Shown: one piece after another, positions 1-64,000 of the stretch
Numbering within the stretch: position 1 is the first letter of the stretch
How the letters are laid out: every line of letters starts with the position of its first letter
NCBI GenBank assembly: GCA_904420565.1
Contig: CAJFVV010000024.1
Span: forward strand, 27,111-91,110
Direction: 5' to 3'
DNA length: 64,000 bases
Origin: Candidatus Pseudoscillospira faecavium
Lineage (GTDB): Bacteria; Bacillota; Clostridia; Oscillospirales; Oscillospiraceae
Program-made: the position numbers and the translations under genes
The notes under the pieces: generated by a model
Database searches by the model: none
Seen by the model: the letters and a program-made list of their open reading frames with translations, nothing else
What the model was told of the DNA's origin: nothing

Positions 1-20
1 AACCCGGGAAGGAGTCCCGT

Positions 21-1109
21 ATGAAGATTGACATCAAATCCCTGAGCGAATCTGAATTGACGGTACAATTGCGGGAATTGGGAGAGCCCGCTTTCCGGGG
101 TAAACAGATTTTTGTTTGGCTACATAAAGGAGCAGTTTCTTTTGATGAAATGAGTAATTTGTCAAAATCACTACGAGAGCTGCTTAAAGAGCGTTATTTT
201 ATCACTGTACCACAGATTGAGCGCAAACTTGTGTCCAGGATCGATGGAACGGTAAAATATCTGTGGCGTTTGCGGGATGGTAATTGTATTGAAACGGTAT
301 TTATGAAATACCGACACGGAAACTCTGTTTGTATATCTACGGAAGTGGGCTGCAAAATGGGGTGCGTGTTTTGTGCTTCCACGAAGGCCGGATTTATTCG
401 CCGGTTGACACCATCAGAAATCTTGGATCAGGTGCTTTTTACACAAATCGATGCTGGCGCACCCATTTCCAATATTGTTTTGATGGGCATCGGTGAACCG
501 TTGGACAATTATGACAATGTCATCAAATTTTTAGAACTGGTCAATCATCCCGACGGGCTGAATATTGGAATGCGGCATATTTCGCTGTCTACTTGTGGTT
601 TGATAGAGCAAATGGACAGGTTGGCGCAAAGTAATTTGCAATTGACCCTTTCCGTTTCGCTGCATGCTCCGGACGATGCAACGCGCAGTCGATTAATGCC
701 AATCAATCGGGTGGCCAATGTAGAAATGCTGATGAAAGCGTGCCATGCTTATTTTCAAAAAACAAAAAGAAGAATTTCTTTTGAATATGCCATGATTGAT
801 GGGATGAATGACAGCAATTGGCAGGCAGATCTGTTAGCAGAGCATTTGAAAGGAATGCCCGGGCATGTGAATTTGATCGGATTGAATCGCATCAAAGAAA
901 GCCCGCTTCAGCCAAGCCGGCGCATGAGCGTATTTCAAAAACGCCTGGAGCAGCACAGTGTCACTGCGACAGTGCGGCGAAGGCTGGGCACGGATATTGA
1001 TGCCGCCTGCGGACAGCTGCGTCGCAGTGCAATGGAAACCGGCAAAGAAAGGAATGAGGTGATGCGCAATGAGAATTTGGCAAAAAACAGATCAGGGCGC
1101 AATCCGTAA
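21..1109 (+). CDS. rlmN: 23S rRNA (adenine2503-C2)-methyltransferase, radical SAM
   Basis: Translation has the CxxxCxxC radical SAM motif (GCKMGCVFCAST), 'LMGIGEPLDNYDNV', and an RlmN-like C-terminus. Confidence 0.95.
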   Translation: MKIDIKSLSESELTVQLRELGEPAFRGKQIFVWLHKGAVSFDEMSNLSKSLRELLKERYFITVPQIERKLVSRIDGTVKYLWRLRDGNCIETVFMKYRHGNSVCISTEVGCKMGCVFCASTKAGFIRRLTPSEILDQVLFTQIDAGAPISNIVLMGIGEPLDNYDNVIKFLELVNHPDGLNIGMRHISLSTCGLIEQMDRLAQSNLQLTLSVSLHAPDDATRSRLMPINRVANVEMLMKACHAYFQKTKRRISFEYAMIDGMNDSNWQADLLAEHLKGMPGHVNLIGLNRIKESPLQPSRRMSVFQKRLEQHSVTATVRRRLGTDIDAACGQLRRSAMETGKERNEVMRNENLAKNRSGRNP

Positions 1110-1815
1110 AGAAAATCAGGACGCTTATGCGGTCAGAGCAATAAACGGGTATACGTTGGCGGTGGTCTGTGATGGCATGGGCGGTGCCAGAGCCGGGGCG
1201 GTAGCATCATCCGTCGGGAGCCAGACTTTTATAGATACATTGTCGCAGTCCCTTGTGCCGGAGCTTACAGAAGAACAACTTTGCACTGCTGGTTTAACAG
1301 CTGTTGAGAAAGCGAATGCTGCTGTTTATCAACGCTCTCAGCAGGAAGAAAGCTGCCGCGGCATGGGAACCACATTGGTAGCTGCTGTATGCAAAAAAAA
1401 TAAGGCATTGTTTTTAAATGTAGGGGACAGCCGCGCATATTTAATCAACGAAAGCGGTATTCGTGTTGTTACAAGAGATCATTCCTGGGTGCAGGATATG
1501 TTGGAAAACGGGGATATTACAGAAGATGAAGCGCGCAAACATCCAAATCGGAATTTAATCACCCGGGCATTGGGAACAGAAAAGACCGTATGCTGTGATG
1601 ATTTTTCCGTGGAACTTGCAGAAGGCGATTTTATTCTGTTGTGTTCTGATGGTTTAGTCAATACCGTCGGCGACCAGGAAATGCTATATGAGGTTATTCA
1701 CGAAAGCAATATTGACACCTGTTTGGATCGAATGATGGAAATTGCAATGGACCGCGGCGCGCCGGACAATGTAACGATGGTGCTGCTGAAGTATGAAAAG
1801 GAGGCGGAAGCGTAA
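1069..1815 (+). CDS. prpC: PP2C-family serine/threonine phosphatase (PrpC/Stp-like)
   Basis: 'TDQGAIRKENQDAY', 'VCDGMGGARAG', 'GDSRAYL' and 'DNVTMVLL' motifs; adjacent to prkC. Confidence 0.93.
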   Translation: MRIWQKTDQGAIRKENQDAYAVRAINGYTLAVVCDGMGGARAGAVASSVGSQTFIDTLSQSLVPELTEEQLCTAGLTAVEKANAAVYQRSQQEESCRGMGTTLVAAVCKKNKALFLNVGDSRAYLINESGIRVVTRDHSWVQDMLENGDITEDEARKHPNRNLITRALGTEKTVCCDDFSVELAEGDFILLCSDGLVNTVGDQEMLYEVIHESNIDTCLDRMMEIAMDRGAPDNVTMVLLKYEKEAEA

Positions 1816-1816
1816 C

Positions 1817-3808
1817 ATGGATGCATATATCGGCAAAACGCTGGATGGCCGCTATGAAATTTTAGAAGTGATCGGAACGGGCGGTATGGCGATCGTATAC
1901 AAGGCCATGGATCACCGCTTGAACCGGCAGGTGGCTGTAAAAGTACTCAAAAGTGATCTCGCGCAAAATGCAGACTTCCGCCGGCGCTTTCATGACGAAG
2001 CCCAGACGGTGGCTATGCTGTCCCATCCTAATATTGTATCGGTTTATGATGTTTCCCACGATGGAGACGCCGAATACATGGTTATGGAGTTGATTGATGG
2101 TATCACGCTCAAACAGTATATGGAGCGGCGTGGTCAGCTGAATTGGAGGGAAGCCCTTCATTTCATTACCCAAATTATGAAGGGCTTGGGGCACGCACAC
2201 AGCCGTGGTATTATTCACCGGGATATTAAGCCGCACAATGTGATGATTCTGCGCGATGGCAGTGTGAAGGTTGCTGATTTTGGCATTGCATATTTGATTG
2301 CTTCTGCTGACAATACGCTGACACAAGAAGCTTTGGGCTCAGTGCACTACATTTCTCCGGAACAGGCAAAAGGCGGCCATACCGATGCAAGAACAGATAT
2401 TTATTCCGCTGGTGTTGTGCTTTATGAAATGCTGACAAACCGACTTCCCTTTGAGGGAGACAGTGCGGTGTCCATTGCCATTCAACATATCAGTTCAGTT
2501 CCGCTTTCCCCCAGAGAAATCAATCCTGAAATTCCTGAGGCATTGGAATTGATTACCATGAGAGCCATGGCGCCGGACATGGAGAAGCGTTACCCATCTG
2601 CGGAAGCAATGCTGCACGATTTGGATGAATTTCGTAAGAATCCCAGCATTAATTTTGATTATGTGCTGTCGGATTTTGCAGTACACGAAACCAGTGAACC
2701 TACCCAATACCTTGCTGCGGATGAACTTCCAGAACGACAGCACCGGCAATACCTTGCGCGGCACGAAGAACACCGTGTGGCAAGAAATGCTTATGATGAG
2801 GATGATTACGAGGAAGATGAATATCCTTCTGTCAGCCGCCGCAGAAAGAACAAGAAATGGATGGCAGGGGCGATTATTGCAGCTGTTGCCGTCATTGCAG
2901 TTTTATTTATTTTCATTTTTTCCAGTTTTATGGGAGGCGGGCAGGAAGAATACACAGTGCCGAATTTGCTGGGAAAAACCCTGGAAGAGGTCCAGGCTGA
3001 TCCGGAAATCACAGAGAATTATTCCATTGAAGTATCCAGTTCTGAATTCAGTGATGAATATGAAGAGGGGCAAATTATGTCCCAGGATCCTGAGGGCGGC
3101 CGCACAAAGAAAGGACCTAAAGATGAGCTTCATGTGATTACCGTTGTGCTCAGTGCAGGTCCCAAAACCGATGTTATGCCGGATTTGACAAAAGATTACA
3201 ACCAGACCAGCGCTACAAGGCTTCTGCGGGAAATGGATCTCAATCTAAGTATTGTAGTTGAAGAAGAATACAGCGATGATGTGGAAGCGGGCGCAATTAT
3301 ATCAACAGATCCTGTTGCTGGCACAGAGCTGCAAAACGGAGATACCGTAACATTGGTGATCAGCCTGGGCCCTGAGATCAAAATGGTGACAGTGGATTCC
3401 TATATTGGCATGAATATCGACACAGTCCGGTCGCAGTTGAGCGGTTTGTCCATTGGCACTGTTACAGAAGCTGAGGATGAATCTGAAGTAGGGACGATCC
3501 TTGAGCAAAGTCTCGATGTGGGCACTGAAGTTGAGGAAGGCACAAAAATTAATTTTGTTGTTTCCAAAGGAATTGAAGAACCGGAACAGCCGACAACAGG
3601 ATCTGTGAGAAAATCCTACGTATTGCCAGAAGGAGAAGGAACCGTCCATGTAGTGATTTCTGTCGGTAATGAGGTGCAATTTGATAGTTATGTCGATAAA
3701 TCTCTGGGAGAGATTACTTGCACATTAACGGGAACCGGCACGCAGGATGTTTACGTTTACTTTGATGGTGCTGTGCGGTATTCGGAAACGATTGATTTTT
3801 CATCATGA
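1817..3808 (+). CDS. prkC: Ser/Thr protein kinase with TM segment and PASTA repeats (PrkC/PknB)
   Basis: Kinase motifs HRDIKPHN and DFGIAY, one TM segment, about three PASTA-like repeats. The ATG at 1817 just after the PP2C stop is preferred over 1793. Confidence 0.93.
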   Translation: MDAYIGKTLDGRYEILEVIGTGGMAIVYKAMDHRLNRQVAVKVLKSDLAQNADFRRRFHDEAQTVAMLSHPNIVSVYDVSHDGDAEYMVMELIDGITLKQYMERRGQLNWREALHFITQIMKGLGHAHSRGIIHRDIKPHNVMILRDGSVKVADFGIAYLIASADNTLTQEALGSVHYISPEQAKGGHTDARTDIYSAGVVLYEMLTNRLPFEGDSAVSIAIQHISSVPLSPREINPEIPEALELITMRAMAPDMEKRYPSAEAMLHDLDEFRKNPSINFDYVLSDFAVHETSEPTQYLAADELPERQHRQYLARHEEHRVARNAYDEDDYEEDEYPSVSRRRKNKKWMAGAIIAAVAVIAVLFIFIFSSFMGGGQEEYTVPNLLGKTLEEVQADPEITENYSIEVSSSEFSDEYEEGQIMSQDPEGGRTKKGPKDELHVITVVLSAGPKTDVMPDLTKDYNQTSATRLLREMDLNLSIVVEEEYSDDVEAGAIISTDPVAGTELQNGDTVTLVISLGPEIKMVTVDSYIGMNIDTVRSQLSGLSIGTVTEAEDESEVGTILEQSLDVGTEVEEGTKINFVVSKGIEEPEQPTTGSVRKSYVLPEGEGTVHVVISVGNEVQFDSYVDKSLGEITCTLTGTGTQDVYVYFDGAVRYSETIDFSS

Positions 3809-4698
3809 TGAGTCGCGGAATTATTGAAAAAGCACTGAGCGGATTTTACTATGTCAATACCGGCCGGCAAGTGATAGCCTGTCGGGCCCGAGGAAAATTC
3901 CGCAAAGACAAAATTTCTCCGTTGGTGGGTGATTGGGTCCAAATTCAGGAGCTAAATGACGGGACTGGCTATGTGGAAGCCATTGAGCCGCGCAAATGCT
4001 TTTTTGTACGGCCGTCTGTTGCCAATATTGACCAATTGATAGTGATTGCATCTGAGGCCATTCCGTGCAGTGACCCGTATTTGATCGATCGTGTGTGTGC
4101 GATTGCCGAACTGAAGGGCTGCGGCGTTGTTATCTGCATTAATAAATGCGATCTGTCCAGCGGTGAGTCACTGGCGCGCATTTATGAGCAGGTGGGATAT
4201 CCGACGGTACGTGTCAGTGCACAAACCGGTGAGGGCATAGCACAGCTGCGCGCCTTAATTTCCGGGAAAATTTCCGCTTTTACAGGGAATTCAGGTGTGG
4301 GCAAATCCAGTATTCTCAATCGTTTGCACCCTGATTTCGGCATTGAGACCAATGCTGTCAGCGATAAATTAGGGCGCGGAAAGCACACTACGCGGCATGT
4401 GGAGTTGTTCCGTTTGGATGAAACAACCTTGGTAGCAGATACGCCCGGCTTTTCTTCTTTTGATACGGCGGAAATGAATTTGGACCTGAAAAAAGTTCTG
4501 CCAGAAACCTTTCGTGAATTTGTTCCTTTTCTGAATCAGTGCCGCTTTGTTGGGTGCAGTCATACAAAGGAAAAAGGGTGCGCTGTTCTGGAGGCTTTGA
4601 AAAACGGAGAGATTGCTCCATCGCGTCATGCCAGTTATGTGAAGCTTTATGAAGAATTAAAACCGCTTAAGGAATGGGAAGTCCGGAAAAATTCATAA
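3805..4698 (+). CDS. rsgA: Ribosome small subunit-dependent GTPase A
   Basis: Circularly permuted GTPase: NKCD, GNSGVGKSS, DTPGFSSF, C-terminal Cys/His zinc site. ATGA overlap with prkC. Confidence 0.95.
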   Translation: MMSRGIIEKALSGFYYVNTGRQVIACRARGKFRKDKISPLVGDWVQIQELNDGTGYVEAIEPRKCFFVRPSVANIDQLIVIASEAIPCSDPYLIDRVCAIAELKGCGVVICINKCDLSSGESLARIYEQVGYPTVRVSAQTGEGIAQLRALISGKISAFTGNSGVGKSSILNRLHPDFGIETNAVSDKLGRGKHTTRHVELFRLDETTLVADTPGFSSFDTAEMNLDLKKVLPETFREFVPFLNQCRFVGCSHTKEKGCAVLEALKNGEIAPSRHASYVKLYEELKPLKEWEVRKNS

Positions 4699-4702
4699 GA
4701 GT

Positions 4703-4734
4703 AAAAGAGGGATCGAAGGATCCCTCTTTTTTCT
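4703..4734 (+). terminator. Intrinsic terminator after rsgA
   Basis: AAAAGAGGGATC-gaag-GATCCCTCTTTTTT. Confidence 0.85.
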
Positions 4735-4818
4735 TTGTGTTCTCCATAGGATAGGAACGGGAAAGTCGTTTCCTGTATATACTGTTATAGAACAAAAACG
4801 CGCAAGGGAGAGGATGCT

Positions 4819-4968
4819 ATGTGTGGTAGAAATCTTTTTTTCATCGGCCTGTGCGCGCTGGCCCTGGGTCTTGGTATTTTAATCACAGCGATATTTCCCG
4901 TTGGTGCGCTGTTGTTCTTAATTGCGTTTTTGCTGATTGCATGCGGCATTGGCTGTATGCGGCGGTGA
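4819..4968 (+). CDS. Small hydrophobic protein, 49 aa (MCGRNLFFIGLCALALGLGILITAIFPVGALLFLIAFLLIACGIGCMRR)
   Basis: Clean ATG-to-TGA ORF with GGGAGAGG upstream; two predicted TM stretches; lies between rsgA and spoVM. Below the ORF-track length cutoff. Confidence 0.6.
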   Translation: MCGRNLFFIGLCALALGLGILITAIFPVGALLFLIAFLLIACGIGCMRR

Positions 4969-4993
4969 GAGTGAAAGGAGATCGTGTTCCAAT

Positions 4994-5065
4994 ATGAAAA
5001 TTGTGGTTGTCAAGTCCCCGAAATTTCTTTGCGGTGTATTAAAGAGAATTTTTCATATCAAATGA
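4994..5065 (+). CDS. spoVM: SpoVM-like stage V sporulation protein, 23 aa (MKIVVVKSPKFLCGVLKRIFHIK)
   Basis: Aligns without gaps to B. subtilis SpoVM MKFYTIKLPKFLGGIVRAML..., including Pro9 and the PKFLxG core. AAAGGAG upstream. Downstream of prpC-prkC-rsgA as in Bacillus, and upstream of sipL/spoIVA. Confidence 0.82.
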   Translation: MKIVVVKSPKFLCGVLKRIFHIK

Positions 5066-5070
5066 ATAAA

Positions 5071-5118
5071 TCTCCCCCAATGTTCATAGGTTGGACTGGA
5101 ATTGAACATTGGGGGAGG
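5071..5118 (+). promoter_or_regulatory. Long perfect hairpin whose 3' arm contains the sipL Shine-Dalgarno
   Basis: CTCCCCCAATGTTCA (5072-5086) is the exact reverse complement of TGAACATTGGGGGAG (5103-5117). GGGGGAGG is the SD for the ATG at 5125. Confidence 0.75.
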
Positions 5119-5124
5119 ACAAAT

Positions 5125-6666
5125 ATGGAATTTGAACTTAAAAAGGAAACCCTGCGCTTTTATGAGTTCAGCACGGTTTCAAGCGCTGTTCACGAAGAAT
5201 CCACAGAAACCATCGTTCCGGATTATTGCCCGGATATTGCCCGCATTATTGATGCCAGCGGCAAGGTATTTTTGCGCAGCAAAGATATTCAAGGGGATAA
5301 GGCCATTGTCACGGGCTCTGTAAAAGTCACTGTGCTTTTTACACCAGAAGGTGAAAATGGAATTCGCAATTTGGAATTTGCACTCCCTTTCAATACCTCG
5401 GTTGTCAATCAGGAGTTTGATCGCTGCCAATGTCTCTTTGCAAAAGTCTGTGTGCAAAGTATTGAAACCAGGAGCATGAATCCACGCAAAATTTTTACCA
5501 GAGTCTTACTGACTGTTCAGCTGCGTGGCCTGCGCCATGCAGAAGCGGCTTTTTGCAGCCATATTGCAGCGGATACATCGCTGGGGATTGCGCAGATGGA
5601 GCAGGAAGCTGAGTTGAACCTGATCACGGCATATTCTGAGAAAGATTTTACATTCACAGATGAGATTGCAGTGCCTTCTGTGAAGGATGCTGTACAGGAA
5701 ATTTTGCTTTCCAGAATGATGCCAAGTGTGCAGGAAACCAAGATTTTTGGTACTAAATTGATCATCAAAGGAGTTCTTTTGGCAGAATTGCTTTATCGCA
5801 CAGAACAGCAGGGGATTACGTCTGTCAGCACAGAACTGCCCTTTTCACAGATTATGGAGATTGATGAGGTTCCGGAAACAGCTTCACCAACAATTGTGCT
5901 GCAATTGTCCGGAATGGATTATCATATCGGCAGCGATGAAAACCCGGACGATCGGCATCGTGTGACAATTGCTGTTTACTTAAATGCACAGGCATATCTG
6001 CGCTGTCCGGTTTCCTTCCACTGCATATGCGATGTTTACAGCACGGCTTATGATGTAACACCGGATTTAGCAAATTTGCAGTGCACAGGCAAAATTGATG
6101 TAATGAATCTGCGCCAGAGTATGCGCCAAACCATCGAGGTGGGCGTAGTGCCCTCAACGGTTTTGTCCGCAGCAGTTTCCTTTGATGATGTGAATATCAG
6201 TCGGGAAGAGAATACTGCCGTGTTGCAGACCATGGCCCATGTCAAAATTTTGTTTCTGGACGAGGGCAATGTGCCGCTTGTAGCGGAGCGTCAGCTGGAA
6301 TGCACCTGCAGAACAGAAGTTCCCTCTGATCTGCAGTGCACAGCGCAGGTACAATATGGGGGAGACCTGTCTACTTCTATTTCAGCAAGTGGGATTGAAG
6401 TGCGTTTTTCTGCAGATTTTACGCTAGAAGCGGCGGAGCGGAAACAGCTGTTGGGGCTGACAGGATTGACGGTAGACACGGAGCACCCAAAAGATACCAG
6501 CCAGATTCCGTCTATTGTACTGAAGCTGTTTGACGAAGATGAAAGCTTATGGGAAATTGCAAAGCGCTATTCCACCACAGTGGATGTGATCCGCTCGGCC
6601 AACGACATGCCGGAGGATTGTACCTGCGGTGCCGGGCAGATGCTGCTGATTCCACGCAAGCGGTGA
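5125..6666 (+). CDS. sipL: SipL-like spore morphogenesis protein (DUF3794/SPOCS repeats plus C-terminal LysM)
   Basis: N-terminus MEFELKKETLRFYEF, SPOCS-like repeats, C-terminal LysM 'DESLWEIAKRYSTTVDVIRSANDM'; next to spoIVA. Start revised from 4984 because of the strong SD and the spoVM overlap. Confidence 0.85.
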   Translation: MEFELKKETLRFYEFSTVSSAVHEESTETIVPDYCPDIARIIDASGKVFLRSKDIQGDKAIVTGSVKVTVLFTPEGENGIRNLEFALPFNTSVVNQEFDRCQCLFAKVCVQSIETRSMNPRKIFTRVLLTVQLRGLRHAEAAFCSHIAADTSLGIAQMEQEAELNLITAYSEKDFTFTDEIAVPSVKDAVQEILLSRMMPSVQETKIFGTKLIIKGVLLAELLYRTEQQGITSVSTELPFSQIMEIDEVPETASPTIVLQLSGMDYHIGSDENPDDRHRVTIAVYLNAQAYLRCPVSFHCICDVYSTAYDVTPDLANLQCTGKIDVMNLRQSMRQTIEVGVVPSTVLSAAVSFDDVNISREENTAVLQTMAHVKILFLDEGNVPLVAERQLECTCRTEVPSDLQCTAQVQYGGDLSTSISASGIEVRFSADFTLEAAERKQLLGLTGLTVDTEHPKDTSQIPSIVLKLFDEDESLWEIAKRYSTTVDVIRSANDMPEDCTCGAGQMLLIPRKR

Positions 6667-6681
6667 GGAGGAAAAAACGAT

Positions 6682-8160
6682 ATGGAAACGGAAAAAATCT
6701 ATGAAGATATTGCCCGGCGCACTGATGGGGATATTTATATCGGCGTGGTTGGGCCTGTTCGGGCGGGAAAGTCCACATTCATCAAACGCTTTATGGAAAC
6801 CCAGGTGCTGCCCAATATTGATAATGTCTATCGGCGGGAGCGCGCCAAGGATGAATTGCCGCAAAGCGGATCCGGACGCATGATTATGACAACGGAACCC
6901 AAATTTGTTCCCGAAGAAGCAGCAGAAATCAAACTGGATGGCGGTGCCTCCTGTTCTGTGCGCCTGATTGACTGTGTGGGCTATTTGGTAGACGGTGCTG
7001 TGGGGCAAACGGATGAAGATAAACCACGCTTGGTCACAACCCCGTGGTTTGACCACGAGATTCCCATGACAGAAGCCGCTGAGGTTGGTACCAGAAAAGT
7101 CATTGCAGAACATTCCACTATTGGGATTGTGGTTACTACAGACGGAACCATTACTGATATTCCGCGTTCCAGCTATGTTCCGGCGGAAGAGCGGGTAATT
7201 CATGAGCTGCAGGAGATTGGGAAACCTTTTTTGGTGCTTCTGAATTCCGCGGCGCCGGAATCGGAAGTCACACGGGCGATTGCCGAAGAGATTCAAGATA
7301 CTTACGGCGTACGCTGTCTTGCGGTCAATTGCCAGACGCTGAATGATGCAGATGTGGCGGCCATTCTCAAAGCGGTGCTTTATGAATTCCCCATGCGGGA
7401 ATTGGACCTTTTCCTTCCGGCCTGGATCGATGCACTGGAATATGCACATCCCATTAAAAATGATATTTTTACTGCAATTAAAAACGGAACACGGGAGATC
7501 CGAAAAATCCGTGACGCGGAAGAAGCGGTGCTGGCTTTGGCGGAAAGTGAGCATATCGACACTGCAGCAATCACAGGAATCGCCCTTGGCACCGGAGTGG
7601 TGCAGGCCTCCATTTCGCTTCCCAAAGAATTGTTCTATCAAACACTGAGTGAACGGTCCGGTTTTGCTGTGGCGGATGACGGCGATTTGATGACGCTTTT
7701 AACAGACTTGGCAGGTATGAAAAACGAGTATGATAAAGTGAAGGATGCCCTGCAGGATGTCCGTGAAACCGGTTATGGCATTGTTTCCCCCAGCATTGAT
7801 GAGCTCAAACTGGAAGAGCCGGAAATTGTGAAACAAGGCGGCCGCTACGGCGTGCGTTTGAAAGCAAGCGCACCTTCTATCCATATGATTCGGGCAGATA
7901 TTGAGACCTCTGTTTCCCCAGTGATCGGGAATGAAAAGCAGAGCGAAGAGATGATGAATTATTTACTGGAAGAATTTGCAGGAGATACCAGCAAAATTTG
8001 GCAGAGCAATATTTTTGGCCGCTCCTTCCACGAACTGGTGAGCGAAGATTTGCAGGGCAAACTCAAACGCATGCCGGACGACGCCAGAAAAAAACTGCAG
8101 GAAACGCTGCAGCGCATTATCAACGAGGGAAGCGGAGGGCTGATCTGCATTATTTTGTAA
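6682..8160 (+). CDS. spoIVA: Stage IV sporulation protein A (coat basement ATPase)
   Basis: 'DIYIGVVGPVRAGKSTFIKRFME' Walker A and full-length SpoIVA-type sequence ending 'GGLICIIL'. Confidence 0.97.
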   Translation: METEKIYEDIARRTDGDIYIGVVGPVRAGKSTFIKRFMETQVLPNIDNVYRRERAKDELPQSGSGRMIMTTEPKFVPEEAAEIKLDGGASCSVRLIDCVGYLVDGAVGQTDEDKPRLVTTPWFDHEIPMTEAAEVGTRKVIAEHSTIGIVVTTDGTITDIPRSSYVPAEERVIHELQEIGKPFLVLLNSAAPESEVTRAIAEEIQDTYGVRCLAVNCQTLNDADVAAILKAVLYEFPMRELDLFLPAWIDALEYAHPIKNDIFTAIKNGTREIRKIRDAEEAVLALAESEHIDTAAITGIALGTGVVQASISLPKELFYQTLSERSGFAVADDGDLMTLLTDLAGMKNEYDKVKDALQDVRETGYGIVSPSIDELKLEEPEIVKQGGRYGVRLKASAPSIHMIRADIETSVSPVIGNEKQSEEMMNYLLEEFAGDTSKIWQSNIFGRSFHELVSEDLQGKLKRMPDDARKKLQETLQRIINEGSGGLICIIL

Positions 8161-8162
8161 TC

Positions 8163-8214
8163 AAAAAACACCTCTCAAGGATGCATAAATTGCAGTCCTT
8201 GAGGGTGTTTTTTT
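8163..8214. terminator. Bidirectional terminator between convergent spoIVA and Crp/Fnr gene
   Basis: AAAACACCTCTCAAGGA...TCCTTGAGGGTGTTTTTTT. Confidence 0.85.
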
Positions 8215-8869
8215 ATTGCAGATATGCCTTTAATGCATCTGGCTGCAGCAAAATAACCGTGCGATACCCCAATGTAACCCAGTGTTTCCTGGCAAGCTGA
8301 TTCAGCACCCGGCTGACAGTGACACGGCTGAGACCGAGCATGTAGCCAAGCTCCTCATGCGTACAGGAAATCGTGTGGTTATTGTCGCCTGTATCCATGT
8401 TTAACAGCAGGCGCACAATCCGTTTATCCGCAGTCAAAAACGAACTGGCATCCAGATGCGTAGAAAGCATGCGCACAGTCGCAGCCAGATATTGAAAGAA
8501 AAAGAAGGCAAGCGCGGGATATGCTTGCAGGCATTGCTCCAGTGCAGGCCGGTCAATGGCGGCTACAGTTGCATCGGTCATCAGCTGTGCAGAAGAGACC
8601 CGCGGTCCGCCATCAAAAAACGAAGCCTCTCCAAGAATATCGCCTCGTTTATAAATGGTGAGTAAATGTTCGTTCCCGTCTACAGAGCTGATAAAACTTT
8701 TGATTCGGCCGGAAACAATGTAATAAAAACAATTTGCAGCATCCCCCTGATGATACAGCAGCTTGTTTTTTTGATAAGTGCGCACCTGACCGGCACGGCG
8801 CAGCGGATGCCAGACATCTTTTGGAAGATCCAACGCTTCTGAGATAAAATATTCATATTGATGTTCCAT
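8213..8869 (-). CDS. Crp/Fnr-family transcriptional regulator
   Basis: Cyclic-nucleotide-binding-like N-terminal domain and HTH 'LGYMLGLSRVTVSRVLNQL'. Confidence 0.9.
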   Translation of the reverse strand: MEHQYEYFISEALDLPKDVWHPLRRAGQVRTYQKNKLLYHQGDAANCFYYIVSGRIKSFISSVDGNEHLLTIYKRGDILGEASFFDGGPRVSSAQLMTDATVAAIDRPALEQCLQAYPALAFFFFQYLAATVRMLSTHLDASSFLTADKRIVRLLLNMDTGDNNHTISCTHEELGYMLGLSRVTVSRVLNQLARKHWVTLGYRTVILLQPDALKAYLQ

Positions 8870-8983
8870 AAAACCAGCCTCCGCGTAAGATTTTTATAAA
8901 TTGTAACATAGTTTGCATTCTGCTGCAAGAAAGTATGTCATAATAGCAGTACTTTAGAAATGAAAATGGAGTGTGATGCTTTT

Positions 8984-10246
8984 ATGGGAATGACGATGAG
9001 TCAGAAAATTCTGGCAGCGCATGCGGGATTGGATCACGTGGAGGCTGGACAGCTGATTGAATGCAAGCTGGATCTGGTGCTTGGAAACGATATCACAACC
9101 CCGGTTGCAATCGGCGTGTTTGAGGATGCCGGACTCACACAGGTATTTGATCGCAACAAGATTGCCATTGTGCTGGATCATTACACGCCCTGCAAAGACA
9201 TTAAAGCGGCGCAACTGTGTGCAACAGCACGAAATTTTGCCAAAAAACATGAGATTAAAAACTTTTTTGACGTTGGCACCGTGGGTGTGGAGCATGCGCT
9301 GATTCCGGAAAAGGGATTGGCGATTCCCGGCGACTGCATTATCGGCGCCGATTCCCATACCTGTACTTATGGCGCTTTGGGCGCATTTTCTACCGGTATC
9401 GGCTCTACAGATATGGCGGCTGGTATGGCCACCGGCACAGCGTGGTTTAAGGTGCCGCAGGCAATCAAAGTTGTTTTAACCGGAAAAAAGCAGAAATATG
9501 TCAGCGGCAAAGATGTCATTCTCCATTTGATTGGTCTGATCGGTGTGGATGGTGCGCTTTACCAAAGTTTGGAATTTACAGGCGAAGGTGTCAGTGCACT
9601 TTCTATGGATGATCGTTTCACCATTTCCAATATGGCCATTGAGTGTGGCGCCAAAAACGGTATTTTCCCCGTGGATGAAAAAACCATTGCTTATCTGGCT
9701 GGACGCACGGATCGTCAGTATACAAAGTTCGAAGCAGATCCTGATGCGGTGTATGCCCGCACCATCACCATTGATCTGGATACACTCAAGCCCACTGTGG
9801 CTATGCCGCATTTGCCCTCCAATACCAAAACGGTGGATGAAGTGGCCGGCATGCCGCTGCAGCAGGTTGTCATCGGTTCCTGCACCAACGGGCGTATTCA
9901 GGACTTGCGGGAAGCGGCTGAAATTATGAAGGGCAAAACCGTTGCTTCCAACATCCGCTGCATTGTCATTCCGGCCACGCAGGAAAGCTATCTGCAGGCT
10001 GTAAAAGAAGGTTTGGTGGAAATCTTTATCAACGCCGGCTGCGCGGTGTCCACACCGACCTGCGGTCCCTGTTTGGGCGGCCATATGGGTGTGCTGGCGG
10101 ACAACGAATGGGCTATTTCTACGACCAACCGGAATTTTGTCGGCCGCATGGGGCCCACTTCGTCCATGATCATTTTGGCCAGTCCGGCAGTCGCAGCGGC
10201 ATCTGCGGTAAAAGGCTGCGTGGCTTCGCCTGAAGAAGTGGAATAA
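8984..10246 (+). CDS. leuC: 3-isopropylmalate dehydratase large subunit (LeuC/HacA type)
   Basis: Aconitase-family motifs ([35 protein letters not shown]). Start 8984 preferred over 8960 because of the SD GGAG. Confidence 0.93.
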
Positions 10247-10260
10247 AGGAGGAAGAGATT

Positions 10261-10749
10261 ATGGCAAAAGTATATAAATATGGAGATAATGTGGATACGG
10301 ATGTCATCATCCCGGCAAGATATTTGAATGCTCCGGAAAAGAGTGAGCTGGCCAAGCATTGTATGGAAGATATCGATTTGGAATTTGCCAAAACTGTGCA
10401 GCCGGGCGATTTTATTGTGGCAGGTGCCAATTTCGGCTGCGGTTCTTCCAGGGAGCATGCCCCAATTGCCATTCAGGCCTGTGGAGTCAAATGTGTCATC
10501 GCAAAGAGTTTTGCGCGCATTTTCTACCGCAATGCCATTAATATCGGTTTTCCGATTATGGAATGCCCTAAAGCAGCGGAAGACATTGAAGCGGGAGATG
10601 CGGTCAGTGTCAACTTTTCTACCGGTGTGATTACCAATGAAACCAAAGGCAAAACCTATCAAAGCGCACCCTTTCCTGAGTTTGTCAACGGTATTATTGA
10701 AGCCGGCGGATTGATGAACTCTTTGAAAAAACGCGGTTTGGCTAAATAA
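10261..10749 (+). CDS. leuD: 3-isopropylmalate dehydratase small subunit
   Basis: 'GDNVDTDVIIPARYL' and 'NFGCGSSREHAPIAI'; follows leuC. Confidence 0.95.
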   Translation: MAKVYKYGDNVDTDVIIPARYLNAPEKSELAKHCMEDIDLEFAKTVQPGDFIVAGANFGCGSSREHAPIAIQACGVKCVIAKSFARIFYRNAINIGFPIMECPKAAEDIEAGDAVSVNFSTGVITNETKGKTYQSAPFPEFVNGIIEAGGLMNSLKKRGLAK

Positions 10750-10770
10750 AACGGAGAAGAGGAAGCATTT

Positions 10771-11853
10771 ATGGAATATAAAATTGCATTGATTCGGGGT
10801 GATGGCATTGGTCCGGAAATTGTGGAAGAGGCCGTTCATGTCATTAATACGATCGGGAGAAGATATGGTCATCAGTTTATATATACCGATGTCGATTTAG
10901 GTGGTTGCGCTACAGACAAATATGGTGTATCCTATCCTGAGGGGACAGCAGAGAAGTGCAAGGCCTGTGATGCCGTACTGTTGGGCGCGGTCGGTGGCCC
11001 GAAATGGGGACCGGATAAACCTGCCGAACAGCGGCCGGAGACGGCGCTGCTGGCGATTCGGAAAGATCTTGGCCTGTATGCCAATTTGCGCCATGCAACT
11101 TTGCGGCCGGCTTTGGTGGATGCCTCTCCGCTGAAAAAAGAGACAGCGGAAAAGGGCATCGATATCATGATGGTTCGTGAATTGATCGGCGGTATCTACT
11201 TTGGAAAACGCGGCCGTTATGAGACAGAAGACCGCGGCGTGGAATGCACCGATTTGATGGCATACAGCGAAATGGAAATCGAGCGTATCGGCCGCCGTGC
11301 TTTTGAATTGGCGCAGAAGCGTCATAAGCGCGTAGCTTCTGTTGACAAGGCCAATGTTTTGGAAACTTCCCGCCTGTGGCGCGCAACGATGCACCGTATC
11401 GCGGCAGATTACCCAGATGTGGAGCTGGAAGATGTACTGGTGGACAACTGTGCCATGCAGCTGGTACGGGATCCTTCTCAGTTTGATGTGATTGTAACCG
11501 AGAATATGTTCGGTGATATTTTGTCTGACGAGGCCAGCATGGTAACAGGTTCTTTGGGCTTGCTGCCCTCGGCTTCCATCGGAAGTCATGCTCCGGCGCT
11601 GTATGAGCCAATTCATGGCAGTGCCCCTGATATTGCCGGGCAGGACAAGGCCAACCCGATTGCAACGATTCTGTCTGTGGCAATGATGTTTAAGTATTCT
11701 TTTGATCTGCCGCAGGAATCGGAGGCGATTGAGCAGGCTGTTGATGCAGTTTTGGCTGCAGGTTGGCACACCGCAGATACCATGGGAAGTGATGACAAGC
11801 TGGTTGGATGCCAGGAGATGGGGCGCTTGATTTGCGAGGAATTGGAACGATAA
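10771..11853 (+). CDS. leuB: 3-isopropylmalate dehydrogenase
   Basis: 'LIRGDGIGPEIV', 'RELIGGIYFGKRG', 'ENMFGDILSDEASM'. Confidence 0.96.
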   Translation: MEYKIALIRGDGIGPEIVEEAVHVINTIGRRYGHQFIYTDVDLGGCATDKYGVSYPEGTAEKCKACDAVLLGAVGGPKWGPDKPAEQRPETALLAIRKDLGLYANLRHATLRPALVDASPLKKETAEKGIDIMMVRELIGGIYFGKRGRYETEDRGVECTDLMAYSEMEIERIGRRAFELAQKRHKRVASVDKANVLETSRLWRATMHRIAADYPDVELEDVLVDNCAMQLVRDPSQFDVIVTENMFGDILSDEASMVTGSLGLLPSASIGSHAPALYEPIHGSAPDIAGQDKANPIATILSVAMMFKYSFDLPQESEAIEQAVDAVLAAGWHTADTMGSDDKLVGCQEMGRLICEELER

Positions 11854-11885
11854 AAAGCGTTTTTTAATCTGGAAAGGAGTCTATT

Positions 11886-12656
11886 ATGCTGCTTGCTTTG
11901 GATGTGGGCAATCTGACGATGTCCATCGGGTTATTTGACAGAGAGGGGAATTTGAAATTTTTAGCTGTCCTTGACACGGATAAATCCAAAACGGCAGACC
12001 AGATTGCAATTGATCTGATGAATCTTTTTCAGCTATATCACTACGATTTGCGCAGTGTCAGCGGGAGCATTTTCTGCAGCGTTGTGCCGCCAATGGATTT
12101 CGGCATCGAAAAAGCGTTGACACGGCTGTTTGGAAAACCGCCAATCCGGGTGGGTCCCGGTGTGAAAACCGGGCTCAACATTCGCACGGAAATTCATACC
12201 CAGTTGGGTGTGGATCTGGTTTGCGGCGCAGTTGCAGCTATCAACAAGTTTAAACCGCCGATTATTATGATTGTAATGGGAACAGCTACGGTTTTCTGTT
12301 ATATTACAGAAAAAAAGAGCTTTGAAGGTGGGCTGCTGTTCCCGGGGGTAACAGTTTCCATGGAAGCACTTTCCAAACGCACAGCCCAGTTGCCGGATGT
12401 TTCTTTTGTGAAACCGGTTTCTTTAATCGGGAAAAATACCGAGGATTGCATGCAGTCCGGCATTGTCTATGGAACGGCTGCCATGATGGATGGGATTATC
12501 GACCGCATTCAGGCGTTAACCGGAAAAGATGCGTCGATTGTTGTCACTGGACCAAATGCACCGGTGATTGTCCGCTATTGCAACAATCACATTACCTATG
12601 ATAAAAATCTTGTAATGGATGGACTTTACCAGATTTATTGCAAAAACAAAACTTGA
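11886..12656 (+). CDS. coaX: Type III pantothenate kinase
   Basis: 'LLALDVGNLTMSIGLFD', 'GPGVKTGLNI' and 'LGVDLVCGAVAA', typical CoaX. Confidence 0.92.
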   Translation: MLLALDVGNLTMSIGLFDREGNLKFLAVLDTDKSKTADQIAIDLMNLFQLYHYDLRSVSGSIFCSVVPPMDFGIEKALTRLFGKPPIRVGPGVKTGLNIRTEIHTQLGVDLVCGAVAAINKFKPPIIMIVMGTATVFCYITEKKSFEGGLLFPGVTVSMEALSKRTAQLPDVSFVKPVSLIGKNTEDCMQSGIVYGTAAMMDGIIDRIQALTGKDASIVVTGPNAPVIVRYCNNHITYDKNLVMDGLYQIYCKNKT

Positions 12657-12660
12657 ATGA

Positions 12661-12703
12661 AAAATATCCCATTTATCTGCAAATACATGGGATATTTTTA
12701 TAA
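12661..12703 (+). terminator. Intrinsic terminator after coaX
   Basis: AAAATATCCCAT...ATGGGATATTTTTAT. Confidence 0.8.
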
Positions 12704-12737
12704 AAGGAATTTGTTTGAAACGTTTTCCACTTCATTC

Positions 12738-12766
12738 TTGCGCATCAAAACATTCCATATTATAAT
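12738..12766 (+). promoter_or_regulatory. Candidate sigma-A promoter for aminotransferase gene
   Basis: TTGCGC - 17 nt - TATAAT. Confidence 0.5.
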
Positions 12767-12803
12767 AATATGGCTATCAATAATCAGAGAGGGCTGAGCA
12801 GAG

Positions 12804-14000
12804 ATGAAAGAATTGTCCAGAATCGCATCTGCCATTGCGCCATCCAGCACGCTGGCAATCAATAATCTTTATAAACAGTTGAAAGCAGAGGGAAAAGATG
12901 CTTTGGGATTTGGTGTGGGTGAACCGGATTTTAATACACCTGAACCCATTAAGGCGGCAGGTATTCGGGCTATCAAAGAGAATCAGACGAAGTACACTGC
13001 GGCTTCTGGCACGCAGGAGTTAAAAGAGGCAATCTGCTATAGACTGGAGCAGGATTTTGGTGTGCAGTATACGCCGTCCGAAATTGCCGTAGCCAGCGGC
13101 GCCAAGCACAGCCTCTATATTGCGCTGCAGTGCCTGCTCAATCCGGGCGATGAAGTTATTCTGCCTGCACCATATTGGGTAAGTTATATTGAGATGATCC
13201 GTATGTGCGGGGGGGTGCCGGTGGTCATTCCTACAAGCCATGAGGAGCATTTCAAGATTACACCGGAGCAGTTGCACGCCGCCGTAACAGAAAAGACTAA
13301 AGCGATCATTCTCAATAATCCGTCCAACCCCACCGGCATGATTTACAATAAGGATGAACTTGCCGCACTGGCGGCCGTTTGTGTGGATGCGGATCTTTAT
13401 ATGATTGCTGATGAAATTTATTATTGCCTGGTATATGATGGGCGGCCTTTTACCAGCATGATTTCTTTGGGAGAGGATGTGCGCGCCCGCACAATTCTGG
13501 TTAACGGCGTTTCAAAAGCATATGCGATGACTGGGTGGCGGATCGGTTACACAGCAGCACCAGCTTCTATCACAAAAGTGATGAGTAATTATCTGGGGCA
13601 CTCTACTGCTGCGCCCAGTACGATTTCCCAGGCTGCTGCGGTGGAAGCTTTTCGGGGCAGCCAGGAGAGTGTGTATCAGATGCGCGCCGCTTTTGAAGAG
13701 CGCCGTAACTATATGGTGCAGCGTATGAATGCCATTGCGCATGTCAGTTGTTTGAAACCGGAAGGTGCCTTTTATGTAATGATGAATTTGGATGAAATTC
13801 TGGGTCATACCATCCGCGGGCATCAAATTCACACCTCGGCAGACTTTGCTTCAGCATTTGTACAGGAGGAAATGGTCGCTACAGTTCCAGGCAGTGCCTT
13901 TGGCGCCGATCACTACATCCGCTGGTCCTATGCCACAGATATGGATACCATTCAAAAAGCAATGGATCGACTCGAATCTTTTGTACAAGACATTCAATAA
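12804..14000 (+). CDS. Pyridoxal phosphate-dependent aminotransferase (aspartate aminotransferase type I)
   Basis: 'NNPSNPTG', 'NGVSKAYAMTGWRIGY' PLP-lysine motif. Confidence 0.92.
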   Translation: MKELSRIASAIAPSSTLAINNLYKQLKAEGKDALGFGVGEPDFNTPEPIKAAGIRAIKENQTKYTAASGTQELKEAICYRLEQDFGVQYTPSEIAVASGAKHSLYIALQCLLNPGDEVILPAPYWVSYIEMIRMCGGVPVVIPTSHEEHFKITPEQLHAAVTEKTKAIILNNPSNPTGMIYNKDELAALAAVCVDADLYMIADEIYYCLVYDGRPFTSMISLGEDVRARTILVNGVSKAYAMTGWRIGYTAAPASITKVMSNYLGHSTAAPSTISQAAAVEAFRGSQESVYQMRAAFEERRNYMVQRMNAIAHVSCLKPEGAFYVMMNLDEILGHTIRGHQIHTSADFASAFVQEEMVATVPGSAFGADHYIRWSYATDMDTIQKAMDRLESFVQDIQ

Positions 14001-14140
14001 TCGTACAGCAGAAGTTTCAGTGAAAGGGCGCTTGTTCGCTTCTGCTGCGGTCCTTTCGTTGACGATATTTGTACCCGTATGCTATCATACGCTCAGGAAA
14101 TTTTTTAGAGTAGAATAAGAACAGAAGAGGTTGATACGAG

Positions 14141-15577
14141 ATGAAGAACACTTATGAAAGCCCATTAGCATCGCGCTATGCCAGCGATGAAATGCTGTAT
14201 ATTTTTTCTCCGGACAAAAAATTCTCAACTTGGCGCCGGCTCTGGATAGCTTTAGCCCGTGCCGAAAAAGAACTGGGCCTCACGCAAATCACGGATGAAA
14301 TGATTGCGGAAATGGAAGCCCATGTTGATGATATCAACTATGATGTAGCAGCAGAAGAAGAAAAGCGGCTGCGCCATGATGTGATGGCGCATGTACATGC
14401 ATATGGTGCACAATGCCCCAAAGCAAAAGGAATTATCCATTTGGGTGCCACCAGCTGCTATGTGGGCGACAATACAGATATCATTATTATGCGGGAAGGT
14501 CTTATGCTGATCCGCAGCAAAGTCGTTCGTGTGCTGGCAGCATTGGCTCAGTTTGCAGATACTTATAAAGCTATGCCGACACTTGGTTTCACTCATTTTC
14601 AGGCAGCCCAGATGGTGACGGTTGGAAAACGTGCAACTCTTTGGATGAATGAGCTTCTGATGGACTTAAGTGAGCTGAATTTCCGAATTGAACATATGCA
14701 GCTTTTGGGGTCTAAGGGAACAACTGGCACACAGGCGAGTTTTATGGAGCTTTTTGCCGGGGATACAGATAAAATCAAAGACATGGAGAAGAAAATTGCG
14801 GCAGAAATGGGCTTTGATTCCGTTGTTCCGGTTTCTGGGCAAACTTATTCCCGGAAAGTGGATGCTGCCATTGTATCGACGCTTTCTGGTATTGCGCAGA
14901 GCGCTTCCAAGTTTGCCACAGATATCCGGCTGCTGTGCCATTTAAAAGAAGTGGAAGAACCTTTTGAAAAGAATCAGATCGGATCTTCTGCCATGCCTTA
15001 TAAGCGTAATCCTATGCGGTGTGAGCGTATTTGCTCTCTGGCGCGCTATGTCATTGCAGATGCGGCAAATCCGGCAGTGACTGCTGCAACACAATGGTTT
15101 GAACGGACATTAGACGATTCTGCCAATAAACGTATTTGTATTCCTGAAGCGTTTTTGGCAGTGGATGCTATTTTAAATATCTATTTGAATGTAGCCTCAG
15201 GGCTGATTGTGCATCCGAAAGTGATTGAAAAGCATATTATGGCGGAATTGCCGTTTATGGCTTCCGAAAATATTATGATGGATGCAGTCCTGCGCGGCGG
15301 TGATCGTCAGGAACTTCACGAAGAAATTCGTCTGATGTCCCTTGAAGCTGGTAAAAATGTCAAGGAACGAGGATTGGAAAACAATCTGATTGATTTGATT
15401 TCTGAGAATCCCAAATTCGGCATGAGCAGGGAGGAGCTGATGGTGCATATGAAACCAGAAGCCTATATTGGCCGCTGCCCGCAGCAGGTAGAGGAATTTC
15501 TGGAATATTGTGTGAAACCGGCTATTGCACCATATGCCGATGAATTGAGCAAAGAAGCAACTGCACTGAAGGTGTGA
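14141..15577 (+). CDS. purB: Adenylosuccinate lyase
   Basis: 'GSSAMPYKRNPMRCERICSLAR' signature; PurB-like throughout. Confidence 0.96.
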   Translation: MKNTYESPLASRYASDEMLYIFSPDKKFSTWRRLWIALARAEKELGLTQITDEMIAEMEAHVDDINYDVAAEEEKRLRHDVMAHVHAYGAQCPKAKGIIHLGATSCYVGDNTDIIIMREGLMLIRSKVVRVLAALAQFADTYKAMPTLGFTHFQAAQMVTVGKRATLWMNELLMDLSELNFRIEHMQLLGSKGTTGTQASFMELFAGDTDKIKDMEKKIAAEMGFDSVVPVSGQTYSRKVDAAIVSTLSGIAQSASKFATDIRLLCHLKEVEEPFEKNQIGSSAMPYKRNPMRCERICSLARYVIADAANPAVTAATQWFERTLDDSANKRICIPEAFLAVDAILNIYLNVASGLIVHPKVIEKHIMAELPFMASENIMMDAVLRGGDRQELHEEIRLMSLEAGKNVKERGLENNLIDLISENPKFGMSREELMVHMKPEAYIGRCPQQVEEFLEYCVKPAIAPYADELSKEATALKV

Positions 15578-15590
15578 GCACCTGCCATGC

Positions 15591-15626
15591 AAATCCCGCG
15601 AAAACAGTTGTTTTCGCGGGATTTAT
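15591..15626 (+). terminator. Intrinsic terminator after purB
   Basis: AAATCCCGCGAAAACA-gt-TGTTTTCGCGGGATTT. Confidence 0.85.
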
Positions 15627-15731
15627 ATTGACTTTATTTAGATATCTATCTATAATAAAACATTGTACTTATAAGGCCAACAATGATAAGTACGACTCAT
15701 AAAGAAAAATACAGTGATGGGAGATTCGAAA

Positions 15732-17048
15732 ATGAAAAAAAGGTACAACCCGGCCGGCTTTATTGTTATTTTGCTGGTCATTGTGCTGGGTACATGGACG
15801 ATCTTCAACGGCTTGAATTTGGGCATTGCCAAGCTTCCAAATGTTCAGGACGGCGTTGTCTTAGGGCTGGATCTTGTCGGTGGCGCTGAAATTACTTATG
15901 AAGCCGATTTGGAGGATGCCGGTGATATCTCGGCTGAGGAATTGAGCGAAGGTATGCGTTCTGCACAAACGATGCTGCGTCAGCGTTTGACAACATTAGG
16001 TTACACGGAAGCAGACGTGTATCTGTCTGGCGACGATCGTATTGTTGTTGCCATACCTAATATTGACAATCCGGAAGAAGCCGTTCAGATGTTGGGTTCC
16101 ACTGCAGAGGTCACGTTCTCTGATGCGGATGGCAATGTTATTCTGACCGGTGATGACTTGACAGGTGCCAGTGTGGCCTATGGCGATATTGACCAATCCG
16201 GATTTAATCAGTATTATGTTGATGTTGCTTTGAGCAGTGAAGGACAGGCAAAATTTACTGAGGCTACAAAAGAGGTTGCCAGCCGTACCGATGGGAGCAA
16301 TTATATTTCCATCAGCATGGATGACCAGGTTATCAGTTCTCCTTATGTTTCTTCAGAATATGCTGCAACCGGCATCAACAGTGAGCATGTTTCCATTACG
16401 CTGGGCAGCAATGCCACGCAGGAATATGCTTCTCAGCTGGCAGGACTGATTGCATCGGGGCAGCTTCCGTTTTCTTTAACCAATATTCAGTTGGATTCTG
16501 TTTCTGCAACTCTGGGGCTGCAGGCCCTGAATACCAGTATTCAGGCCGCAATTATTGGTCTGATTTTAATTATTCTTTTCATGGTGTTTTATTATCGGGT
16601 GCTCGGCCTTGCATCGGCGATTTCTCTGATTTTCTTTGCCGTTGTTTTTGTAAATGTCATTTCGTTCAGTCATTTGAATTTGACGCTGGCGGGCATTGCT
16701 GGTATTATTTTGACGCTGGGCATGGCTGTGGATGCCAACGTGATTATTTTCGAGCGTATTAAGGAAGAGTTGCAGGCTGGCCGCACTGTGCGCGTTGCAA
16801 TGGATGCGGGATTTAAGAATGCTTTTTCCGCTATTCTTGACTCCAACATTACTACTTGCATTGCAGCATGCTGCTTGTGGTGGCAGGGAACAGGTACGAT
16901 TGTCGGATTTGCCAAGACGCTGTTGATTGGTGTTATTCTGTCGATGTTTACCATGATTGTGATTACACGTGTGATTCTCAGAACCTTCTCCAATCGCACA
17001 CCCAAAAGTTTGGCAGCTTATGGCGTGAAAAAAGGAGGTGCTGAATAA
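15732..17048 (+). CDS. secD: Protein translocase subunit SecD
   Basis: 'GLDLVGGAEITYEA', 'MAVDANVIIFERIKEEL'; SecF follows. Confidence 0.95.
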   Translation: MKKRYNPAGFIVILLVIVLGTWTIFNGLNLGIAKLPNVQDGVVLGLDLVGGAEITYEADLEDAGDISAEELSEGMRSAQTMLRQRLTTLGYTEADVYLSGDDRIVVAIPNIDNPEEAVQMLGSTAEVTFSDADGNVILTGDDLTGASVAYGDIDQSGFNQYYVDVALSSEGQAKFTEATKEVASRTDGSNYISISMDDQVISSPYVSSEYAATGINSEHVSITLGSNATQEYASQLAGLIASGQLPFSLTNIQLDSVSATLGLQALNTSIQAAIIGLILIILFMVFYYRVLGLASAISLIFFAVVFVNVISFSHLNLTLAGIAGIILTLGMAVDANVIIFERIKEELQAGRTVRVAMDAGFKNAFSAILDSNITTCIAACCLWWQGTGTIVGFAKTLLIGVILSMFTMIVITRVILRTFSNRTPKSLAAYGVKKGGAE

Positions 17049-17050
17049 TC

Positions 17051-17980
17051 ATGAAAGATTTTACAAAATCTAAATTCAGTTTTGTGAAAAAATTTAAGAT
17101 TTTCGGCGTTATTTCTCTGATTTTGGCAGGCATCGGTTTGGGTTGCTTTTTGGCTACAGTCTTTGGGGCAAGTCCTTTTAACTTTGATATCGAATTTGCA
17201 GGTGGCGTGAAATCCATCTATGCATTGGGCGTCGACGTTGACCGCACTGTAACGGAACAACTCGATACGATTGTTTATGATGTCACAGGTGCCCATGCCT
17301 CTTCGATTCAGGCAACTGGTACAGACGGACAAAGTGTTCAGATCAAAACCTTAGAGCTCGACAGTGAGACCCGCGATGCCTTGTTTACAGCCATTCAAGA
17401 GGCTTATCCTGGCACAGAAATGACAGATTCGGGTTATATATCTGCAACAGTGGGCGATGATTTGAAAGCTGCTGCGGTTAAAGCATCTCTTTTAGCCATA
17501 TTGCTGATTTTGGTTTATATTACCATTCGGTTTGAATTTCGCTCTGGCTTGGCAGCTGTGGTAACGTTATGCCATGATATCTGTGTCATGATGGCGTTCT
17601 TTGCGATTTTCCAGCTGCCGATTAATATGAATTTCATTGCAGCAGCATTGACCATCCTCGGTTATTCCATCAATGCCACTATTGTTATCTTTGACCGGAT
17701 TCGCGAAAATTCCAAGGGTATCGGAGATAACAAGATTTTTGCCGAGATTACGGATCGCAGTATTTTACAGACAATAGCAAGAAGTATCAATACATCGTTG
17801 ACGACATTAATTCCTATCGTGTTAATTTTAATTTTGGGTGTGCCATCGATTCAGAATTTTGCCATTGCGTTGATTGTCGGTATTGTCAGCGGAACATATT
17901 CTTCGGTATTTATTGCCGGACCGCTGTGGGTTACACTGAAAAAACTCGGTAAAAAGAATGCTGAGAAGGCAAAAGCATAA
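17051..17980 (+). CDS. secF: Protein translocase subunit SecF
   Basis: 'FDIEFAGGVK', 'LGYSINATIVIFDRIREN'. Confidence 0.95.
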   Translation: MKDFTKSKFSFVKKFKIFGVISLILAGIGLGCFLATVFGASPFNFDIEFAGGVKSIYALGVDVDRTVTEQLDTIVYDVTGAHASSIQATGTDGQSVQIKTLELDSETRDALFTAIQEAYPGTEMTDSGYISATVGDDLKAAAVKASLLAILLILVYITIRFEFRSGLAAVVTLCHDICVMMAFFAIFQLPINMNFIAAALTILGYSINATIVIFDRIRENSKGIGDNKIFAEITDRSILQTIARSINTSLTTLIPIVLILILGVPSIQNFAIALIVGIVSGTYSSVFIAGPLWVTLKKLGKKNAEKAKA

Positions 17981-17990
17981 ATGTTATTTT

Positions 17991-18033
17991 CAAAACAGAG
18001 CAGATGAAACAAATGTTTCGTCTGCTCTGTTTG
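17991..18033 (+). terminator. Intrinsic terminator after secF
   Basis: CAAAACAGAGCAGATGAAAC-aaat-GTTTCGTCTGCTCTGTTTG. Confidence 0.8.
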
Positions 18034-18164
18034 CAATCAAACGATCTGCGATATTTCTATTAATATCAATAAAATTTGACAATGTCAATGCACAGCTGAA
18101 TCAAAGAAGCAGCGATACGCCGATTTGGAATATCGCTGCTTATTTTTGTCTCTCAAAAAGTATG

Positions 18165-19421
18165 TTATTTTGCCAGAACCTTTTTCAGTTTTGCAAAACG
18201 GGGAAGGGAGTCTACCATCGGCCGGTCAGGTTCGCCTTGAATCAGGGGCAGCACATAATCAATATATTCCTGATTCATACCGTTGCCATCTGCATTGATC
18301 CAGGCAAGGGGCACTTTCTTTTCTGTGTTGGCAACATCCGTCAAATTCAAAAGCTTTGTTTTGCAGATATATTTGCCATCTTCGTAAATACGCTCGAATG
18401 CGATCATCTTATCTGTTACACCAGCTACAGCGTGCTCCACAGCGGCTTTTCCTGCCATATAGGATTCTTCGATATCAGTTTTAGACGCCAAATGTGCGGC
18501 ACAACGCTGCAGAAGGCTCAGTTCAATGCCGCGGACTTTGGCACCGGTGCGCGCTTTTGCCAGGTCTGCCAGCGTAGGTGCCAACCCGCCAAGCTGTGCA
18601 TGGCCAAAACCATCGGTGGCAGAAGTACTCGCTTCAGATACAAAACTCCCGTCTGGGTAATGGATCCCTTCCGAAACAGCTACCAGGCAATTTCCTTTTT
18701 CTTTATAAACGCGATCCACATCGCTCAGAAATTGATCCATGTCGAAATCTGTCTCGGGAAGATAAATCAAATCAGGACCACACCCATAATGAGAGGCCAA
18801 AGCTGCAGAAGCTGCCAGCCAACCGGCGTGTCTGCCCATAATTTCCACGATGACTACCATACCGGTATCATAGACGCGTGCATCATGGTAAACTTCCATG
18901 CAGGAGGTTGCGATATATTTGGCAGCGCTGCCATAGCCGGGGCAGTGATCTGTCCCAAACAGATCGTTGTCGATTGTTTTGGGTACCCCCATAACACGGC
19001 ATTCATAACCGACTTTCTGCATATACTTGCTGATTTTATTGCAGGTATCCATGGAGTCATTTCCGCCGTTATAGAAAAAATAACGGACATCGTATTTTTT
19101 GAAAATTTCCAAAATCCGTTTATAATCAGTATCGTCCACATCAGGGTCTTTCATTTTATAACGACAGGAGCCAAGCGCTGAAGATGGGGTATAACGCAAA
19201 AGCGCCAACTCTTCTGGATCTTCCTGGCTCATATCAAACAGCCGATCATTCAGCACACCGACAATTCCATGCTCAGCTCCCAGAACACGAGTGATGGAAT
19301 TTTCTTTTAATGCGGTTTCAATTACACCCAATGCGCTGGCATTGATCACAGAAGTGGGCCCTCCGGATTGTCCAATGATACATGCGCCTTTCAATTCGCT
19401 CATTTTCTGATTACCTCCCAA
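18165..19421 (-). CDS. 6-phosphofructokinase, probably pyrophosphate-dependent
   Basis: 'IGQSGGPTSVINA', 'GGNDSMDT' (not GGDG), 'PKTIDNDL', 'IVEIMGRHAGWLA'. Confidence 0.9.
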   Translation of the reverse strand: MGGNQKMSELKGACIIGQSGGPTSVINASALGVIETALKENSITRVLGAEHGIVGVLNDRLFDMSQEDPEELALLRYTPSSALGSCRYKMKDPDVDDTDYKRILEIFKKYDVRYFFYNGGNDSMDTCNKISKYMQKVGYECRVMGVPKTIDNDLFGTDHCPGYGSAAKYIATSCMEVYHDARVYDTGMVVIVEIMGRHAGWLAASAALASHYGCGPDLIYLPETDFDMDQFLSDVDRVYKEKGNCLVAVSEGIHYPDGSFVSEASTSATDGFGHAQLGGLAPTLADLAKARTGAKVRGIELSLLQRCAAHLASKTDIEESYMAGKAAVEHAVAGVTDKMIAFERIYEDGKYICKTKLLNLTDVANTEKKVPLAWINADGNGMNQEYIDYVLPLIQGEPDRPMVDSLPRFAKLKKVLAK

Positions 19422-19582
19422 AATTCATGTCTCTCACAAGAAAAACACAATAGAGTAATTTTATTTTACCATGTTTTTTCAAAAAAGTATAGATCGATTG
19501 ACCAAAAAACAGGGAATTAGACTTGCAATTCTTTGTCGATATGATAAAATTTAAATACAAATTGTTGAGGAGATGAAATTTC

Positions 19583-20536
19583 ATGGCACTTGTTTCATCC
19601 AGAGAAATGTTCGAAAAAGCATATCAGGGCGGATATGCCATCGGCGCTTTTAATGTGAACAATATGGAAATTGTCCAAGGTATTACAGAGGCGGCACAGG
19701 AAGTAGATGCTCCGCTGATTCTTCAGGTTTCAAAAGGAGCCCGTGCCTATGCCAATCACACATATCTGATGAAGCTGGTAGAAGCTGCCATCATCGAAAC
19801 TGGCTTGCCGATATGTCTGCATCTTGATCATGGTGATACATTTGAACTTTGTAAGAGCTGCATTGACGGTGGTTTTACGTCGGTTATGATTGATGCTTCA
19901 TCCAAGCCTTTTGAAGAGAATATTGCATTGACGAAAAAAGTGGTAGAATATGCGCACGATCACGATGTGGTGGTAGAAGCAGAATTGGGTGCATTGGCCG
20001 GTATTGAAGATGATGTCAATGTTTCTGCAGAGAATTCCCACTATACACGCCCTGAGGAAGTAGAGGAATTTGTCTCCAGAACAGGCTGCGATTCGCTGGC
20101 GATTGCTATCGGAACTTCCCACGGCGCTTATAAATTCAAACCCGGGACAAAGCCGCAGCTTCGTTTTGATATTCTGCACGAAGTTGAAAAGAATCTTCCG
20201 AATTTCCCGATTGTGCTCCACGGTTCATCCTCAGTCCCCCAGGAATATGTCAAGATGATCAATGAAAACGGCGGCGCAATGCCCGGAGCCATCGGGGTGC
20301 CGGAGGATCAGCTCAGAGAAGCGGCCCGCAGTGCTGTCTGTAAAATCAATATTGATTCTGACCTGCGCTTGGCCATGACGGGAACCATCCGTAAATTCTT
20401 TACGGAGCATCCTGACAAATTTGATCCGCGTGAGTATTTGAAGCCGGCACGTGCCAATATTCATGAGTTGGTTAAACATAAACTGGTGGATGTACTGGGC
20501 TGCGCTGGTCACGCTCATGAGCTGTCCAACAAATAA
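19583..20536 (+). CDS. fba: Class II fructose-1,6-bisphosphate aldolase
   Basis: 'AFNVNNMEIVQGI', 'HLDHGDTFE', 'VVEAELGALAGIED', 'VLHGSSSVP'. Confidence 0.95.
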   Translation: MALVSSREMFEKAYQGGYAIGAFNVNNMEIVQGITEAAQEVDAPLILQVSKGARAYANHTYLMKLVEAAIIETGLPICLHLDHGDTFELCKSCIDGGFTSVMIDASSKPFEENIALTKKVVEYAHDHDVVVEAELGALAGIEDDVNVSAENSHYTRPEEVEEFVSRTGCDSLAIAIGTSHGAYKFKPGTKPQLRFDILHEVEKNLPNFPIVLHGSSSVPQEYVKMINENGGAMPGAIGVPEDQLREAARSAVCKINIDSDLRLAMTGTIRKFFTEHPDKFDPREYLKPARANIHELVKHKLVDVLGCAGHAHELSNK

Positions 20537-20557
20537 TTTGCATAATAAAAGCATGGC

Positions 20558-20594
20558 AAACTGGCTCTGAATTTTCATTCAGAGCCAGTTTTAT
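20558..20594 (+). terminator. Intrinsic terminator after fba
   Basis: AAACTGGCTCTGA...TCAGAGCCAGTTTT. Confidence 0.85.
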
Positions 20595-20675
20595 GCATAT
20601 GGATATACTATTCGACGCAATTCACCCTTTTTGTTATATGGGCATAGGATAGAGAACAGGGAAGGAGGAATGCGT

Positions 20676-21176
20676 TTGACATTTTATCCATATGATCGGG
20701 AGGCAGCTGTAGCCTATGCACACCGCTGGGCTTTTGCACGCAACCCACGTTTTTATGATTATGAACTTCTTGGCGGTGATTGCACAAACTTTGCATCACA
20801 ATGCATTTATGCCGGAACAGGTATCATGAATTTTTTACCGATATTTGGCTGGTATTATATCGACGCAAATGAGAAATCCCCATCTTGGACGGGCGTTCCA
20901 TATTTGTTCGATTTTTTAACAAGAAGCGAAAAGTCCGTTGGACCGGTGGGCGAAGATGTGCAGATCACGCAACTCGAACCAGGTGATATCTTGCAGCTAT
21001 CGTTTGACGGCATTCAATATAAACATACACCCGTTGTGGTTGCTGTGCGTGCACCGATTACACCGGCAACTGTTTGGGTTGCAGCGCATAGTGACGATGC
21101 AGATTATCGACCATTGAACACCTATCAATATCGTTCTATCCGATATATTCATATTCCTGGGTTCTACAACACATAA
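20676..21176 (+). CDS. Putative amidase-domain protein (amidase_6-like)
   Basis: 'AVAYAHRWAFARNPRFYDYELLGGDCTNFASQCIYAG' matches the Clostridia amidase-domain signature. TTG at 20676 sits 7-8 nt after GGAGG; the ATG at 20670 abuts the SD. Confidence 0.75.
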   Translation: MTFYPYDREAAVAYAHRWAFARNPRFYDYELLGGDCTNFASQCIYAGTGIMNFLPIFGWYYIDANEKSPSWTGVPYLFDFLTRSEKSVGPVGEDVQITQLEPGDILQLSFDGIQYKHTPVVVAVRAPITPATVWVAAHSDDADYRPLNTYQYRSIRYIHIPGFYNT

Positions 21177-21302
21177 TGAGTAATTCAAAAAACGCGGTTG
21201 GATGAAAAGTCTTTCCGCGTTTTTTCAATCTTTTTTTCTAATATAGCAGGAACGCTGCATATGGGAGTAGGGTTCATATCCCTGAATTCAGATGCGGACG
21301 GC

Positions 21303-21331
21303 TTGACAATGCTTTATATTTATGATATCTT
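21303..21331 (+). promoter_or_regulatory. Candidate sigma-A promoter of recombinase gene
   Basis: TTGACA - 17 nt - TATCTT. Confidence 0.65.
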
Positions 21332-21365
21332 TAACTCGGTTAAATTAATATTTAACCGAGTTAAA
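21330..21365. promoter_or_regulatory. Tandem 15-bp palindromic operator (16-bp arms, 4-nt centre), MarR-like
   Basis: TTTAACTCGGTTAAAT-taat-ATTTAACCGAGTTAAA. Each arm is itself TTTAAC-N3-GTTAAA; centres are 21 bp apart. Confidence 0.75.
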
Positions 21366-21401
21366 TGCGGAATTTTTTGCTTAAAAGGGGTTGAATATAC
21401 T

Positions 21402-22403
21402 ATGACCACCGATTACCGCTTAGAAGCGCCCGAACTTGTGCGTGACTTTTTGCAATACCATGAAACGATTCTCAACCATTCTGTGCGCACTGTGGATAGT
21501 TACTATATTGATTTGCGTCTGTTTTTGCGTTATATCAAATGGAATCACGAATTGGTTCCTGCGGATACTCCATTTGAAGAGATTTCCATTCGAGATGTGG
21601 ACCGCGCTTTTTTAAGTGCCATTAAAAAAGCAGATATCTATAATTTTTTGTCCTGGCTCGCCAGAGACCGGAAAGGAAAAAAACAGATGGGTATTGTCGT
21701 ATCTGCCCGGGCGCGCAAGCTTGTTGCAATTCGATCTTTTTTCAATTATTTAGTATTGAAGCGCAATCTTCTTGAGCAGAATCCAGCCGCAGATATCGAT
21801 GCTCCGCGCATGCGAAAATCATTGCCCATTTATTTGACAGAAAGCAATGCGGTAAAACTTTTGGATGCTGTGCAGGGACCCTATGCAGAACGGGATTTTT
21901 GCATGCTCCTTCTGCTGCTCAGCTGCGGCATGCGTGTTTCTGAACTGGCAGGTTTAAATTTGAAGGATATTACCAGCGATACTGTCCGGGTACTCGGCAA
22001 AGGCAATAAGGAACGTATTTTATACTTGAATCCTGCCTGTCAGGCGGCACTGCGCGATTATTTGGCCGTTCGGGATGGTGCCCATGTCCATCCGAAAGAT
22101 AAAGATGCACTGTTTTTATCACGGAATCATCGCCGCATCAGCGTAGACAGTATTCAAAATCTGGTCAAGAAAACGGCAGCAGCGGCTGGACTGGATGCAG
22201 AACGATATTCTCCTCATAAATTGCGCCACACGGCGGCAACGCTGATGCTGCAAAATGGTGTGGATGTACGCACATTACAGGAAGTCCTTGGACATGAAAG
22301 CTTAAATACAACACAGATTTATACTCATATTGACAACGAAGGGCTCCGTACAGCCGCACGGGCCAATCCTATTGGACACTATAAGAAAAAGACGGAAGCC
22401 TAA
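21402..22403 (+). CDS. Tyrosine recombinase, XerC/XerD-like
   Basis: R-HxxR-H/Y motifs: 'SCGMRVSELAGL', 'HKLRHTAATLM', 'LGHESLNTTQIYTHI'. ATG at 21402 preferred over 21198. Confidence 0.9.
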   Translation: MTTDYRLEAPELVRDFLQYHETILNHSVRTVDSYYIDLRLFLRYIKWNHELVPADTPFEEISIRDVDRAFLSAIKKADIYNFLSWLARDRKGKKQMGIVVSARARKLVAIRSFFNYLVLKRNLLEQNPAADIDAPRMRKSLPIYLTESNAVKLLDAVQGPYAERDFCMLLLLLSCGMRVSELAGLNLKDITSDTVRVLGKGNKERILYLNPACQAALRDYLAVRDGAHVHPKDKDALFLSRNHRRISVDSIQNLVKKTAAAAGLDAERYSPHKLRHTAATLMLQNGVDVRTLQEVLGHESLNTTQIYTHIDNEGLRTAARANPIGHYKKKTEA

Positions 22404-22439
22404 TCAAACGCGCAGCCAATGGCTGCGCGTTTGATTATT
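22402..22439. terminator. Bidirectional terminator between recombinase and radA
   Basis: AATCAAACGCGCAGCC-aat-GGCTGCGCGTTTGATT. Confidence 0.85.
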
Positions 22440-23814
22440 TTCCGAGCACTGTTTGCAGGGCTTGGCCAACATTTTTTACACGAATCAGCTGCATTTCCTG
22501 CATACCAACCAATTTGTCTGTTTTTTGATATGGAACCACACATTGATGAAAGCCCAAACGCTGTACTTCCGATAAACGCTGCCCGATATTCTGCACGCTG
22601 CGCAGTTCCCCGGTCAATCCGACCTCACCAATGGCGGCCAGGTTGCTGCGGACTGGAACATCCAAATAGCTGGATGCCAGCGCGATGAGAATGGCAAGAT
22701 CAGCCGAGGGCTCGTCCAAAGTTAAACCACCAATAACATTCAAATAAACATCACAGTTGGAAATTTTCAATCCTCCGCGTTTTTCGAGAACCGCCATCAG
22801 CATGGCACTGCGATTATAATCCAAGCCGTTGCTCGTGCGGCGCGGGTTGGCATACACCGTCGGGGCAATCAACGCCTGAATTTCGGCCAAAATCGGTCGC
22901 GCGCCCTCCATAGCGCAAGTCACGCAAGTTCCAGGCGCGTCATCCGGCCGCCCGGAAAGCAATGTTTCGGATGGATTCGGCACTTCAGCCAGCCCTTGCT
23001 CCGCCATTTCAAAAACACCGATTTCATTGGTTGCGCCAAACCGGTTTTTTGCTGCCCGCAAAATACGGTAACTCATATGCTGGTCCCCTTCAAAATACAG
23101 CACACAGTCTACCATATGCTCCAAAACCTTTGGGCCGGCAATGGATCCCTCTTTATTGACGTGTCCGATGACAAAAACAGTGATCCCCTCCCCTTTTGCC
23201 AGCTGCATCAGCGCCATAGTGCATTCTTTCACTTGACCAATACTGCCTGGCGGGGTATCCAGCGCATCGCTGAACATGGTTTGGATCGAATCAATAATCA
23301 GAATATTCGGTTTAAGTGTATGAACCGCTTCTATGATATCAGATAAGTTGGTTTCTGAAAGTACATATAAGTTCGGAGTGCACACATTGAGTCGCTCTGC
23401 CCGCATTTTTAATTGATGTTCTGATTCTTCACCGGAAACATACAAAACATCACCTGTATGACATAATTGGGCGCAGATTTGCAGCATCAGTGTAGATTTT
23501 CCAATTCCAGGCGCACCGCCGACCAATACCAGAGAACCTTTAACCGCACCGCCCCCCAGCACACGGTCCAGTTCTCCCATGCCGGTAGCAAAACGCAACT
23601 CCTCTGTACTGGTCAGTTCTGTAATAGGTCTCGCTCTATGGCCAAGTCCGGAGGCAGGCATTTCTCTTCCGCGCCGCCCGGATACAGGACGGCGTTTTTC
23701 TTCTGCAGGACGTTCCACAATGGTATTCCATGCGCCGCAGGCTGTGCATTTGCCGGACCATTTCGGAAACTCATTTCCGCACTCTGTACAAAAAAATACT
23801 GTTTTGGATTTCAT
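22435..23814 (-). CDS. radA: DNA repair protein RadA
   Basis: N-terminal CxxC zinc finger 'FFCTECGNEFPKWSGKCTACGAWNT', Walker A 'GGAPGIGKSTLML', KNRFG motif. Confidence 0.96.
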   Translation of the reverse strand: MKSKTVFFCTECGNEFPKWSGKCTACGAWNTIVERPAEEKRRPVSGRRGREMPASGLGHRARPITELTSTEELRFATGMGELDRVLGGGAVKGSLVLVGGAPGIGKSTLMLQICAQLCHTGDVLYVSGEESEHQLKMRAERLNVCTPNLYVLSETNLSDIIEAVHTLKPNILIIDSIQTMFSDALDTPPGSIGQVKECTMALMQLAKGEGITVFVIGHVNKEGSIAGPKVLEHMVDCVLYFEGDQHMSYRILRAAKNRFGATNEIGVFEMAEQGLAEVPNPSETLLSGRPDDAPGTCVTCAMEGARPILAEIQALIAPTVYANPRRTSNGLDYNRSAMLMAVLEKRGGLKISNCDVYLNVIGGLTLDEPSADLAILIALASSYLDVPVRSNLAAIGEVGLTGELRSVQNIGQRLSEVQRLGFHQCVVPYQKTDKLVGMQEMQLIRVKNVGQALQTVLGK

Positions 23815-24542
23815 GATGATGCTCCATTCGTGGTTTGTAAAATTCCAGAAACAATAACGGCAGCCAACTTTGTCTGATAGTGTACATCCTGCAATAGTTG
23901 TGTTTCAGCGGCGTTGGAAAGGAAACCGCATTCAATTAAAATTGCAGGGCAATTGACATGCTGCATTAAATAAATCGAAGAATCAATTTCCTTGGCCGCT
24001 TTTTCGTTCTCAAGATTGATACTTTGGTTCAGTTGCTGCTGCGTTTGTTCTGCCAAAACTTGTGCTCCTTCGACAGCATTATAAAACACTTGTGCGCCAT
24101 GCACTGCGGGCACAGACGGCAGGAGGCTATTCTGATGAATGCTAATCAATGTGGCATGTGTGTATTCATTGACCATAGAGACCCGATTTTCCAAATCTGA
24201 GCGTTTCTTCTCACGCAGTGTTGCAGCACCATCTGTATAAACTGCATTGCCGTCACTGCGTGTCATGGCCGTATTTTTCCCTAAAAAGGAAAGCAGTTTT
24301 TCGGTTTTGACAGCGATCGACAGATTCAGGTCGCTCTCTGCAATGCCATCGCCTGATACGGCCCCACCATCTTCGCCGCCGTGTCCGGCGTCGATGATAT
24401 AATAATGCGCTTGACCTGTGGCATCTGGCGCAAAAACAGGAACTAAAGTTCGATTACATGTTATGATAATACCGCCAATGGTTAAAATAGTCAAGCATAG
24501 AACCATAAAAATGCGCTTTGCCCGCAGCACTAAAAACATCAA
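23811..24542 (-). CDS. cwlD: N-acetylmuramoyl-L-alanine amidase, CwlD-like
   Basis: Amidase_3 motifs 'IIDAGHGGEDGGAVS', 'SIHQNSL', 'PAILIECGFLSN'; N-terminal TM. Confidence 0.85.
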   Translation of the reverse strand: MMFLVLRAKRIFMVLCLTILTIGGIIITCNRTLVPVFAPDATGQAHYYIIDAGHGGEDGGAVSGDGIAESDLNLSIAVKTEKLLSFLGKNTAMTRSDGNAVYTDGAATLREKKRSDLENRVSMVNEYTHATLISIHQNSLLPSVPAVHGAQVFYNAVEGAQVLAEQTQQQLNQSINLENEKAAKEIDSSIYLMQHVNCPAILIECGFLSNAAETQLLQDVHYQTKLAAVIVSGILQTTNGASS

Positions 24543-24597
24543 ATCCCCCCCCTATTTATCCTTATGCAGAAATGGAAAAAATATGTTTTAGCAGCAC

Positions 24598-24645
24598 AAA
24601 ACCCGCGCTGTCAAAGCAAGGCAGCACGGGTCCTGTATTATGATT
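24598..24645 (-). terminator. Intrinsic terminator after cotJC
   Basis: Plus-strand ACCCGCGCTGTC...GGCAGCACGGGT; T-rich on the minus-strand side. Confidence 0.6.
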
Positions 24646-24655
24646 GACAAAAACT

Positions 24656-25252
24656 TTAATGATCGAAAGAGGGATTTACAAAATACAGGTTTTTTTGATC
24701 CATTTTCTCTTTGGCCACACGCAGTCCTTCTCCAAAGCGTTGGAAATGGACAATTTCGCGCTCACGCAGAAAACGGATTACATCGTTGACGTCTGGGTCA
24801 TCGCTTAGCCGAAGAATATTGTCATAAGTGACCCGTGCTTTCTGTTCAGCCGCCAAATCTTCCGTCAAGTCGGCAATCAAGTCCCCTTTGCATGCCATGC
24901 TGGCAGCGCTGTATGGAAATCCGGAAGCAGCCGTGGGATAAACACCGGTTGTACGGTCGACAAAATAGGTGTCAAATCCAGCGGTTTTAATTTGTTCATC
25001 GGTCAAATTTCGCGTAAGCTGATGCACAATGGTACCAATCATCTCCAGATGCCCCAGCTCTTCTGTACCAATATCGGTCAGCAGCCCCTTCAATTCAGGA
25101 TAGGGCATAGAAAAACGCTGGCTCAAATACCGAAGAGATGCACCAAGTTCACCATCCGGCCCGCCATACTGGGAAATAATCAAAGATGCCAGCCTTGGAT
25201 TGGTGTTTTTGATTTTGACCGGATATTGCAGCTTCTTTTCATACACAAACAT
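24656..25252 (-). CDS. cotJC: Spore coat protein CotJC (manganese-catalase family)
   Basis: 'MFVYEKKLQYPVKIKNTNPRLASLIISQYGGPDGELGASLRYLSQRF'. Start overlaps the CotJAB stop as TAATG. Confidence 0.93.
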   Translation of the reverse strand: MFVYEKKLQYPVKIKNTNPRLASLIISQYGGPDGELGASLRYLSQRFSMPYPELKGLLTDIGTEELGHLEMIGTIVHQLTRNLTDEQIKTAGFDTYFVDRTTGVYPTAASGFPYSAASMACKGDLIADLTEDLAAEQKARVTYDNILRLSDDPDVNDVIRFLREREIVHFQRFGEGLRVAKEKMDQKNLYFVNPSFDH

Positions 25253-25704
25253 TATGCATTGCCCCCTTCCAGATCCCAGGGCCACGGATCGTTGATCCAG
25301 GTATATTTGCCGTCTTCAGAAACATATCGTTTCGCCAATGATCCATACATTGACTCATATTTTTTTCTTCCCTCTTGGGCCAATTTGATGTAGGAGTTAA
25401 AAAGCTCCAATGCTTCACCGTCGTTGGGATGGGTATCCAAATATAAGCCCATCTCATCAATAGCGAAATCCAAGGCCATCAATTCTGCCAAAGCTGCCGG
25501 AACCGTAGGAAACCGGGACTGCATTTCTGCATGAAAAGGCAAGTGAAGCCCTGGGAACAAAGTGCCGTTTTTCAACGCTTCATTGCTGTCATAGCGCTCC
25601 GCATGCTCGCTTTGCATCGCAATAAAAGGAAATGCCATTGCTGCGCATTTGCCAGGGAGCATTCCTTCTGTTACCTGACAAGTGCCTTCAGGTTTTACAT
25701 TCAA
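25252..25704 (-). CDS. Apparent CotJA-CotJB fusion
   Basis: N-terminal half has CotJA-like '...RYDSNEALKNGTLFPGLHLPF'. C-terminal half is CotJB-like 'LMALDFAIDEMGLYLDTHPNDGEALELFNSYI...YGSL...WPWDLEGG'. One uninterrupted frame; TTG start 8 nt after AGGAGG. Confidence 0.8.
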   Translation of the reverse strand: MNVKPEGTCQVTEGMLPGKCAAMAFPFIAMQSEHAERYDSNEALKNGTLFPGLHLPFHAEMQSRFPTVPAALAELMALDFAIDEMGLYLDTHPNDGEALELFNSYIKLAQEGRKKYESMYGSLAKRYVSEDGKYTWINDPWPWDLEGGNA

Positions 25705-25794
25705 ATTCGATTCCTCCTATGACTCATATGGGGTACGATCATACCCGTATCAGTCTATGTTGAAGAAATCAGATCTGTGTCGAAAGAGGCATGC

Positions 25795-25830
25795 AAAAAG
25801 GGACTGTCTGAACAAGACAGTCCCTTCGCA
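25795..25830 (-). terminator. Intrinsic terminator after P-type ATPase
   Basis: Plus-strand AAAAAGGGACTGTCT-gaaca-AGACAGTCCCTT; U-tract on the minus strand. Confidence 0.8.
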
Positions 25831-25862
25831 AAAGCAATATCAGAATAAAGATTATGGAGTGT

Positions 25863-28505
25863 TTATTTCTTTCTATTGCGGATACTAGTGCGAATGGCTT
25901 TGATCAATTGAATTTCGACTACGTTCATTGCAGCACATCCGACTACGACACCATACAGCATCGGTGTTAACGTGGCAGTCTGGAACAAGGGCTCCAGCGG
26001 AGGAACCAGCAGAACTGCACTGAGCAGCAGCACGCCTACAAAGAAAGAAATATTCAGATAACGGTTATTAAACATCTCTTTTTTGAAGAGCACCGGATGA
26101 TCTGCTTTATTGTTAAAACCATGCATCAACCGAGACAAACACAGTGTTGCAAATGCCATTGTGCTGCCCACAGATGCTGCTCCTGCTGCCATAGCGGCAC
26201 CAGAGTTCAGACCCACATGGAATGCAACCATGGTGTTGAGTGCAATGACGGCACCTTCGATTAAAATGCCAAACAGAAAATCTTTTGTCAGGATCGGCTC
26301 GTTTTTAGGCCGCGGCTTCTCCCTCATCACTTCGCTGCTATGCGGATCCAAGCCCAGCGAAATTGCAGGAAGACTGTCTGTCAGCAAGTTAATGAACAAC
26401 AGGTGTACTGCGGCAAACGGCACAGGAAGCGCAACAATGCACGCATACAAAACGGAAATAATTGCGGCTGTATTGCCGGAAAGCAAAAACTTAATCGATT
26501 TTTTGATGTTTGCATAGACGTTTCGGCCATTTTCCACAGCTTTCACAATGGTTGCAAAGTTATCATCTGTCAATACCATGGAAGCAGCATCTTTGGCAAC
26601 TTCAGTGCCTGTAATGCCCATAGCTACACCGATATCCGCCTGTTTCAATGCTGGAGCATCATTTACACCGTCACCAGTCATGGAAACGATGTTTCCCAAA
26701 TCCTGCCATGCACGGACAATGCGGATTTTGTGCTCCGGTGATACCCGGGCATATACGGAAATCTCAGGTACAACGGCCTTGAGCTCTTCATCGCTCATAC
26801 GGTCAATTTCGCTGCCCTCTATGGCATGTGTGCCAGGCTGGAGAATTCCAATTTCCTTTGCAATGGCAGCCGCTGTCACTTTGTGGTCACCTGTAATCAT
26901 AATGGGACGAATGCCGGCTTGGATACATTTGGCAACAGCTTCTTTAGACTCCACGCGGGGAGGATCCATCATGGCAATCAGTCCAATGAATGTCAAATGC
27001 TGCTCTTCGTCATTAGAAAGCGTCCCGGACATCTCTTCCCTGCCGGATTTCTGTGCAAAAGCCAAAACACGCAGTCCGTTCTCAGAGAAATACTCATTAG
27101 CTGCTTTGATCGCTTCCACATCTTCCGGCGTAATGCGCCGCTCCCCAGCACTGGTATCAATGGTATCAATGCGATCTAAAAGCACATCCACGGCACCCTT
27201 GGTAAAGAATACCAATTTACCGCCGCAATTATTGACCGTAGACATCAGTTTGCGGTCGGAATCAAAAGGAATTTCAGCTATGCGGCAGTCATCACAGCGA
27301 ATTTTCTGCCAATCATAGCCGTGTTTTTCTGCCATTGCGATTAACGCAACTTCTGTGGGATCACCGATTTCCTTTCCTTCAGAAATGACAGCATCATTAC
27401 AAAGCACGCAGGCATTCAAAAGATTTTTGGCCACCGGCTCTTCAAAATCTGCGTCCTGGATTTCCAAAGTCTTACCATCGACATAGCATTTTTGAACTGT
27501 CATCTTATTTTGGGTCAGTGTGCCGGTTTTATCGGAGCAAATGATGGATACACTGCCAAGTCCTTCCACGGCCTGCAATTTACGAATAATTGCATTTTCC
27601 CGCACCATTTTCTGCGTGCTGAAAGCCAGAACAATTGTAACAATGGAGCTGAGCGCTTCCGGAATAGCTGCCACAGCCAGTGCCACAGCAAACAGGAATG
27701 CATCCATGATTTCGCCGCCGCGGAACACTTCCAGTCCAAAAACCAGCGCGCAAATCACAATAATTAAAATTGCCAGTTTCTTACCGAAATCATCCAGGTT
27801 TTCCTGTAGCGGTGTTTTCTTTTCGGAAGTTGTTTTCAGCAGCTGGGCAATTTTGCCGACCTCTGTGTCCATACCGATGCTGGTTACCAAAAAACTGCCG
27901 CGGCCATAGGTGACAAAACTGCCGGAATAAACCATATTTTTCCGGTCGCCCAAGGGAACTTCACCCTCAATTACCGTATCCTCTTTTTCTACATTCAAGC
28001 TTTCGCCGGTCAATGCACTTTCATTGATCTTCAAGCTGGCATTTTCCAAAATCCGACCGTCTGCACAAACAGAGTCACCGGCTTCCAAGTAAACGATATC
28101 ACCTACAGTAACTTCCCTGGAGGAAACTACCATAGTTTTGCCATCACGTAAAACCTTTGCTGTCGGCGTTGAAATCTGTTTTAGACTTTCCAGAGAATGC
28201 TCTGCTTTGATTTGCTGCACAGTACCCAAAATTGCATTCATAACGATAACAGCCAAAATAACGGCGGCACTTTCCAGATCGCCAAGGGCAATCGATACAA
28301 TGGCTGCTACAATCAGGATAATGACTAAAAAATCTTTGAACTGCTCCAGGAAAATAAGAAATACAGGCTTTTTCTTTCCTTCAATCAGTTCATTGTAACC
28401 ATACTTTTCTCTGCGAGATTCTACTTCTTGTGAAGTAAGGCCTGCCTTGGAGGATCCAACTTCCTGCAAAACAGCTTCTTTCGTTTTTTGATATACATTT
28501 TCCAT
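25863..28505 (-). CDS. P-type cation-translocating ATPase (Ca2+/Mn2+ type)
   Basis: 'CSDKTGTLTQNKMTV', 'TGESLNVEK', 'MTGDGVNDAPALKQADIGVAMG'. Preceded by a Mn2+ riboswitch. Confidence 0.92.
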   Translation of the reverse strand: MENVYQKTKEAVLQEVGSSKAGLTSQEVESRREKYGYNELIEGKKKPVFLIFLEQFKDFLVIILIVAAIVSIALGDLESAAVILAVIVMNAILGTVQQIKAEHSLESLKQISTPTAKVLRDGKTMVVSSREVTVGDIVYLEAGDSVCADGRILENASLKINESALTGESLNVEKEDTVIEGEVPLGDRKNMVYSGSFVTYGRGSFLVTSIGMDTEVGKIAQLLKTTSEKKTPLQENLDDFGKKLAILIIVICALVFGLEVFRGGEIMDAFLFAVALAVAAIPEALSSIVTIVLAFSTQKMVRENAIIRKLQAVEGLGSVSIICSDKTGTLTQNKMTVQKCYVDGKTLEIQDADFEEPVAKNLLNACVLCNDAVISEGKEIGDPTEVALIAMAEKHGYDWQKIRCDDCRIAEIPFDSDRKLMSTVNNCGGKLVFFTKGAVDVLLDRIDTIDTSAGERRITPEDVEAIKAANEYFSENGLRVLAFAQKSGREEMSGTLSNDEEQHLTFIGLIAMMDPPRVESKEAVAKCIQAGIRPIMITGDHKVTAAAIAKEIGILQPGTHAIEGSEIDRMSDEELKAVVPEISVYARVSPEHKIRIVRAWQDLGNIVSMTGDGVNDAPALKQADIGVAMGITGTEVAKDAASMVLTDDNFATIVKAVENGRNVYANIKKSIKFLLSGNTAAIISVLYACIVALPVPFAAVHLLFINLLTDSLPAISLGLDPHSSEVMREKPRPKNEPILTKDFLFGILIEGAVIALNTMVAFHVGLNSGAAMAAGAASVGSTMAFATLCLSRLMHGFNNKADHPVLFKKEMFNNRYLNISFFVGVLLLSAVLLVPPLEPLFQTATLTPMLYGVVVGCAAMNVVEIQLIKAIRTSIRNRKK

Positions 28506-28566
28506 ACGCACATCAACTCCCTGCTATAGTTTTTACGTTCTTGGGCGCAACTATCAGGATTTGCGC

Positions 28567-28614
28567 AAAAATAAAGCGATCCCTTCGTTGCAACTTGCAA
28601 CAAAAGTCTCGCTT
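28567..28614 (-). terminator. Riboswitch expression-platform terminator
   Basis: Minus strand AAGCGAgacttttGTTGCAagtTGCAACgaagggaTCGCTTtaTTTTT. The 5' side reuses the aptamer P1 3' strand. Confidence 0.7.
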
Positions 28615-28700
28615 CTTACTTGTGCTCCGGACACATCAGTCGACGTAATCGGGATGACGAAACACAAACACCTCTTAAAAGATGTGAACTACTCCCTTTT
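28601..28700 (-). ncRNA. yybP-ykoY (Mn2+) riboswitch aptamer
   Basis: Minus strand: AAAAGGGAGTAG... (conserved 5' element), CGTCATCCCG..., GTCCGGAGCAC, closing P1 strand GCGAGACTTTTG. Upstream of P-type ATPase. Confidence 0.85.
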
Positions 28701-28855
28701 GATTGGTACATAATATACCAAGCTTTCCCAAAAAAGTCAATGCTTATTTTGTAATAACATTGCATCAAGGTATCAAATTATTTTGGGGAAGACATATACA
28801 AAAAGCGCGATTTTGTCTGCCATTGCAACAAAACAAAACCGCGCATGCACCCCTC

Positions 28856-30826
28856 TCAAAGCATATCCAAAAACGCTTCTTCTGTGAGTATCGGGATTTC
28901 CAATTCCTGTGCTTTTGTCAATTTAGATCCGGCGTTTTCCCCGGCAACTACATAGGTTGTTTTTTTTGAAACCGAAGAAGCCGCTTTTCCGCCGCGTTCC
29001 TCCACCATTTTTCCTGCTTCCTGCCGGCTGAATTTCGTTAAGCTGCCTGTGAACACAAAGGTCATGCCTGCAAAATGATCACTGACCTGCTGCTCTAAAT
29101 ACTCCATATTGACGTTGGCTGATTTTAAACGGCTGATCACATGCTGTGATTGGGGATTCTCCAGCCATTCCAAAATAAATTGAGCTGTAATGGGGCCAAT
29201 ATCCGGAATCTCTGTCAGCTCTTCCAAACTGGCCAGCGCGAGGGCATCAAAGCTTTTAAAATGTGCAGCCAAAACTTTGCCAGCCTTAGCGCCTACCTGA
29301 CGGATACCCAATGCATACAGCAGCCGGGATAAGTCATTTCCCTTGGACTTTTCAATGGCCTTCATAACATTTTGGGCTGATTTTTTTCCCATGCGCTCTA
29401 ATTTGGCAACCGCTTGTTCTTCCAAATAATATAAGTCTGCCGGAGAACGCACCATATCCGCTTCGATCATCTGCTGCAAAACAGCCGGGCCGACACCTTC
29501 GATATCCATAGCATCCCGACTGACAAAATGCATAAGATTACGCAGCAGCTGCGCCGGACATTCTGCACCTGTACAGCGAAAAGCAGCGCCGTCCGGATCG
29601 CGGCGTACCGGCGCCCCACACACCGGACACACCTCCGGCAAATGATAAGGCGCTGTTCCCGCAGGCCGTCTTGCAAAATCCACAGAAACAATCTCCGGAA
29701 TAATTTCCCCGGCTTTCTGTACCAATACAGTATCGCCGATGCGCACATCCTTTTCCGCAATATAATCCTGGTTGTGCAGTGTTGCATTGGTCACCGTCGT
29801 GCCGGCAAGGTGAACAGGTTCTACAATCGCTTTCGGCGTCAATACGCCGGTGCGCCCGACCTGCACCACAATGTTCACCACTTTGGATGCCTTCTGTTCC
29901 GGCGGATATTTATAGGCAACAGCCCAGCGGGGATTTTTAGCAGTACTGCCCAATATATCACGGTCTGTCAAGCTATTTACCTTTACAACCGCCCCGTCCA
30001 TTTCAAAGGGAAATAACTCCCGTTTTTCATTCAAAACAGCGATTTCCTGATTGCACTCGTCAATACCAGAAACAAGTTTATATGGAATTACTTTGAAATT
30101 TTGACTCTTTAAATATTCCAAAGTTTCTGTATGCGTTTCAAAAGTACGCCCTTGAGAAAGCTGCAGATTAAAAATTTGAATATCCAATCGCCGTTGGGCA
30201 GCAATTTTGGAATCCAATTGCCGCAGAGATCCGGCTGCAGCATTGCGTGGATTGGCAAACAGAGATTCTCCATTGAGCTCCCGCATAGCGTTGAGTTCCT
30301 CAAACACTTTGCGGGACATATAAACCTCTCCACGGACAATCAAATGCGGCAGTTTTTCCGGAAGCACCATGGGAATGGACTTGATGGTACGCAAATTTTC
30401 CGTAACATCCTCTCCCACTCTGCCATCTCCGCGGGTTGCTCCGCGGACAAATACACCGTCCCGATATTCCAGCGCTACTGATAAACCATCTACCTTCGGC
30501 TCAACACTGTAAGCAACTGCCGGAAGCGCTTCCAGCATACGGTTTCCAAATTCCTCCACTTCCTCAGGAGAAAAGACATCCTGCAGGCTTTCCAACGGGA
30601 CCTCATGTTCTACCGGAGTGAATTCTTTTAATATTTTTCCGCCAACTCGCTGCGTGGGAGAGTCCGGCGTAATTTCTTCAGGGTGTGCCTTTTCCAGATC
30701 TTCCAATTTTCGCAGCAAATGATCGTATTCATAATCTGAGATTATGGGAGCATCCAACACATAGTAGCGATAGCCGTGCTCATTCAGCGTGTCACGCAGT
30801 GCTTTCATTTCTTCGCGATAATCCAT
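28856..30826 (-). CDS. ligA: NAD-dependent DNA ligase
   Basis: 'DYEYDHLLRKL', 'EPKVDGLSVAL', C4 zinc finger, HhH and BRCT domains. Confidence 0.97.
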   Translation of the reverse strand: MDYREEMKALRDTLNEHGYRYYVLDAPIISDYEYDHLLRKLEDLEKAHPEEITPDSPTQRVGGKILKEFTPVEHEVPLESLQDVFSPEEVEEFGNRMLEALPAVAYSVEPKVDGLSVALEYRDGVFVRGATRGDGRVGEDVTENLRTIKSIPMVLPEKLPHLIVRGEVYMSRKVFEELNAMRELNGESLFANPRNAAAGSLRQLDSKIAAQRRLDIQIFNLQLSQGRTFETHTETLEYLKSQNFKVIPYKLVSGIDECNQEIAVLNEKRELFPFEMDGAVVKVNSLTDRDILGSTAKNPRWAVAYKYPPEQKASKVVNIVVQVGRTGVLTPKAIVEPVHLAGTTVTNATLHNQDYIAEKDVRIGDTVLVQKAGEIIPEIVSVDFARRPAGTAPYHLPEVCPVCGAPVRRDPDGAAFRCTGAECPAQLLRNLMHFVSRDAMDIEGVGPAVLQQMIEADMVRSPADLYYLEEQAVAKLERMGKKSAQNVMKAIEKSKGNDLSRLLYALGIRQVGAKAGKVLAAHFKSFDALALASLEELTEIPDIGPITAQFILEWLENPQSQHVISRLKSANVNMEYLEQQVSDHFAGMTFVFTGSLTKFSRQEAGKMVEERGGKAASSVSKKTTYVVAGENAGSKLTKAQELEIPILTEEAFLDML

Positions 30827-30839
30827 TTTCCGCCAACTT

Positions 30840-31532
30840 TCATTGATTGGTTACATATTCCTGTACATCATTTGTCGAATCCGAATGAAAATAAGTGTAT
30901 GTATCCGGAACCGATCCCACAATCACTGTCTCTGCAACGGCCAGAGAATGATTTACTGTCGTTGATGTTGTATACCCGGGCATTAAAATGCGCACAGTTA
31001 CTTCTACATTCAAAACGATTTGGTGCTTTGTCTGGTTGATTCCTGCGTCAGTAAAACGGTTTTCAAATTCTGCAGACGGAGTTCCGACAGACAGAATCCT
31101 GACATGCAAATCCGGACCACGCCCCGCCAACAGGGCAATTCCTGTCAAACTGCCGATGGGAATGGAAAGCTCACTGCTTGACACCATTCCCACCTTTTTC
31201 ATCACATTTTCCGAAACTTCAATCTGCAGTTGATTAAATTGAATCATATTACTGGTCAGTGCCGTAATTTTTCCATCTGCATCTTTTTCCAGGGAAATCA
31301 AATCGCTGTAATTATAATTTCCTGTGCCAATGGTTTCAGTTACTGCCTCTGCCACCGCTTTGTGAATGACATTGGAGACCCGGGCAGTAGCCATGCTGCC
31401 CATGATTGGACGCAACTGTGCTGCAGCTGCCGCAATCATCAAAATGAGTACAGAGATAAAAATCAGGCACAGTAGTTTTAAACAGCGTCCTCTCCGGCGC
31501 CCTCTGCGGTATGAACAAAAATGCAAAGCCAT
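30840..31532 (-). CDS. yunB: Sporulation protein YunB
   Basis: Arg-rich N-terminus then TM, 'AVAEAVTE...YSDLISLEKDADGKITALTSNMIQFNQLQIEVSE', 'IPIGSLTGIALLAGRGP', typical of YunB. Confidence 0.9.
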   Translation of the reverse strand: MALHFCSYRRGRRRGRCLKLLCLIFISVLILMIAAAAAQLRPIMGSMATARVSNVIHKAVAEAVTETIGTGNYNYSDLISLEKDADGKITALTSNMIQFNQLQIEVSENVMKKVGMVSSSELSIPIGSLTGIALLAGRGPDLHVRILSVGTPSAEFENRFTDAGINQTKHQIVLNVEVTVRILMPGYTTSTTVNHSLAVAETVIVGSVPDTYTYFHSDSTNDVQEYVTNQ

Positions 31533-31558
31533 AAATCCACCCCACAGGGCAGTTTATG

Positions 31559-32827
31559 TCAATCCTGCTTGTTTTGATACCTCAAAATTTCGGAAACTGC
31601 CAGTAAAATACCAGTTTTTCCAGATTCATAGGTAAGACCACCCTGCATATAAGCCACATAAGGTTCCCGCATGGGACCATCGCAGGACAGCTCGATAGAT
31701 GCACCTTGAATAAAGGCACCTGCCGCCATAATGACAGGACAATCATACCCCGGCATATCCCATGGTTCCGGTGTCACATAAGAGTCCACAGGGGAGCCGG
31801 ATTGAATCCCGCGCACAAAAGCCTTCATTGGCTCCGGTGCACCAAATGAGATCATTTGAATAATATCATGGCGCACCACATCAGAAGCTGGTTGCGTTTG
31901 ATATCCCAAAAGCTCCATCATGCGGGCGCAAAAAATAGCTGTTTTCAGCGCTTGGGCAACCGTATGAGGAGCCAGAAACAATCCCTGATACATAAATCGG
32001 TTATTCCCCAATGTGCTGCCGCATTCTTTTCCAATACCAGGTACTGTCAGCCTCGCAGCGGCAGCCTCCACCAAATCATGCCGCCCCGCAATATAGCCGC
32101 CTGTTGGTGCCAGGCCACCGCCTGGATTTTTAATCAGCGAACCGACCACCAGATCTGCTCCCACATCAGTGGGTTCCAGTTCCTCCACAAATTCGCCATA
32201 GCAGTTATCTACCATAATCGCACAGTCAGGATTGGCCTCGTGAATTCGCCGGCAAAGACTCCCAATCTGTGCAACAGAGAGGGATTCCCGGGTGGAATAG
32301 CCGCGGGAGCGCTGAATCATGGCAATTTTCACTTTGGGATCACGTACCGCCTGTGCAACGGCATCCTCATCCGGCAGCCCGCTTTTTAACATATCCACCT
32401 GGCGGTATTCTATGCCATATTGCTTCATATTTCCAGGCTCATTGCCAACAATGCCAATTACACTTTGAATTGTGTCATAAGGCTCGCCTGTCACATAACA
32501 CAGCACATCACCCGGCCGGAGATTGCCAAACAGTGCACAGGTAATGGCATGGGTTCCGTTGACAAATTGAATGCGCACAACAGCGTCTTCGGTATGAAAA
32601 ATATCGGCATAGATCTGCTCAAGAGTATCTCTTCCCCTGTCGTCATAGCCATAACCTGTTGTACCGGCAAACATATGCTCTGCAACGCGATGCGCTTGAA
32701 ATGCTGCAAGCACTTTCTGGGTATTATGTTCAGCAATGCGGTCAATTTGTGCAAACATCGGCGCAATATCTGCTTGAGCCCGATCCCGCAATGCCAAAAT
32801 CTTTTCATCAAAATGTATCGCTTCCAT
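31559..32827 (-). CDS. Methionine gamma-lyase family / aluminum resistance-type PLP protein (YnbB-like)
   Basis: 'RVAEHMFAGTTGYGYDDRGRDTLEQIYADIFHTEDAVVRIQFVNGTHAI', 'LIKNPGGGLAPTGGYIAG'. Confidence 0.9.
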   Translation of the reverse strand: MEAIHFDEKILALRDRAQADIAPMFAQIDRIAEHNTQKVLAAFQAHRVAEHMFAGTTGYGYDDRGRDTLEQIYADIFHTEDAVVRIQFVNGTHAITCALFGNLRPGDVLCYVTGEPYDTIQSVIGIVGNEPGNMKQYGIEYRQVDMLKSGLPDEDAVAQAVRDPKVKIAMIQRSRGYSTRESLSVAQIGSLCRRIHEANPDCAIMVDNCYGEFVEELEPTDVGADLVVGSLIKNPGGGLAPTGGYIAGRHDLVEAAAARLTVPGIGKECGSTLGNNRFMYQGLFLAPHTVAQALKTAIFCARMMELLGYQTQPASDVVRHDIIQMISFGAPEPMKAFVRGIQSGSPVDSYVTPEPWDMPGYDCPVIMAAGAFIQGASIELSCDGPMREPYVAYMQGGLTYESGKTGILLAVSEILRYQNKQD

Positions 32828-32838
32828 CTGTTTGCTCC

Positions 32839-34245
32839 TTATTCCAATCGACTTACAATCATTTTAAATTTTTTACCGCGTTCCATAAAATTAGCAAATT
32901 TATCAAAGGAAGTACTGGCGGGAGAAAGCAGCACAATATCGCCCTCCTCTGCGTGAGCCGCCGCTGTGCGGACTGCATTTTCAAAATCATCGATAAATAG
33001 AATCGGGAGCTTGTGACTGTCATACTCCGGTACATTCAGCACTGCAGCACAAATTTTCGCCACGGTGGAACCGAGAACGTCGCCGCCGGTCAGCACTAAA
33101 AATTTTACATGATTTACAATTTCAGGGCCAAGTGCTTCATAAGAGATATCTTTGTCTTTTCCACCAGCAATCAAAATCACTTTTTTCTGAAAGGAACGCA
33201 GGCCCGCAATGGTACGTGTTGGACTGGATGCAATAGAATCATTATAATACTGGACACCGCGGAATTTTCGGACTAATTCGATGCGATGTTCCACCCCGGA
33301 AAAACTGGCTGCAACTTCCTGAAGAATTTCCGGTGAAACCAAATCCCCCACAGCAGCAATTGCTGCCATATAATTTTCTACATTGTGCATTCCGGGAATG
33401 GAAATCGTGCTCTGTAAAAGTACGGATTCCTTTTTTTCGCCCTTTTTGACCATGATGCTACCGTTTTCCAATGTAATATCCGCATGCTCCGGCGATTGCA
33501 AACTGAAAAAGACCACTTGGCCCGGTGCACGTTTTGCAAAATCACGCGTCAACATATTATCATAATTCAAAATAACTTTTTGATCGGCTGTCTGGTGTAA
33601 GAAGATTTGTGCTTTGGCTTCTACATACTCTTCCATATTTTTATGCACATTGAGATGATTTGGCGCAAGATTGGTTACAACGGCAATCTCCGGGCTTTTC
33701 CGCATTGTCAGCAGTTGAAAAGAAGACAACTCCAGCACGGCATAATCGCTTTCTTTCATTTTGCCTGCTTCTGCCAGCAGCGGATGACCGATATTACCGC
33801 CCACATAGACAGTCTTTCCTGCAGCTTTTAAGAGTTCCGCAATAATGGTGGTTGTGGTTGTCTTTCCATCGCTCCCGGTTACTGCAATGGTATGACAGGG
33901 GCAGACATCAAAAAATACTTCCATTTCAGAAGTAATTTCGCTGCCGCGTGATTTTGCTTCCAAAAACTCTGGAATGTCCGGTCGGATGCCGGGGGAGCGA
34001 AAGATTACATCCTGATCCAAATTTTTCAGATAATCTTCGCCAAGTTTTAGCTGGCAGCCCCATTTTTCCAAACGGTCTGCCAGCGTCCCAAAAGCAGATC
34101 GTTCCTTTTGGTCGCAGGCTGTGACAGAAATTCCATAGCCCAGCAGCAATTCAATCAGAGGCGTATTACTGACTCCGATGCCAATGACCGCAACGCGTTT
34201 TCCTTTCAATGAATCCAGATAGGTATTGAGATTTAGATGCATGCT
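32839..34245 (-). CDS. murD: UDP-N-acetylmuramoylalanine--D-glutamate ligase
   Basis: 'VTGSDGKTTTTTIIAELL', 'ELSSFQL', 'NLAPNHLNVH', 'YYNDSIASSPTRT'. Exact start uncertain (34245 or 34266). Confidence 0.95.
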   Translation of the reverse strand, partial: SMHLNLNTYLDSLKGKRVAVIGIGVSNTPLIELLLGYGISVTACDQKERSAFGTLADRLEKWGCQLKLGEDYLKNLDQDVIFRSPGIRPDIPEFLEAKSRGSEITSEMEVFFDVCPCHTIAVTGSDGKTTTTTIIAELLKAAGKTVYVGGNIGHPLLAEAGKMKESDYAVLELSSFQLLTMRKSPEIAVVTNLAPNHLNVHKNMEEYVEAKAQIFLHQTADQKVILNYDNMLTRDFAKRAPGQVVFFSLQSPEHADITLENGSIMVKKGEKKESVLLQSTISIPGMHNVENYMAAIAAVGDLVSPEILQEVAASFSGVEHRIELVRKFRGVQYYNDSIASSPTRTIAGLRSFQKKVILIAGGKDKDISYEALGPEIVNHVKFLVLTGGDVLGSTVAKICAAVLNVPEYDSHKLPILFIDDFENAVRTAAAHAEEGDIVLLSPASTSFDKFANFMERGKKFKMIVSRLE

Positions 34246-34351
34246 CTGCAATCTCCTTTTTTTCATATATCAAGCTGCATTATACCTTAATTGCCATTGT
34301 TTTTCAATCAAATATTGACTTTCTGTATATTATCCGATAAAATATTTTTTC

Positions 34352-34711
34352 GAGCAAGCCAGGCGGTCGCGCAAACGAGGCTGAAAAGCCGTTTGTGAGG
34401 AAAGTCCGGGCTCCACAGGGCAAGAATAACGGGTAACGCCCGCCGAGGGTGACCTCAGGAAAAGTGCAACAGAGATATACCGCCCCGTATGCCGGTTGCA
34501 CCGGTACACGGAGTAAGGGTGGAAAGGTGAGGTAAGAGCTCACCCCTCTCCCTGGTAACAGGGAGAGGCTGTAAACTCTATTCGGAGCAACACCGTGGAA
34601 AGGACGCATATGGCCGGCCCGGCCGTCCTTAGGAGGTGGCTTGAGCATATTGGCAACAATGTGCCTAGATAGATGACTGCCAAATACAGAACCCGGCTTA
34701 TAGACTTGCTC
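34352..34711 (+). ncRNA. rnpB: RNase P RNA, bacterial type A
   Basis: GAGGAAAGTCCGGGCTCCACAGGGCA, GGGTAACGCCCG, GGTGAGGTAAGAGCTCACC, AGATAGATGACTGCC, ACAGAACCCGGCTTATAGAC. GAGCAAG/CTTGCTC end pairing. Confidence 0.97.
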
Positions 34712-34720
34712 CATGAATAT

Positions 34721-34756
34721 GCCCCTTTCCGTGCAGGATGCGGAAAGGGGCTTTTT
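34721..34756 (+). terminator. rnpB terminator
   Basis: GCCCCTTTCCG...CGGAAAGGGGCTTTTT. Confidence 0.9.
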
Positions 34757-34775
34757 GTATCTGGTATCAATAAGA

Positions 34776-34812
34776 GAGCGTGCTTTGATGAAATTTCAAA
34801 GCACGCTCTTCC
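34776..34812. terminator. Second hairpin downstream of rnpB
   Basis: GAGCGTGCTTTGA...TCAAAGCACGCTCTT. Confidence 0.55.
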
Positions 34813-34871
34813 CTTGTCGATACGATAAAAATAAGTGGGTGATTTATAGCGTTTTAACTGGGGAGATTACA

Positions 34872-35609
34872 TCAATCCTGCTGCCAATTGTGATAAACAT
34901 TCTGAACATCATCATTGTCTTCCAGTGCATCAATTAACTTTTCCATATTGGTGACATCTTCTTCTTTTTCAAGTGTGATGTAATTTTGCGGCACCATGGA
35001 AATGTTCGCTTCCAGGAATGCATAGCCTTTTCCTTCCAGTGCGGCGCATACTGCAGTGAAATCGTCCGGGTCTGTATAAACCTGGAACACAGGCCCTTCG
35101 TTGGAAAAATCAGAAGCGCCTGCTTCCAATGCATCTTCCATAACCTGATCCTCTTCCAGCTCGCCCTCCTCGTTGTCAATAATCAGCACACCTTTGCGAT
35201 CAAAAGACCAGGAAACGCAGCCGGTAGCACCCAGATTACCGCCGAATTTGTCAAATGCATGGCGCACCGCCGGCGCTGTGCGGTTGCGGTTATCGGTCAA
35301 TGCTTCCACAATGACAGCAACGCCTGCAGGGCCGTATCCTTCATAAACAACGCTCTCGAAATTGTCTGTGTTGCCGGCACCCAGCGCTTTGTCAATGGTC
35401 CGCTTAATGTTATCATTGGGCATATTCACAGCCTTTGCTTTCGCGATAACCGTTGCCAAACGGGAATTGTTGTTGGGATCACCGCTCCCACCTTCTTTAA
35501 CTGCTACGATAATTTCGCGGGCAATTTTGGTAAAAGCTGCGCTGCGCTTTGCATCAGCAGCACCTTTTGTTTTTTGAATGTTATGCCATTTGGAATGTCC
35601 AGACATCAT
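34872..35609 (-). CDS. YebC/PmpR-family protein
   Basis: 'MSGHSKWHNIQKTKGAADAKRSAAFTKIAREIIVA' signature. Confidence 0.96.
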   Translation of the reverse strand: MMSGHSKWHNIQKTKGAADAKRSAAFTKIAREIIVAVKEGGSGDPNNNSRLATVIAKAKAVNMPNDNIKRTIDKALGAGNTDNFESVVYEGYGPAGVAVIVEALTDNRNRTAPAVRHAFDKFGGNLGATGCVSWSFDRKGVLIIDNEEGELEEDQVMEDALEAGASDFSNEGPVFQVYTDPDDFTAVCAALEGKGYAFLEANISMVPQNYITLEKEEDVTNMEKLIDALEDNDDVQNVYHNWQQD

Positions 35610-35633
35610 TCACATCTCCTTTTATCACTAAAA

Positions 35634-36419
35634 TTATTTATTTAGATAATATTGAAAAACCTCTTTGTGCCGAGTTGATTTTTGAACAATGATCTGTGGG
35701 TAGGCGTGTTTCAACCATGTGATTACCTGTGCGCATACAACATCTTCTGTGGGAAAATGACCTGCATCAATCACATTCAGCCCCATGGCCTTGGCATCCA
35801 AAAAGTTGTGATAACTCAAATCGGATGTTACAAAAGTATCACAACTTTTTTTCAGAGCATCCATGTGATAGTCCCAGCATGCTCCGCCGCCTACGGCAAC
35901 CTTGTGAACAGATTTTCCTGCAGACACATAGCGGAGACCGGAACAACCCAATGCCGCGTATACTTCCGGAAGAAACGCATCCAAAGAAATTTCGTTTTCC
36001 AAAAAGCCGACGCGGCCGCAGCCATCCGCACCGAGGGGCTGCGTTTGTGTCAACTGCAGCGCTTCAGCCAGCACATCGTTTACCCCGCCGGAAGTGATAT
36101 CTAAATTGGTATGCATACAAATTCCGGCGATATCCTTCTGAATCATTTTTATCAACAGCCGTCCTTGATACGTATCATCGCGGACAGACTGCACTGGATG
36201 CCATTTACAATTCATGACAGGGTGGTGAGCAACAATCAGATCTGCACACTGCTCAATTGCCTCATCTACTACGTCTTCTGTAATATCCAGAGCAACCAGA
36301 ATCGAATGAACCTCCTTGTCCACCCGACCAGCCAATAAACCGACATTATCCCAGTCCAGCGCCAGTTCTTTAGGCGCCAAAGAAAACAGGTAACGTTCAA
36401 TTTCTTTTGTCGTTGGCAC
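35634..36419 (-). CDS. Nif3-like dinuclear metal centre protein
   Basis: 'WDNVGLLAG', 'LIVAHHPVM', 'MHTNLD', 'DAGHFPTE'. Confidence 0.92.
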   Translation of the reverse strand: MPTTKEIERYLFSLAPKELALDWDNVGLLAGRVDKEVHSILVALDITEDVVDEAIEQCADLIVAHHPVMNCKWHPVQSVRDDTYQGRLLIKMIQKDIAGICMHTNLDITSGGVNDVLAEALQLTQTQPLGADGCGRVGFLENEISLDAFLPEVYAALGCSGLRYVSAGKSVHKVAVGGGACWDYHMDALKKSCDTFVTSDLSYHNFLDAKAMGLNVIDAGHFPTEDVVCAQVITWLKHAYPQIIVQKSTRHKEVFQYYLNK

Positions 36420-37125
36420 GATGCCACTCCTCCTTCATTTGCTGAAGCTGTGCAATCAATGCATGCTGCGCGCACGCTTTCGCCCTATTTTCAGGATGGT
36501 TAGACTGCATCAAACCTGTCAGCGCAGCAGATAAATGACGCAACAGCAGCTCCAGAGCTTTTCCTTGCAGCGGATCGTGCAGCAGGGAAACACCGCCCCA
36601 GCACTGTCCGGCCGTCAATGTTTCCGGGGTATTTCCGCCGGAAACAACCATCACCGGGAAATATGTGTGATTCTCATACACAAGATGCTCCTCAACGAAC
36701 CGATACCCCTGCTCCGCCAGCCACGGACGCAAAACCTCTGCTTTGGTCATAGGCTGAAGAAGAACGCGGTATGCCGGAGCATTGACCCATGGAGCAGCAC
36801 CCAAAATAGAAAGAATAGTTTCACCACCCATACCCGCGATGATAATGGTGTCTACTTCCTGCGGCTGAATGCAGGAAAGACCATTGCCCAGACGAAAAGA
36901 CAGTTTTTCTTTCACACCATATTGTACAGCAGAGCGCTGTGCATGACCCAAAGGCCCTTCTCTGACATCGCAGGCTATGGCAGAAAGAATTTTATTTTTC
37001 TGTATCAGCCATAAAGGCAAATAGCCGTGGTCTGTGCCGATATCTGCAATGCAGCTTCCCTGCGGCACGAGATCTGCCAAAAGCTGCAGACGTGGGGATA
37101 AACATACCTGTTTTTCCTTTTCCAT
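36397..37125 (-). CDS. trmK: tRNA (adenine22-N1)-methyltransferase TrmK
   Basis: 'SCIADIGTDHGYLPLWLI', 'IIIAGMGGETILSIL', 'LQPMTKAEVLRPWL'. Confidence 0.92.
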   Translation of the reverse strand: MEKEKQVCLSPRLQLLADLVPQGSCIADIGTDHGYLPLWLIQKNKILSAIACDVREGPLGHAQRSAVQYGVKEKLSFRLGNGLSCIQPQEVDTIIIAGMGGETILSILGAAPWVNAPAYRVLLQPMTKAEVLRPWLAEQGYRFVEEHLVYENHTYFPVMVVSGGNTPETLTAGQCWGGVSLLHDPLQGKALELLLRHLSAALTGLMQSNHPENRAKACAQHALIAQLQQMKEEWHRANDKRN

Positions 37126-37207
37126 GACGGCACGCCCTCCCCTCTTGCAGACAAATCAAAGCACGGGTCTTGTACAGGACAAAAACCGTGCTTTGATTTT
37201 TGTGTTC

Positions 37208-37417
37208 TTATTTTGCAGCCTTGTTTGCTTCTTCGTTAACCAGTGCCAAAAGCTTGTCCACCTCTACACCATGAACCATGCAAGCCTCTTCCACCGTTTC
37301 ACCGCGGGAAGAAGGGCAACCCAAGCAATGCATGCCGATAGACAGGAAGATGGGGGCCGTCTGAGGTGCAATATCGAGAATATCACCGATAATGGTGTCT
37401 TTTGTAATCTCAATCAT
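37208..37417 (-). CDS. DUF1858 domain protein
   Basis: 'MIEITKDTIIGDILDIAPQTAPIFLSIGMHCLGCPSSRGETVEEAC'. Confidence 0.85.
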   Translation of the reverse strand: MIEITKDTIIGDILDIAPQTAPIFLSIGMHCLGCPSSRGETVEEACMVHGVEVDKLLALVNEEANKAAK

Positions 37418-37675
37418 ACTGAAAATGCCTCCTTTTTAAGATTTGCGTAGATAGTATATCCTAAATGTAATCTTTTTTCAATATCAAACTGTATATTTTC
37501 TATGGGAAAAATCCGATTTTTACCGTTTTAGTCATGCTGAAAATACCTATTGATAGTCCAACAAATAGTGAAAACTGTGAAATTCCGTTTGCAGAAAATC
37601 GTATATAATAAAAAATTAAGATTGGTGTTTTACAATTATCTGCGTACTCAGCCAAAATCCGAGGGAGTGAATTAT

Positions 37676-38923
37676 ATGGGAATTGCAATTACACCATTGG
37701 AGCGGCCGATTCATATCGGAAAACGTCTTGCCAAAAACCGCTTTTTGATTCAGCCGATGGAATGCATTGACGGCGACCTCCGCGGCAGATTTTCGGAAAG
37801 CACATTGCAGCGCTATGAAAATCTGTTTCGCGGCGGAGCTGGTGTGGTCGTCATGGAAGCAATTACACTGCAGTATGAAAGCCGTGCCCGGCGAAATCAG
37901 CTCCTGCTGGATGTGGACGACCCCGACAACCGCGACCAATGGGAACGGTTTTTGTTCCAAAAACGGATGCAGTACCCAGATACGCTCCTGATCGTGCAAC
38001 TGCATCACAGCGGTGAGCTTTCTGACGACTCCTTTTCTCGCAGGGTTTGTGTCAAACCTCTTCCTGGTTATGGCGGCGATTTGATTGACGAGGAATATAT
38101 GGAAAAGACCATCGAATCATATGTCAAAGCGGCCCATTTCCTCGCTTGCAGCGGGGCCGACGGCGTAGATCTGAAGTTCTGCCACGGTTATCTGTTCTCT
38201 CAAATCCTTCGTCCCTATAACGACCGCCGCTGGAAATACGGCGGATCTTTTGAAAACCGCGCCCGTTTTGCGTATGAGCTTTGTGAAAAAGTACGCCGCG
38301 CTGTGCCGGATGAACGCTTCTTGATTGGTGCTAAAGTAAGCGTTTATGATGAGATGCCCGGAGGCCAGGGGCACGACGGCCCTTACAGCCCAGTGATTGA
38401 TCCGACAGAATCCATTGCACTTTGCAAAGGCTTGGAAGCCAGGGGTGCAAGCTATTTCATTGAAACACTCGGAAACGCTGGGTGCGGCTGGAGCCTCATG
38501 TGCCCGGATCGGTACTCGGCAGGAAATGTCTTCCAGCATATGACTATGGCAAAATTATTACGAAAAAATCTCCGTCCGGAAACAACAGTCATCTGCGGCG
38601 GATTGTCCGTGCTGAGAGACGGAAACAACAATGGTTTGAGCGGGTTGGATGCAAAGAAAAACAGCCTTTTTTACTGGGGCAATACTTGTATTGAACGAGG
38701 CGATTTCGACATGATTGCTCTGGGCAGGCAGTCCCTGGCAGATCCCTTCCTGCCGCAAAAATATTTGGAGAAAAGAGAAAAAGACATCCACTGGTGTGTC
38801 TGCTGCAACCGGTGCGGAGAATTGGAAGCAGCGCAGGAGCGCTGCGGCTGTGCTATTTATAATAAACCGTATGTCAAACTGTATCAGAACTTGAAACAGA
38901 AACGGCTTCCCTGTGACATATGA
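37676..38923 (+). CDS. FMN-dependent old yellow enzyme-type oxidoreductase
   Basis: TIM-barrel OYE motifs 'HHSGE', 'GADGVDLKFCHGYLFSQILRPYNDRRWKYGGSFENRARF'. Start 37676 preferred (GGGAG SD). Confidence 0.85.
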   Translation: MGIAITPLERPIHIGKRLAKNRFLIQPMECIDGDLRGRFSESTLQRYENLFRGGAGVVVMEAITLQYESRARRNQLLLDVDDPDNRDQWERFLFQKRMQYPDTLLIVQLHHSGELSDDSFSRRVCVKPLPGYGGDLIDEEYMEKTIESYVKAAHFLACSGADGVDLKFCHGYLFSQILRPYNDRRWKYGGSFENRARFAYELCEKVRRAVPDERFLIGAKVSVYDEMPGGQGHDGPYSPVIDPTESIALCKGLEARGASYFIETLGNAGCGWSLMCPDRYSAGNVFQHMTMAKLLRKNLRPETTVICGGLSVLRDGNNNGLSGLDAKKNSLFYWGNTCIERGDFDMIALGRQSLADPFLPQKYLEKREKDIHWCVCCNRCGELEAAQERCGCAIYNKPYVKLYQNLKQKRLPCDI

Positions 38924-38928
38924 CAGAT

Positions 38929-38968
38929 GCTCCCCGCCAGAGTATGATCCGGCGGGGAGCACTTTTTT
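38929..38968 (+). terminator. Intrinsic terminator after OYE gene
   Basis: GCTCCCCGCC...GGCGGGGAGCACTTTTTT. Confidence 0.85.
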
Positions 38969-39036
38969 CAATATTTTGAAAGAAATAAAAAAGAGAGCAG
39001 ATCAATCTGCTCTCTTTTTCATTTCTTCTAACTATT

Positions 39037-39318
39037 TCAGCCTTCCTGATTATGCATTTTAGCAAAGCATTCGCTGCAGTATACAGGGCGGTCAGACTTC
39101 GGCTCAAAAGGAACCTTTGCTTCACCGCCGCAAGCAGCACAAACAGCAGTAAAATACTGACGAGGACCGCGGGCGGCATTCTTGCGCGCATCGCGGCAAG
39201 CCTTGCAGCGCTGGGGCTCATTCTGGAATCCACGCTCAGCATAAAACTCCTGCTCACCTGCAGTGAACACAAATTCCTGACCACATTCTTTGCATACCAA
39301 TGTCTTGTCTTCGTACAT
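39037..39318 (-). CDS. Zinc-ribbon domain protein
   Basis: Two CxxC...CxxC modules: 'CKECGQEFVFTAGEQEFYAERGFQNEPQRCKACR', 'CAACGGEAKVPFEPKSDRPVYCSECF'. Confidence 0.85.
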   Translation of the reverse strand: MYEDKTLVCKECGQEFVFTAGEQEFYAERGFQNEPQRCKACRDARKNAARGPRQYFTAVCAACGGEAKVPFEPKSDRPVYCSECFAKMHNQEG

Positions 39319-39354
39319 GATTTTACCCTCTCTTTGATAGAAAAATATATGCGT

Positions 39355-39972
39355 TCAGCTTTTGCTGACTTCGCCGGGATGAATTTGCCGTGCTACTTTG
39401 CGCCGAATGCGCTGCACAGCGTTGTCCACCGATTTCGGGGACTTGCGCACTTTGACTGCTATCTCCTGATAAGACAGTCCATCCAAATAGAACCCTAAAA
39501 TCTTCGCTTCGAACTCGGACAACTGATTCTGGACCTGTTTCCACATCTCGTTGAAACTTTCCTGCAGAATGATTAAATCTTCAGGATTGGACTGCGAAAT
39601 GTCAAAACTTCCCGCGGTGTAGGAATTACTATCAAAGAAGGGTGCTTCTACAGTGACGGAATGATTGAGCGCTGCATTCTTGTTCAAATTCTGGTTGCGC
39701 ACAACGCTATACAGGCGGCTGCGGATGCAGATTTCCGCAAAAGTACGAAAAGACGCGTCTTTTGATGCATCATATCCACGGATTGCTTTGAGCAGGCCGA
39801 CCATTCCTTCCTGGATCAGATCCTCATTATCCCCACCCACCAGGAAAAACGGGCGTGTACAAATGCGAACCAGGCGATTATATCGTACGACCAGCAACTC
39901 TTCTGCCTCACGGTTGCCTTGGGCAACCAATTGACACAGAAAACCATCTGACATCTCCGCAATATTTTGCAT
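39355..39972 (-). CDS. sigH: RNA polymerase sporulation sigma factor SigH-like
   Basis: Sigma-70 regions 2 and 4; 'NEDLIQEGMVGLLKAIRGYDASKDASFRTFAEICI'. Confidence 0.88.
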   Translation of the reverse strand: MQNIAEMSDGFLCQLVAQGNREAEELLVVRYNRLVRICTRPFFLVGGDNEDLIQEGMVGLLKAIRGYDASKDASFRTFAEICIRSRLYSVVRNQNLNKNAALNHSVTVEAPFFDSNSYTAGSFDISQSNPEDLIILQESFNEMWKQVQNQLSEFEAKILGFYLDGLSYQEIAVKVRKSPKSVDNAVQRIRRKVARQIHPGEVSKS

Positions 39973-40058
39973 AGCACAACCTCAAATTCTATTGCACCTC
40001 ATAGTATACAGGCAAAATAATTTTTCGTCAAGAAAAAGTGAGAAATTTTTTGCTATTT

Positions 40059-41417
40059 TCAAGAAATTTTTAGTGATTTTACCACCTTGACCAATTCTTC
40101 TGCATAAGAATTCGCCATTTCTTCCGTTTTTGCTTCTACCATAACACGAATCAGCGCCTCTGTTCCAGAAGGGCGCAATAAAATGCGTCCGTTTTCACCA
40201 AGCAGTTCCTCCTGTTTCCGCACAGCTGCAGCCAAACGCTCAGAAGCCATAATCGCTTCTTTTGTACCGCGCTGCGGAGAAACCGGTACATTGATCAAAA
40301 CCTGCGGATATTGTGCGCAGCAGGAAACCAGTTCGGACGCCCGTTTTCCACTCCGTTTCAGAATTTGCAAAAACTGCAGGCTGGTCAGTTCCCCGTCTCC
40401 TGTTGTTGCATATTCCGTGTAAATCATATGTCCCGATTGCTCTCCGCCAATACGATAGCCATGCTTTACCATTTCTTCCAGCACATGGCGATCACCAACA
40501 TCGGTGCATATCAATTGAATCCCTTCATTTTTGCAATACTCATGCAATCCCAAATTCGACATAACTGTGGCAACAATGGTATTTCCGTCCAATTTTCCCT
40601 GGCTGCGCATATCAGCTGCGCAAACTGCCATAATTTTATCCCCGTCAATCACATGCCCTTTTTCATCTACGAGCAGGCACCGATCCGCATCGCCGTCATA
40701 AGCAACGCCGATATCATAACCATCATTCAGCACAGTCTCACACAGAGATTCCAAATGAGTGGAACCACAGCAATGGTTGATATTAACGCCGTTAGGCGCT
40801 GCATGCATAATGTCCACATGGGCTTTATACCTCGAAAAAAGTTCGGGTGCGGTTGCAGAAGCCGCACCATTTGCACAGTCTACACAAATCCGCAGGCCGG
40901 AAAGATCATCGTTAATGGTAGCACATAAATGGTCGATGTAACGATTGCGTGCTTCTTTCATACCGCGAATCATAGTTCCGATCTCTGCTCCGGTTTTTTC
41001 TGCAATGGCAGTTTCGCCCAAAACCAGCGCTTCAATGCGCGCCTCGGTTTCGTCCGGCAATTTATAGCCTTTTCCGTTAAATATTTTGATGCCATTATGT
41101 TCATATGGGTTGTGTGATGCCGAGATCACAATGCCTGCATCTGCATTGCGTTCCACTGTCAGATAAGCGACCGCAGGCGTTGGAATCACACCCAGCGGCA
41201 CAACATTGCCGCCAACGGAGCATATTCCGGCGATCAGTGCAGATTCCAGCATATCGGAAGAAATACGCGTATCCTTGCCAATTGTAATTTCGCTGCGGCC
41301 CTGCTTTTCCTCGGCAAGAATTGTGGCAGCTGCCTGCCCTATGCGGTAGGCCATATCCGCTGTTAAAGTCTGTCCAACAATACCGCGGATACCGTCTGTT
41401 CCGAATAATTTACCCAT
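40059..41417 (-). CDS. glmM: Phosphoglucosamine mutase
   Basis: 'MGKLFGTDGIRGIV', 'VISASHNPYEHNGIK', 'DGDADRC'. Confidence 0.97.
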   Translation of the reverse strand: MGKLFGTDGIRGIVGQTLTADMAYRIGQAAATILAEEKQGRSEITIGKDTRISSDMLESALIAGICSVGGNVVPLGVIPTPAVAYLTVERNADAGIVISASHNPYEHNGIKIFNGKGYKLPDETEARIEALVLGETAIAEKTGAEIGTMIRGMKEARNRYIDHLCATINDDLSGLRICVDCANGAASATAPELFSRYKAHVDIMHAAPNGVNINHCCGSTHLESLCETVLNDGYDIGVAYDGDADRCLLVDEKGHVIDGDKIMAVCAADMRSQGKLDGNTIVATVMSNLGLHEYCKNEGIQLICTDVGDRHVLEEMVKHGYRIGGEQSGHMIYTEYATTGDGELTSLQFLQILKRSGKRASELVSCCAQYPQVLINVPVSPQRGTKEAIMASERLAAAVRKQEELLGENGRILLRPSGTEALIRVMVEAKTEEMANSYAEELVKVVKSLKIS

Positions 41418-41454
41418 TGATTCAATCGTCCCTTCTGTTCAATTCCTGTGATTA

Positions 41455-42513
41455 TCACAGGGAAAGTTGGCCCATATCATTGGAATTGCTTCCTGGAAAG
41501 GGCATGTGCAGATGTTCATAGGCTTTCCTGGTAACACAACGGCCGCGCGGCGTGCGTGTGAGAAATCCCATTTGCATTAAATAAGGCTCATAAACATCTT
41601 CCAGTGTTACAGCTTCTTCGCCAATGGTGGCTGCCAGCGTTTCAAGTCCCACCGGGCCTCCGCCATAATTTTCAATGATCGCAGTCATCATACGACGATC
41701 AACGGCATCCAGGCCCAAATAATCAATTTCCAATGCAGTCAGCGCCATATCTGCAATCTCTTTTGTGATAACACCGTCCCCACGTACCTGGGCAAAATCG
41801 CGGACACGCCGGAGCATCCGGTTTGCGATGCGGGGCGTTCCCCGGGAACGCGAAGCAATTTCCATGGCGCCCTGCGGCTCAATCGGCACATCTAAAATAC
41901 CGGCGCTGCGCGTCACAATGCCGGCCAATTCTTCCGGTGTATACAGTTCCAGGCGCAATGTTACACCAAAACGATCCCTCAGCGGAGCAGACAGCTGTCC
42001 CGCTCTGGTTGTTGCACCAATTAAGGTGAATTTGGGCAAATCCAGCCGAATAGAATTGGCTGAAGGGCCCTTGCCGATGATAATATCAATGGCATAATCC
42101 TCCATAGCTGGATATAAAATTTCCTCGACACTGCGGTTCAGACGATGAATTTCATCCACAAAAAGGATGTCATTTTCGTTTAAGTTTGTCAACAGCGCCG
42201 CTAAATCTCCCGCCTTTTCAATGGCCGGGCCAGAGGTGATGCGAATATTGACGCCCATTTCTGCAGCAATAATCCCTGCCAGTGTTGTTTTACCCAAACC
42301 GGGTGGACCGTGCAGCAACACATGATCCAGCGGCTCCGTCCGCTGTTTTGCCGCTTCGATAAAAATGCGCAGGTTTTCCTTTGCTTTGCTTTGTCCCACA
42401 TATTCTTCCAGAGAGTGCGGGCGCAGGGAAACCTCGTTGCGCAAATCTTCATTGAGCAGCGTTTTAGTGACAAGAGGTTCCTCCATCATCTCGTTGCCGT
42501 AATCAATGCTCAT
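41455..42513 (-). CDS. ruvB: Holliday junction branch migration ATPase RuvB
   Basis: '[20 protein letters not shown]', '[21 protein letters not shown]'. Confidence 0.98.
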
Positions 42514-42530
42514 GTGCCTTCACTCCCTTA

Positions 42531-43121
42531 TTACTTCACCATTTTGCGCAGTGCCTGCCGGATGATCTCTTCTAACGGCAAGTTCTCCATGTCAATATTT
42601 TTCAAAGCGCCACCGATCTCCTGCTGGGAATACCCTAACACCATCAGCGCAGACAGCGCTTCGGACATTTTCTGCCCGCTCTGCACGGTGCGCTTGCCTG
42701 TTTGCATGCCGGACAAATCTTCTTTGGCCAGCTTATCTTTCAGTTCCAAAATAATACGCTGCGCAATTTTTTTGCCAATGCCCGGCGCAGTCATCAGCGC
42801 TTTTTCATCTCCGGAAACAATCGCCAAGGCCAGCTGTTCCGGCGTATTAGCGGACAAAATCGCCAAAGCGGCCTTTGGGCCAACGCCGGAAATACCAATT
42901 AACATCTTAAAGCTGTTTAATTCATTCTTACTGAAAAAACCATAAAGGTCCATGGCATCTTCTTTCACATTTAAATACGTATACAGTTTTGCACGGCTTC
43001 CACGCTTTAAACGGGCCAACGTGGCATTGGTTGTAGCACAGGCATATCCCACGCCGCCGCAGTCAATGACTGCAAGGTTTGCTTCCAATTCTGCCACCGT
43101 TCCTTCCAAATAGTAAAACAA
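42531..43121 (-). CDS. ruvA: Holliday junction branch migration protein RuvA
   Basis: 'FYYLEGTVAELEANLAVIDCGGVGYA', HhH motifs; TTG start with GGAGGGG SD. Confidence 0.94.
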   Translation of the reverse strand: MFYYLEGTVAELEANLAVIDCGGVGYACATTNATLARLKRGSRAKLYTYLNVKEDAMDLYGFFSKNELNSFKMLIGISGVGPKAALAILSANTPEQLALAIVSGDEKALMTAPGIGKKIAQRIILELKDKLAKEDLSGMQTGKRTVQSGQKMSEALSALMVLGYSQQEIGGALKNIDMENLPLEEIIRQALRKMVK

Positions 43122-43132
43122 CCGAACCCCTC

Positions 43133-43642
43133 CTACACTGTCGGTTTGGCAAACGGATTCTGCCGCAGCAAGGATGTTGCACTGCGGGCATGACAAATTG
43201 CCAGAGCCAAAGCATCTGCGGCATCATCCGGCCGCGGCACAGACCGGAGCTTTAATAACCGTTTTGTCATATCCATGACCTGCCGTTTCTCTGCTTTTCC
43301 ATATCCGACCACGGCCTGCTTTACCTGCGACGGCGTATATTCAAATACCGGCACGCCCAGTTTTTCTGCAGTAAATAAAATAATGCCACGGCCATGAGCC
43401 ACAGCAATTCCGGTGGTAATATTCGTATTAAAAAACAGTTCTTCCACCGACATTGCATCTGGACGAAATTTCGTGATCAGCTCTTCCAAATCCTGGTTGA
43501 TCTGATATAGTCTGGTCGCCAGGGGCAGGCCGGCAGCCGTTAAAATTGCACCATATTGCACCATATGCAAAGCAGTTCGCTCAGAATCTACAATGCCGAA
43601 GCCAACCGTAGCAATGCCTGGGTCGATGCCGAGAATGCGCAT
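43133..43642 (-). CDS. ruvC: Crossover junction endodeoxyribonuclease RuvC
   Basis: 'MRILGIDPGIATVGFGIVD', 'VEELFFNTN', 'RPDDAADALALAICH'. Confidence 0.97.
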   Translation of the reverse strand: MRILGIDPGIATVGFGIVDSERTALHMVQYGAILTAAGLPLATRLYQINQDLEELITKFRPDAMSVEELFFNTNITTGIAVAHGRGIILFTAEKLGVPVFEYTPSQVKQAVVGYGKAEKRQVMDMTKRLLKLRSVPRPDDAADALALAICHARSATSLLRQNPFAKPTV

Positions 43643-43946
43643 ATTTGCCTCCCATAAAAATTTTTACAAACAATGCTGCAAATATTGGTGCTATTGTACC
43701 AGCATTTTTCAGGAAACGCAACTCCTGTGTTTTGTTCCACACCATCTATCTTTTACATACAATTTTATTGTAGCATGCTCATTTTTTCTGTGCAAGATAA
43801 GAATATCTTTCTCTGCACAGCAGCACTCTTACAGTCCTGAAAATGTTTTCTGCAGATTCGCATATCATTGTTACCCTGCCCAAAGATATCATTGCGCCTC
43901 TGTTCATTTAGTAGTATACTGAAATGCAAAACAAGGAGGAATCATT

Positions 43947-44324
43947 ATGAAAAAAGCCATTACTGCCGAACAGGCCCCCGCTGCAATCGGCCCATATTCC
44001 CATGGCATTTCTGTCGGAACTCTTTTTTTCACTTCAGGGCAAATTCCGCTGGTACCGGAAACAGGGATATTGGCAGGAGAAACCATTGAGGTACAAACGC
44101 AGCAGGTATTGGCCAATCTTTCTGCCATACTTGCCGCAAACAGTATGACGTTTGCAAATGTTGTAAAAACTACAGTTTTTTTAACGGATTTAGCTGATTT
44201 TTCTGTTGTTAATAAAATCTATGCCGCTGAATTTCCGGAAGAGCCCCCTGCCCGTTCCTGCGTGCAGGTTGCGGCGCTTCCGGCTGGTGCCAAAATAGAG
44301 ATTGAACTTGTTGCCGCCAGATAA
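43947..44324 (+). CDS. RidA-family protein
   Basis: 'AIGPYSHGISVGTLFFTSGQIPL', 'ARSCVQVAALPAGAKIEIELVA'. Confidence 0.95.
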   Translation: MKKAITAEQAPAAIGPYSHGISVGTLFFTSGQIPLVPETGILAGETIEVQTQQVLANLSAILAANSMTFANVVKTTVFLTDLADFSVVNKIYAAEFPEEPPARSCVQVAALPAGAKIEIELVAAR

Positions 44325-44347
44325 CTGTGCTTTGTGAAAGAAAATGA

Positions 44348-44396
44348 ACGCCTGCTGCCGCATAAGCGGACAAGCAGGCGTTCATTTTCCTGTTTT
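44348..44396. terminator. Bidirectional terminator between ridA and XRE gene
   Basis: GAACGCCTGCT...AGCAGGCGTTCATTTT. Confidence 0.75.
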
Positions 44397-44884
44397 CAAC
44401 AATCGGAAGAACCAGCGTGTTTCTCTTTGCGCCAACGTTTCAAGGTCGGCAAAAATTTCCTGAGCGCAGTTCGCGCCTCTTCTTTTGTAAGCTGCAGCCC
44501 ATTTGCTTGGTTCCATTCATCCAGATACTGCAAATTGGATTCGATCAGCTCTTCCATAGTAAGCTCCCGCGTGAATGTACCATGCTGATAACAAAATGTG
44601 CAGTATTCATTTGAAAGATGCCCATTCTGTTCTGTGCCTTTATCACTTGCCTGCTGCAAAACCATCCCGCAGCTTTGACAAATTTCAGCGGGGTTTCCCA
44701 GCAGATAATCTACAGATACGCAAAAAGTGCTTGCGATCAGCTGGAGCGTGTCGCTATTGGGAACGGTTTCTCCATTTTCCCAGCGAGACACAGCCTGTCT
44801 TGTCACAAACAATTTGTCCGCAAATTCTTCCTGGGACAATCCTAAACTCTTGCGCAGCTGCAAAATTGCTTCTTTGGTTTTCAT
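44396..44884 (-). CDS. XRE-family HTH regulator with zinc-ribbon C-terminal part
   Basis: 'LRKSLGLSQEEFADKLFVTRQAVSRWENGETVP'; 'CQSCGM...YCTFC'. Start 44884 with GGAGGGG SD. Confidence 0.88.
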   Translation of the reverse strand: MKTKEAILQLRKSLGLSQEEFADKLFVTRQAVSRWENGETVPNSDTLQLIASTFCVSVDYLLGNPAEICQSCGMVLQQASDKGTEQNGHLSNEYCTFCYQHGTFTRELTMEELIESNLQYLDEWNQANGLQLTKEEARTALRKFLPTLKRWRKEKHAGSSDC

Positions 44885-45068
44885 TGCGCGTCCCCTCCTT
44901 GTTGCTTTCAATGATAACATTTCTGCAAGATATGCACAAGCAACAGGATGTTGCGTCAACAGCCTGTACCGATGTAAAGAAATATTGAGGGAGCACGCAC
45001 AATCTGTAATGCAAAAAAGGCGGGAACTGTTCAAAATCTCAGTTCCCGTCCCATCTGGTCAAATTTTC

Positions 45069-45953
45069 TCACATGGCTCTTGGATGTGCTTTGTTGTAGA
45101 CATCCTTCAGCTTTTGGTTAATCAAATTTGCATAAATCTGCGTAGAAGAAATATCGGCGTGTCCCAACATTTCCTGAATAGAACGCAGATCTGCACCGTT
45201 TTTCAGCAAATGCGCTGCAAAGGAATGACGCAGCGTATGCGGTGTGATATCTTTATCAATCTGCGCTTTTTCCTGGTAGTATTTGATAATTTTCCAAAAT
45301 CCCTGGCGGCTCATGCGCTCACCGTTCATATTCACAAACAGCGCCTTTTCTTCAGGATCCGCAATCATGCTTGGCCGGATATTCTCCATATAATCCCGCA
45401 ATGCTTTCACCGCTGCCGGATAAAGCGGGATCATCCGAACCTTTGCCTTCCCTGCGCAACGAATAATCCCGGCAGCAAGATTTACATCGGTTACATCCAA
45501 AGAGATCAATTCGCTGACCCGGATACCTGTGGCATACAAAAGTTCCAGCATCGCATGATCCCGATACCCTTTCATATCTGTACATTTTGGCTGCTCCAGG
45601 AAAAGTTCGACTTCCTGTCCGGTCAGAATCTGCGGAAGCCGGCGCTCTACTTTCACTGGGACAATATTTTGTGCAGGATTTTTTTGCAAATACCCTTCCA
45701 AAACCAGGTAATGGTAGAAAGACTTCAACGCCGCAACAGACCGCGTTACTGTTGCAGCAGACTTCCCCTTGCCTGTCATCCAGTCCATATACTTCTGGAT
45801 AGTCTCTCGATGAACCTGCAAAATATCTTTGGACACAGATTCCAGATAGGTCTCAAACTGACGTACATCCCTCGTGTAAGAACTCAAAGTATTTGCAGAT
45901 GCATGGCGCTCTCCGACCAAATATGCCTGATATCCCTTGATGTAATCGGTCAC
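45069..45953 (-). CDS. xerD: Site-specific tyrosine recombinase XerD-like
   Basis: 'YATGIRVSELISLDVTDVNL', 'HTLRHSFAAHLLKNGADLRSIQEMLGHADISSTQIYANL'. GTG start after GGGAGGG; next to spoIIM. Confidence 0.9.
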   Translation of the reverse strand: MTDYIKGYQAYLVGERHASANTLSSYTRDVRQFETYLESVSKDILQVHRETIQKYMDWMTGKGKSAATVTRSVAALKSFYHYLVLEGYLQKNPAQNIVPVKVERRLPQILTGQEVELFLEQPKCTDMKGYRDHAMLELLYATGIRVSELISLDVTDVNLAAGIIRCAGKAKVRMIPLYPAAVKALRDYMENIRPSMIADPEEKALFVNMNGERMSRQGFWKIIKYYQEKAQIDKDITPHTLRHSFAAHLLKNGADLRSIQEMLGHADISSTQIYANLINQKLKDVYNKAHPRAM

Positions 45954-45991
45954 AGATACACCCTCCCTCTTTTGATAGAACTCTTCTCTCT

Positions 45992-46609
45992 TTATAAAAC
46001 GGCATACAGCCATTCCACCAAAAACAGATGCTCCAACAGAGCCCCGGCAAACAAGATCAATATACAGGCAGCAAACCGTAAAACTGTATATTCCATACGA
46101 ACAGGTTCAGCATGCCTTCTGTTTTGTTTGTTTAACCGTTTTGCTGCGGAAGCCATACCAGCGTTTGCCAGAAAGAAACAGCACGGAAGCGTAACCAAGC
46201 AGCGCAGGCCGAAAAACAGCACCGCCAAAAAAACGCTGTGCTCCCCAGCGGCATAAAGAACTGCAGAAACAGCAAAAGATGTCATGAACCCCTGATATGC
46301 AACAAATGTCGGGATCAAAAATACGCCGACAGGCACAAGTCCCAGGCAAAATAACACAATAGGATATTTACAATATGAAAAAAGCGTATATCCAAACGGG
46401 GCATTTTCAATTTTCCCTTCCTGCAGCAGAAGCAGGAAAGAATGAAAAAATCCCTGCAGCTCTGTGCTTTGATACACAGCTTGCTGCCCGGCTGCATAAT
46501 GACCGGCCAGCGCGCCGAGAAGAAAACACCCCGCCAAAAGCAGCATCACTACAACAGAAGAATCTGCCAAAACAACTCGTCCATGAAAAACTTTGCGGCT
46601 CAACGGCAA
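45992..46609 (-). CDS. spoIIM: Stage II sporulation protein M
   Basis: Multi-TM SpoIIM-like protein in the conserved spoIIM-xerD context. Confidence 0.85.
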   Translation of the reverse strand: MPLSRKVFHGRVVLADSSVVVMLLLAGCFLLGALAGHYAAGQQAVYQSTELQGFFHSFLLLLQEGKIENAPFGYTLFSYCKYPIVLFCLGLVPVGVFLIPTFVAYQGFMTSFAVSAVLYAAGEHSVFLAVLFFGLRCLVTLPCCFFLANAGMASAAKRLNKQNRRHAEPVRMEYTVLRFAACILILFAGALLEHLFLVEWLYAVL

Positions 46610-46834
46610 CTCACCTCAAAACAGCATATGCAGTTGCCGCATACCTTAGAATGGACGATTATCCTGAAATCTTTACATATAAAATAATAATTCACAAAGC
46701 ACTTTTTCGCAAGGCAAAATCCGCAGGGCAGTGCAATTTTGTCGATTATGCCAAAATATTATGTAAACATTTTTATGTAAACTTCAGAAACGCTTAAAAG
46801 CCGCCGTATGAGCCTTCTCCGAGCAATGCACAAA

Positions 46835-46868
46835 ATATAGTCCTGTATCCCGGGATACAGGACTATAT
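46835..46868. terminator. 34-bp perfect palindrome, likely scfB terminator
   Basis: ATATAGTCCTGTATCCC/GGGATACAGGACTATAT; TTTTG follows on the minus strand. Confidence 0.6.
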
Positions 46869-46942
46869 ACAGGATAATTCGTGTTGTCTGACATGTCGCA
46901 CGCGCAATTACGGATTGTATAACCCGAGTGCTCGCCGCTCCC

Positions 46943-48289
46943 TTACTCTTCTGTCGCTGCAGCTGCTTTTAGTGCAATTGCACACTCAAGACGTTTGCGC
47001 TCCATTTCACAAGCGATGTGATTTGGTGTTTTAATGTCGTGGTTGACCAGCAGATTGGATGCGCTGCAGCCGCCTGTGCAATAAAATTTCGCCCAGCAGT
47101 CGGCACATTCATTTCTGGTGTAGATATTCAAACCCGCAAATTGCTCGGATACTGCCAAATTAAACGCTTGCTGATGCACATTTCCCAATTTGTATTCTTC
47201 TTGTCCCACAAACTGATGGCATGGATATATGTCGCCTTCCGGTGTAACCGCCACATACTCACACCCCGCCCCACAGCCTCTGATTCGTTTAATCACGCAA
47301 GGACCTTGTGTCAGATCTACATTAAAATGGAAAAAGTTGAAATCGTGGCGGTCTTTCATAATCTCGGCCAAACGCTCATACTCAGCACAGATAGCCGGCA
47401 AATCTTCTTCCCTGAGCGCATAATCACAATGCTCGTCTGCAGAAACTGGCTCCACAGAAATTTGCCGGAATCCTTCTTCTGCGATAGCCAAAACATCCTT
47501 GGAAAAATCAAGATTTTCCCTGGTAAATGTGCCGCGCAGATAGAAGTCTTTATCGCCGCGTTTTTCAACCAGCTTCTTAAATTTGGGCAAAATGATATCA
47601 TAACTTCCCCGTCCGTTTGGTGTAACGCGGAAGTGGTCATTCACCTCTTTGCGGCCATCCAGCGAAAGCACACAGTTGTCCATTTCCTGATTGATATAAT
47701 CAATGGTTTCATCATCCAGGAGCACGCCGTTTGTTGTAATGGTAAAACGAAAATGCTTTCCGCTTTCCTTTTCACGGGAACGTGCATAAGCCACAGTTTC
47801 TTTCACAACATCCATCGCCATCAGAGGTTCTCCGCCGAAAAAGTCCACTTCAATATTGCGCCGCTGTCCGGACCGTGCAATGACAAAATCAATGGCCGCT
47901 TTGGCGGTATCCACATCCATCAGCAGCCGACCCGTTCCAAAGTCTCCGGTAGCCGCAAAACAATATTTGCAGCGCAGATTGCAGTCGTGAGACACATGGA
48001 GACACAGCGCTTTGATCGGCGCATTTTTAATGACAGCCATAGCCGGGTCAATGTAATCTGCCGGAGCAAATAGTTCCCCTTTTTTCACCAGTTCCTGCAG
48101 TTCTCCATAGCTTTCCTCCACGGTATCCTGCTCATATTCCGGCAGAGCTGCCGCAATTTCTTCCAGAGGCGTCGTCGGATCTTTCATTTTCTGCAGCACC
48201 GCATAGGTAATATTATCCAAAACATGTACAGCACCGCTGTTCACATCCACAGCCAGATTTTGCCCAAGCAGCGAAAATGTATGTACCAT
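46943..48289 (-). CDS. scfB: SCIFF peptide maturase, radical SAM (SPASM-type), thioether-forming
   Basis: 'HVSHDCNLRCKYCFAATGDFGTGR', C-terminal 'CGAGCEYVAVTPEGDIYPCHQF...CADCWAKFYCTGGC'. Start 48289 preferred. Confidence 0.95.
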   Translation of the reverse strand: MVHTFSLLGQNLAVDVNSGAVHVLDNITYAVLQKMKDPTTPLEEIAAALPEYEQDTVEESYGELQELVKKGELFAPADYIDPAMAVIKNAPIKALCLHVSHDCNLRCKYCFAATGDFGTGRLLMDVDTAKAAIDFVIARSGQRRNIEVDFFGGEPLMAMDVVKETVAYARSREKESGKHFRFTITTNGVLLDDETIDYINQEMDNCVLSLDGRKEVNDHFRVTPNGRGSYDIILPKFKKLVEKRGDKDFYLRGTFTRENLDFSKDVLAIAEEGFRQISVEPVSADEHCDYALREEDLPAICAEYERLAEIMKDRHDFNFFHFNVDLTQGPCVIKRIRGCGAGCEYVAVTPEGDIYPCHQFVGQEEYKLGNVHQQAFNLAVSEQFAGLNIYTRNECADCWAKFYCTGGCSASNLLVNHDIKTPNHIACEMERKRLECAIALKAAAATEE

Positions 48290-48317
48290 AAAATTTATCT
48301 CCTTATCACGCAGTAGA

Positions 48318-48371
48318 AAGGACGGACTCCGCGGCCGCTCCTTCCCGGAGCCGCCCAGCAGGTCCGCCCTT
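48318..48371 (-). promoter_or_regulatory. Hairpin in scfA-scfB intergenic region
   Basis: Minus RNA AAGGGCGGAC...GTCCGTCCTT with an inner GC-rich stem. Confidence 0.5.
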
Positions 48372-48393
48372 ATGGTTTCGTTGCGAAAGCAGC

Positions 48394-48537
48394 TTACTGC
48401 TTGTTTTCGCACTTCTGATTCGCAACAGTGCAGGAGGTCTTGCATGCAGACTGGCAAGAAGTCTGGCACTCACCGCAACCGCCCTTTGCCGCGCTGTTCT
48501 TCAGCGTAGCACCATTCAAGGTCTTGATGTGCTTCAT
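48394..48537 (-). CDS. scfA: SCIFF ranthipeptide precursor, 47 aa (MKHIKTLNGATLKNSAAKGGCGECQTSCQSACKTSCTVANQKCENKQ)
   Basis: Six Cys in the canonical SCIFF arrangement; GGAGG SD; directly upstream of the maturase. Absent from the ORF track. Confidence 0.96.
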   Translation of the reverse strand: MKHIKTLNGATLKNSAAKGGCGECQTSCQSACKTSCTVANQKCENKQ

Positions 48538-48585
48538 CACTTTTCTCCTCCTTAGTTGAACAATTAGTCTTATTTTACCACAGGG

Positions 48586-49020
48586 TTATCTTTTTTTCAA
48601 TCGTATCGTTGCATTTTTCTTAAATTTCTTCTTTTTCCCGCCGCCAAACAGCAAAATAGCCAAAACTGCCGAAAGCAGCATCACCAGCGCTGTAATGCCA
48701 AGGCTCAGCCAGTTTGTCTGCGCCTCAAAGGCAAGCATACCTGTCAAAAGCAGCACCGCAAGAAAAATCACCTGCGAAAGGATCGCTTTCGGCATCCGTT
48801 GATGTCGGATAAAAAGAGTTGACACTGCAGCCGCTCCAAATGCCGCCAACGCACTGAGTGCGTACAGCAGCATCGAACGGAACGTCCATGGAATCAAACC
48901 CGCATGAATGAGTCCGGAAAAAATTAAAATTCCCGCTGTATAAAAAGCGGCCGTAAAAACAACAGACTTCCAGAGTCCGCGAATCAGTCCAAGCCAGTCA
49001 GACGTCTTTTTCCTTTCCAT
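48586..49020 (-). CDS. TIGR04086-type membrane protein
   Basis: Four-TM small protein in the SCIFF-yajC-tgt context. Confidence 0.75.
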   Translation of the reverse strand: MERKKTSDWLGLIRGLWKSVVFTAAFYTAGILIFSGLIHAGLIPWTFRSMLLYALSALAAFGAAAVSTLFIRHQRMPKAILSQVIFLAVLLLTGMLAFEAQTNWLSLGITALVMLLSAVLAILLFGGGKKKKFKKNATIRLKKR

Positions 49021-49092
49021 AAAAATCCTCCCCTCGCATATGGTAATAACCTATGCAAGGGGAGCATTTGAAAGAACCGATTTTGAAAAAGC

Positions 49093-49461
49093 TTACTTGC
49101 TTTCCTCTTCTTCATCAATGCCGAAAGCTTCCGCACGCTCTTCCGGCGTCTGGTTTTTACGGTTTTTCTTATCATTATTGGTGTCTTCAATCTTTTTCTG
49201 AACACCGACCGTGGAGACAGCCCATTTGGCAAATTCCATACGCACACGATCTTCGCTGGTTTCAATAATAATCGTATCCGTATCAATTTTCACAATACGG
49301 CCCACAACGCCGCCGATGGTTGTAATCTGGTCGCCTTTGCGCAGATTGCTGCGCATCTCTTCCTGCTGCTTTTTCCGTTTGCTTTCCGGCCGGATCATAA
49401 ACAAATAGAATACTGCAATCAGGACCACAATCATGATCAGGGTATAACCCGAATTTCCCAT
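49093..49461 (-). CDS. yajC: Preprotein translocase subunit YajC
   Basis: 'FYLFMIRPESKRKKQQEEMRSNLRKGDQITTIGGVVGRIV'. Confidence 0.95.
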   Translation of the reverse strand: MGNSGYTLIMIVVLIAVFYLFMIRPESKRKKQQEEMRSNLRKGDQITTIGGVVGRIVKIDTDTIIIETSEDRVRMEFAKWAVSTVGVQKKIEDTNNDKKNRKNQTPEERAEAFGIDEEEESK

Positions 49462-49567
49462 TTTTCATAACTCCTTTGTGCTTTCATAATATTTTCCCTG
49501 CATCAAAATCGATACTTGTATAAGTATATCGGATATCTGCTGGGATTGCAAGCAATTTTTCCGCGGA

Positions 49568-50698
49568 TTATATGCGTTGATCCAATACACCGCTATAGGC
49601 TCTGCGAAAAGCCTGGAATGTTCCATCTTCCAGCGCATCACGAATGCGCTGCATCAGCATATTGTAAAAATATAAATTGTGCATCACACACAGGCGCAAT
49701 GCCAGAACCTCTTCCGCTTTCATCAAATGGCGCAGATACGCCTTGGAAAAGTTTTTGCATACAGGACAACCGCATGTATCGTCGATAGGGCTGTCATCTG
49801 TTTTGTATTTTTCATTTTTCAAATTGATGGCGCCTTTCCATGTATACAGTTTTCCATGGCGCGCATTGCGCGCAGGCATCACACAGTCGAAGAAATCAAT
49901 GCCCCTGGCAACACCTTCAATGATATTGGACGGTGTGCCGACGCCCATTAAATACCGCGGCTTATTGTGCGGCATATACGGCTCTACAGCATCCAGGATC
50001 TCATACATTACCTCTGTTGGTTCGCCCACTGCCAAACCGCCCACCGCAAAACCGTCACAATCCATATCCGCAATCTGCTTCATATGCCAGATACGAAGAT
50101 CCGGATAAGTACATCCCTGATTGATCCCAAACAGCATTTGTGCAGGATTGACCGTATCCGGCAGCGCATTCAGCCGCTTGTGCTCCCGAATGCATCGCTC
50201 CAGCCATCGGGTAGTGCGTTCAACCGAGGCTTTGGCATATTCATATCGGGCAGGATTTTCAACACATTCGTCAAAGGCCATAGCAATATCAGAACCGAGA
50301 TTACTCTGGATACGCATGCTCTCTTCCGGCCCCATGAAAATTTTCCGGCCGTCCACATGGGATGCAAATGTGACACCTTCTTCTTTAATCTGCCGCAATT
50401 TAGCCAGAGAGAAAACCTGAAATCCACCGCTGTCCGTCAAAATTGGGCCGTCCCAATGCATGAAAGCATGCAAACCGCCCATCGTGCGCACCACATCGTC
50501 ACCCGGACGAACGTGCAGATGGTATGTGTTGGATAATTCAATCTGGCATCCCAATTCTTTCAGATCCAGCGCAGAAACACCGCCTTTGATGGCAGCCTGG
50601 GTTCCCACATTCATAAATACAGGTGTTTGCACTGTCCCGTGTGCACAAGTAAAAACACCTCGCCTTGCGTGGCCATCCGTCTTTATTACTTCAAACAC
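49568..50698 (-). CDS. tgt: tRNA-guanine transglycosylase
   Basis: 'DSGGFQVFSL', 'GVGTPSNIIEGVARGIDFFDCVMPARNARHG', zinc site. Confidence 0.97.
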   Translation of the reverse strand: MFEVIKTDGHARRGVFTCAHGTVQTPVFMNVGTQAAIKGGVSALDLKELGCQIELSNTYHLHVRPGDDVVRTMGGLHAFMHWDGPILTDSGGFQVFSLAKLRQIKEEGVTFASHVDGRKIFMGPEESMRIQSNLGSDIAMAFDECVENPARYEYAKASVERTTRWLERCIREHKRLNALPDTVNPAQMLFGINQGCTYPDLRIWHMKQIADMDCDGFAVGGLAVGEPTEVMYEILDAVEPYMPHNKPRYLMGVGTPSNIIEGVARGIDFFDCVMPARNARHGKLYTWKGAINLKNEKYKTDDSPIDDTCGCPVCKNFSKAYLRHLMKAEEVLALRLCVMHNLYFYNMLMQRIRDALEDGTFQAFRRAYSGVLDQRI

Positions 50699-50749
50699 AG
50701 CCTACTCCCCTATCCATCTCTCCACATAAAACATATTTGTTCTACAAAG

Positions 50750-51775
50750 TTAATAAATAAACATCGCGTCGCCAAAGCTGAAAAAACGGTATTTTTTTTC
50801 AACAGCTTCCCGATAAGCTTCCAAAATATGTTCCCGACCAGCCAATGCAGATACCAGCATAATCAATGTGGACTCCGGCAGATGGAAATTGGTAATCAGG
50901 CAATCCAGCACCTTAAATCGATATCCTGGATAAATATAGATATTTGTCCACCCCGCTGATTCCTGCAAAGTGCCATCCTCCTGCGCCCAGCTTTCAATTG
51001 TGCGGCAGGATGTAGTTCCAACGCAAATCACTCGTCCGCCGGCGCGCTTGGTTTCATTGATGATTTTCGCAGTTTTCTGGGAAATCATGCAATATTCGCT
51101 ATGCATTTCATGCTCTGTAATGTTTTCTTCCTTTACAGGCCGAAACGTCCCCAAACCCACATGAAGGGTTACATAACAAAGTTTCACACCCATAGCTTCA
51201 ATCTGCTGCAAAAGTTCTTCTGTAAAATGCAACCCCGCAGTGGGCGCCGCAGCGGATCCCATTTCCCTGGAGTAAACCGTCTGATAGCGCTCGGGATCCT
51301 GCAGTTCTTTTTTGATATAAGGCGGCAGCGGCATTTTCCCCAGCCGTTCCAGTACTTCCAGGAAAATCCCCTCATAAGAAAACCGCACCAGGCGGTTTCC
51401 GCCAGGCAGTTCCTCTGTGACTTCAGCAGTCAGCTCACCATTGCCGAAAACAACTTGTGCCCCGGGTTTCATTTTCTTGCCCGGGCGCACCAGGCACTCC
51501 CAAGTTTTATTGCCGCGGTCAATCAACAGCAATACTTCACAGGCGCCTCCTCCCGGCAGGCGATGCCCCAAAAGCCGCGCCGGCAGCACCCGGGAATCAT
51601 TCATCACCAGGCAGTCTCCCGGTTTCAGCAGTGTCGGCAGCTCATAAAAATGCATGTGCTGTCTGGCGCCTGTACGTTTGTCCAGCGTCAGCAGCCGGGA
51701 CGCATCCCGCTGATCCAGCGGCGTCTGGGCAATCAGTTCTTCCGGCAAATCATAATAAAAATCATGTGTTTTCAT
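50750..51775 (-). CDS. queA: S-adenosylmethionine:tRNA ribosyltransferase-isomerase
   Basis: '[26 protein letters not shown]', '[11 protein letters not shown]', 'YCMISQKTA'. Confidence 0.96.
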
Positions 51776-52067
51776 GGAATATAATTCATCCTGTCCTGTG
51801 TATTGTTTTCATGCGCAGCATAAATCATTTTTGCCGCTTGCGCGGAAAGTTCCCCCAAAGACCTGCTTACAATTACTCAAAAAGAACCATGTCAGCATTC
51901 CGGTAAAACCGAGAAGCAAATTGACAGGCTTTCCGAAATATGCTAACATAAAGAGCAATTTACAGAGATTTTCTCCGCACAATCGCATTTTTTTACAGAC
52001 AATTTTATATTATAATAAAATTATCCGCATTTTTCAACCCAATTTATCGCCTTTTTAGAGAGAACCC

Positions 52068-52090
52068 AGCGCGCTCCAGCGCGCTTTTTA
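52068..52090 (+). terminator. Leader terminator/attenuator-like hairpin just upstream of asd
   Basis: AGCGCGC-tcca-GCGCGCTTTTTA, 25 nt before the asd ATG, with no upstream plus-strand gene. Confidence 0.65.
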
Positions 52091-52114
52091 GTTTAGTATT
52101 GGAGGCAAAGGACA

Positions 52115-53206
52115 ATGGAAAAATATCGTGTAGGCATTATTGGCGGCACGGGTATGGTGGGGCAGCGGTTTGTCACATTGCTGAAAGAGCATCCTTGGTT
52201 TACCCTGACCGCGGTGGCAGCCAGTGCATCCAGCGCGGGAAAGACCTATGAAGCGGCAGTCAAGGACCGCTGGGCTATGGAAGAAGAAATTCCAGCTCAG
52301 GTCAAGGATATGGTTGTTTTGGACGCTGTGCAGGATGCTGAGAAAATAGCTGCTCTTGTCGACTTCGTATTTTGCGCTGTAAATATGAAAAAAGATGAGA
52401 TTCGCGCTCTGGAAGAACGCTATGCCAAGCTGGAAGTTCCTGTGGTTTCCAATAACAGCGCCAACCGCTGGACACCGGATGTCCCCATGGTCATTCCCGA
52501 GATTAATGCCGACCATCTTCGTATCATTGATATGCAGAAAAAACGCCTTGGCACCAAACGCGGATTCATTGCAGTGAAATCCAACTGTTCTATTCAAAGC
52601 TATGTCCCTGCGTTATCTCCGCTGCGGAAATATGGCCTTGAAAAAGTATTGGTATGTACATATCAGGCAATTTCCGGCGCTGGAAAAACGTTTGCCCGCT
52701 GGCCTGAAATGGTGGATAACTGCATTCCCTATATCGGCGGTGAAGAAGAAAAAAGCGAGCAGGAACCGCTCAAAGTATGGGGACAGGTGGAGGGCGAACA
52801 GATCACGGCAGCCCAGGAGCCTTCCATCACTGCACAGTGTTTTCGTGTTGCCTGTCAGGATGGACATATGGCCGCCGTCTTTATGAAATTTAAAGACGGC
52901 TGCACACCTTCGATGGAGCAAATCAAAGCAGACTGGGCCGCTTACGCTGGTCGGGCCCAGGAGTTGGCGCTTCCTTCTGCACCGAAGCAGTTCCTGCATT
53001 ATTTCGATGAGCCGGATCGGCCCCAAACCAAATTGGATCGCAACCTGGAAGGCGGCATGGCCATCTCTCTCGGTCGTCTGCGCCCGGATACCCAGTATGA
53101 TTACAAGTTTGTCGGGCTCAGCCACAACACCCTGCGCGGCGCTGCCGGCGGCGGCGTGCTCCTGGCGGAACTGTTGTGCGCAGAAGGTTATATAACAAGA
53201 AAATAA
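52115..53206 (+). CDS. asd: Aspartate-semialdehyde dehydrogenase
   Basis: 'RVGIIGGTGMVGQRFV', 'VKSNCSIQSYVPAL', 'QAISGAGK'. Confidence 0.96.
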   Translation: MEKYRVGIIGGTGMVGQRFVTLLKEHPWFTLTAVAASASSAGKTYEAAVKDRWAMEEEIPAQVKDMVVLDAVQDAEKIAALVDFVFCAVNMKKDEIRALEERYAKLEVPVVSNNSANRWTPDVPMVIPEINADHLRIIDMQKKRLGTKRGFIAVKSNCSIQSYVPALSPLRKYGLEKVLVCTYQAISGAGKTFARWPEMVDNCIPYIGGEEEKSEQEPLKVWGQVEGEQITAAQEPSITAQCFRVACQDGHMAAVFMKFKDGCTPSMEQIKADWAAYAGRAQELALPSAPKQFLHYFDEPDRPQTKLDRNLEGGMAISLGRLRPDTQYDYKFVGLSHNTLRGAAGGGVLLAELLCAEGYITRK

Positions 53207-53225
53207 ATGCTCCCATAGATAGAAA

Positions 53226-53262
53226 AGGACGGGTTCCCGGATGGAAACCCGTCCTTTTTTCT
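53226..53262. terminator. Terminator between asd and GNAT gene
   Basis: AAAGGACGGGTTCCCGGATGGAAACCCGTCCTTTTTT. Confidence 0.8.
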
Positions 53263-53294
53263 TGCGTTTCTTTTTCGTTCCAGCAATCAGGATC

Positions 53295-53720
53295 TCAGAA
53301 ACATCCATTGAGCGGAGATACTTTTTTCATAAAGATTTCCCTGTCCCGTTCAAATCCATATTTTTCATACAGAGAAAAAGCATCCTCGGTGACCAGAATC
53401 CCCTTGAGCCGGCAAATCGGTTCCTGTTCCAAAATAGTCTGCACCAACGCTTTTCCCAGCCCGCGGCCGCGGTGCTCCGGATGAATCACCACATCTTCCA
53501 GATAAAATACCGTGGTATAATCTGTGACACATCGGGCAAATCCCACCTGCGTTCCATTCAGGTAAAGCCCCATACATAAAGAGTTGCAGATGATACCGTG
53601 AATTATATCCGGCGTATAATGTTTTGCCCACGCCGTGTCCTGCAGGAGTGCAAGTATCGCTTCCGGCTGCAGAAGCTCTTTTTCATCGCTGAGCAGATAT
53701 GCCTGTACCTGTTTCTGCAT
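53295..53720 (-). CDS. GNAT-family N-acetyltransferase
   Basis: 'YLEDVVIHPEHRGRGLGKALVQTIL'. Confidence 0.9.
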   Translation of the reverse strand: MQKQVQAYLLSDEKELLQPEAILALLQDTAWAKHYTPDIIHGIICNSLCMGLYLNGTQVGFARCVTDYTTVFYLEDVVIHPEHRGRGLGKALVQTILEQEPICRLKGILVTEDAFSLYEKYGFERDREIFMKKVSPLNGCF

Positions 53721-53745
53721 TGATTTCCGCCCCTTTGCTCAGTTC

Positions 53746-54981
53746 TTATTGCGCAGCAGTCGTGCGCGCGCGGTGAAATACCTTTTTACCTTTCTTAATC
53801 ACAACACCATCGCCAGAAAAAGCGGAGCACTCCAGCACTGTGTCCACAGCGGTCACCTTTGTATCATTGATGGATATGCCGCCTTGCTGTACCAGCCGAC
53901 GCGCCTCGCCATTGGAAGCACACAACCCACAGGCTGTCAGTAAATTCAACACACCGATTTTACCATCGGTGAACTGTGATTCTGACAACTCCGTGCAAGG
54001 CATTTCTGCGCTGTTTCCTGCTCCAGAGAAAAGGGCACGGGCAGATTGCTGCGCTTTTTCAGCTTCTCCCTCTCCATGCACCATTTTTGTCAATTCATAA
54101 GCCAGAATTTCCTTGGCCTGGTTCAACTGGCTGCCTTCCCAGTGCTCCATATCCTGAATCTGTTCCATGGGCAAGAAGGTCAGCATGCGGATGCATTTAA
54201 GCACGTCTGCATCGTCAACATTGCGCCAATACTGGTAAAAGTCATAAGGTGATGTCTTATTCGCATCCAGCCAAACCGCATTTCCAGCAGTTTTCCCCAT
54301 CTTTTTCCCTTGGGAATCCGTCAGCAGCGTAATAGTCATTGCATGCGCATCTTTGCCCAGCTTACGACGAATCAATTCAGTGCCGCCCAGCATATTGGAC
54401 CATTGGTCATCTCCGCCGAACTGCATATTGCAGCCATAGTGCTGGAACATATAATAAAAGTCATAAGACTGCATGATCATATAATTGAATTCCAGGAAAG
54501 ACAGGCCTTTTTCCATGCGCTGCTTATAGCATTCTGCACGCAGCATATTATTGACGGAAAAGCAGGCGCCCACTTCCCGCAGCAATTCAACATAGTTGAG
54601 ATTCAGCAGCCAGTCGGCATTGTTGAGCATCATGGCCTTATCGTCACCAAATTCGATAAAACGCTCCATCTGACGTTTGAAACACTCTGCGTTGTGAGCA
54701 ATGTCCTCGCGGGTCAGCATCTTTCGCATATCCGTACGGCCGGAGGGATCACCGATCATGGTGGTGCCGCCGCCAATCAGGGCAATGGGCTTGTTGCCCG
54801 CCATCTGCAGGCGTTTCATCAATGTCAGCGCCATAAAATGGCCAGCGGTCAAACTGTCCGCAGTGCAGTCAAAGCCGATATAAAAAACAGCTTTGCCCGC
54901 ATCAATCATTTTGGAAATCTCTTCTTCATTGGTAACCTGGGCAATCAAGCCACGGGCTTTCAGTTCTTCATAGCAGGTCAT
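53746..54981 (-). CDS. tyrS: Tyrosyl-tRNA synthetase
   Basis: 'YIGFDCTADSLTAGHFMAL', 'GKKMGKTAG' (KMSKS-like), C-terminal S4 domain. Start 54981 chosen by SD. Confidence 0.95.
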   Translation of the reverse strand: MTCYEELKARGLIAQVTNEEEISKMIDAGKAVFYIGFDCTADSLTAGHFMALTLMKRLQMAGNKPIALIGGGTTMIGDPSGRTDMRKMLTREDIAHNAECFKRQMERFIEFGDDKAMMLNNADWLLNLNYVELLREVGACFSVNNMLRAECYKQRMEKGLSFLEFNYMIMQSYDFYYMFQHYGCNMQFGGDDQWSNMLGGTELIRRKLGKDAHAMTITLLTDSQGKKMGKTAGNAVWLDANKTSPYDFYQYWRNVDDADVLKCIRMLTFLPMEQIQDMEHWEGSQLNQAKEILAYELTKMVHGEGEAEKAQQSARALFSGAGNSAEMPCTELSESQFTDGKIGVLNLLTACGLCASNGEARRLVQQGGISINDTKVTAVDTVLECSAFSGDGVVIKKGKKVFHRARTTAAQ

Positions 54982-55068
54982 ACGCATTCTCCTTTTTCTT
55001 TTTTTGATTCCTCCGACAGGGCGCATCGGCGATGTCAAAAACCACCACCGTTTCCCAGAGACGCAAAA

Positions 55069-55345
55069 CAAAAAAACGCCCCTGTCCCTATCGGGACAGA
55101 GGGCGTCAATGGAACGAAACGCGGTACCACCTCTGCTTCGCCGAAAACTCACGTCTTTCGGCCTTACGCCGTGCAATCACACAGGCTGCGCGCTATCGGG
55201 CGCACCCGGCCCACCCTACCGGCAATGGATACGTTCAGGCGGCAGCTCGAGGGTGTATTCACAAAGCACGTCTCTCTTCCTCTCAGCAAACGGAAGCTCT
55301 CTGTGCAGGCAATGACATTGTTACTAATCCCTTTCATCGCTAATG
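55069..55345 (-). ncRNA. T-box leader, tyrosine-specific
   Basis: T-box GAGGTGGTACCGCG on the minus strand (GGTACCAC at 55123-55130 on plus); specifier-loop-like GAATACACC with TAC; terminator GACGCCCTCTGTCCC...GGGACAGGGGCGTTTTTTT; upstream of tyrS. Confidence 0.92.
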
Positions 55346-55540
55346 AGAGGACTATACCATATTTCTTTCGGTTTTGTCAACTCCCCTGCTATGATTTATT
55401 TTCAAGCAAGGATACACCTGCCCTCTATTCACCGTTTTCCGCGATATTATGCTGAGCGGGCAGTGGGATTGCTGAAAGGAAATCTTTCCTATCCCATTCA
55501 TTAAAGAAAGCGGCAGGCTGGTCGCCTGCCGCCTCTGCTT

Positions 55541-56899
55541 TTAATCAGATTCTCTGTCTTCAAAGACATAATCGTTGCCCGGCAAAATCGCGTTGAGCAA
55601 AATCCCAGCAATGGCAGCTACTGCCAAACCGGTCAGTGTAATTGACGTGCCTACCACAGTAAAAGTCAGCCCGGAGGAAAAACCCAAACCGCAAACCAAA
55701 ATCACTGCAGCAATAATCAAATTGCGGGATTTGGTGAAATCCACCTTGCTCTCTACCACATTGCGCACGCCAATAGCTGAAATCATACCGTACAGCATAA
55801 AACTGACGCCGCCAATGATCGAAGCAGGCATGGAAGCAATGACATCTGCAAATTTAGGAATAAAACTTAAAATGATCGCATAAAACGCCGCAAGACGGAT
55901 GACACGGGGATCATATACTCTGGAAAGGACCAAAACGCCTGTGTTTTCGCCATATGTCGTGTTGGCCGGTCCGCCAAACAGTGCGGCCAGGGAAGTCGCA
56001 ATACCGTCCCCGATCAATGTGCGGTGCAGACCGGGGTTGGCTAAAAAGTTCTTTCCAACCGTCGCCGAAATGGCAGACATATCACCGATATGCTCCATCA
56101 TCGTCGCCAACGCAATCGGTGCCATCACAAGGATGGCCGTAATATCAAATTTACACAGTTCCACCGGGGGCAGGCCAATCCAGGAAGCCGCAGCGACATC
56201 TGCAAAATTCAGAATGGCACTGCCGTCCGGGTTCGTCACTCCCATAGTATGCATGATAAGAGCCACGCCATAAGAAATGAGAACACCCATCAAAATGGGG
56301 ATAATCTTGAACATTCCTTTGCCCCAGATATTAAAAACAATAATCACAGCCAAAGCTACCAATGCCAGGAACCAGTTGGTTGAGGCATTGCTCACTGCTG
56401 AAGGCGCCAATGTTAAACCAATGCAAATGATGATCGGCCCGGTAACTACCGGTGGCAAAAAGCGCATTACGCGGTGGACACCAACGGTTTTAATGATCAA
56501 CGCCAGCACCAGATACAGCAGTCCTGCCACAACAATGCCGCCGCAGGCATATGGCAGGCGTTCGCTCATGGGCATGCCTGCAAAAATACCGGTATCCAGT
56601 GTCGCAATGGTTTGGAACCCGCCTAGGAACGCAAAGGATGATCCCAAAAAAGCGGGAACCTGAAACCTGCTGCACAAATGAAAAAACAACGTGCCCAGTC
56701 CTGCAAACAACAGGGTAACCTGGATAGAAAGTCCATAGGAAACGCCGTTTTCCATATAATACATTCCAGTCAAAATGGGTACCAAAACCGTTGCACCGAA
56801 CATGGCAAACATATGCTGCAGGCCCAAAATTGCCATTTTCGGCTTTCCCAGCACACGCGCATCATAGACAGGCTGCTGTCCTGCCGAATTTTCTTTCAT
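55541..56899 (-). CDS. uraA: Uracil permease (NCS2 family)
   Basis: 'LGLQHMFAMFGATVLVPILTG', 'LFGGPANTTYGENTGVL'. Start 56899 chosen. Confidence 0.93.
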   Translation of the reverse strand: MKENSAGQQPVYDARVLGKPKMAILGLQHMFAMFGATVLVPILTGMYYMENGVSYGLSIQVTLLFAGLGTLFFHLCSRFQVPAFLGSSFAFLGGFQTIATLDTGIFAGMPMSERLPYACGGIVVAGLLYLVLALIIKTVGVHRVMRFLPPVVTGPIIICIGLTLAPSAVSNASTNWFLALVALAVIIVFNIWGKGMFKIIPILMGVLISYGVALIMHTMGVTNPDGSAILNFADVAAASWIGLPPVELCKFDITAILVMAPIALATMMEHIGDMSAISATVGKNFLANPGLHRTLIGDGIATSLAALFGGPANTTYGENTGVLVLSRVYDPRVIRLAAFYAIILSFIPKFADVIASMPASIIGGVSFMLYGMISAIGVRNVVESKVDFTKSRNLIIAAVILVCGLGFSSGLTFTVVGTSITLTGLAVAAIAGILLNAILPGNDYVFEDRESD

Positions 56900-57063
56900 A
56901 AAAATCCCCTTTCTTCTCTCTAACATCGCACAAATATCTGAATTCCGATATATGGTATCAAAAAGCTCCCTAAAAAGCAAGGAAAACCAAATGGAAAATG
57001 CTGGGAAGTAAAACCAGGCGCAGCAGGTGATTTCAAGTGATCGCCTGCTGCGCCTGGTTTCAT

Positions 57064-58761
57064 TTAGCATTGTTTCGACAGAGATGCGCGGTATTGCTCT
57101 GCAGCATCCAGCATTTCCCCGGCGCTTTTCAACAGTGCATCGGTGATTTGCGCACCGCCGGTCAGCCGTGCAAGTTCTGCTTTTCTCTGCTCGTGGTCGA
57201 GACATGTAACCTTTGTATAGGTTCTTCCCTTTGACTCCCCTTTCTCCACAGAAAAATGTGCATCGGCCATCGCCGCAATCTGCGGCAAATGTGTGACACA
57301 CAACACTTGCTTGCGCCGTGAAACAGAAGCCATTTTTTCAGCAACCTTCTGCGCTGCACGCCCGGACACCCCAGTGTCCACTTCGTCAAATACCAATGTG
57401 CCCACACGATCATTTTCCGCCAACACATTTTTCAGTGCCAGCATAATGCGTGCCAGTTCGCCGCCGGATGCAATCTTTTGGATGGGACGCAACGCCTCCC
57501 CTGCATTAGCCGACATCAAAAATTGGACCTGATCCTGCCCATCACGCTCCAAGGATTTTTCCATAAACTGAATTTCAAACTGGACTTTTCCCATATTCAA
57601 ATCCCGCAGTTCCGAGAGAATTCTTGCTTGCAGCTGCTCCGCCGCGGCGTGACGCGCCTGCGAAAGTGCCTCAGCCGCAGCTCTGGCTGTTCGCTCTGCT
57701 GCACGGAATTCTTTCTCCAACCGTGCAAATGTATCGTCTGCGTACTGGATTTCATCCAGCTCTTTCTGAGCATGCGCCAAATATTGAATCATGTCTTCCA
57801 CCGTGGGACCGTATTTTTTCTTCAGACGATAAAGCTGATCAATACGACCTTCCACCTCATCCAATTCTTCCGGTGAAAATTCAAACTGTTCTTTTTGGTC
57901 CCGTACCGTTTCTGCAATATCATACAGCTCATGGCGCACATCCACAAGCCGGCCAAGCAGCTCAGAAAAAGTATCGCCAAATTGGCGCACACTGGAAAGG
58001 GCATTTTCTGCTTCCATCACCAAAGATACCGCACCATTGCTCTCTTCTCCGCCATTCAGGCAATAATCTGCTCCTTCAATGGCAGAAATATATTTCTCGC
58101 TGTTGCGCAGCAAATTGCGCCGCTCCAAAAGCCCTTCCTCTTCTCCTTCCTTTAGCTGCGCATGCTCTAATTCCTCAATTTCGTGCTGCAACACATCAAT
58201 TCTGCGTTCACGCTCAAGATCATCCATGCGGATGCTTTCCATTTTGCGCTGCAGCGTCCGCATGGCTTCATATGCCTGTGTATAATGTTCTTTTTTCTCA
58301 TCCGTCATCCCAAAGCTGTCTAAATAGCGAAGATGCTCCCGCTCATCCAGCAGTTGCTGACTATCATGCTGGCCATGAATATTCAAAAGGCCAGCACCGA
58401 GCTGCTTCAACTGTGAAACAGTGCATGGTCGTCCATTGATTCGGCAAACGGATTTTCCATCTGCCTGGATATCGCGCTGCAGCAATAAAGAGCCTTCCTC
58501 ATCCGGTTCGATTCCCTGCTCAGCAAAAACGGAAAGGCACGGATCCACATTGGAAAAAACTGCACTGACAACAGCATGCTCCGCACCGGTGCGCACCAAA
58601 TCCCGGGAAATGCGCTGTCCTAAAACAGCCCCCAGCGCATCGATCACAATGGATTTTCCGGCGCCAGTCTCACCCGTCAGTGCGTTGAAGCCGTTTTGGA
58701 AGGTAATGTCTGCTTTTTCAATGACCGCAATATTTTCAATATGCAAAAGCATCAGCATGGA
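57064..58761 (-). CDS. recN: DNA repair protein RecN
   Basis: 'IENIAVIEKADITFQNGFNALTGETGAGKSIVIDALG', 'LVFDEVDTGVSGRAAQKVAEK'. Exact start uncertain. Confidence 0.96.
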   Translation of the reverse strand, partial: SMLMLLHIENIAVIEKADITFQNGFNALTGETGAGKSIVIDALGAVLGQRISRDLVRTGAEHAVVSAVFSNVDPCLSVFAEQGIEPDEEGSLLLQRDIQADGKSVCRINGRPCTVSQLKQLGAGLLNIHGQHDSQQLLDEREHLRYLDSFGMTDEKKEHYTQAYEAMRTLQRKMESIRMDDLERERRIDVLQHEIEELEHAQLKEGEEEGLLERRNLLRNSEKYISAIEGADYCLNGGEESNGAVSLVMEAENALSSVRQFGDTFSELLGRLVDVRHELYDIAETVRDQKEQFEFSPEELDEVEGRIDQLYRLKKKYGPTVEDMIQYLAHAQKELDEIQYADDTFARLEKEFRAAERTARAAAEALSQARHAAAEQLQARILSELRDLNMGKVQFEIQFMEKSLERDGQDQVQFLMSANAGEALRPIQKIASGGELARIMLALKNVLAENDRVGTLVFDEVDTGVSGRAAQKVAEKMASVSRRKQVLCVTHLPQIAAMADAHFSVEKGESKGRTYTKVTCLDHEQRKAELARLTGGAQITDALLKSAGEMLDAAEQYRASLSKQC

Positions 58762-58777
58762 GCAGCACTCCTTTCCA

Positions 58778-59230
58778 TCATTCAATCATTTTTCGGATAT
58801 CCTCACAAAAATGAAGAGCGCTTTCATTGTCACGCATAATGAGCAGCACCGTATCATCGCCCGCCAGCGATCCTACCAAAACACTGATATTCATATGATC
58901 CAGCGCCGCGCATGCCGCAGATGCCAAACCGGGCATTGTTTTCAGCACAACGATATTCTGTGCGCAATCAAAACTGCTCACACTCTCCCGGAAAATAGTA
59001 CGGAGCTTTCCAGCGTTATGAAAAGTCGCTTTATGCACGGACGCAACATAATGATAGCTTCCACGGCCGGTTTGCTCTTTGATCAAATGCAGCTCCTTCA
59101 TATCTCTGGAGATGGTTGCCTGTGTTACATGCATACCGGCCTCTTTCAATGCCTCCAATAACTGCTCCTGCGTTTCAATCGGCTTTTCCGCAATAATTTC
59201 CAAGATTTTTTCCTGGCGTTTCGTTTTCAT
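58778..59230 (-). CDS. argR: Arginine repressor ArgR/AhrC
   Basis: 'VTQATISRDMKELHLIK', C-terminal oligomerisation domain; between recN and nadK. Confidence 0.95.
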   Translation of the reverse strand: MKTKRQEKILEIIAEKPIETQEQLLEALKEAGMHVTQATISRDMKELHLIKEQTGRGSYHYVASVHKATFHNAGKLRTIFRESVSSFDCAQNIVVLKTMPGLASAACAALDHMNISVLVGSLAGDDTVLLIMRDNESALHFCEDIRKMIE

Positions 59231-60099
59231 GTTCTCATCTCCCGATTTGCCATTTTGCTGCGTAAAATTTCATAAAAACTTCGATTTTTCAATTTCACCA
59301 GCTTCGTCACATATTTCGATTTTCCAATGACCACACGGTCACTCTCTTTGAGCAAAAATGCCTTCCCGCCATCAGCAGATAAATAAACCGTTTTATTTCC
59401 ATTGCGCACAGAGCGAATTTCTACCGTCTGCTCCGGTCCCAGTACATAAGAGGATGCCATCAATGAATGGGCACATATAGGGGTAATCAAAATATTCTGG
59501 GCAACAGGATCCACGATGGGGCCGCCTGCAGATAAAGAATAGGCCGTAGACCCTGTGGGAGTGGCAAAGATCATGCCGTCACCTCCCTGGCAAATAAATT
59601 CTTTTTGATTCAGATACAGCTGCAGTTTGATCACACGTGCTACTGCACCTTTGGTAATAACCGCATCATTCAGCACAGTAGTCGAATAAACCTGCTTTTC
59701 TTCCCGAAAGACACGCACATTCAGCATCATGCGCTCTTCATACTGCAAATCAGCATCATTCAGCCGCCGAAGCAACGGGAGATCCGTACTTTCCAGTTCT
59801 GCAATATATCCGAGATTGCCAAGATTGATGCCAAGAATCGGCAGCCGATGCATGGCAGCTGTCTTTGCCAAATGTAAAATGCTCCCGTCTCCGCCAAAAG
59901 CAATCATAATATCCGCACGTTTCATAGCCGTTTTCAGCGGTTGGTAGACAAGATCTTTCGGCACTTCTGCTGTCTCTTGCGCAAACGGCAGACTAATGGC
60001 GCTTTCAATCCCCATTTCCCGCAAAATTTGAATCACTTCTCTTGTCATATGCAGTTGGCGATCGCGGTAAGGATTCGGACATAAAACGACTTTTTTCAT
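59227..60099 (-). CDS. nadK: NAD kinase
   Basis: 'AFGGDGSILHLAKTA', 'GINLGNLGYIAEL', 'TPTGSTAYSLSAGGPIV'. Confidence 0.96.
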   Translation of the reverse strand: MKKVVLCPNPYRDRQLHMTREVIQILREMGIESAISLPFAQETAEVPKDLVYQPLKTAMKRADIMIAFGGDGSILHLAKTAAMHRLPILGINLGNLGYIAELESTDLPLLRRLNDADLQYEERMMLNVRVFREEKQVYSTTVLNDAVITKGAVARVIKLQLYLNQKEFICQGGDGMIFATPTGSTAYSLSAGGPIVDPVAQNILITPICAHSLMASSYVLGPEQTVEIRSVRNGNKTVYLSADGGKAFLLKESDRVVIGKSKYVTKLVKLKNRSFYEILRSKMANREMRT

Positions 60100-60106
60100 A
60101 TGGAAT

Positions 60107-60910
60107 TCAACCTTTCAGCGCAGTATGCGCTGCATCAATGATTTTTGTCAGATCCAGAGATACGGCATCACTGCCAGGTCCCTTTTGCAGAAAACCAAGA
60201 TATTCAATATTTCCTTCCTGCCCGGTGATAGGTGAATAAGTGATATCCAGCACTGAGAATCCTGCATCCGCTGCATTTTTCAGATATTGTTCCAGCACCA
60301 TCAAATGGACTTTGGGATCCCTGACAATTCCTTTTTTCCCCACCAATTCACGTCCTGCTTCAAACTGCGGCTTGACCAGTGTTACCATATGAGCGCCTTC
60401 TTTCATCAGTGCACATACCGCCGGTAAAATCAGTTTCAAAGAGATAAAGGACACGTCAATTGACGCAAAATCCAGCGCATCCGGAATCTGCTCACGATCG
60501 AGATAGCGTGCATTCGTCCGCTCCAAAACGACCACGCGTTCATCGCTGCGCAGTTTCCAGGCAAGCTCTCCATATCCTACATCCACAGAATAGACTTTAG
60601 CCGCACCGTTTTGCAGCATGCAATCCGTAAAGCCTCCAGTGGAAGCGCCAATATCTGCTGTAATTTTTCCATGTAAATCGATGGGAAAAACTTCCATAGC
60701 CTTTTCCAGTTTCAATCCGCCGCGGCCCACATAGCGCAGTGCCTGACCGCGAACCTCCAGCGCAATTGCTTCATCCACAGGCATACCGGCTTTCTCCAGG
60801 CGGCGGTCTCCCGAAAAAATCTGTCCTGCCATAATCATCGCCTGGGCTTTTTGCCTGCTTTCGGCCAATCCACGTTCCGTTACTAATACATCAAGACGTT
60901 TCTTTGCCAC
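60107..60910 (-). CDS. tlyA: TlyA-family rRNA methyltransferase
   Basis: S4 domain N-terminus 'KKRLDVLVTERGLAESRQKAQAMIMAG', 'DIGASTGGFTDCMLQNGA'. Confidence 0.93.
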   Translation of the reverse strand: MAKKRLDVLVTERGLAESRQKAQAMIMAGQIFSGDRRLEKAGMPVDEAIALEVRGQALRYVGRGGLKLEKAMEVFPIDLHGKITADIGASTGGFTDCMLQNGAAKVYSVDVGYGELAWKLRSDERVVVLERTNARYLDREQIPDALDFASIDVSFISLKLILPAVCALMKEGAHMVTLVKPQFEAGRELVGKKGIVRDPKVHLMVLEQYLKNAADAGFSVLDITYSPITGQEGNIEYLGFLQKGPGSDAVSLDLTKIIDAAHTALKG

Positions 60911-62771
60911 GATGCAATGCCTCCTTCACCGCTGCAGCAATACCCGCTCCATTCAATCCCATACTCTGACGCAACAGCGCAACGCTCCCCTGTGCTGTAA
61001 ATGCAGCACCAAGATTTTTTAAAATCAAATGCTCCGGAATACACCCGCGCTGAGAAAGCATCGATGCAATCCGCTGTCCGACACAGCCGCCTTCTACACA
61101 TTCTTCCAGCACCAGCAGTGCATTCGTTTTGCGAACAGAAGCCTCAATCGCGTCTATATCCAAAGGCTGAATAGTATTCAATTTCAGAATTTCTGCAGCA
61201 ATTCCTTCTATCTCCAGAAGGCCGGCTGCTTCCAGAACTTCATTGATCATCGTTCCATAAGTGAGCAAAGTGAAATCTGTTCCCTGCCGGCAGCACTCTG
61301 ACGCACCACGAGACAACCCATGATAAACGCCTTCCCCTCCGCGGGCATAGCGCACAGCCACAGGGCCTCGCTCCTCCAGGACAGCGCGCTCAATCATGTC
61401 GCGCATCTCCGCAAAACTGGATGGGCAATAGATCGTCATACCCGGTACCTGGCTGAGATACCCGACATCAAAGACGCCATGGTGGGTTTCGCCATCCTCT
61501 CCCACCAATCCGGCGCGATCCACTGCGAAAACAACATGCAGCTGCATCAATGCCACATCATGCAGCAGCATATCATAACCACGCTGCAAAAAGCTGGAAT
61601 ACACCGCAAAAACAGGGATCATTCCCTGGGAAGCCATGCCTGCAGCCATGGCAACAGCGTGCCCCTCTGCAATGCCAACATCGAAAAAACGCTCCGGATA
61701 GTGCTGGGCAAAACGATCAAGCCCGGTTCCGGATTCCATAGCAGCTGTAATCGTGCATACCCGCGCATCTCTCTGCGCAAGATCGCAGAGTGTTTTTCCG
61801 CAGATTTTGCTGAAATTTTCACCTGATGGTTTCAGTGTCAAGCCGGTTTGCGGATCAAATGCAGAAATTCCATGAAATTTATCCGGGTTTTCCTCTGCAA
61901 AAGAATAGCCTTTACCCTTAACAGTATTGACATGAACCACAACCGGTGCGTGCAGCTCTTTTGCCCAGCTCAGCACATGAAAAAGCTGGTCCAGGTTGTG
62001 CCCATCCACCGGACCGAGATACTGAAATCCCATATCCTCAAAAAAGCTGCAGGGCCACAGTGCTTTCTTCAGACTCGTTTTACAGCGATGTACAATCCGG
62101 TAAATGGTTTTTCCGCCCGGCAAATGATGCACTGTATTATGATAAATCTTTTTAAACCGATAGTAGCCGGAACGGGTGCGGATCCTTGCAAGATGACTGG
62201 CCACACCGCCCACATTCCGGCTGATGGACATGCCATTGTCATTTAATATGAGAATGAGCGGTTCCCCGGAAGCCCCTGCATTATTCAGTCCTTCATAAGC
62301 CAAGCCGCCGGTTAAGGCACCATCGCCAATCACAGCAAGAACACAATAATCTGCTCCGCGCAGTGTTCTCGCTCTTGCCATTCCCAAAGCTACAGAAACG
62401 GAGTTGGATGCATGCCCGGCAATAAATGCATCATGTATACTCTCATATGGTTTAGGAAATCCAGATAAACCCTCAAATTTCCGAAGCGTTGAAAACAGCT
62501 CGCGCCGCCCCGTTAAAGCTTTATGCACATAACACTGATGCCCAACGTCAAACACCAGGCGATCCCGCGCCGTATCAAAGACACGATGAATTGCAACTGT
62601 CAACTCCACCGCACCTAAATTGGAGGCAAGATGGCCGCCCGTCTTTGAAACGGATGCCAATAAAAAAGCACGCAGCTCTTCACATAGGTGCTGACATTCT
62701 TCCTGTGATAATTTTTTCACATCTTCAGGACCGGAGATGTGTTCCAAAATTTCAGATTTCATTGCGCTCAC
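60891..62771 (-). CDS. dxs: 1-deoxy-D-xylulose-5-phosphate synthase
   Basis: 'DVGHQCYVHKALTGRR', 'VIGDGALTGGLAYEGLNNAG', 'FDVGIAEGHAVAMAAGMA'. Confidence 0.97.
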   Translation of the reverse strand: MSAMKSEILEHISGPEDVKKLSQEECQHLCEELRAFLLASVSKTGGHLASNLGAVELTVAIHRVFDTARDRLVFDVGHQCYVHKALTGRRELFSTLRKFEGLSGFPKPYESIHDAFIAGHASNSVSVALGMARARTLRGADYCVLAVIGDGALTGGLAYEGLNNAGASGEPLILILNDNGMSISRNVGGVASHLARIRTRSGYYRFKKIYHNTVHHLPGGKTIYRIVHRCKTSLKKALWPCSFFEDMGFQYLGPVDGHNLDQLFHVLSWAKELHAPVVVHVNTVKGKGYSFAEENPDKFHGISAFDPQTGLTLKPSGENFSKICGKTLCDLAQRDARVCTITAAMESGTGLDRFAQHYPERFFDVGIAEGHAVAMAAGMASQGMIPVFAVYSSFLQRGYDMLLHDVALMQLHVVFAVDRAGLVGEDGETHHGVFDVGYLSQVPGMTIYCPSSFAEMRDMIERAVLEERGPVAVRYARGGEGVYHGLSRGASECCRQGTDFTLLTYGTMINEVLEAAGLLEIEGIAAEILKLNTIQPLDIDAIEASVRKTNALLVLEECVEGGCVGQRIASMLSQRGCIPEHLILKNLGAAFTAQGSVALLRQSMGLNGAGIAAAVKEALHRGKETS

Positions 62772-62805
62772 CTTTACTGCTTTCCAAAAACATCACTGCA
62801 GTATA

Positions 62806-63381
62806 TCATTTCCGCCGAATTACATGGAGCACGCGTGCAGCTGTATGCACAACCTGTGTACTGTTGTTAATGGCAATCTTCTTGCCAATGGCTTTTCCTC
62901 CGATGGTAAGACCGGATACCAGCGCAGAAATAAACAGAGAAAGCATCACTGAATCCAAACGAAATGCGCTGCACAGTTTGGATACGATGACCGCAGCCGT
63001 GGAACCGCTGACAATACCGGCGATATCGCCCACCACATCGTTGCATACATTGCTGACCTTCTCTGCATTTCGGATCAGCCGCAGCGCACAAGCAGCGCTT
63101 TTTTCTCCGTGTGCCGCCATGGAATGAAAGGGACGTTCATCGGCCACAGTAACCGAAACACCGACAATATCAAATAAAATACCAATCAAAATAAAAGCCG
63201 CCAGCAGCGAAAAAGCAATAAAATAGCCGGCGCCTTCGAGCACATTGGAAGAAACCAGACTGAACATTGCTGAAATAATAATCGACATCAAAAAAATTTT
63301 GGGAACCCAATAGTCCCGTTTTTGCTTTCCCTTTTCTGCCGGTGTCTGCTTTTTCACCTTGCCCGTTTTAGGGTTATCCAC
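62806..63381 (-). CDS. oapA: OLE-associated membrane protein OapA (CNNM/CorB-like membrane protein)
   Basis: About 191-aa multi-TM protein upstream of dxs and immediately downstream of the OLE-like RNA. GTG start at 63381 after AGGAGG. Confidence 0.75.
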   Translation of the reverse strand: MDNPKTGKVKKQTPAEKGKQKRDYWVPKIFLMSIIISAMFSLVSSNVLEGAGYFIAFSLLAAFILIGILFDIVGVSVTVADERPFHSMAAHGEKSAACALRLIRNAEKVSNVCNDVVGDIAGIVSGSTAAVIVSKLCSAFRLDSVMLSLFISALVSGLTIGGKAIGKKIAINNSTQVVHTAARVLHVIRRK

Positions 63382-63420
63382 TTGAAGTCCTCCTAAATCA
63401 TAAAACACATGAGAAAACTA

Positions 63421-64000
63421 AACAGACGGCAACATCAGAAGTAAATCTTACGGCTTAGGTACGGGTAGGATTTCCCCGTGGAGCACCTCGCGTTTCCACT
63501 CGGCGGTTTCCCTTTAAGCCCCGCGTCAATGCGTCACCGACATTGCGACCCGATTGCCACTTAGTCCGCACTGCAATCCTTCTGATGCCCACGAATCGAC
63601 AGCCTAGGTGTTTTCCACGGCAGCCAGCTCATTTCTTAGCCTCTTTTGCAACTGTGGTTTCAGCAAGCAATCGCACGGCCTCCCTGGCCGGGGATTCCAT
63701 GCGTAGATCTCGCATCCACCACACCCACTCAAGGCAGGCTACTCTGCACATAGCGATAGGGGACGGAGTCGTCCCTTCCGCACCACATTGCAGGTTTCAC
63801 CCTGCTTCGTAATGAGTCACAAGCCCATTCCGGGTTTCCCTTGGCTCATCACAAGAGCAGGTCTCCACGGAAAGCGGGTCGAATTTGCATGCCATTGCAA
63901 GTCGCCCGCAAACCTTAACCCCCAGCATCCACCCCAAACTGGGCGTAAGAAGCAAACACCAGGGACTTCATCGATATGCCCTTCAAAGGATTTTTAGGCC
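63421..64000 (-). ncRNA. ole: OLE RNA (ornate, large, extremophilic), possibly truncated at the window edge
   Basis: ~580 nt without credible coding. Many compact hairpins on the minus strand (e.g. GCAGGgtgaaaCCTGC at 63790-63805, GGGACgactcCGTCCC at 63760-63775). Order ole-oapA-dxs-tlyA-argR-recN matches the known OLE locus. Confidence 0.85.

Follow-up and report, generated by a model that had tools for sequence, protein, structure and literature searches.

A full-type OLE RNA gene between ispA and oapA in a gut member of the Oscillospiraceae

OLE is a large, well-known bacterial noncoding RNA. Of the conserved bacterial RNAs that still lack a known biochemical function, it is one of the largest. 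Its usual membrane-protein partner is OapA, and OapB is essential in Halalkalibacterium halodurans. In published work, from which we take the biology of OLE (PMC9723947, PMC11332333, PMC12286853, PMC12265935), disruption of OLE renders H. halodurans sensitive to cold, alcohol and Mg2+. The RNA dimerizes (PMC12286853). It is bound to the membrane along with OapA, and OapC attaches to it at a kink-turn (k-turn) that J4a/5 and J5/6 build (PMC9723947). OapA is weakly similar to the CNNM domain, and of the species with OLE, only about 60% have OapB, which is hence not strictly defining (PMC11332333). Here we analyze the window, the whole stretch of 64,000 nucleotides of DNA under study, for which a preliminary description had proposed an OLE RNA at the right edge on the grounds of synteny, length and structure, with Infernal and the Rfam OLE model as the check and ispA/xseB expected upstream.

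The OLE RNA and its gene neighborhood

When positions 60000-64000 were scanned against all Rfam families with Infernal cmscan, OLE (RF01071) was the sole match, at 63410-64000 on the minus strand (420.8 bits against a gathering cut-off of 50 bits, E 2.1e-121, model positions 58-616), and a whole-genome search placed the ole gene there as well. The proposed identity was thus borne out. The window ends where contig C24 ends (G000:C24:91110), which cuts the RNA at its 5′ side, about 57 nt being absent. A search of the same assembly with the ispA-ole DNA of a congener led to another contig, C26. Its end carries ispA together with the beginning of OLE, and C26 by itself matches OLE positions 1-130 (103.9 bits). 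The end of C26 and that of C24 overlap exactly over 73 bases, a stretch seen at these two contig ends only. With 591 nt in the window and 57 nt on C26, the RNA reaches about 648 nt, consistent with the length of about 600 nt expected of OLE, and the two matches, at 58-616 and 1-130, cover most of the model at scores above the gathering cut-off.

Upstream of ole, C26 carries xseA, xseB and ispA, as had been predicted for the last two, and congeners give Pfam matches for the same genes. Directly 3′ of ole lies oapA (62806-63381, minus strand), with a GTG start after AGGAGG; its product matches CNNM below the cut-off (E 4.5e-4), which agrees with the weak similarity noted above, and among the related genomes it has homologues in precisely those that carry OLE. 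The following genes, all on the minus strand, are dxs (60891-62771; PF13292, E 1.6e-112), a tlyA-type S4/FtsJ rRNA methyltransferase gene (60107-60910; PF01728, PF01479), nadK (59227-60099; PF20143, PF01513), argR (58778-59230; PF02863, PF01316) and a 573-aa ORF (57064-58785), which we take to be recN from its sequence and position. Joined at the overlap, the two contigs read xseA-xseB-ispA-ole-oapA-dxs-tlyA-nadK-argR-recN, which sets ole in an isoprenoid neighborhood, with ispA upstream on C26 and dxs, recognized by Pfam, downstream. The downstream order is the one first described. The place of nadK in it stands, but not its reading as an odd insertion, as the ORFs of the congener are arranged identically. 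The host had been taken for a gut-type Clostridium. The gut origin holds, but judged by OapA, the nearest relative with a name is ‘Candidatus Pseudoscilispira falkowii’ (80% identity), which comes from chicken. This makes the host a gut member of the Oscillospiraceae instead, in the genus of ‘Candidatus Pseudoscilispira’.

Truncation at the contig end in the assembly could suggest a decayed copy or a pseudogene. This is refuted by the missing part on C26, which through the exact overlap restores a continuous sequence of about 648 nt. In addition, the OLE DNA and its counterpart in congener G001 are about 90% identical, compared with 77% for oapA and 70% for dxs, which shows strong selection on the RNA, and oapA is intact; we regard decay as very improbable. 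It is still less credible that the region is coding, or a long untranslated leader of oapA and not a separate RNA: a scan of a congener found no strong terminator between ole and oapA, so that co-transcription is likely, but there is no sense ORF (the 60-89-aa ORFs of 63421-64000, rightly dismissed as implausible genes, are all plus-strand ORFs, antisense to ole), the covariance match runs over the whole length, and co-transcription with oapA would leave the OLE identity unchanged. We are therefore nearly certain that the locus holds a true OLE RNA gene of the full type, between ispA and oapA. It is a further genuine, ordinary representative of an already known RNA family.

The proof of this identity lies in the covariance match and not in a general richness in stems, as the folding of the segment was only modestly better than that of dinucleotide shuffles (z = -2.7; 1 of 100 shuffles equally good). 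Three stems singled out in the preliminary description each occur once (63790-63805, 63760-63775 and 63676-63693), but not all of them agree with the Rfam structure. GGGACGACTCCGTCCC is indeed a hairpin (GGGACGACUCCGUCCC, 63760-63775, minus strand). It sits in a lineage-specific 22-nt extension that enlarges one of the OLE hairpin loops, where the sequence of congener G001 differs and still pairs. In the consensus, the pairing within CCCCGGCCAGGGAGGCCG is of CCC with GGG, enclosing a GGCCA loop, as opposed to GGCC with GGCC. The arms of GCAGGGTGAAACCTGC (GCAGGG...CCTGC) belong to two different consensus helices, and it is hence no OLE hairpin.

Just upstream of ole, the block CTTGCATATTTTCAAAAATCTGATAAAATATGA hardly varies among three congeners, and the DNA farther upstream diverges. 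As a sigma-70 consensus scan of the congener found no promoter, it is this conservation that leads us to propose the block as a putative ole promoter (TTGCAT, 16 nt, extended -10 TGnTAAAAT). The RNA would then be transcribed from its own promoter (TTGCAT-N16-TAAAAT), and transcription would probably continue into oapA, with no terminator in between.

Other OLE loci differ in size and arrangement. An unusually long OLE in G010 (L028:1-841) has several expanded hairpins and one 119-nt loop insertion. In the fragmentary genome G050, OLE extends over two contigs (L026:1806-2381 and L025:2496-2889), and one part has an insertion of about 230 nt that replaces part of P6. A minimal OLE of 314 nt in G002 was rejected as a contig-end artefact. 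In three genomes, ole and oapA are apparently on separate contigs, though enough DNA follows ole (G061, L092 and L098; G085, L097 and L101; G088, L095 and L100), and the two genes may be unlinked there. In G065, oapA occurs a second time, on a different contig (L099).

Protein partners and a proposed particle

OLE and OapA were found in identical sets of genomes, 36 of 99 related genomes without exception (the sets behind this count, and behind those for MpfA and OapC below, were compiled by hand from search results). OapC is encoded in the genome of the window as a 94-aa L7Ae-family protein, its gene lying directly downstream of rpoC; in other OLE-bearing genomes, it likewise follows rpoC and precedes rpsL. 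By comparison with the published k-turn, the OapC site has a left strand AUC-GAU-GAAG in J4a/5 (63966-63975, minus strand) and a right strand UUAAGGU in J5/6 and the start of P6 (63912-63918, minus strand; placement from PMC9723947), and the GGU of the right strand could pair with the AUC of the left. At the level of sequence, the canonical letters of the OapC k-turn are thus kept in an organism that also encodes OapC.

Because these letters are kept, the same OapA/OapC particle is to be expected. By analogy with other OLE RNAs, the RNA would fold, dimerize and bind OapA, a membrane protein, as well as OapC, a small protein resembling L7Ae, the latter via the kink-turn near P5. RNA and proteins together would form a membrane ribonucleoprotein that aids adaptation to stress, such as excess Mg2+. 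We consider that this model probably applies to the organism studied here. Within the assembly, which is 80% complete, a KOW-family search for OapB gave only L24 (rplX) above the cut-off, and no KOW ORF was found between map and infA, the usual place of OapB. As OapB was not found, the particle probably works without it here.

An Mg2+ exporter of the MpfA type (CorC_HlyC) was found in 6 of 36 OLE-bearing genomes and in 56 of 63 others (Fisher 5e-13; 99 relatives, kinship ignored). This anticorrelation has been published (PMC11332333), and our result repeats it at the family and order scale. The genome of the window nevertheless belongs to the minority that combines OLE/OapA with an MpfA-type protein, as it encodes a full one with the architecture CNNM-CBS-CorC_HlyC (G000:C14; L124:1003-2331, minus strand). 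Given this protein, the role in Mg2+ may be shared between the OLE particle and the exporter.

A J5/6 hairpin in relatives

In many Oscillospiraceae, but not in the window, J5/6 contains an extra covarying hairpin of 5-8 bp opposite the k-turn bulge. Among its bearers are Oscillibacter valericigenes and O. ruminantium; in alignment A1, they comprise L037, L051, L044, L048, L055, L020, L028, L086, L087, L090, L088, L089, L091 and others. The hairpin replaces the UUAA of J5/6, for instance by GGAAGCGTGATTTCACGCTTGC in O. valericigenes (L037). Across 21 aligned examples, pairing was seen in 143 of 144 cells at seven positions, in an alignment anchored by eye and biased towards the helix, and compensatory changes were present at six of the seven pairs. 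On this covariation, the helix looks real.

A k-turn with an added helix on its non-bulged strand is by definition a k-junction, and L7Ae did not bring about folding in two k-junctions that were tested (PMC10573300). It is quite possible, and we suggest it tentatively, that with the J5/6 hairpin the k-turn becomes a three-way junction resembling a k-junction, or is replaced by the hairpin, and that this alters how or whether OapC binds. A link between the hairpin and the loss of OapC was considered and rejected: in a first set of 36 relatives, OapC was absent from 7 of 12 hairpin-bearing genomes and from 2 of 24 others (Fisher 0.0025, kinship ignored), but a second set, with the hairpin classed by eye, did not support this (3 of 18 with the hairpin, 4 of 16 without). 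Published variation of OLE is described for J6/7-P8 (PMC12265935). No mention of the J5/6 hairpin was found in the text of the OLE papers searched, and the hairpin may have been described before. The literature searched gave no mention of OLE RNA and Oscillospiraceae together.

Comparison with known OLE systems

One more OLE in a gut bacterium contributes little on its own. Two aspects are mildly useful: OLE/OapA and an MpfA-type exporter, usually mutually exclusive, occur together in one genome, and relatives vary naturally in structure exactly at the OapC binding site.

The locus resembles the OLE RNAs (RF01071) of H. halodurans and Clostridium acetobutylicum in its full-length match of sequence and structure, in having ispA upstream and oapA and dxs downstream, in its canonical k-turn site, and in the presence of OapA and OapC in the genome. 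It differs from them in its gut Oscillospiraceae host and in the 22-nt GC-rich extension of a hairpin loop; in its genome, the usual site between map and infA yielded no OapB, and an MpfA-type exporter is also encoded. With OLE variants 1 (TANB77) and 2 (RF39) (PMC11332333), it shares an origin in uncultured gut bacteria and a lack of OapB, as far as OapB was not found here. However, P7-P9 are short or missing in these variants, whereas the RNA of the window is unshortened, with P7-P9 present and extended, and its genome encodes OapC.
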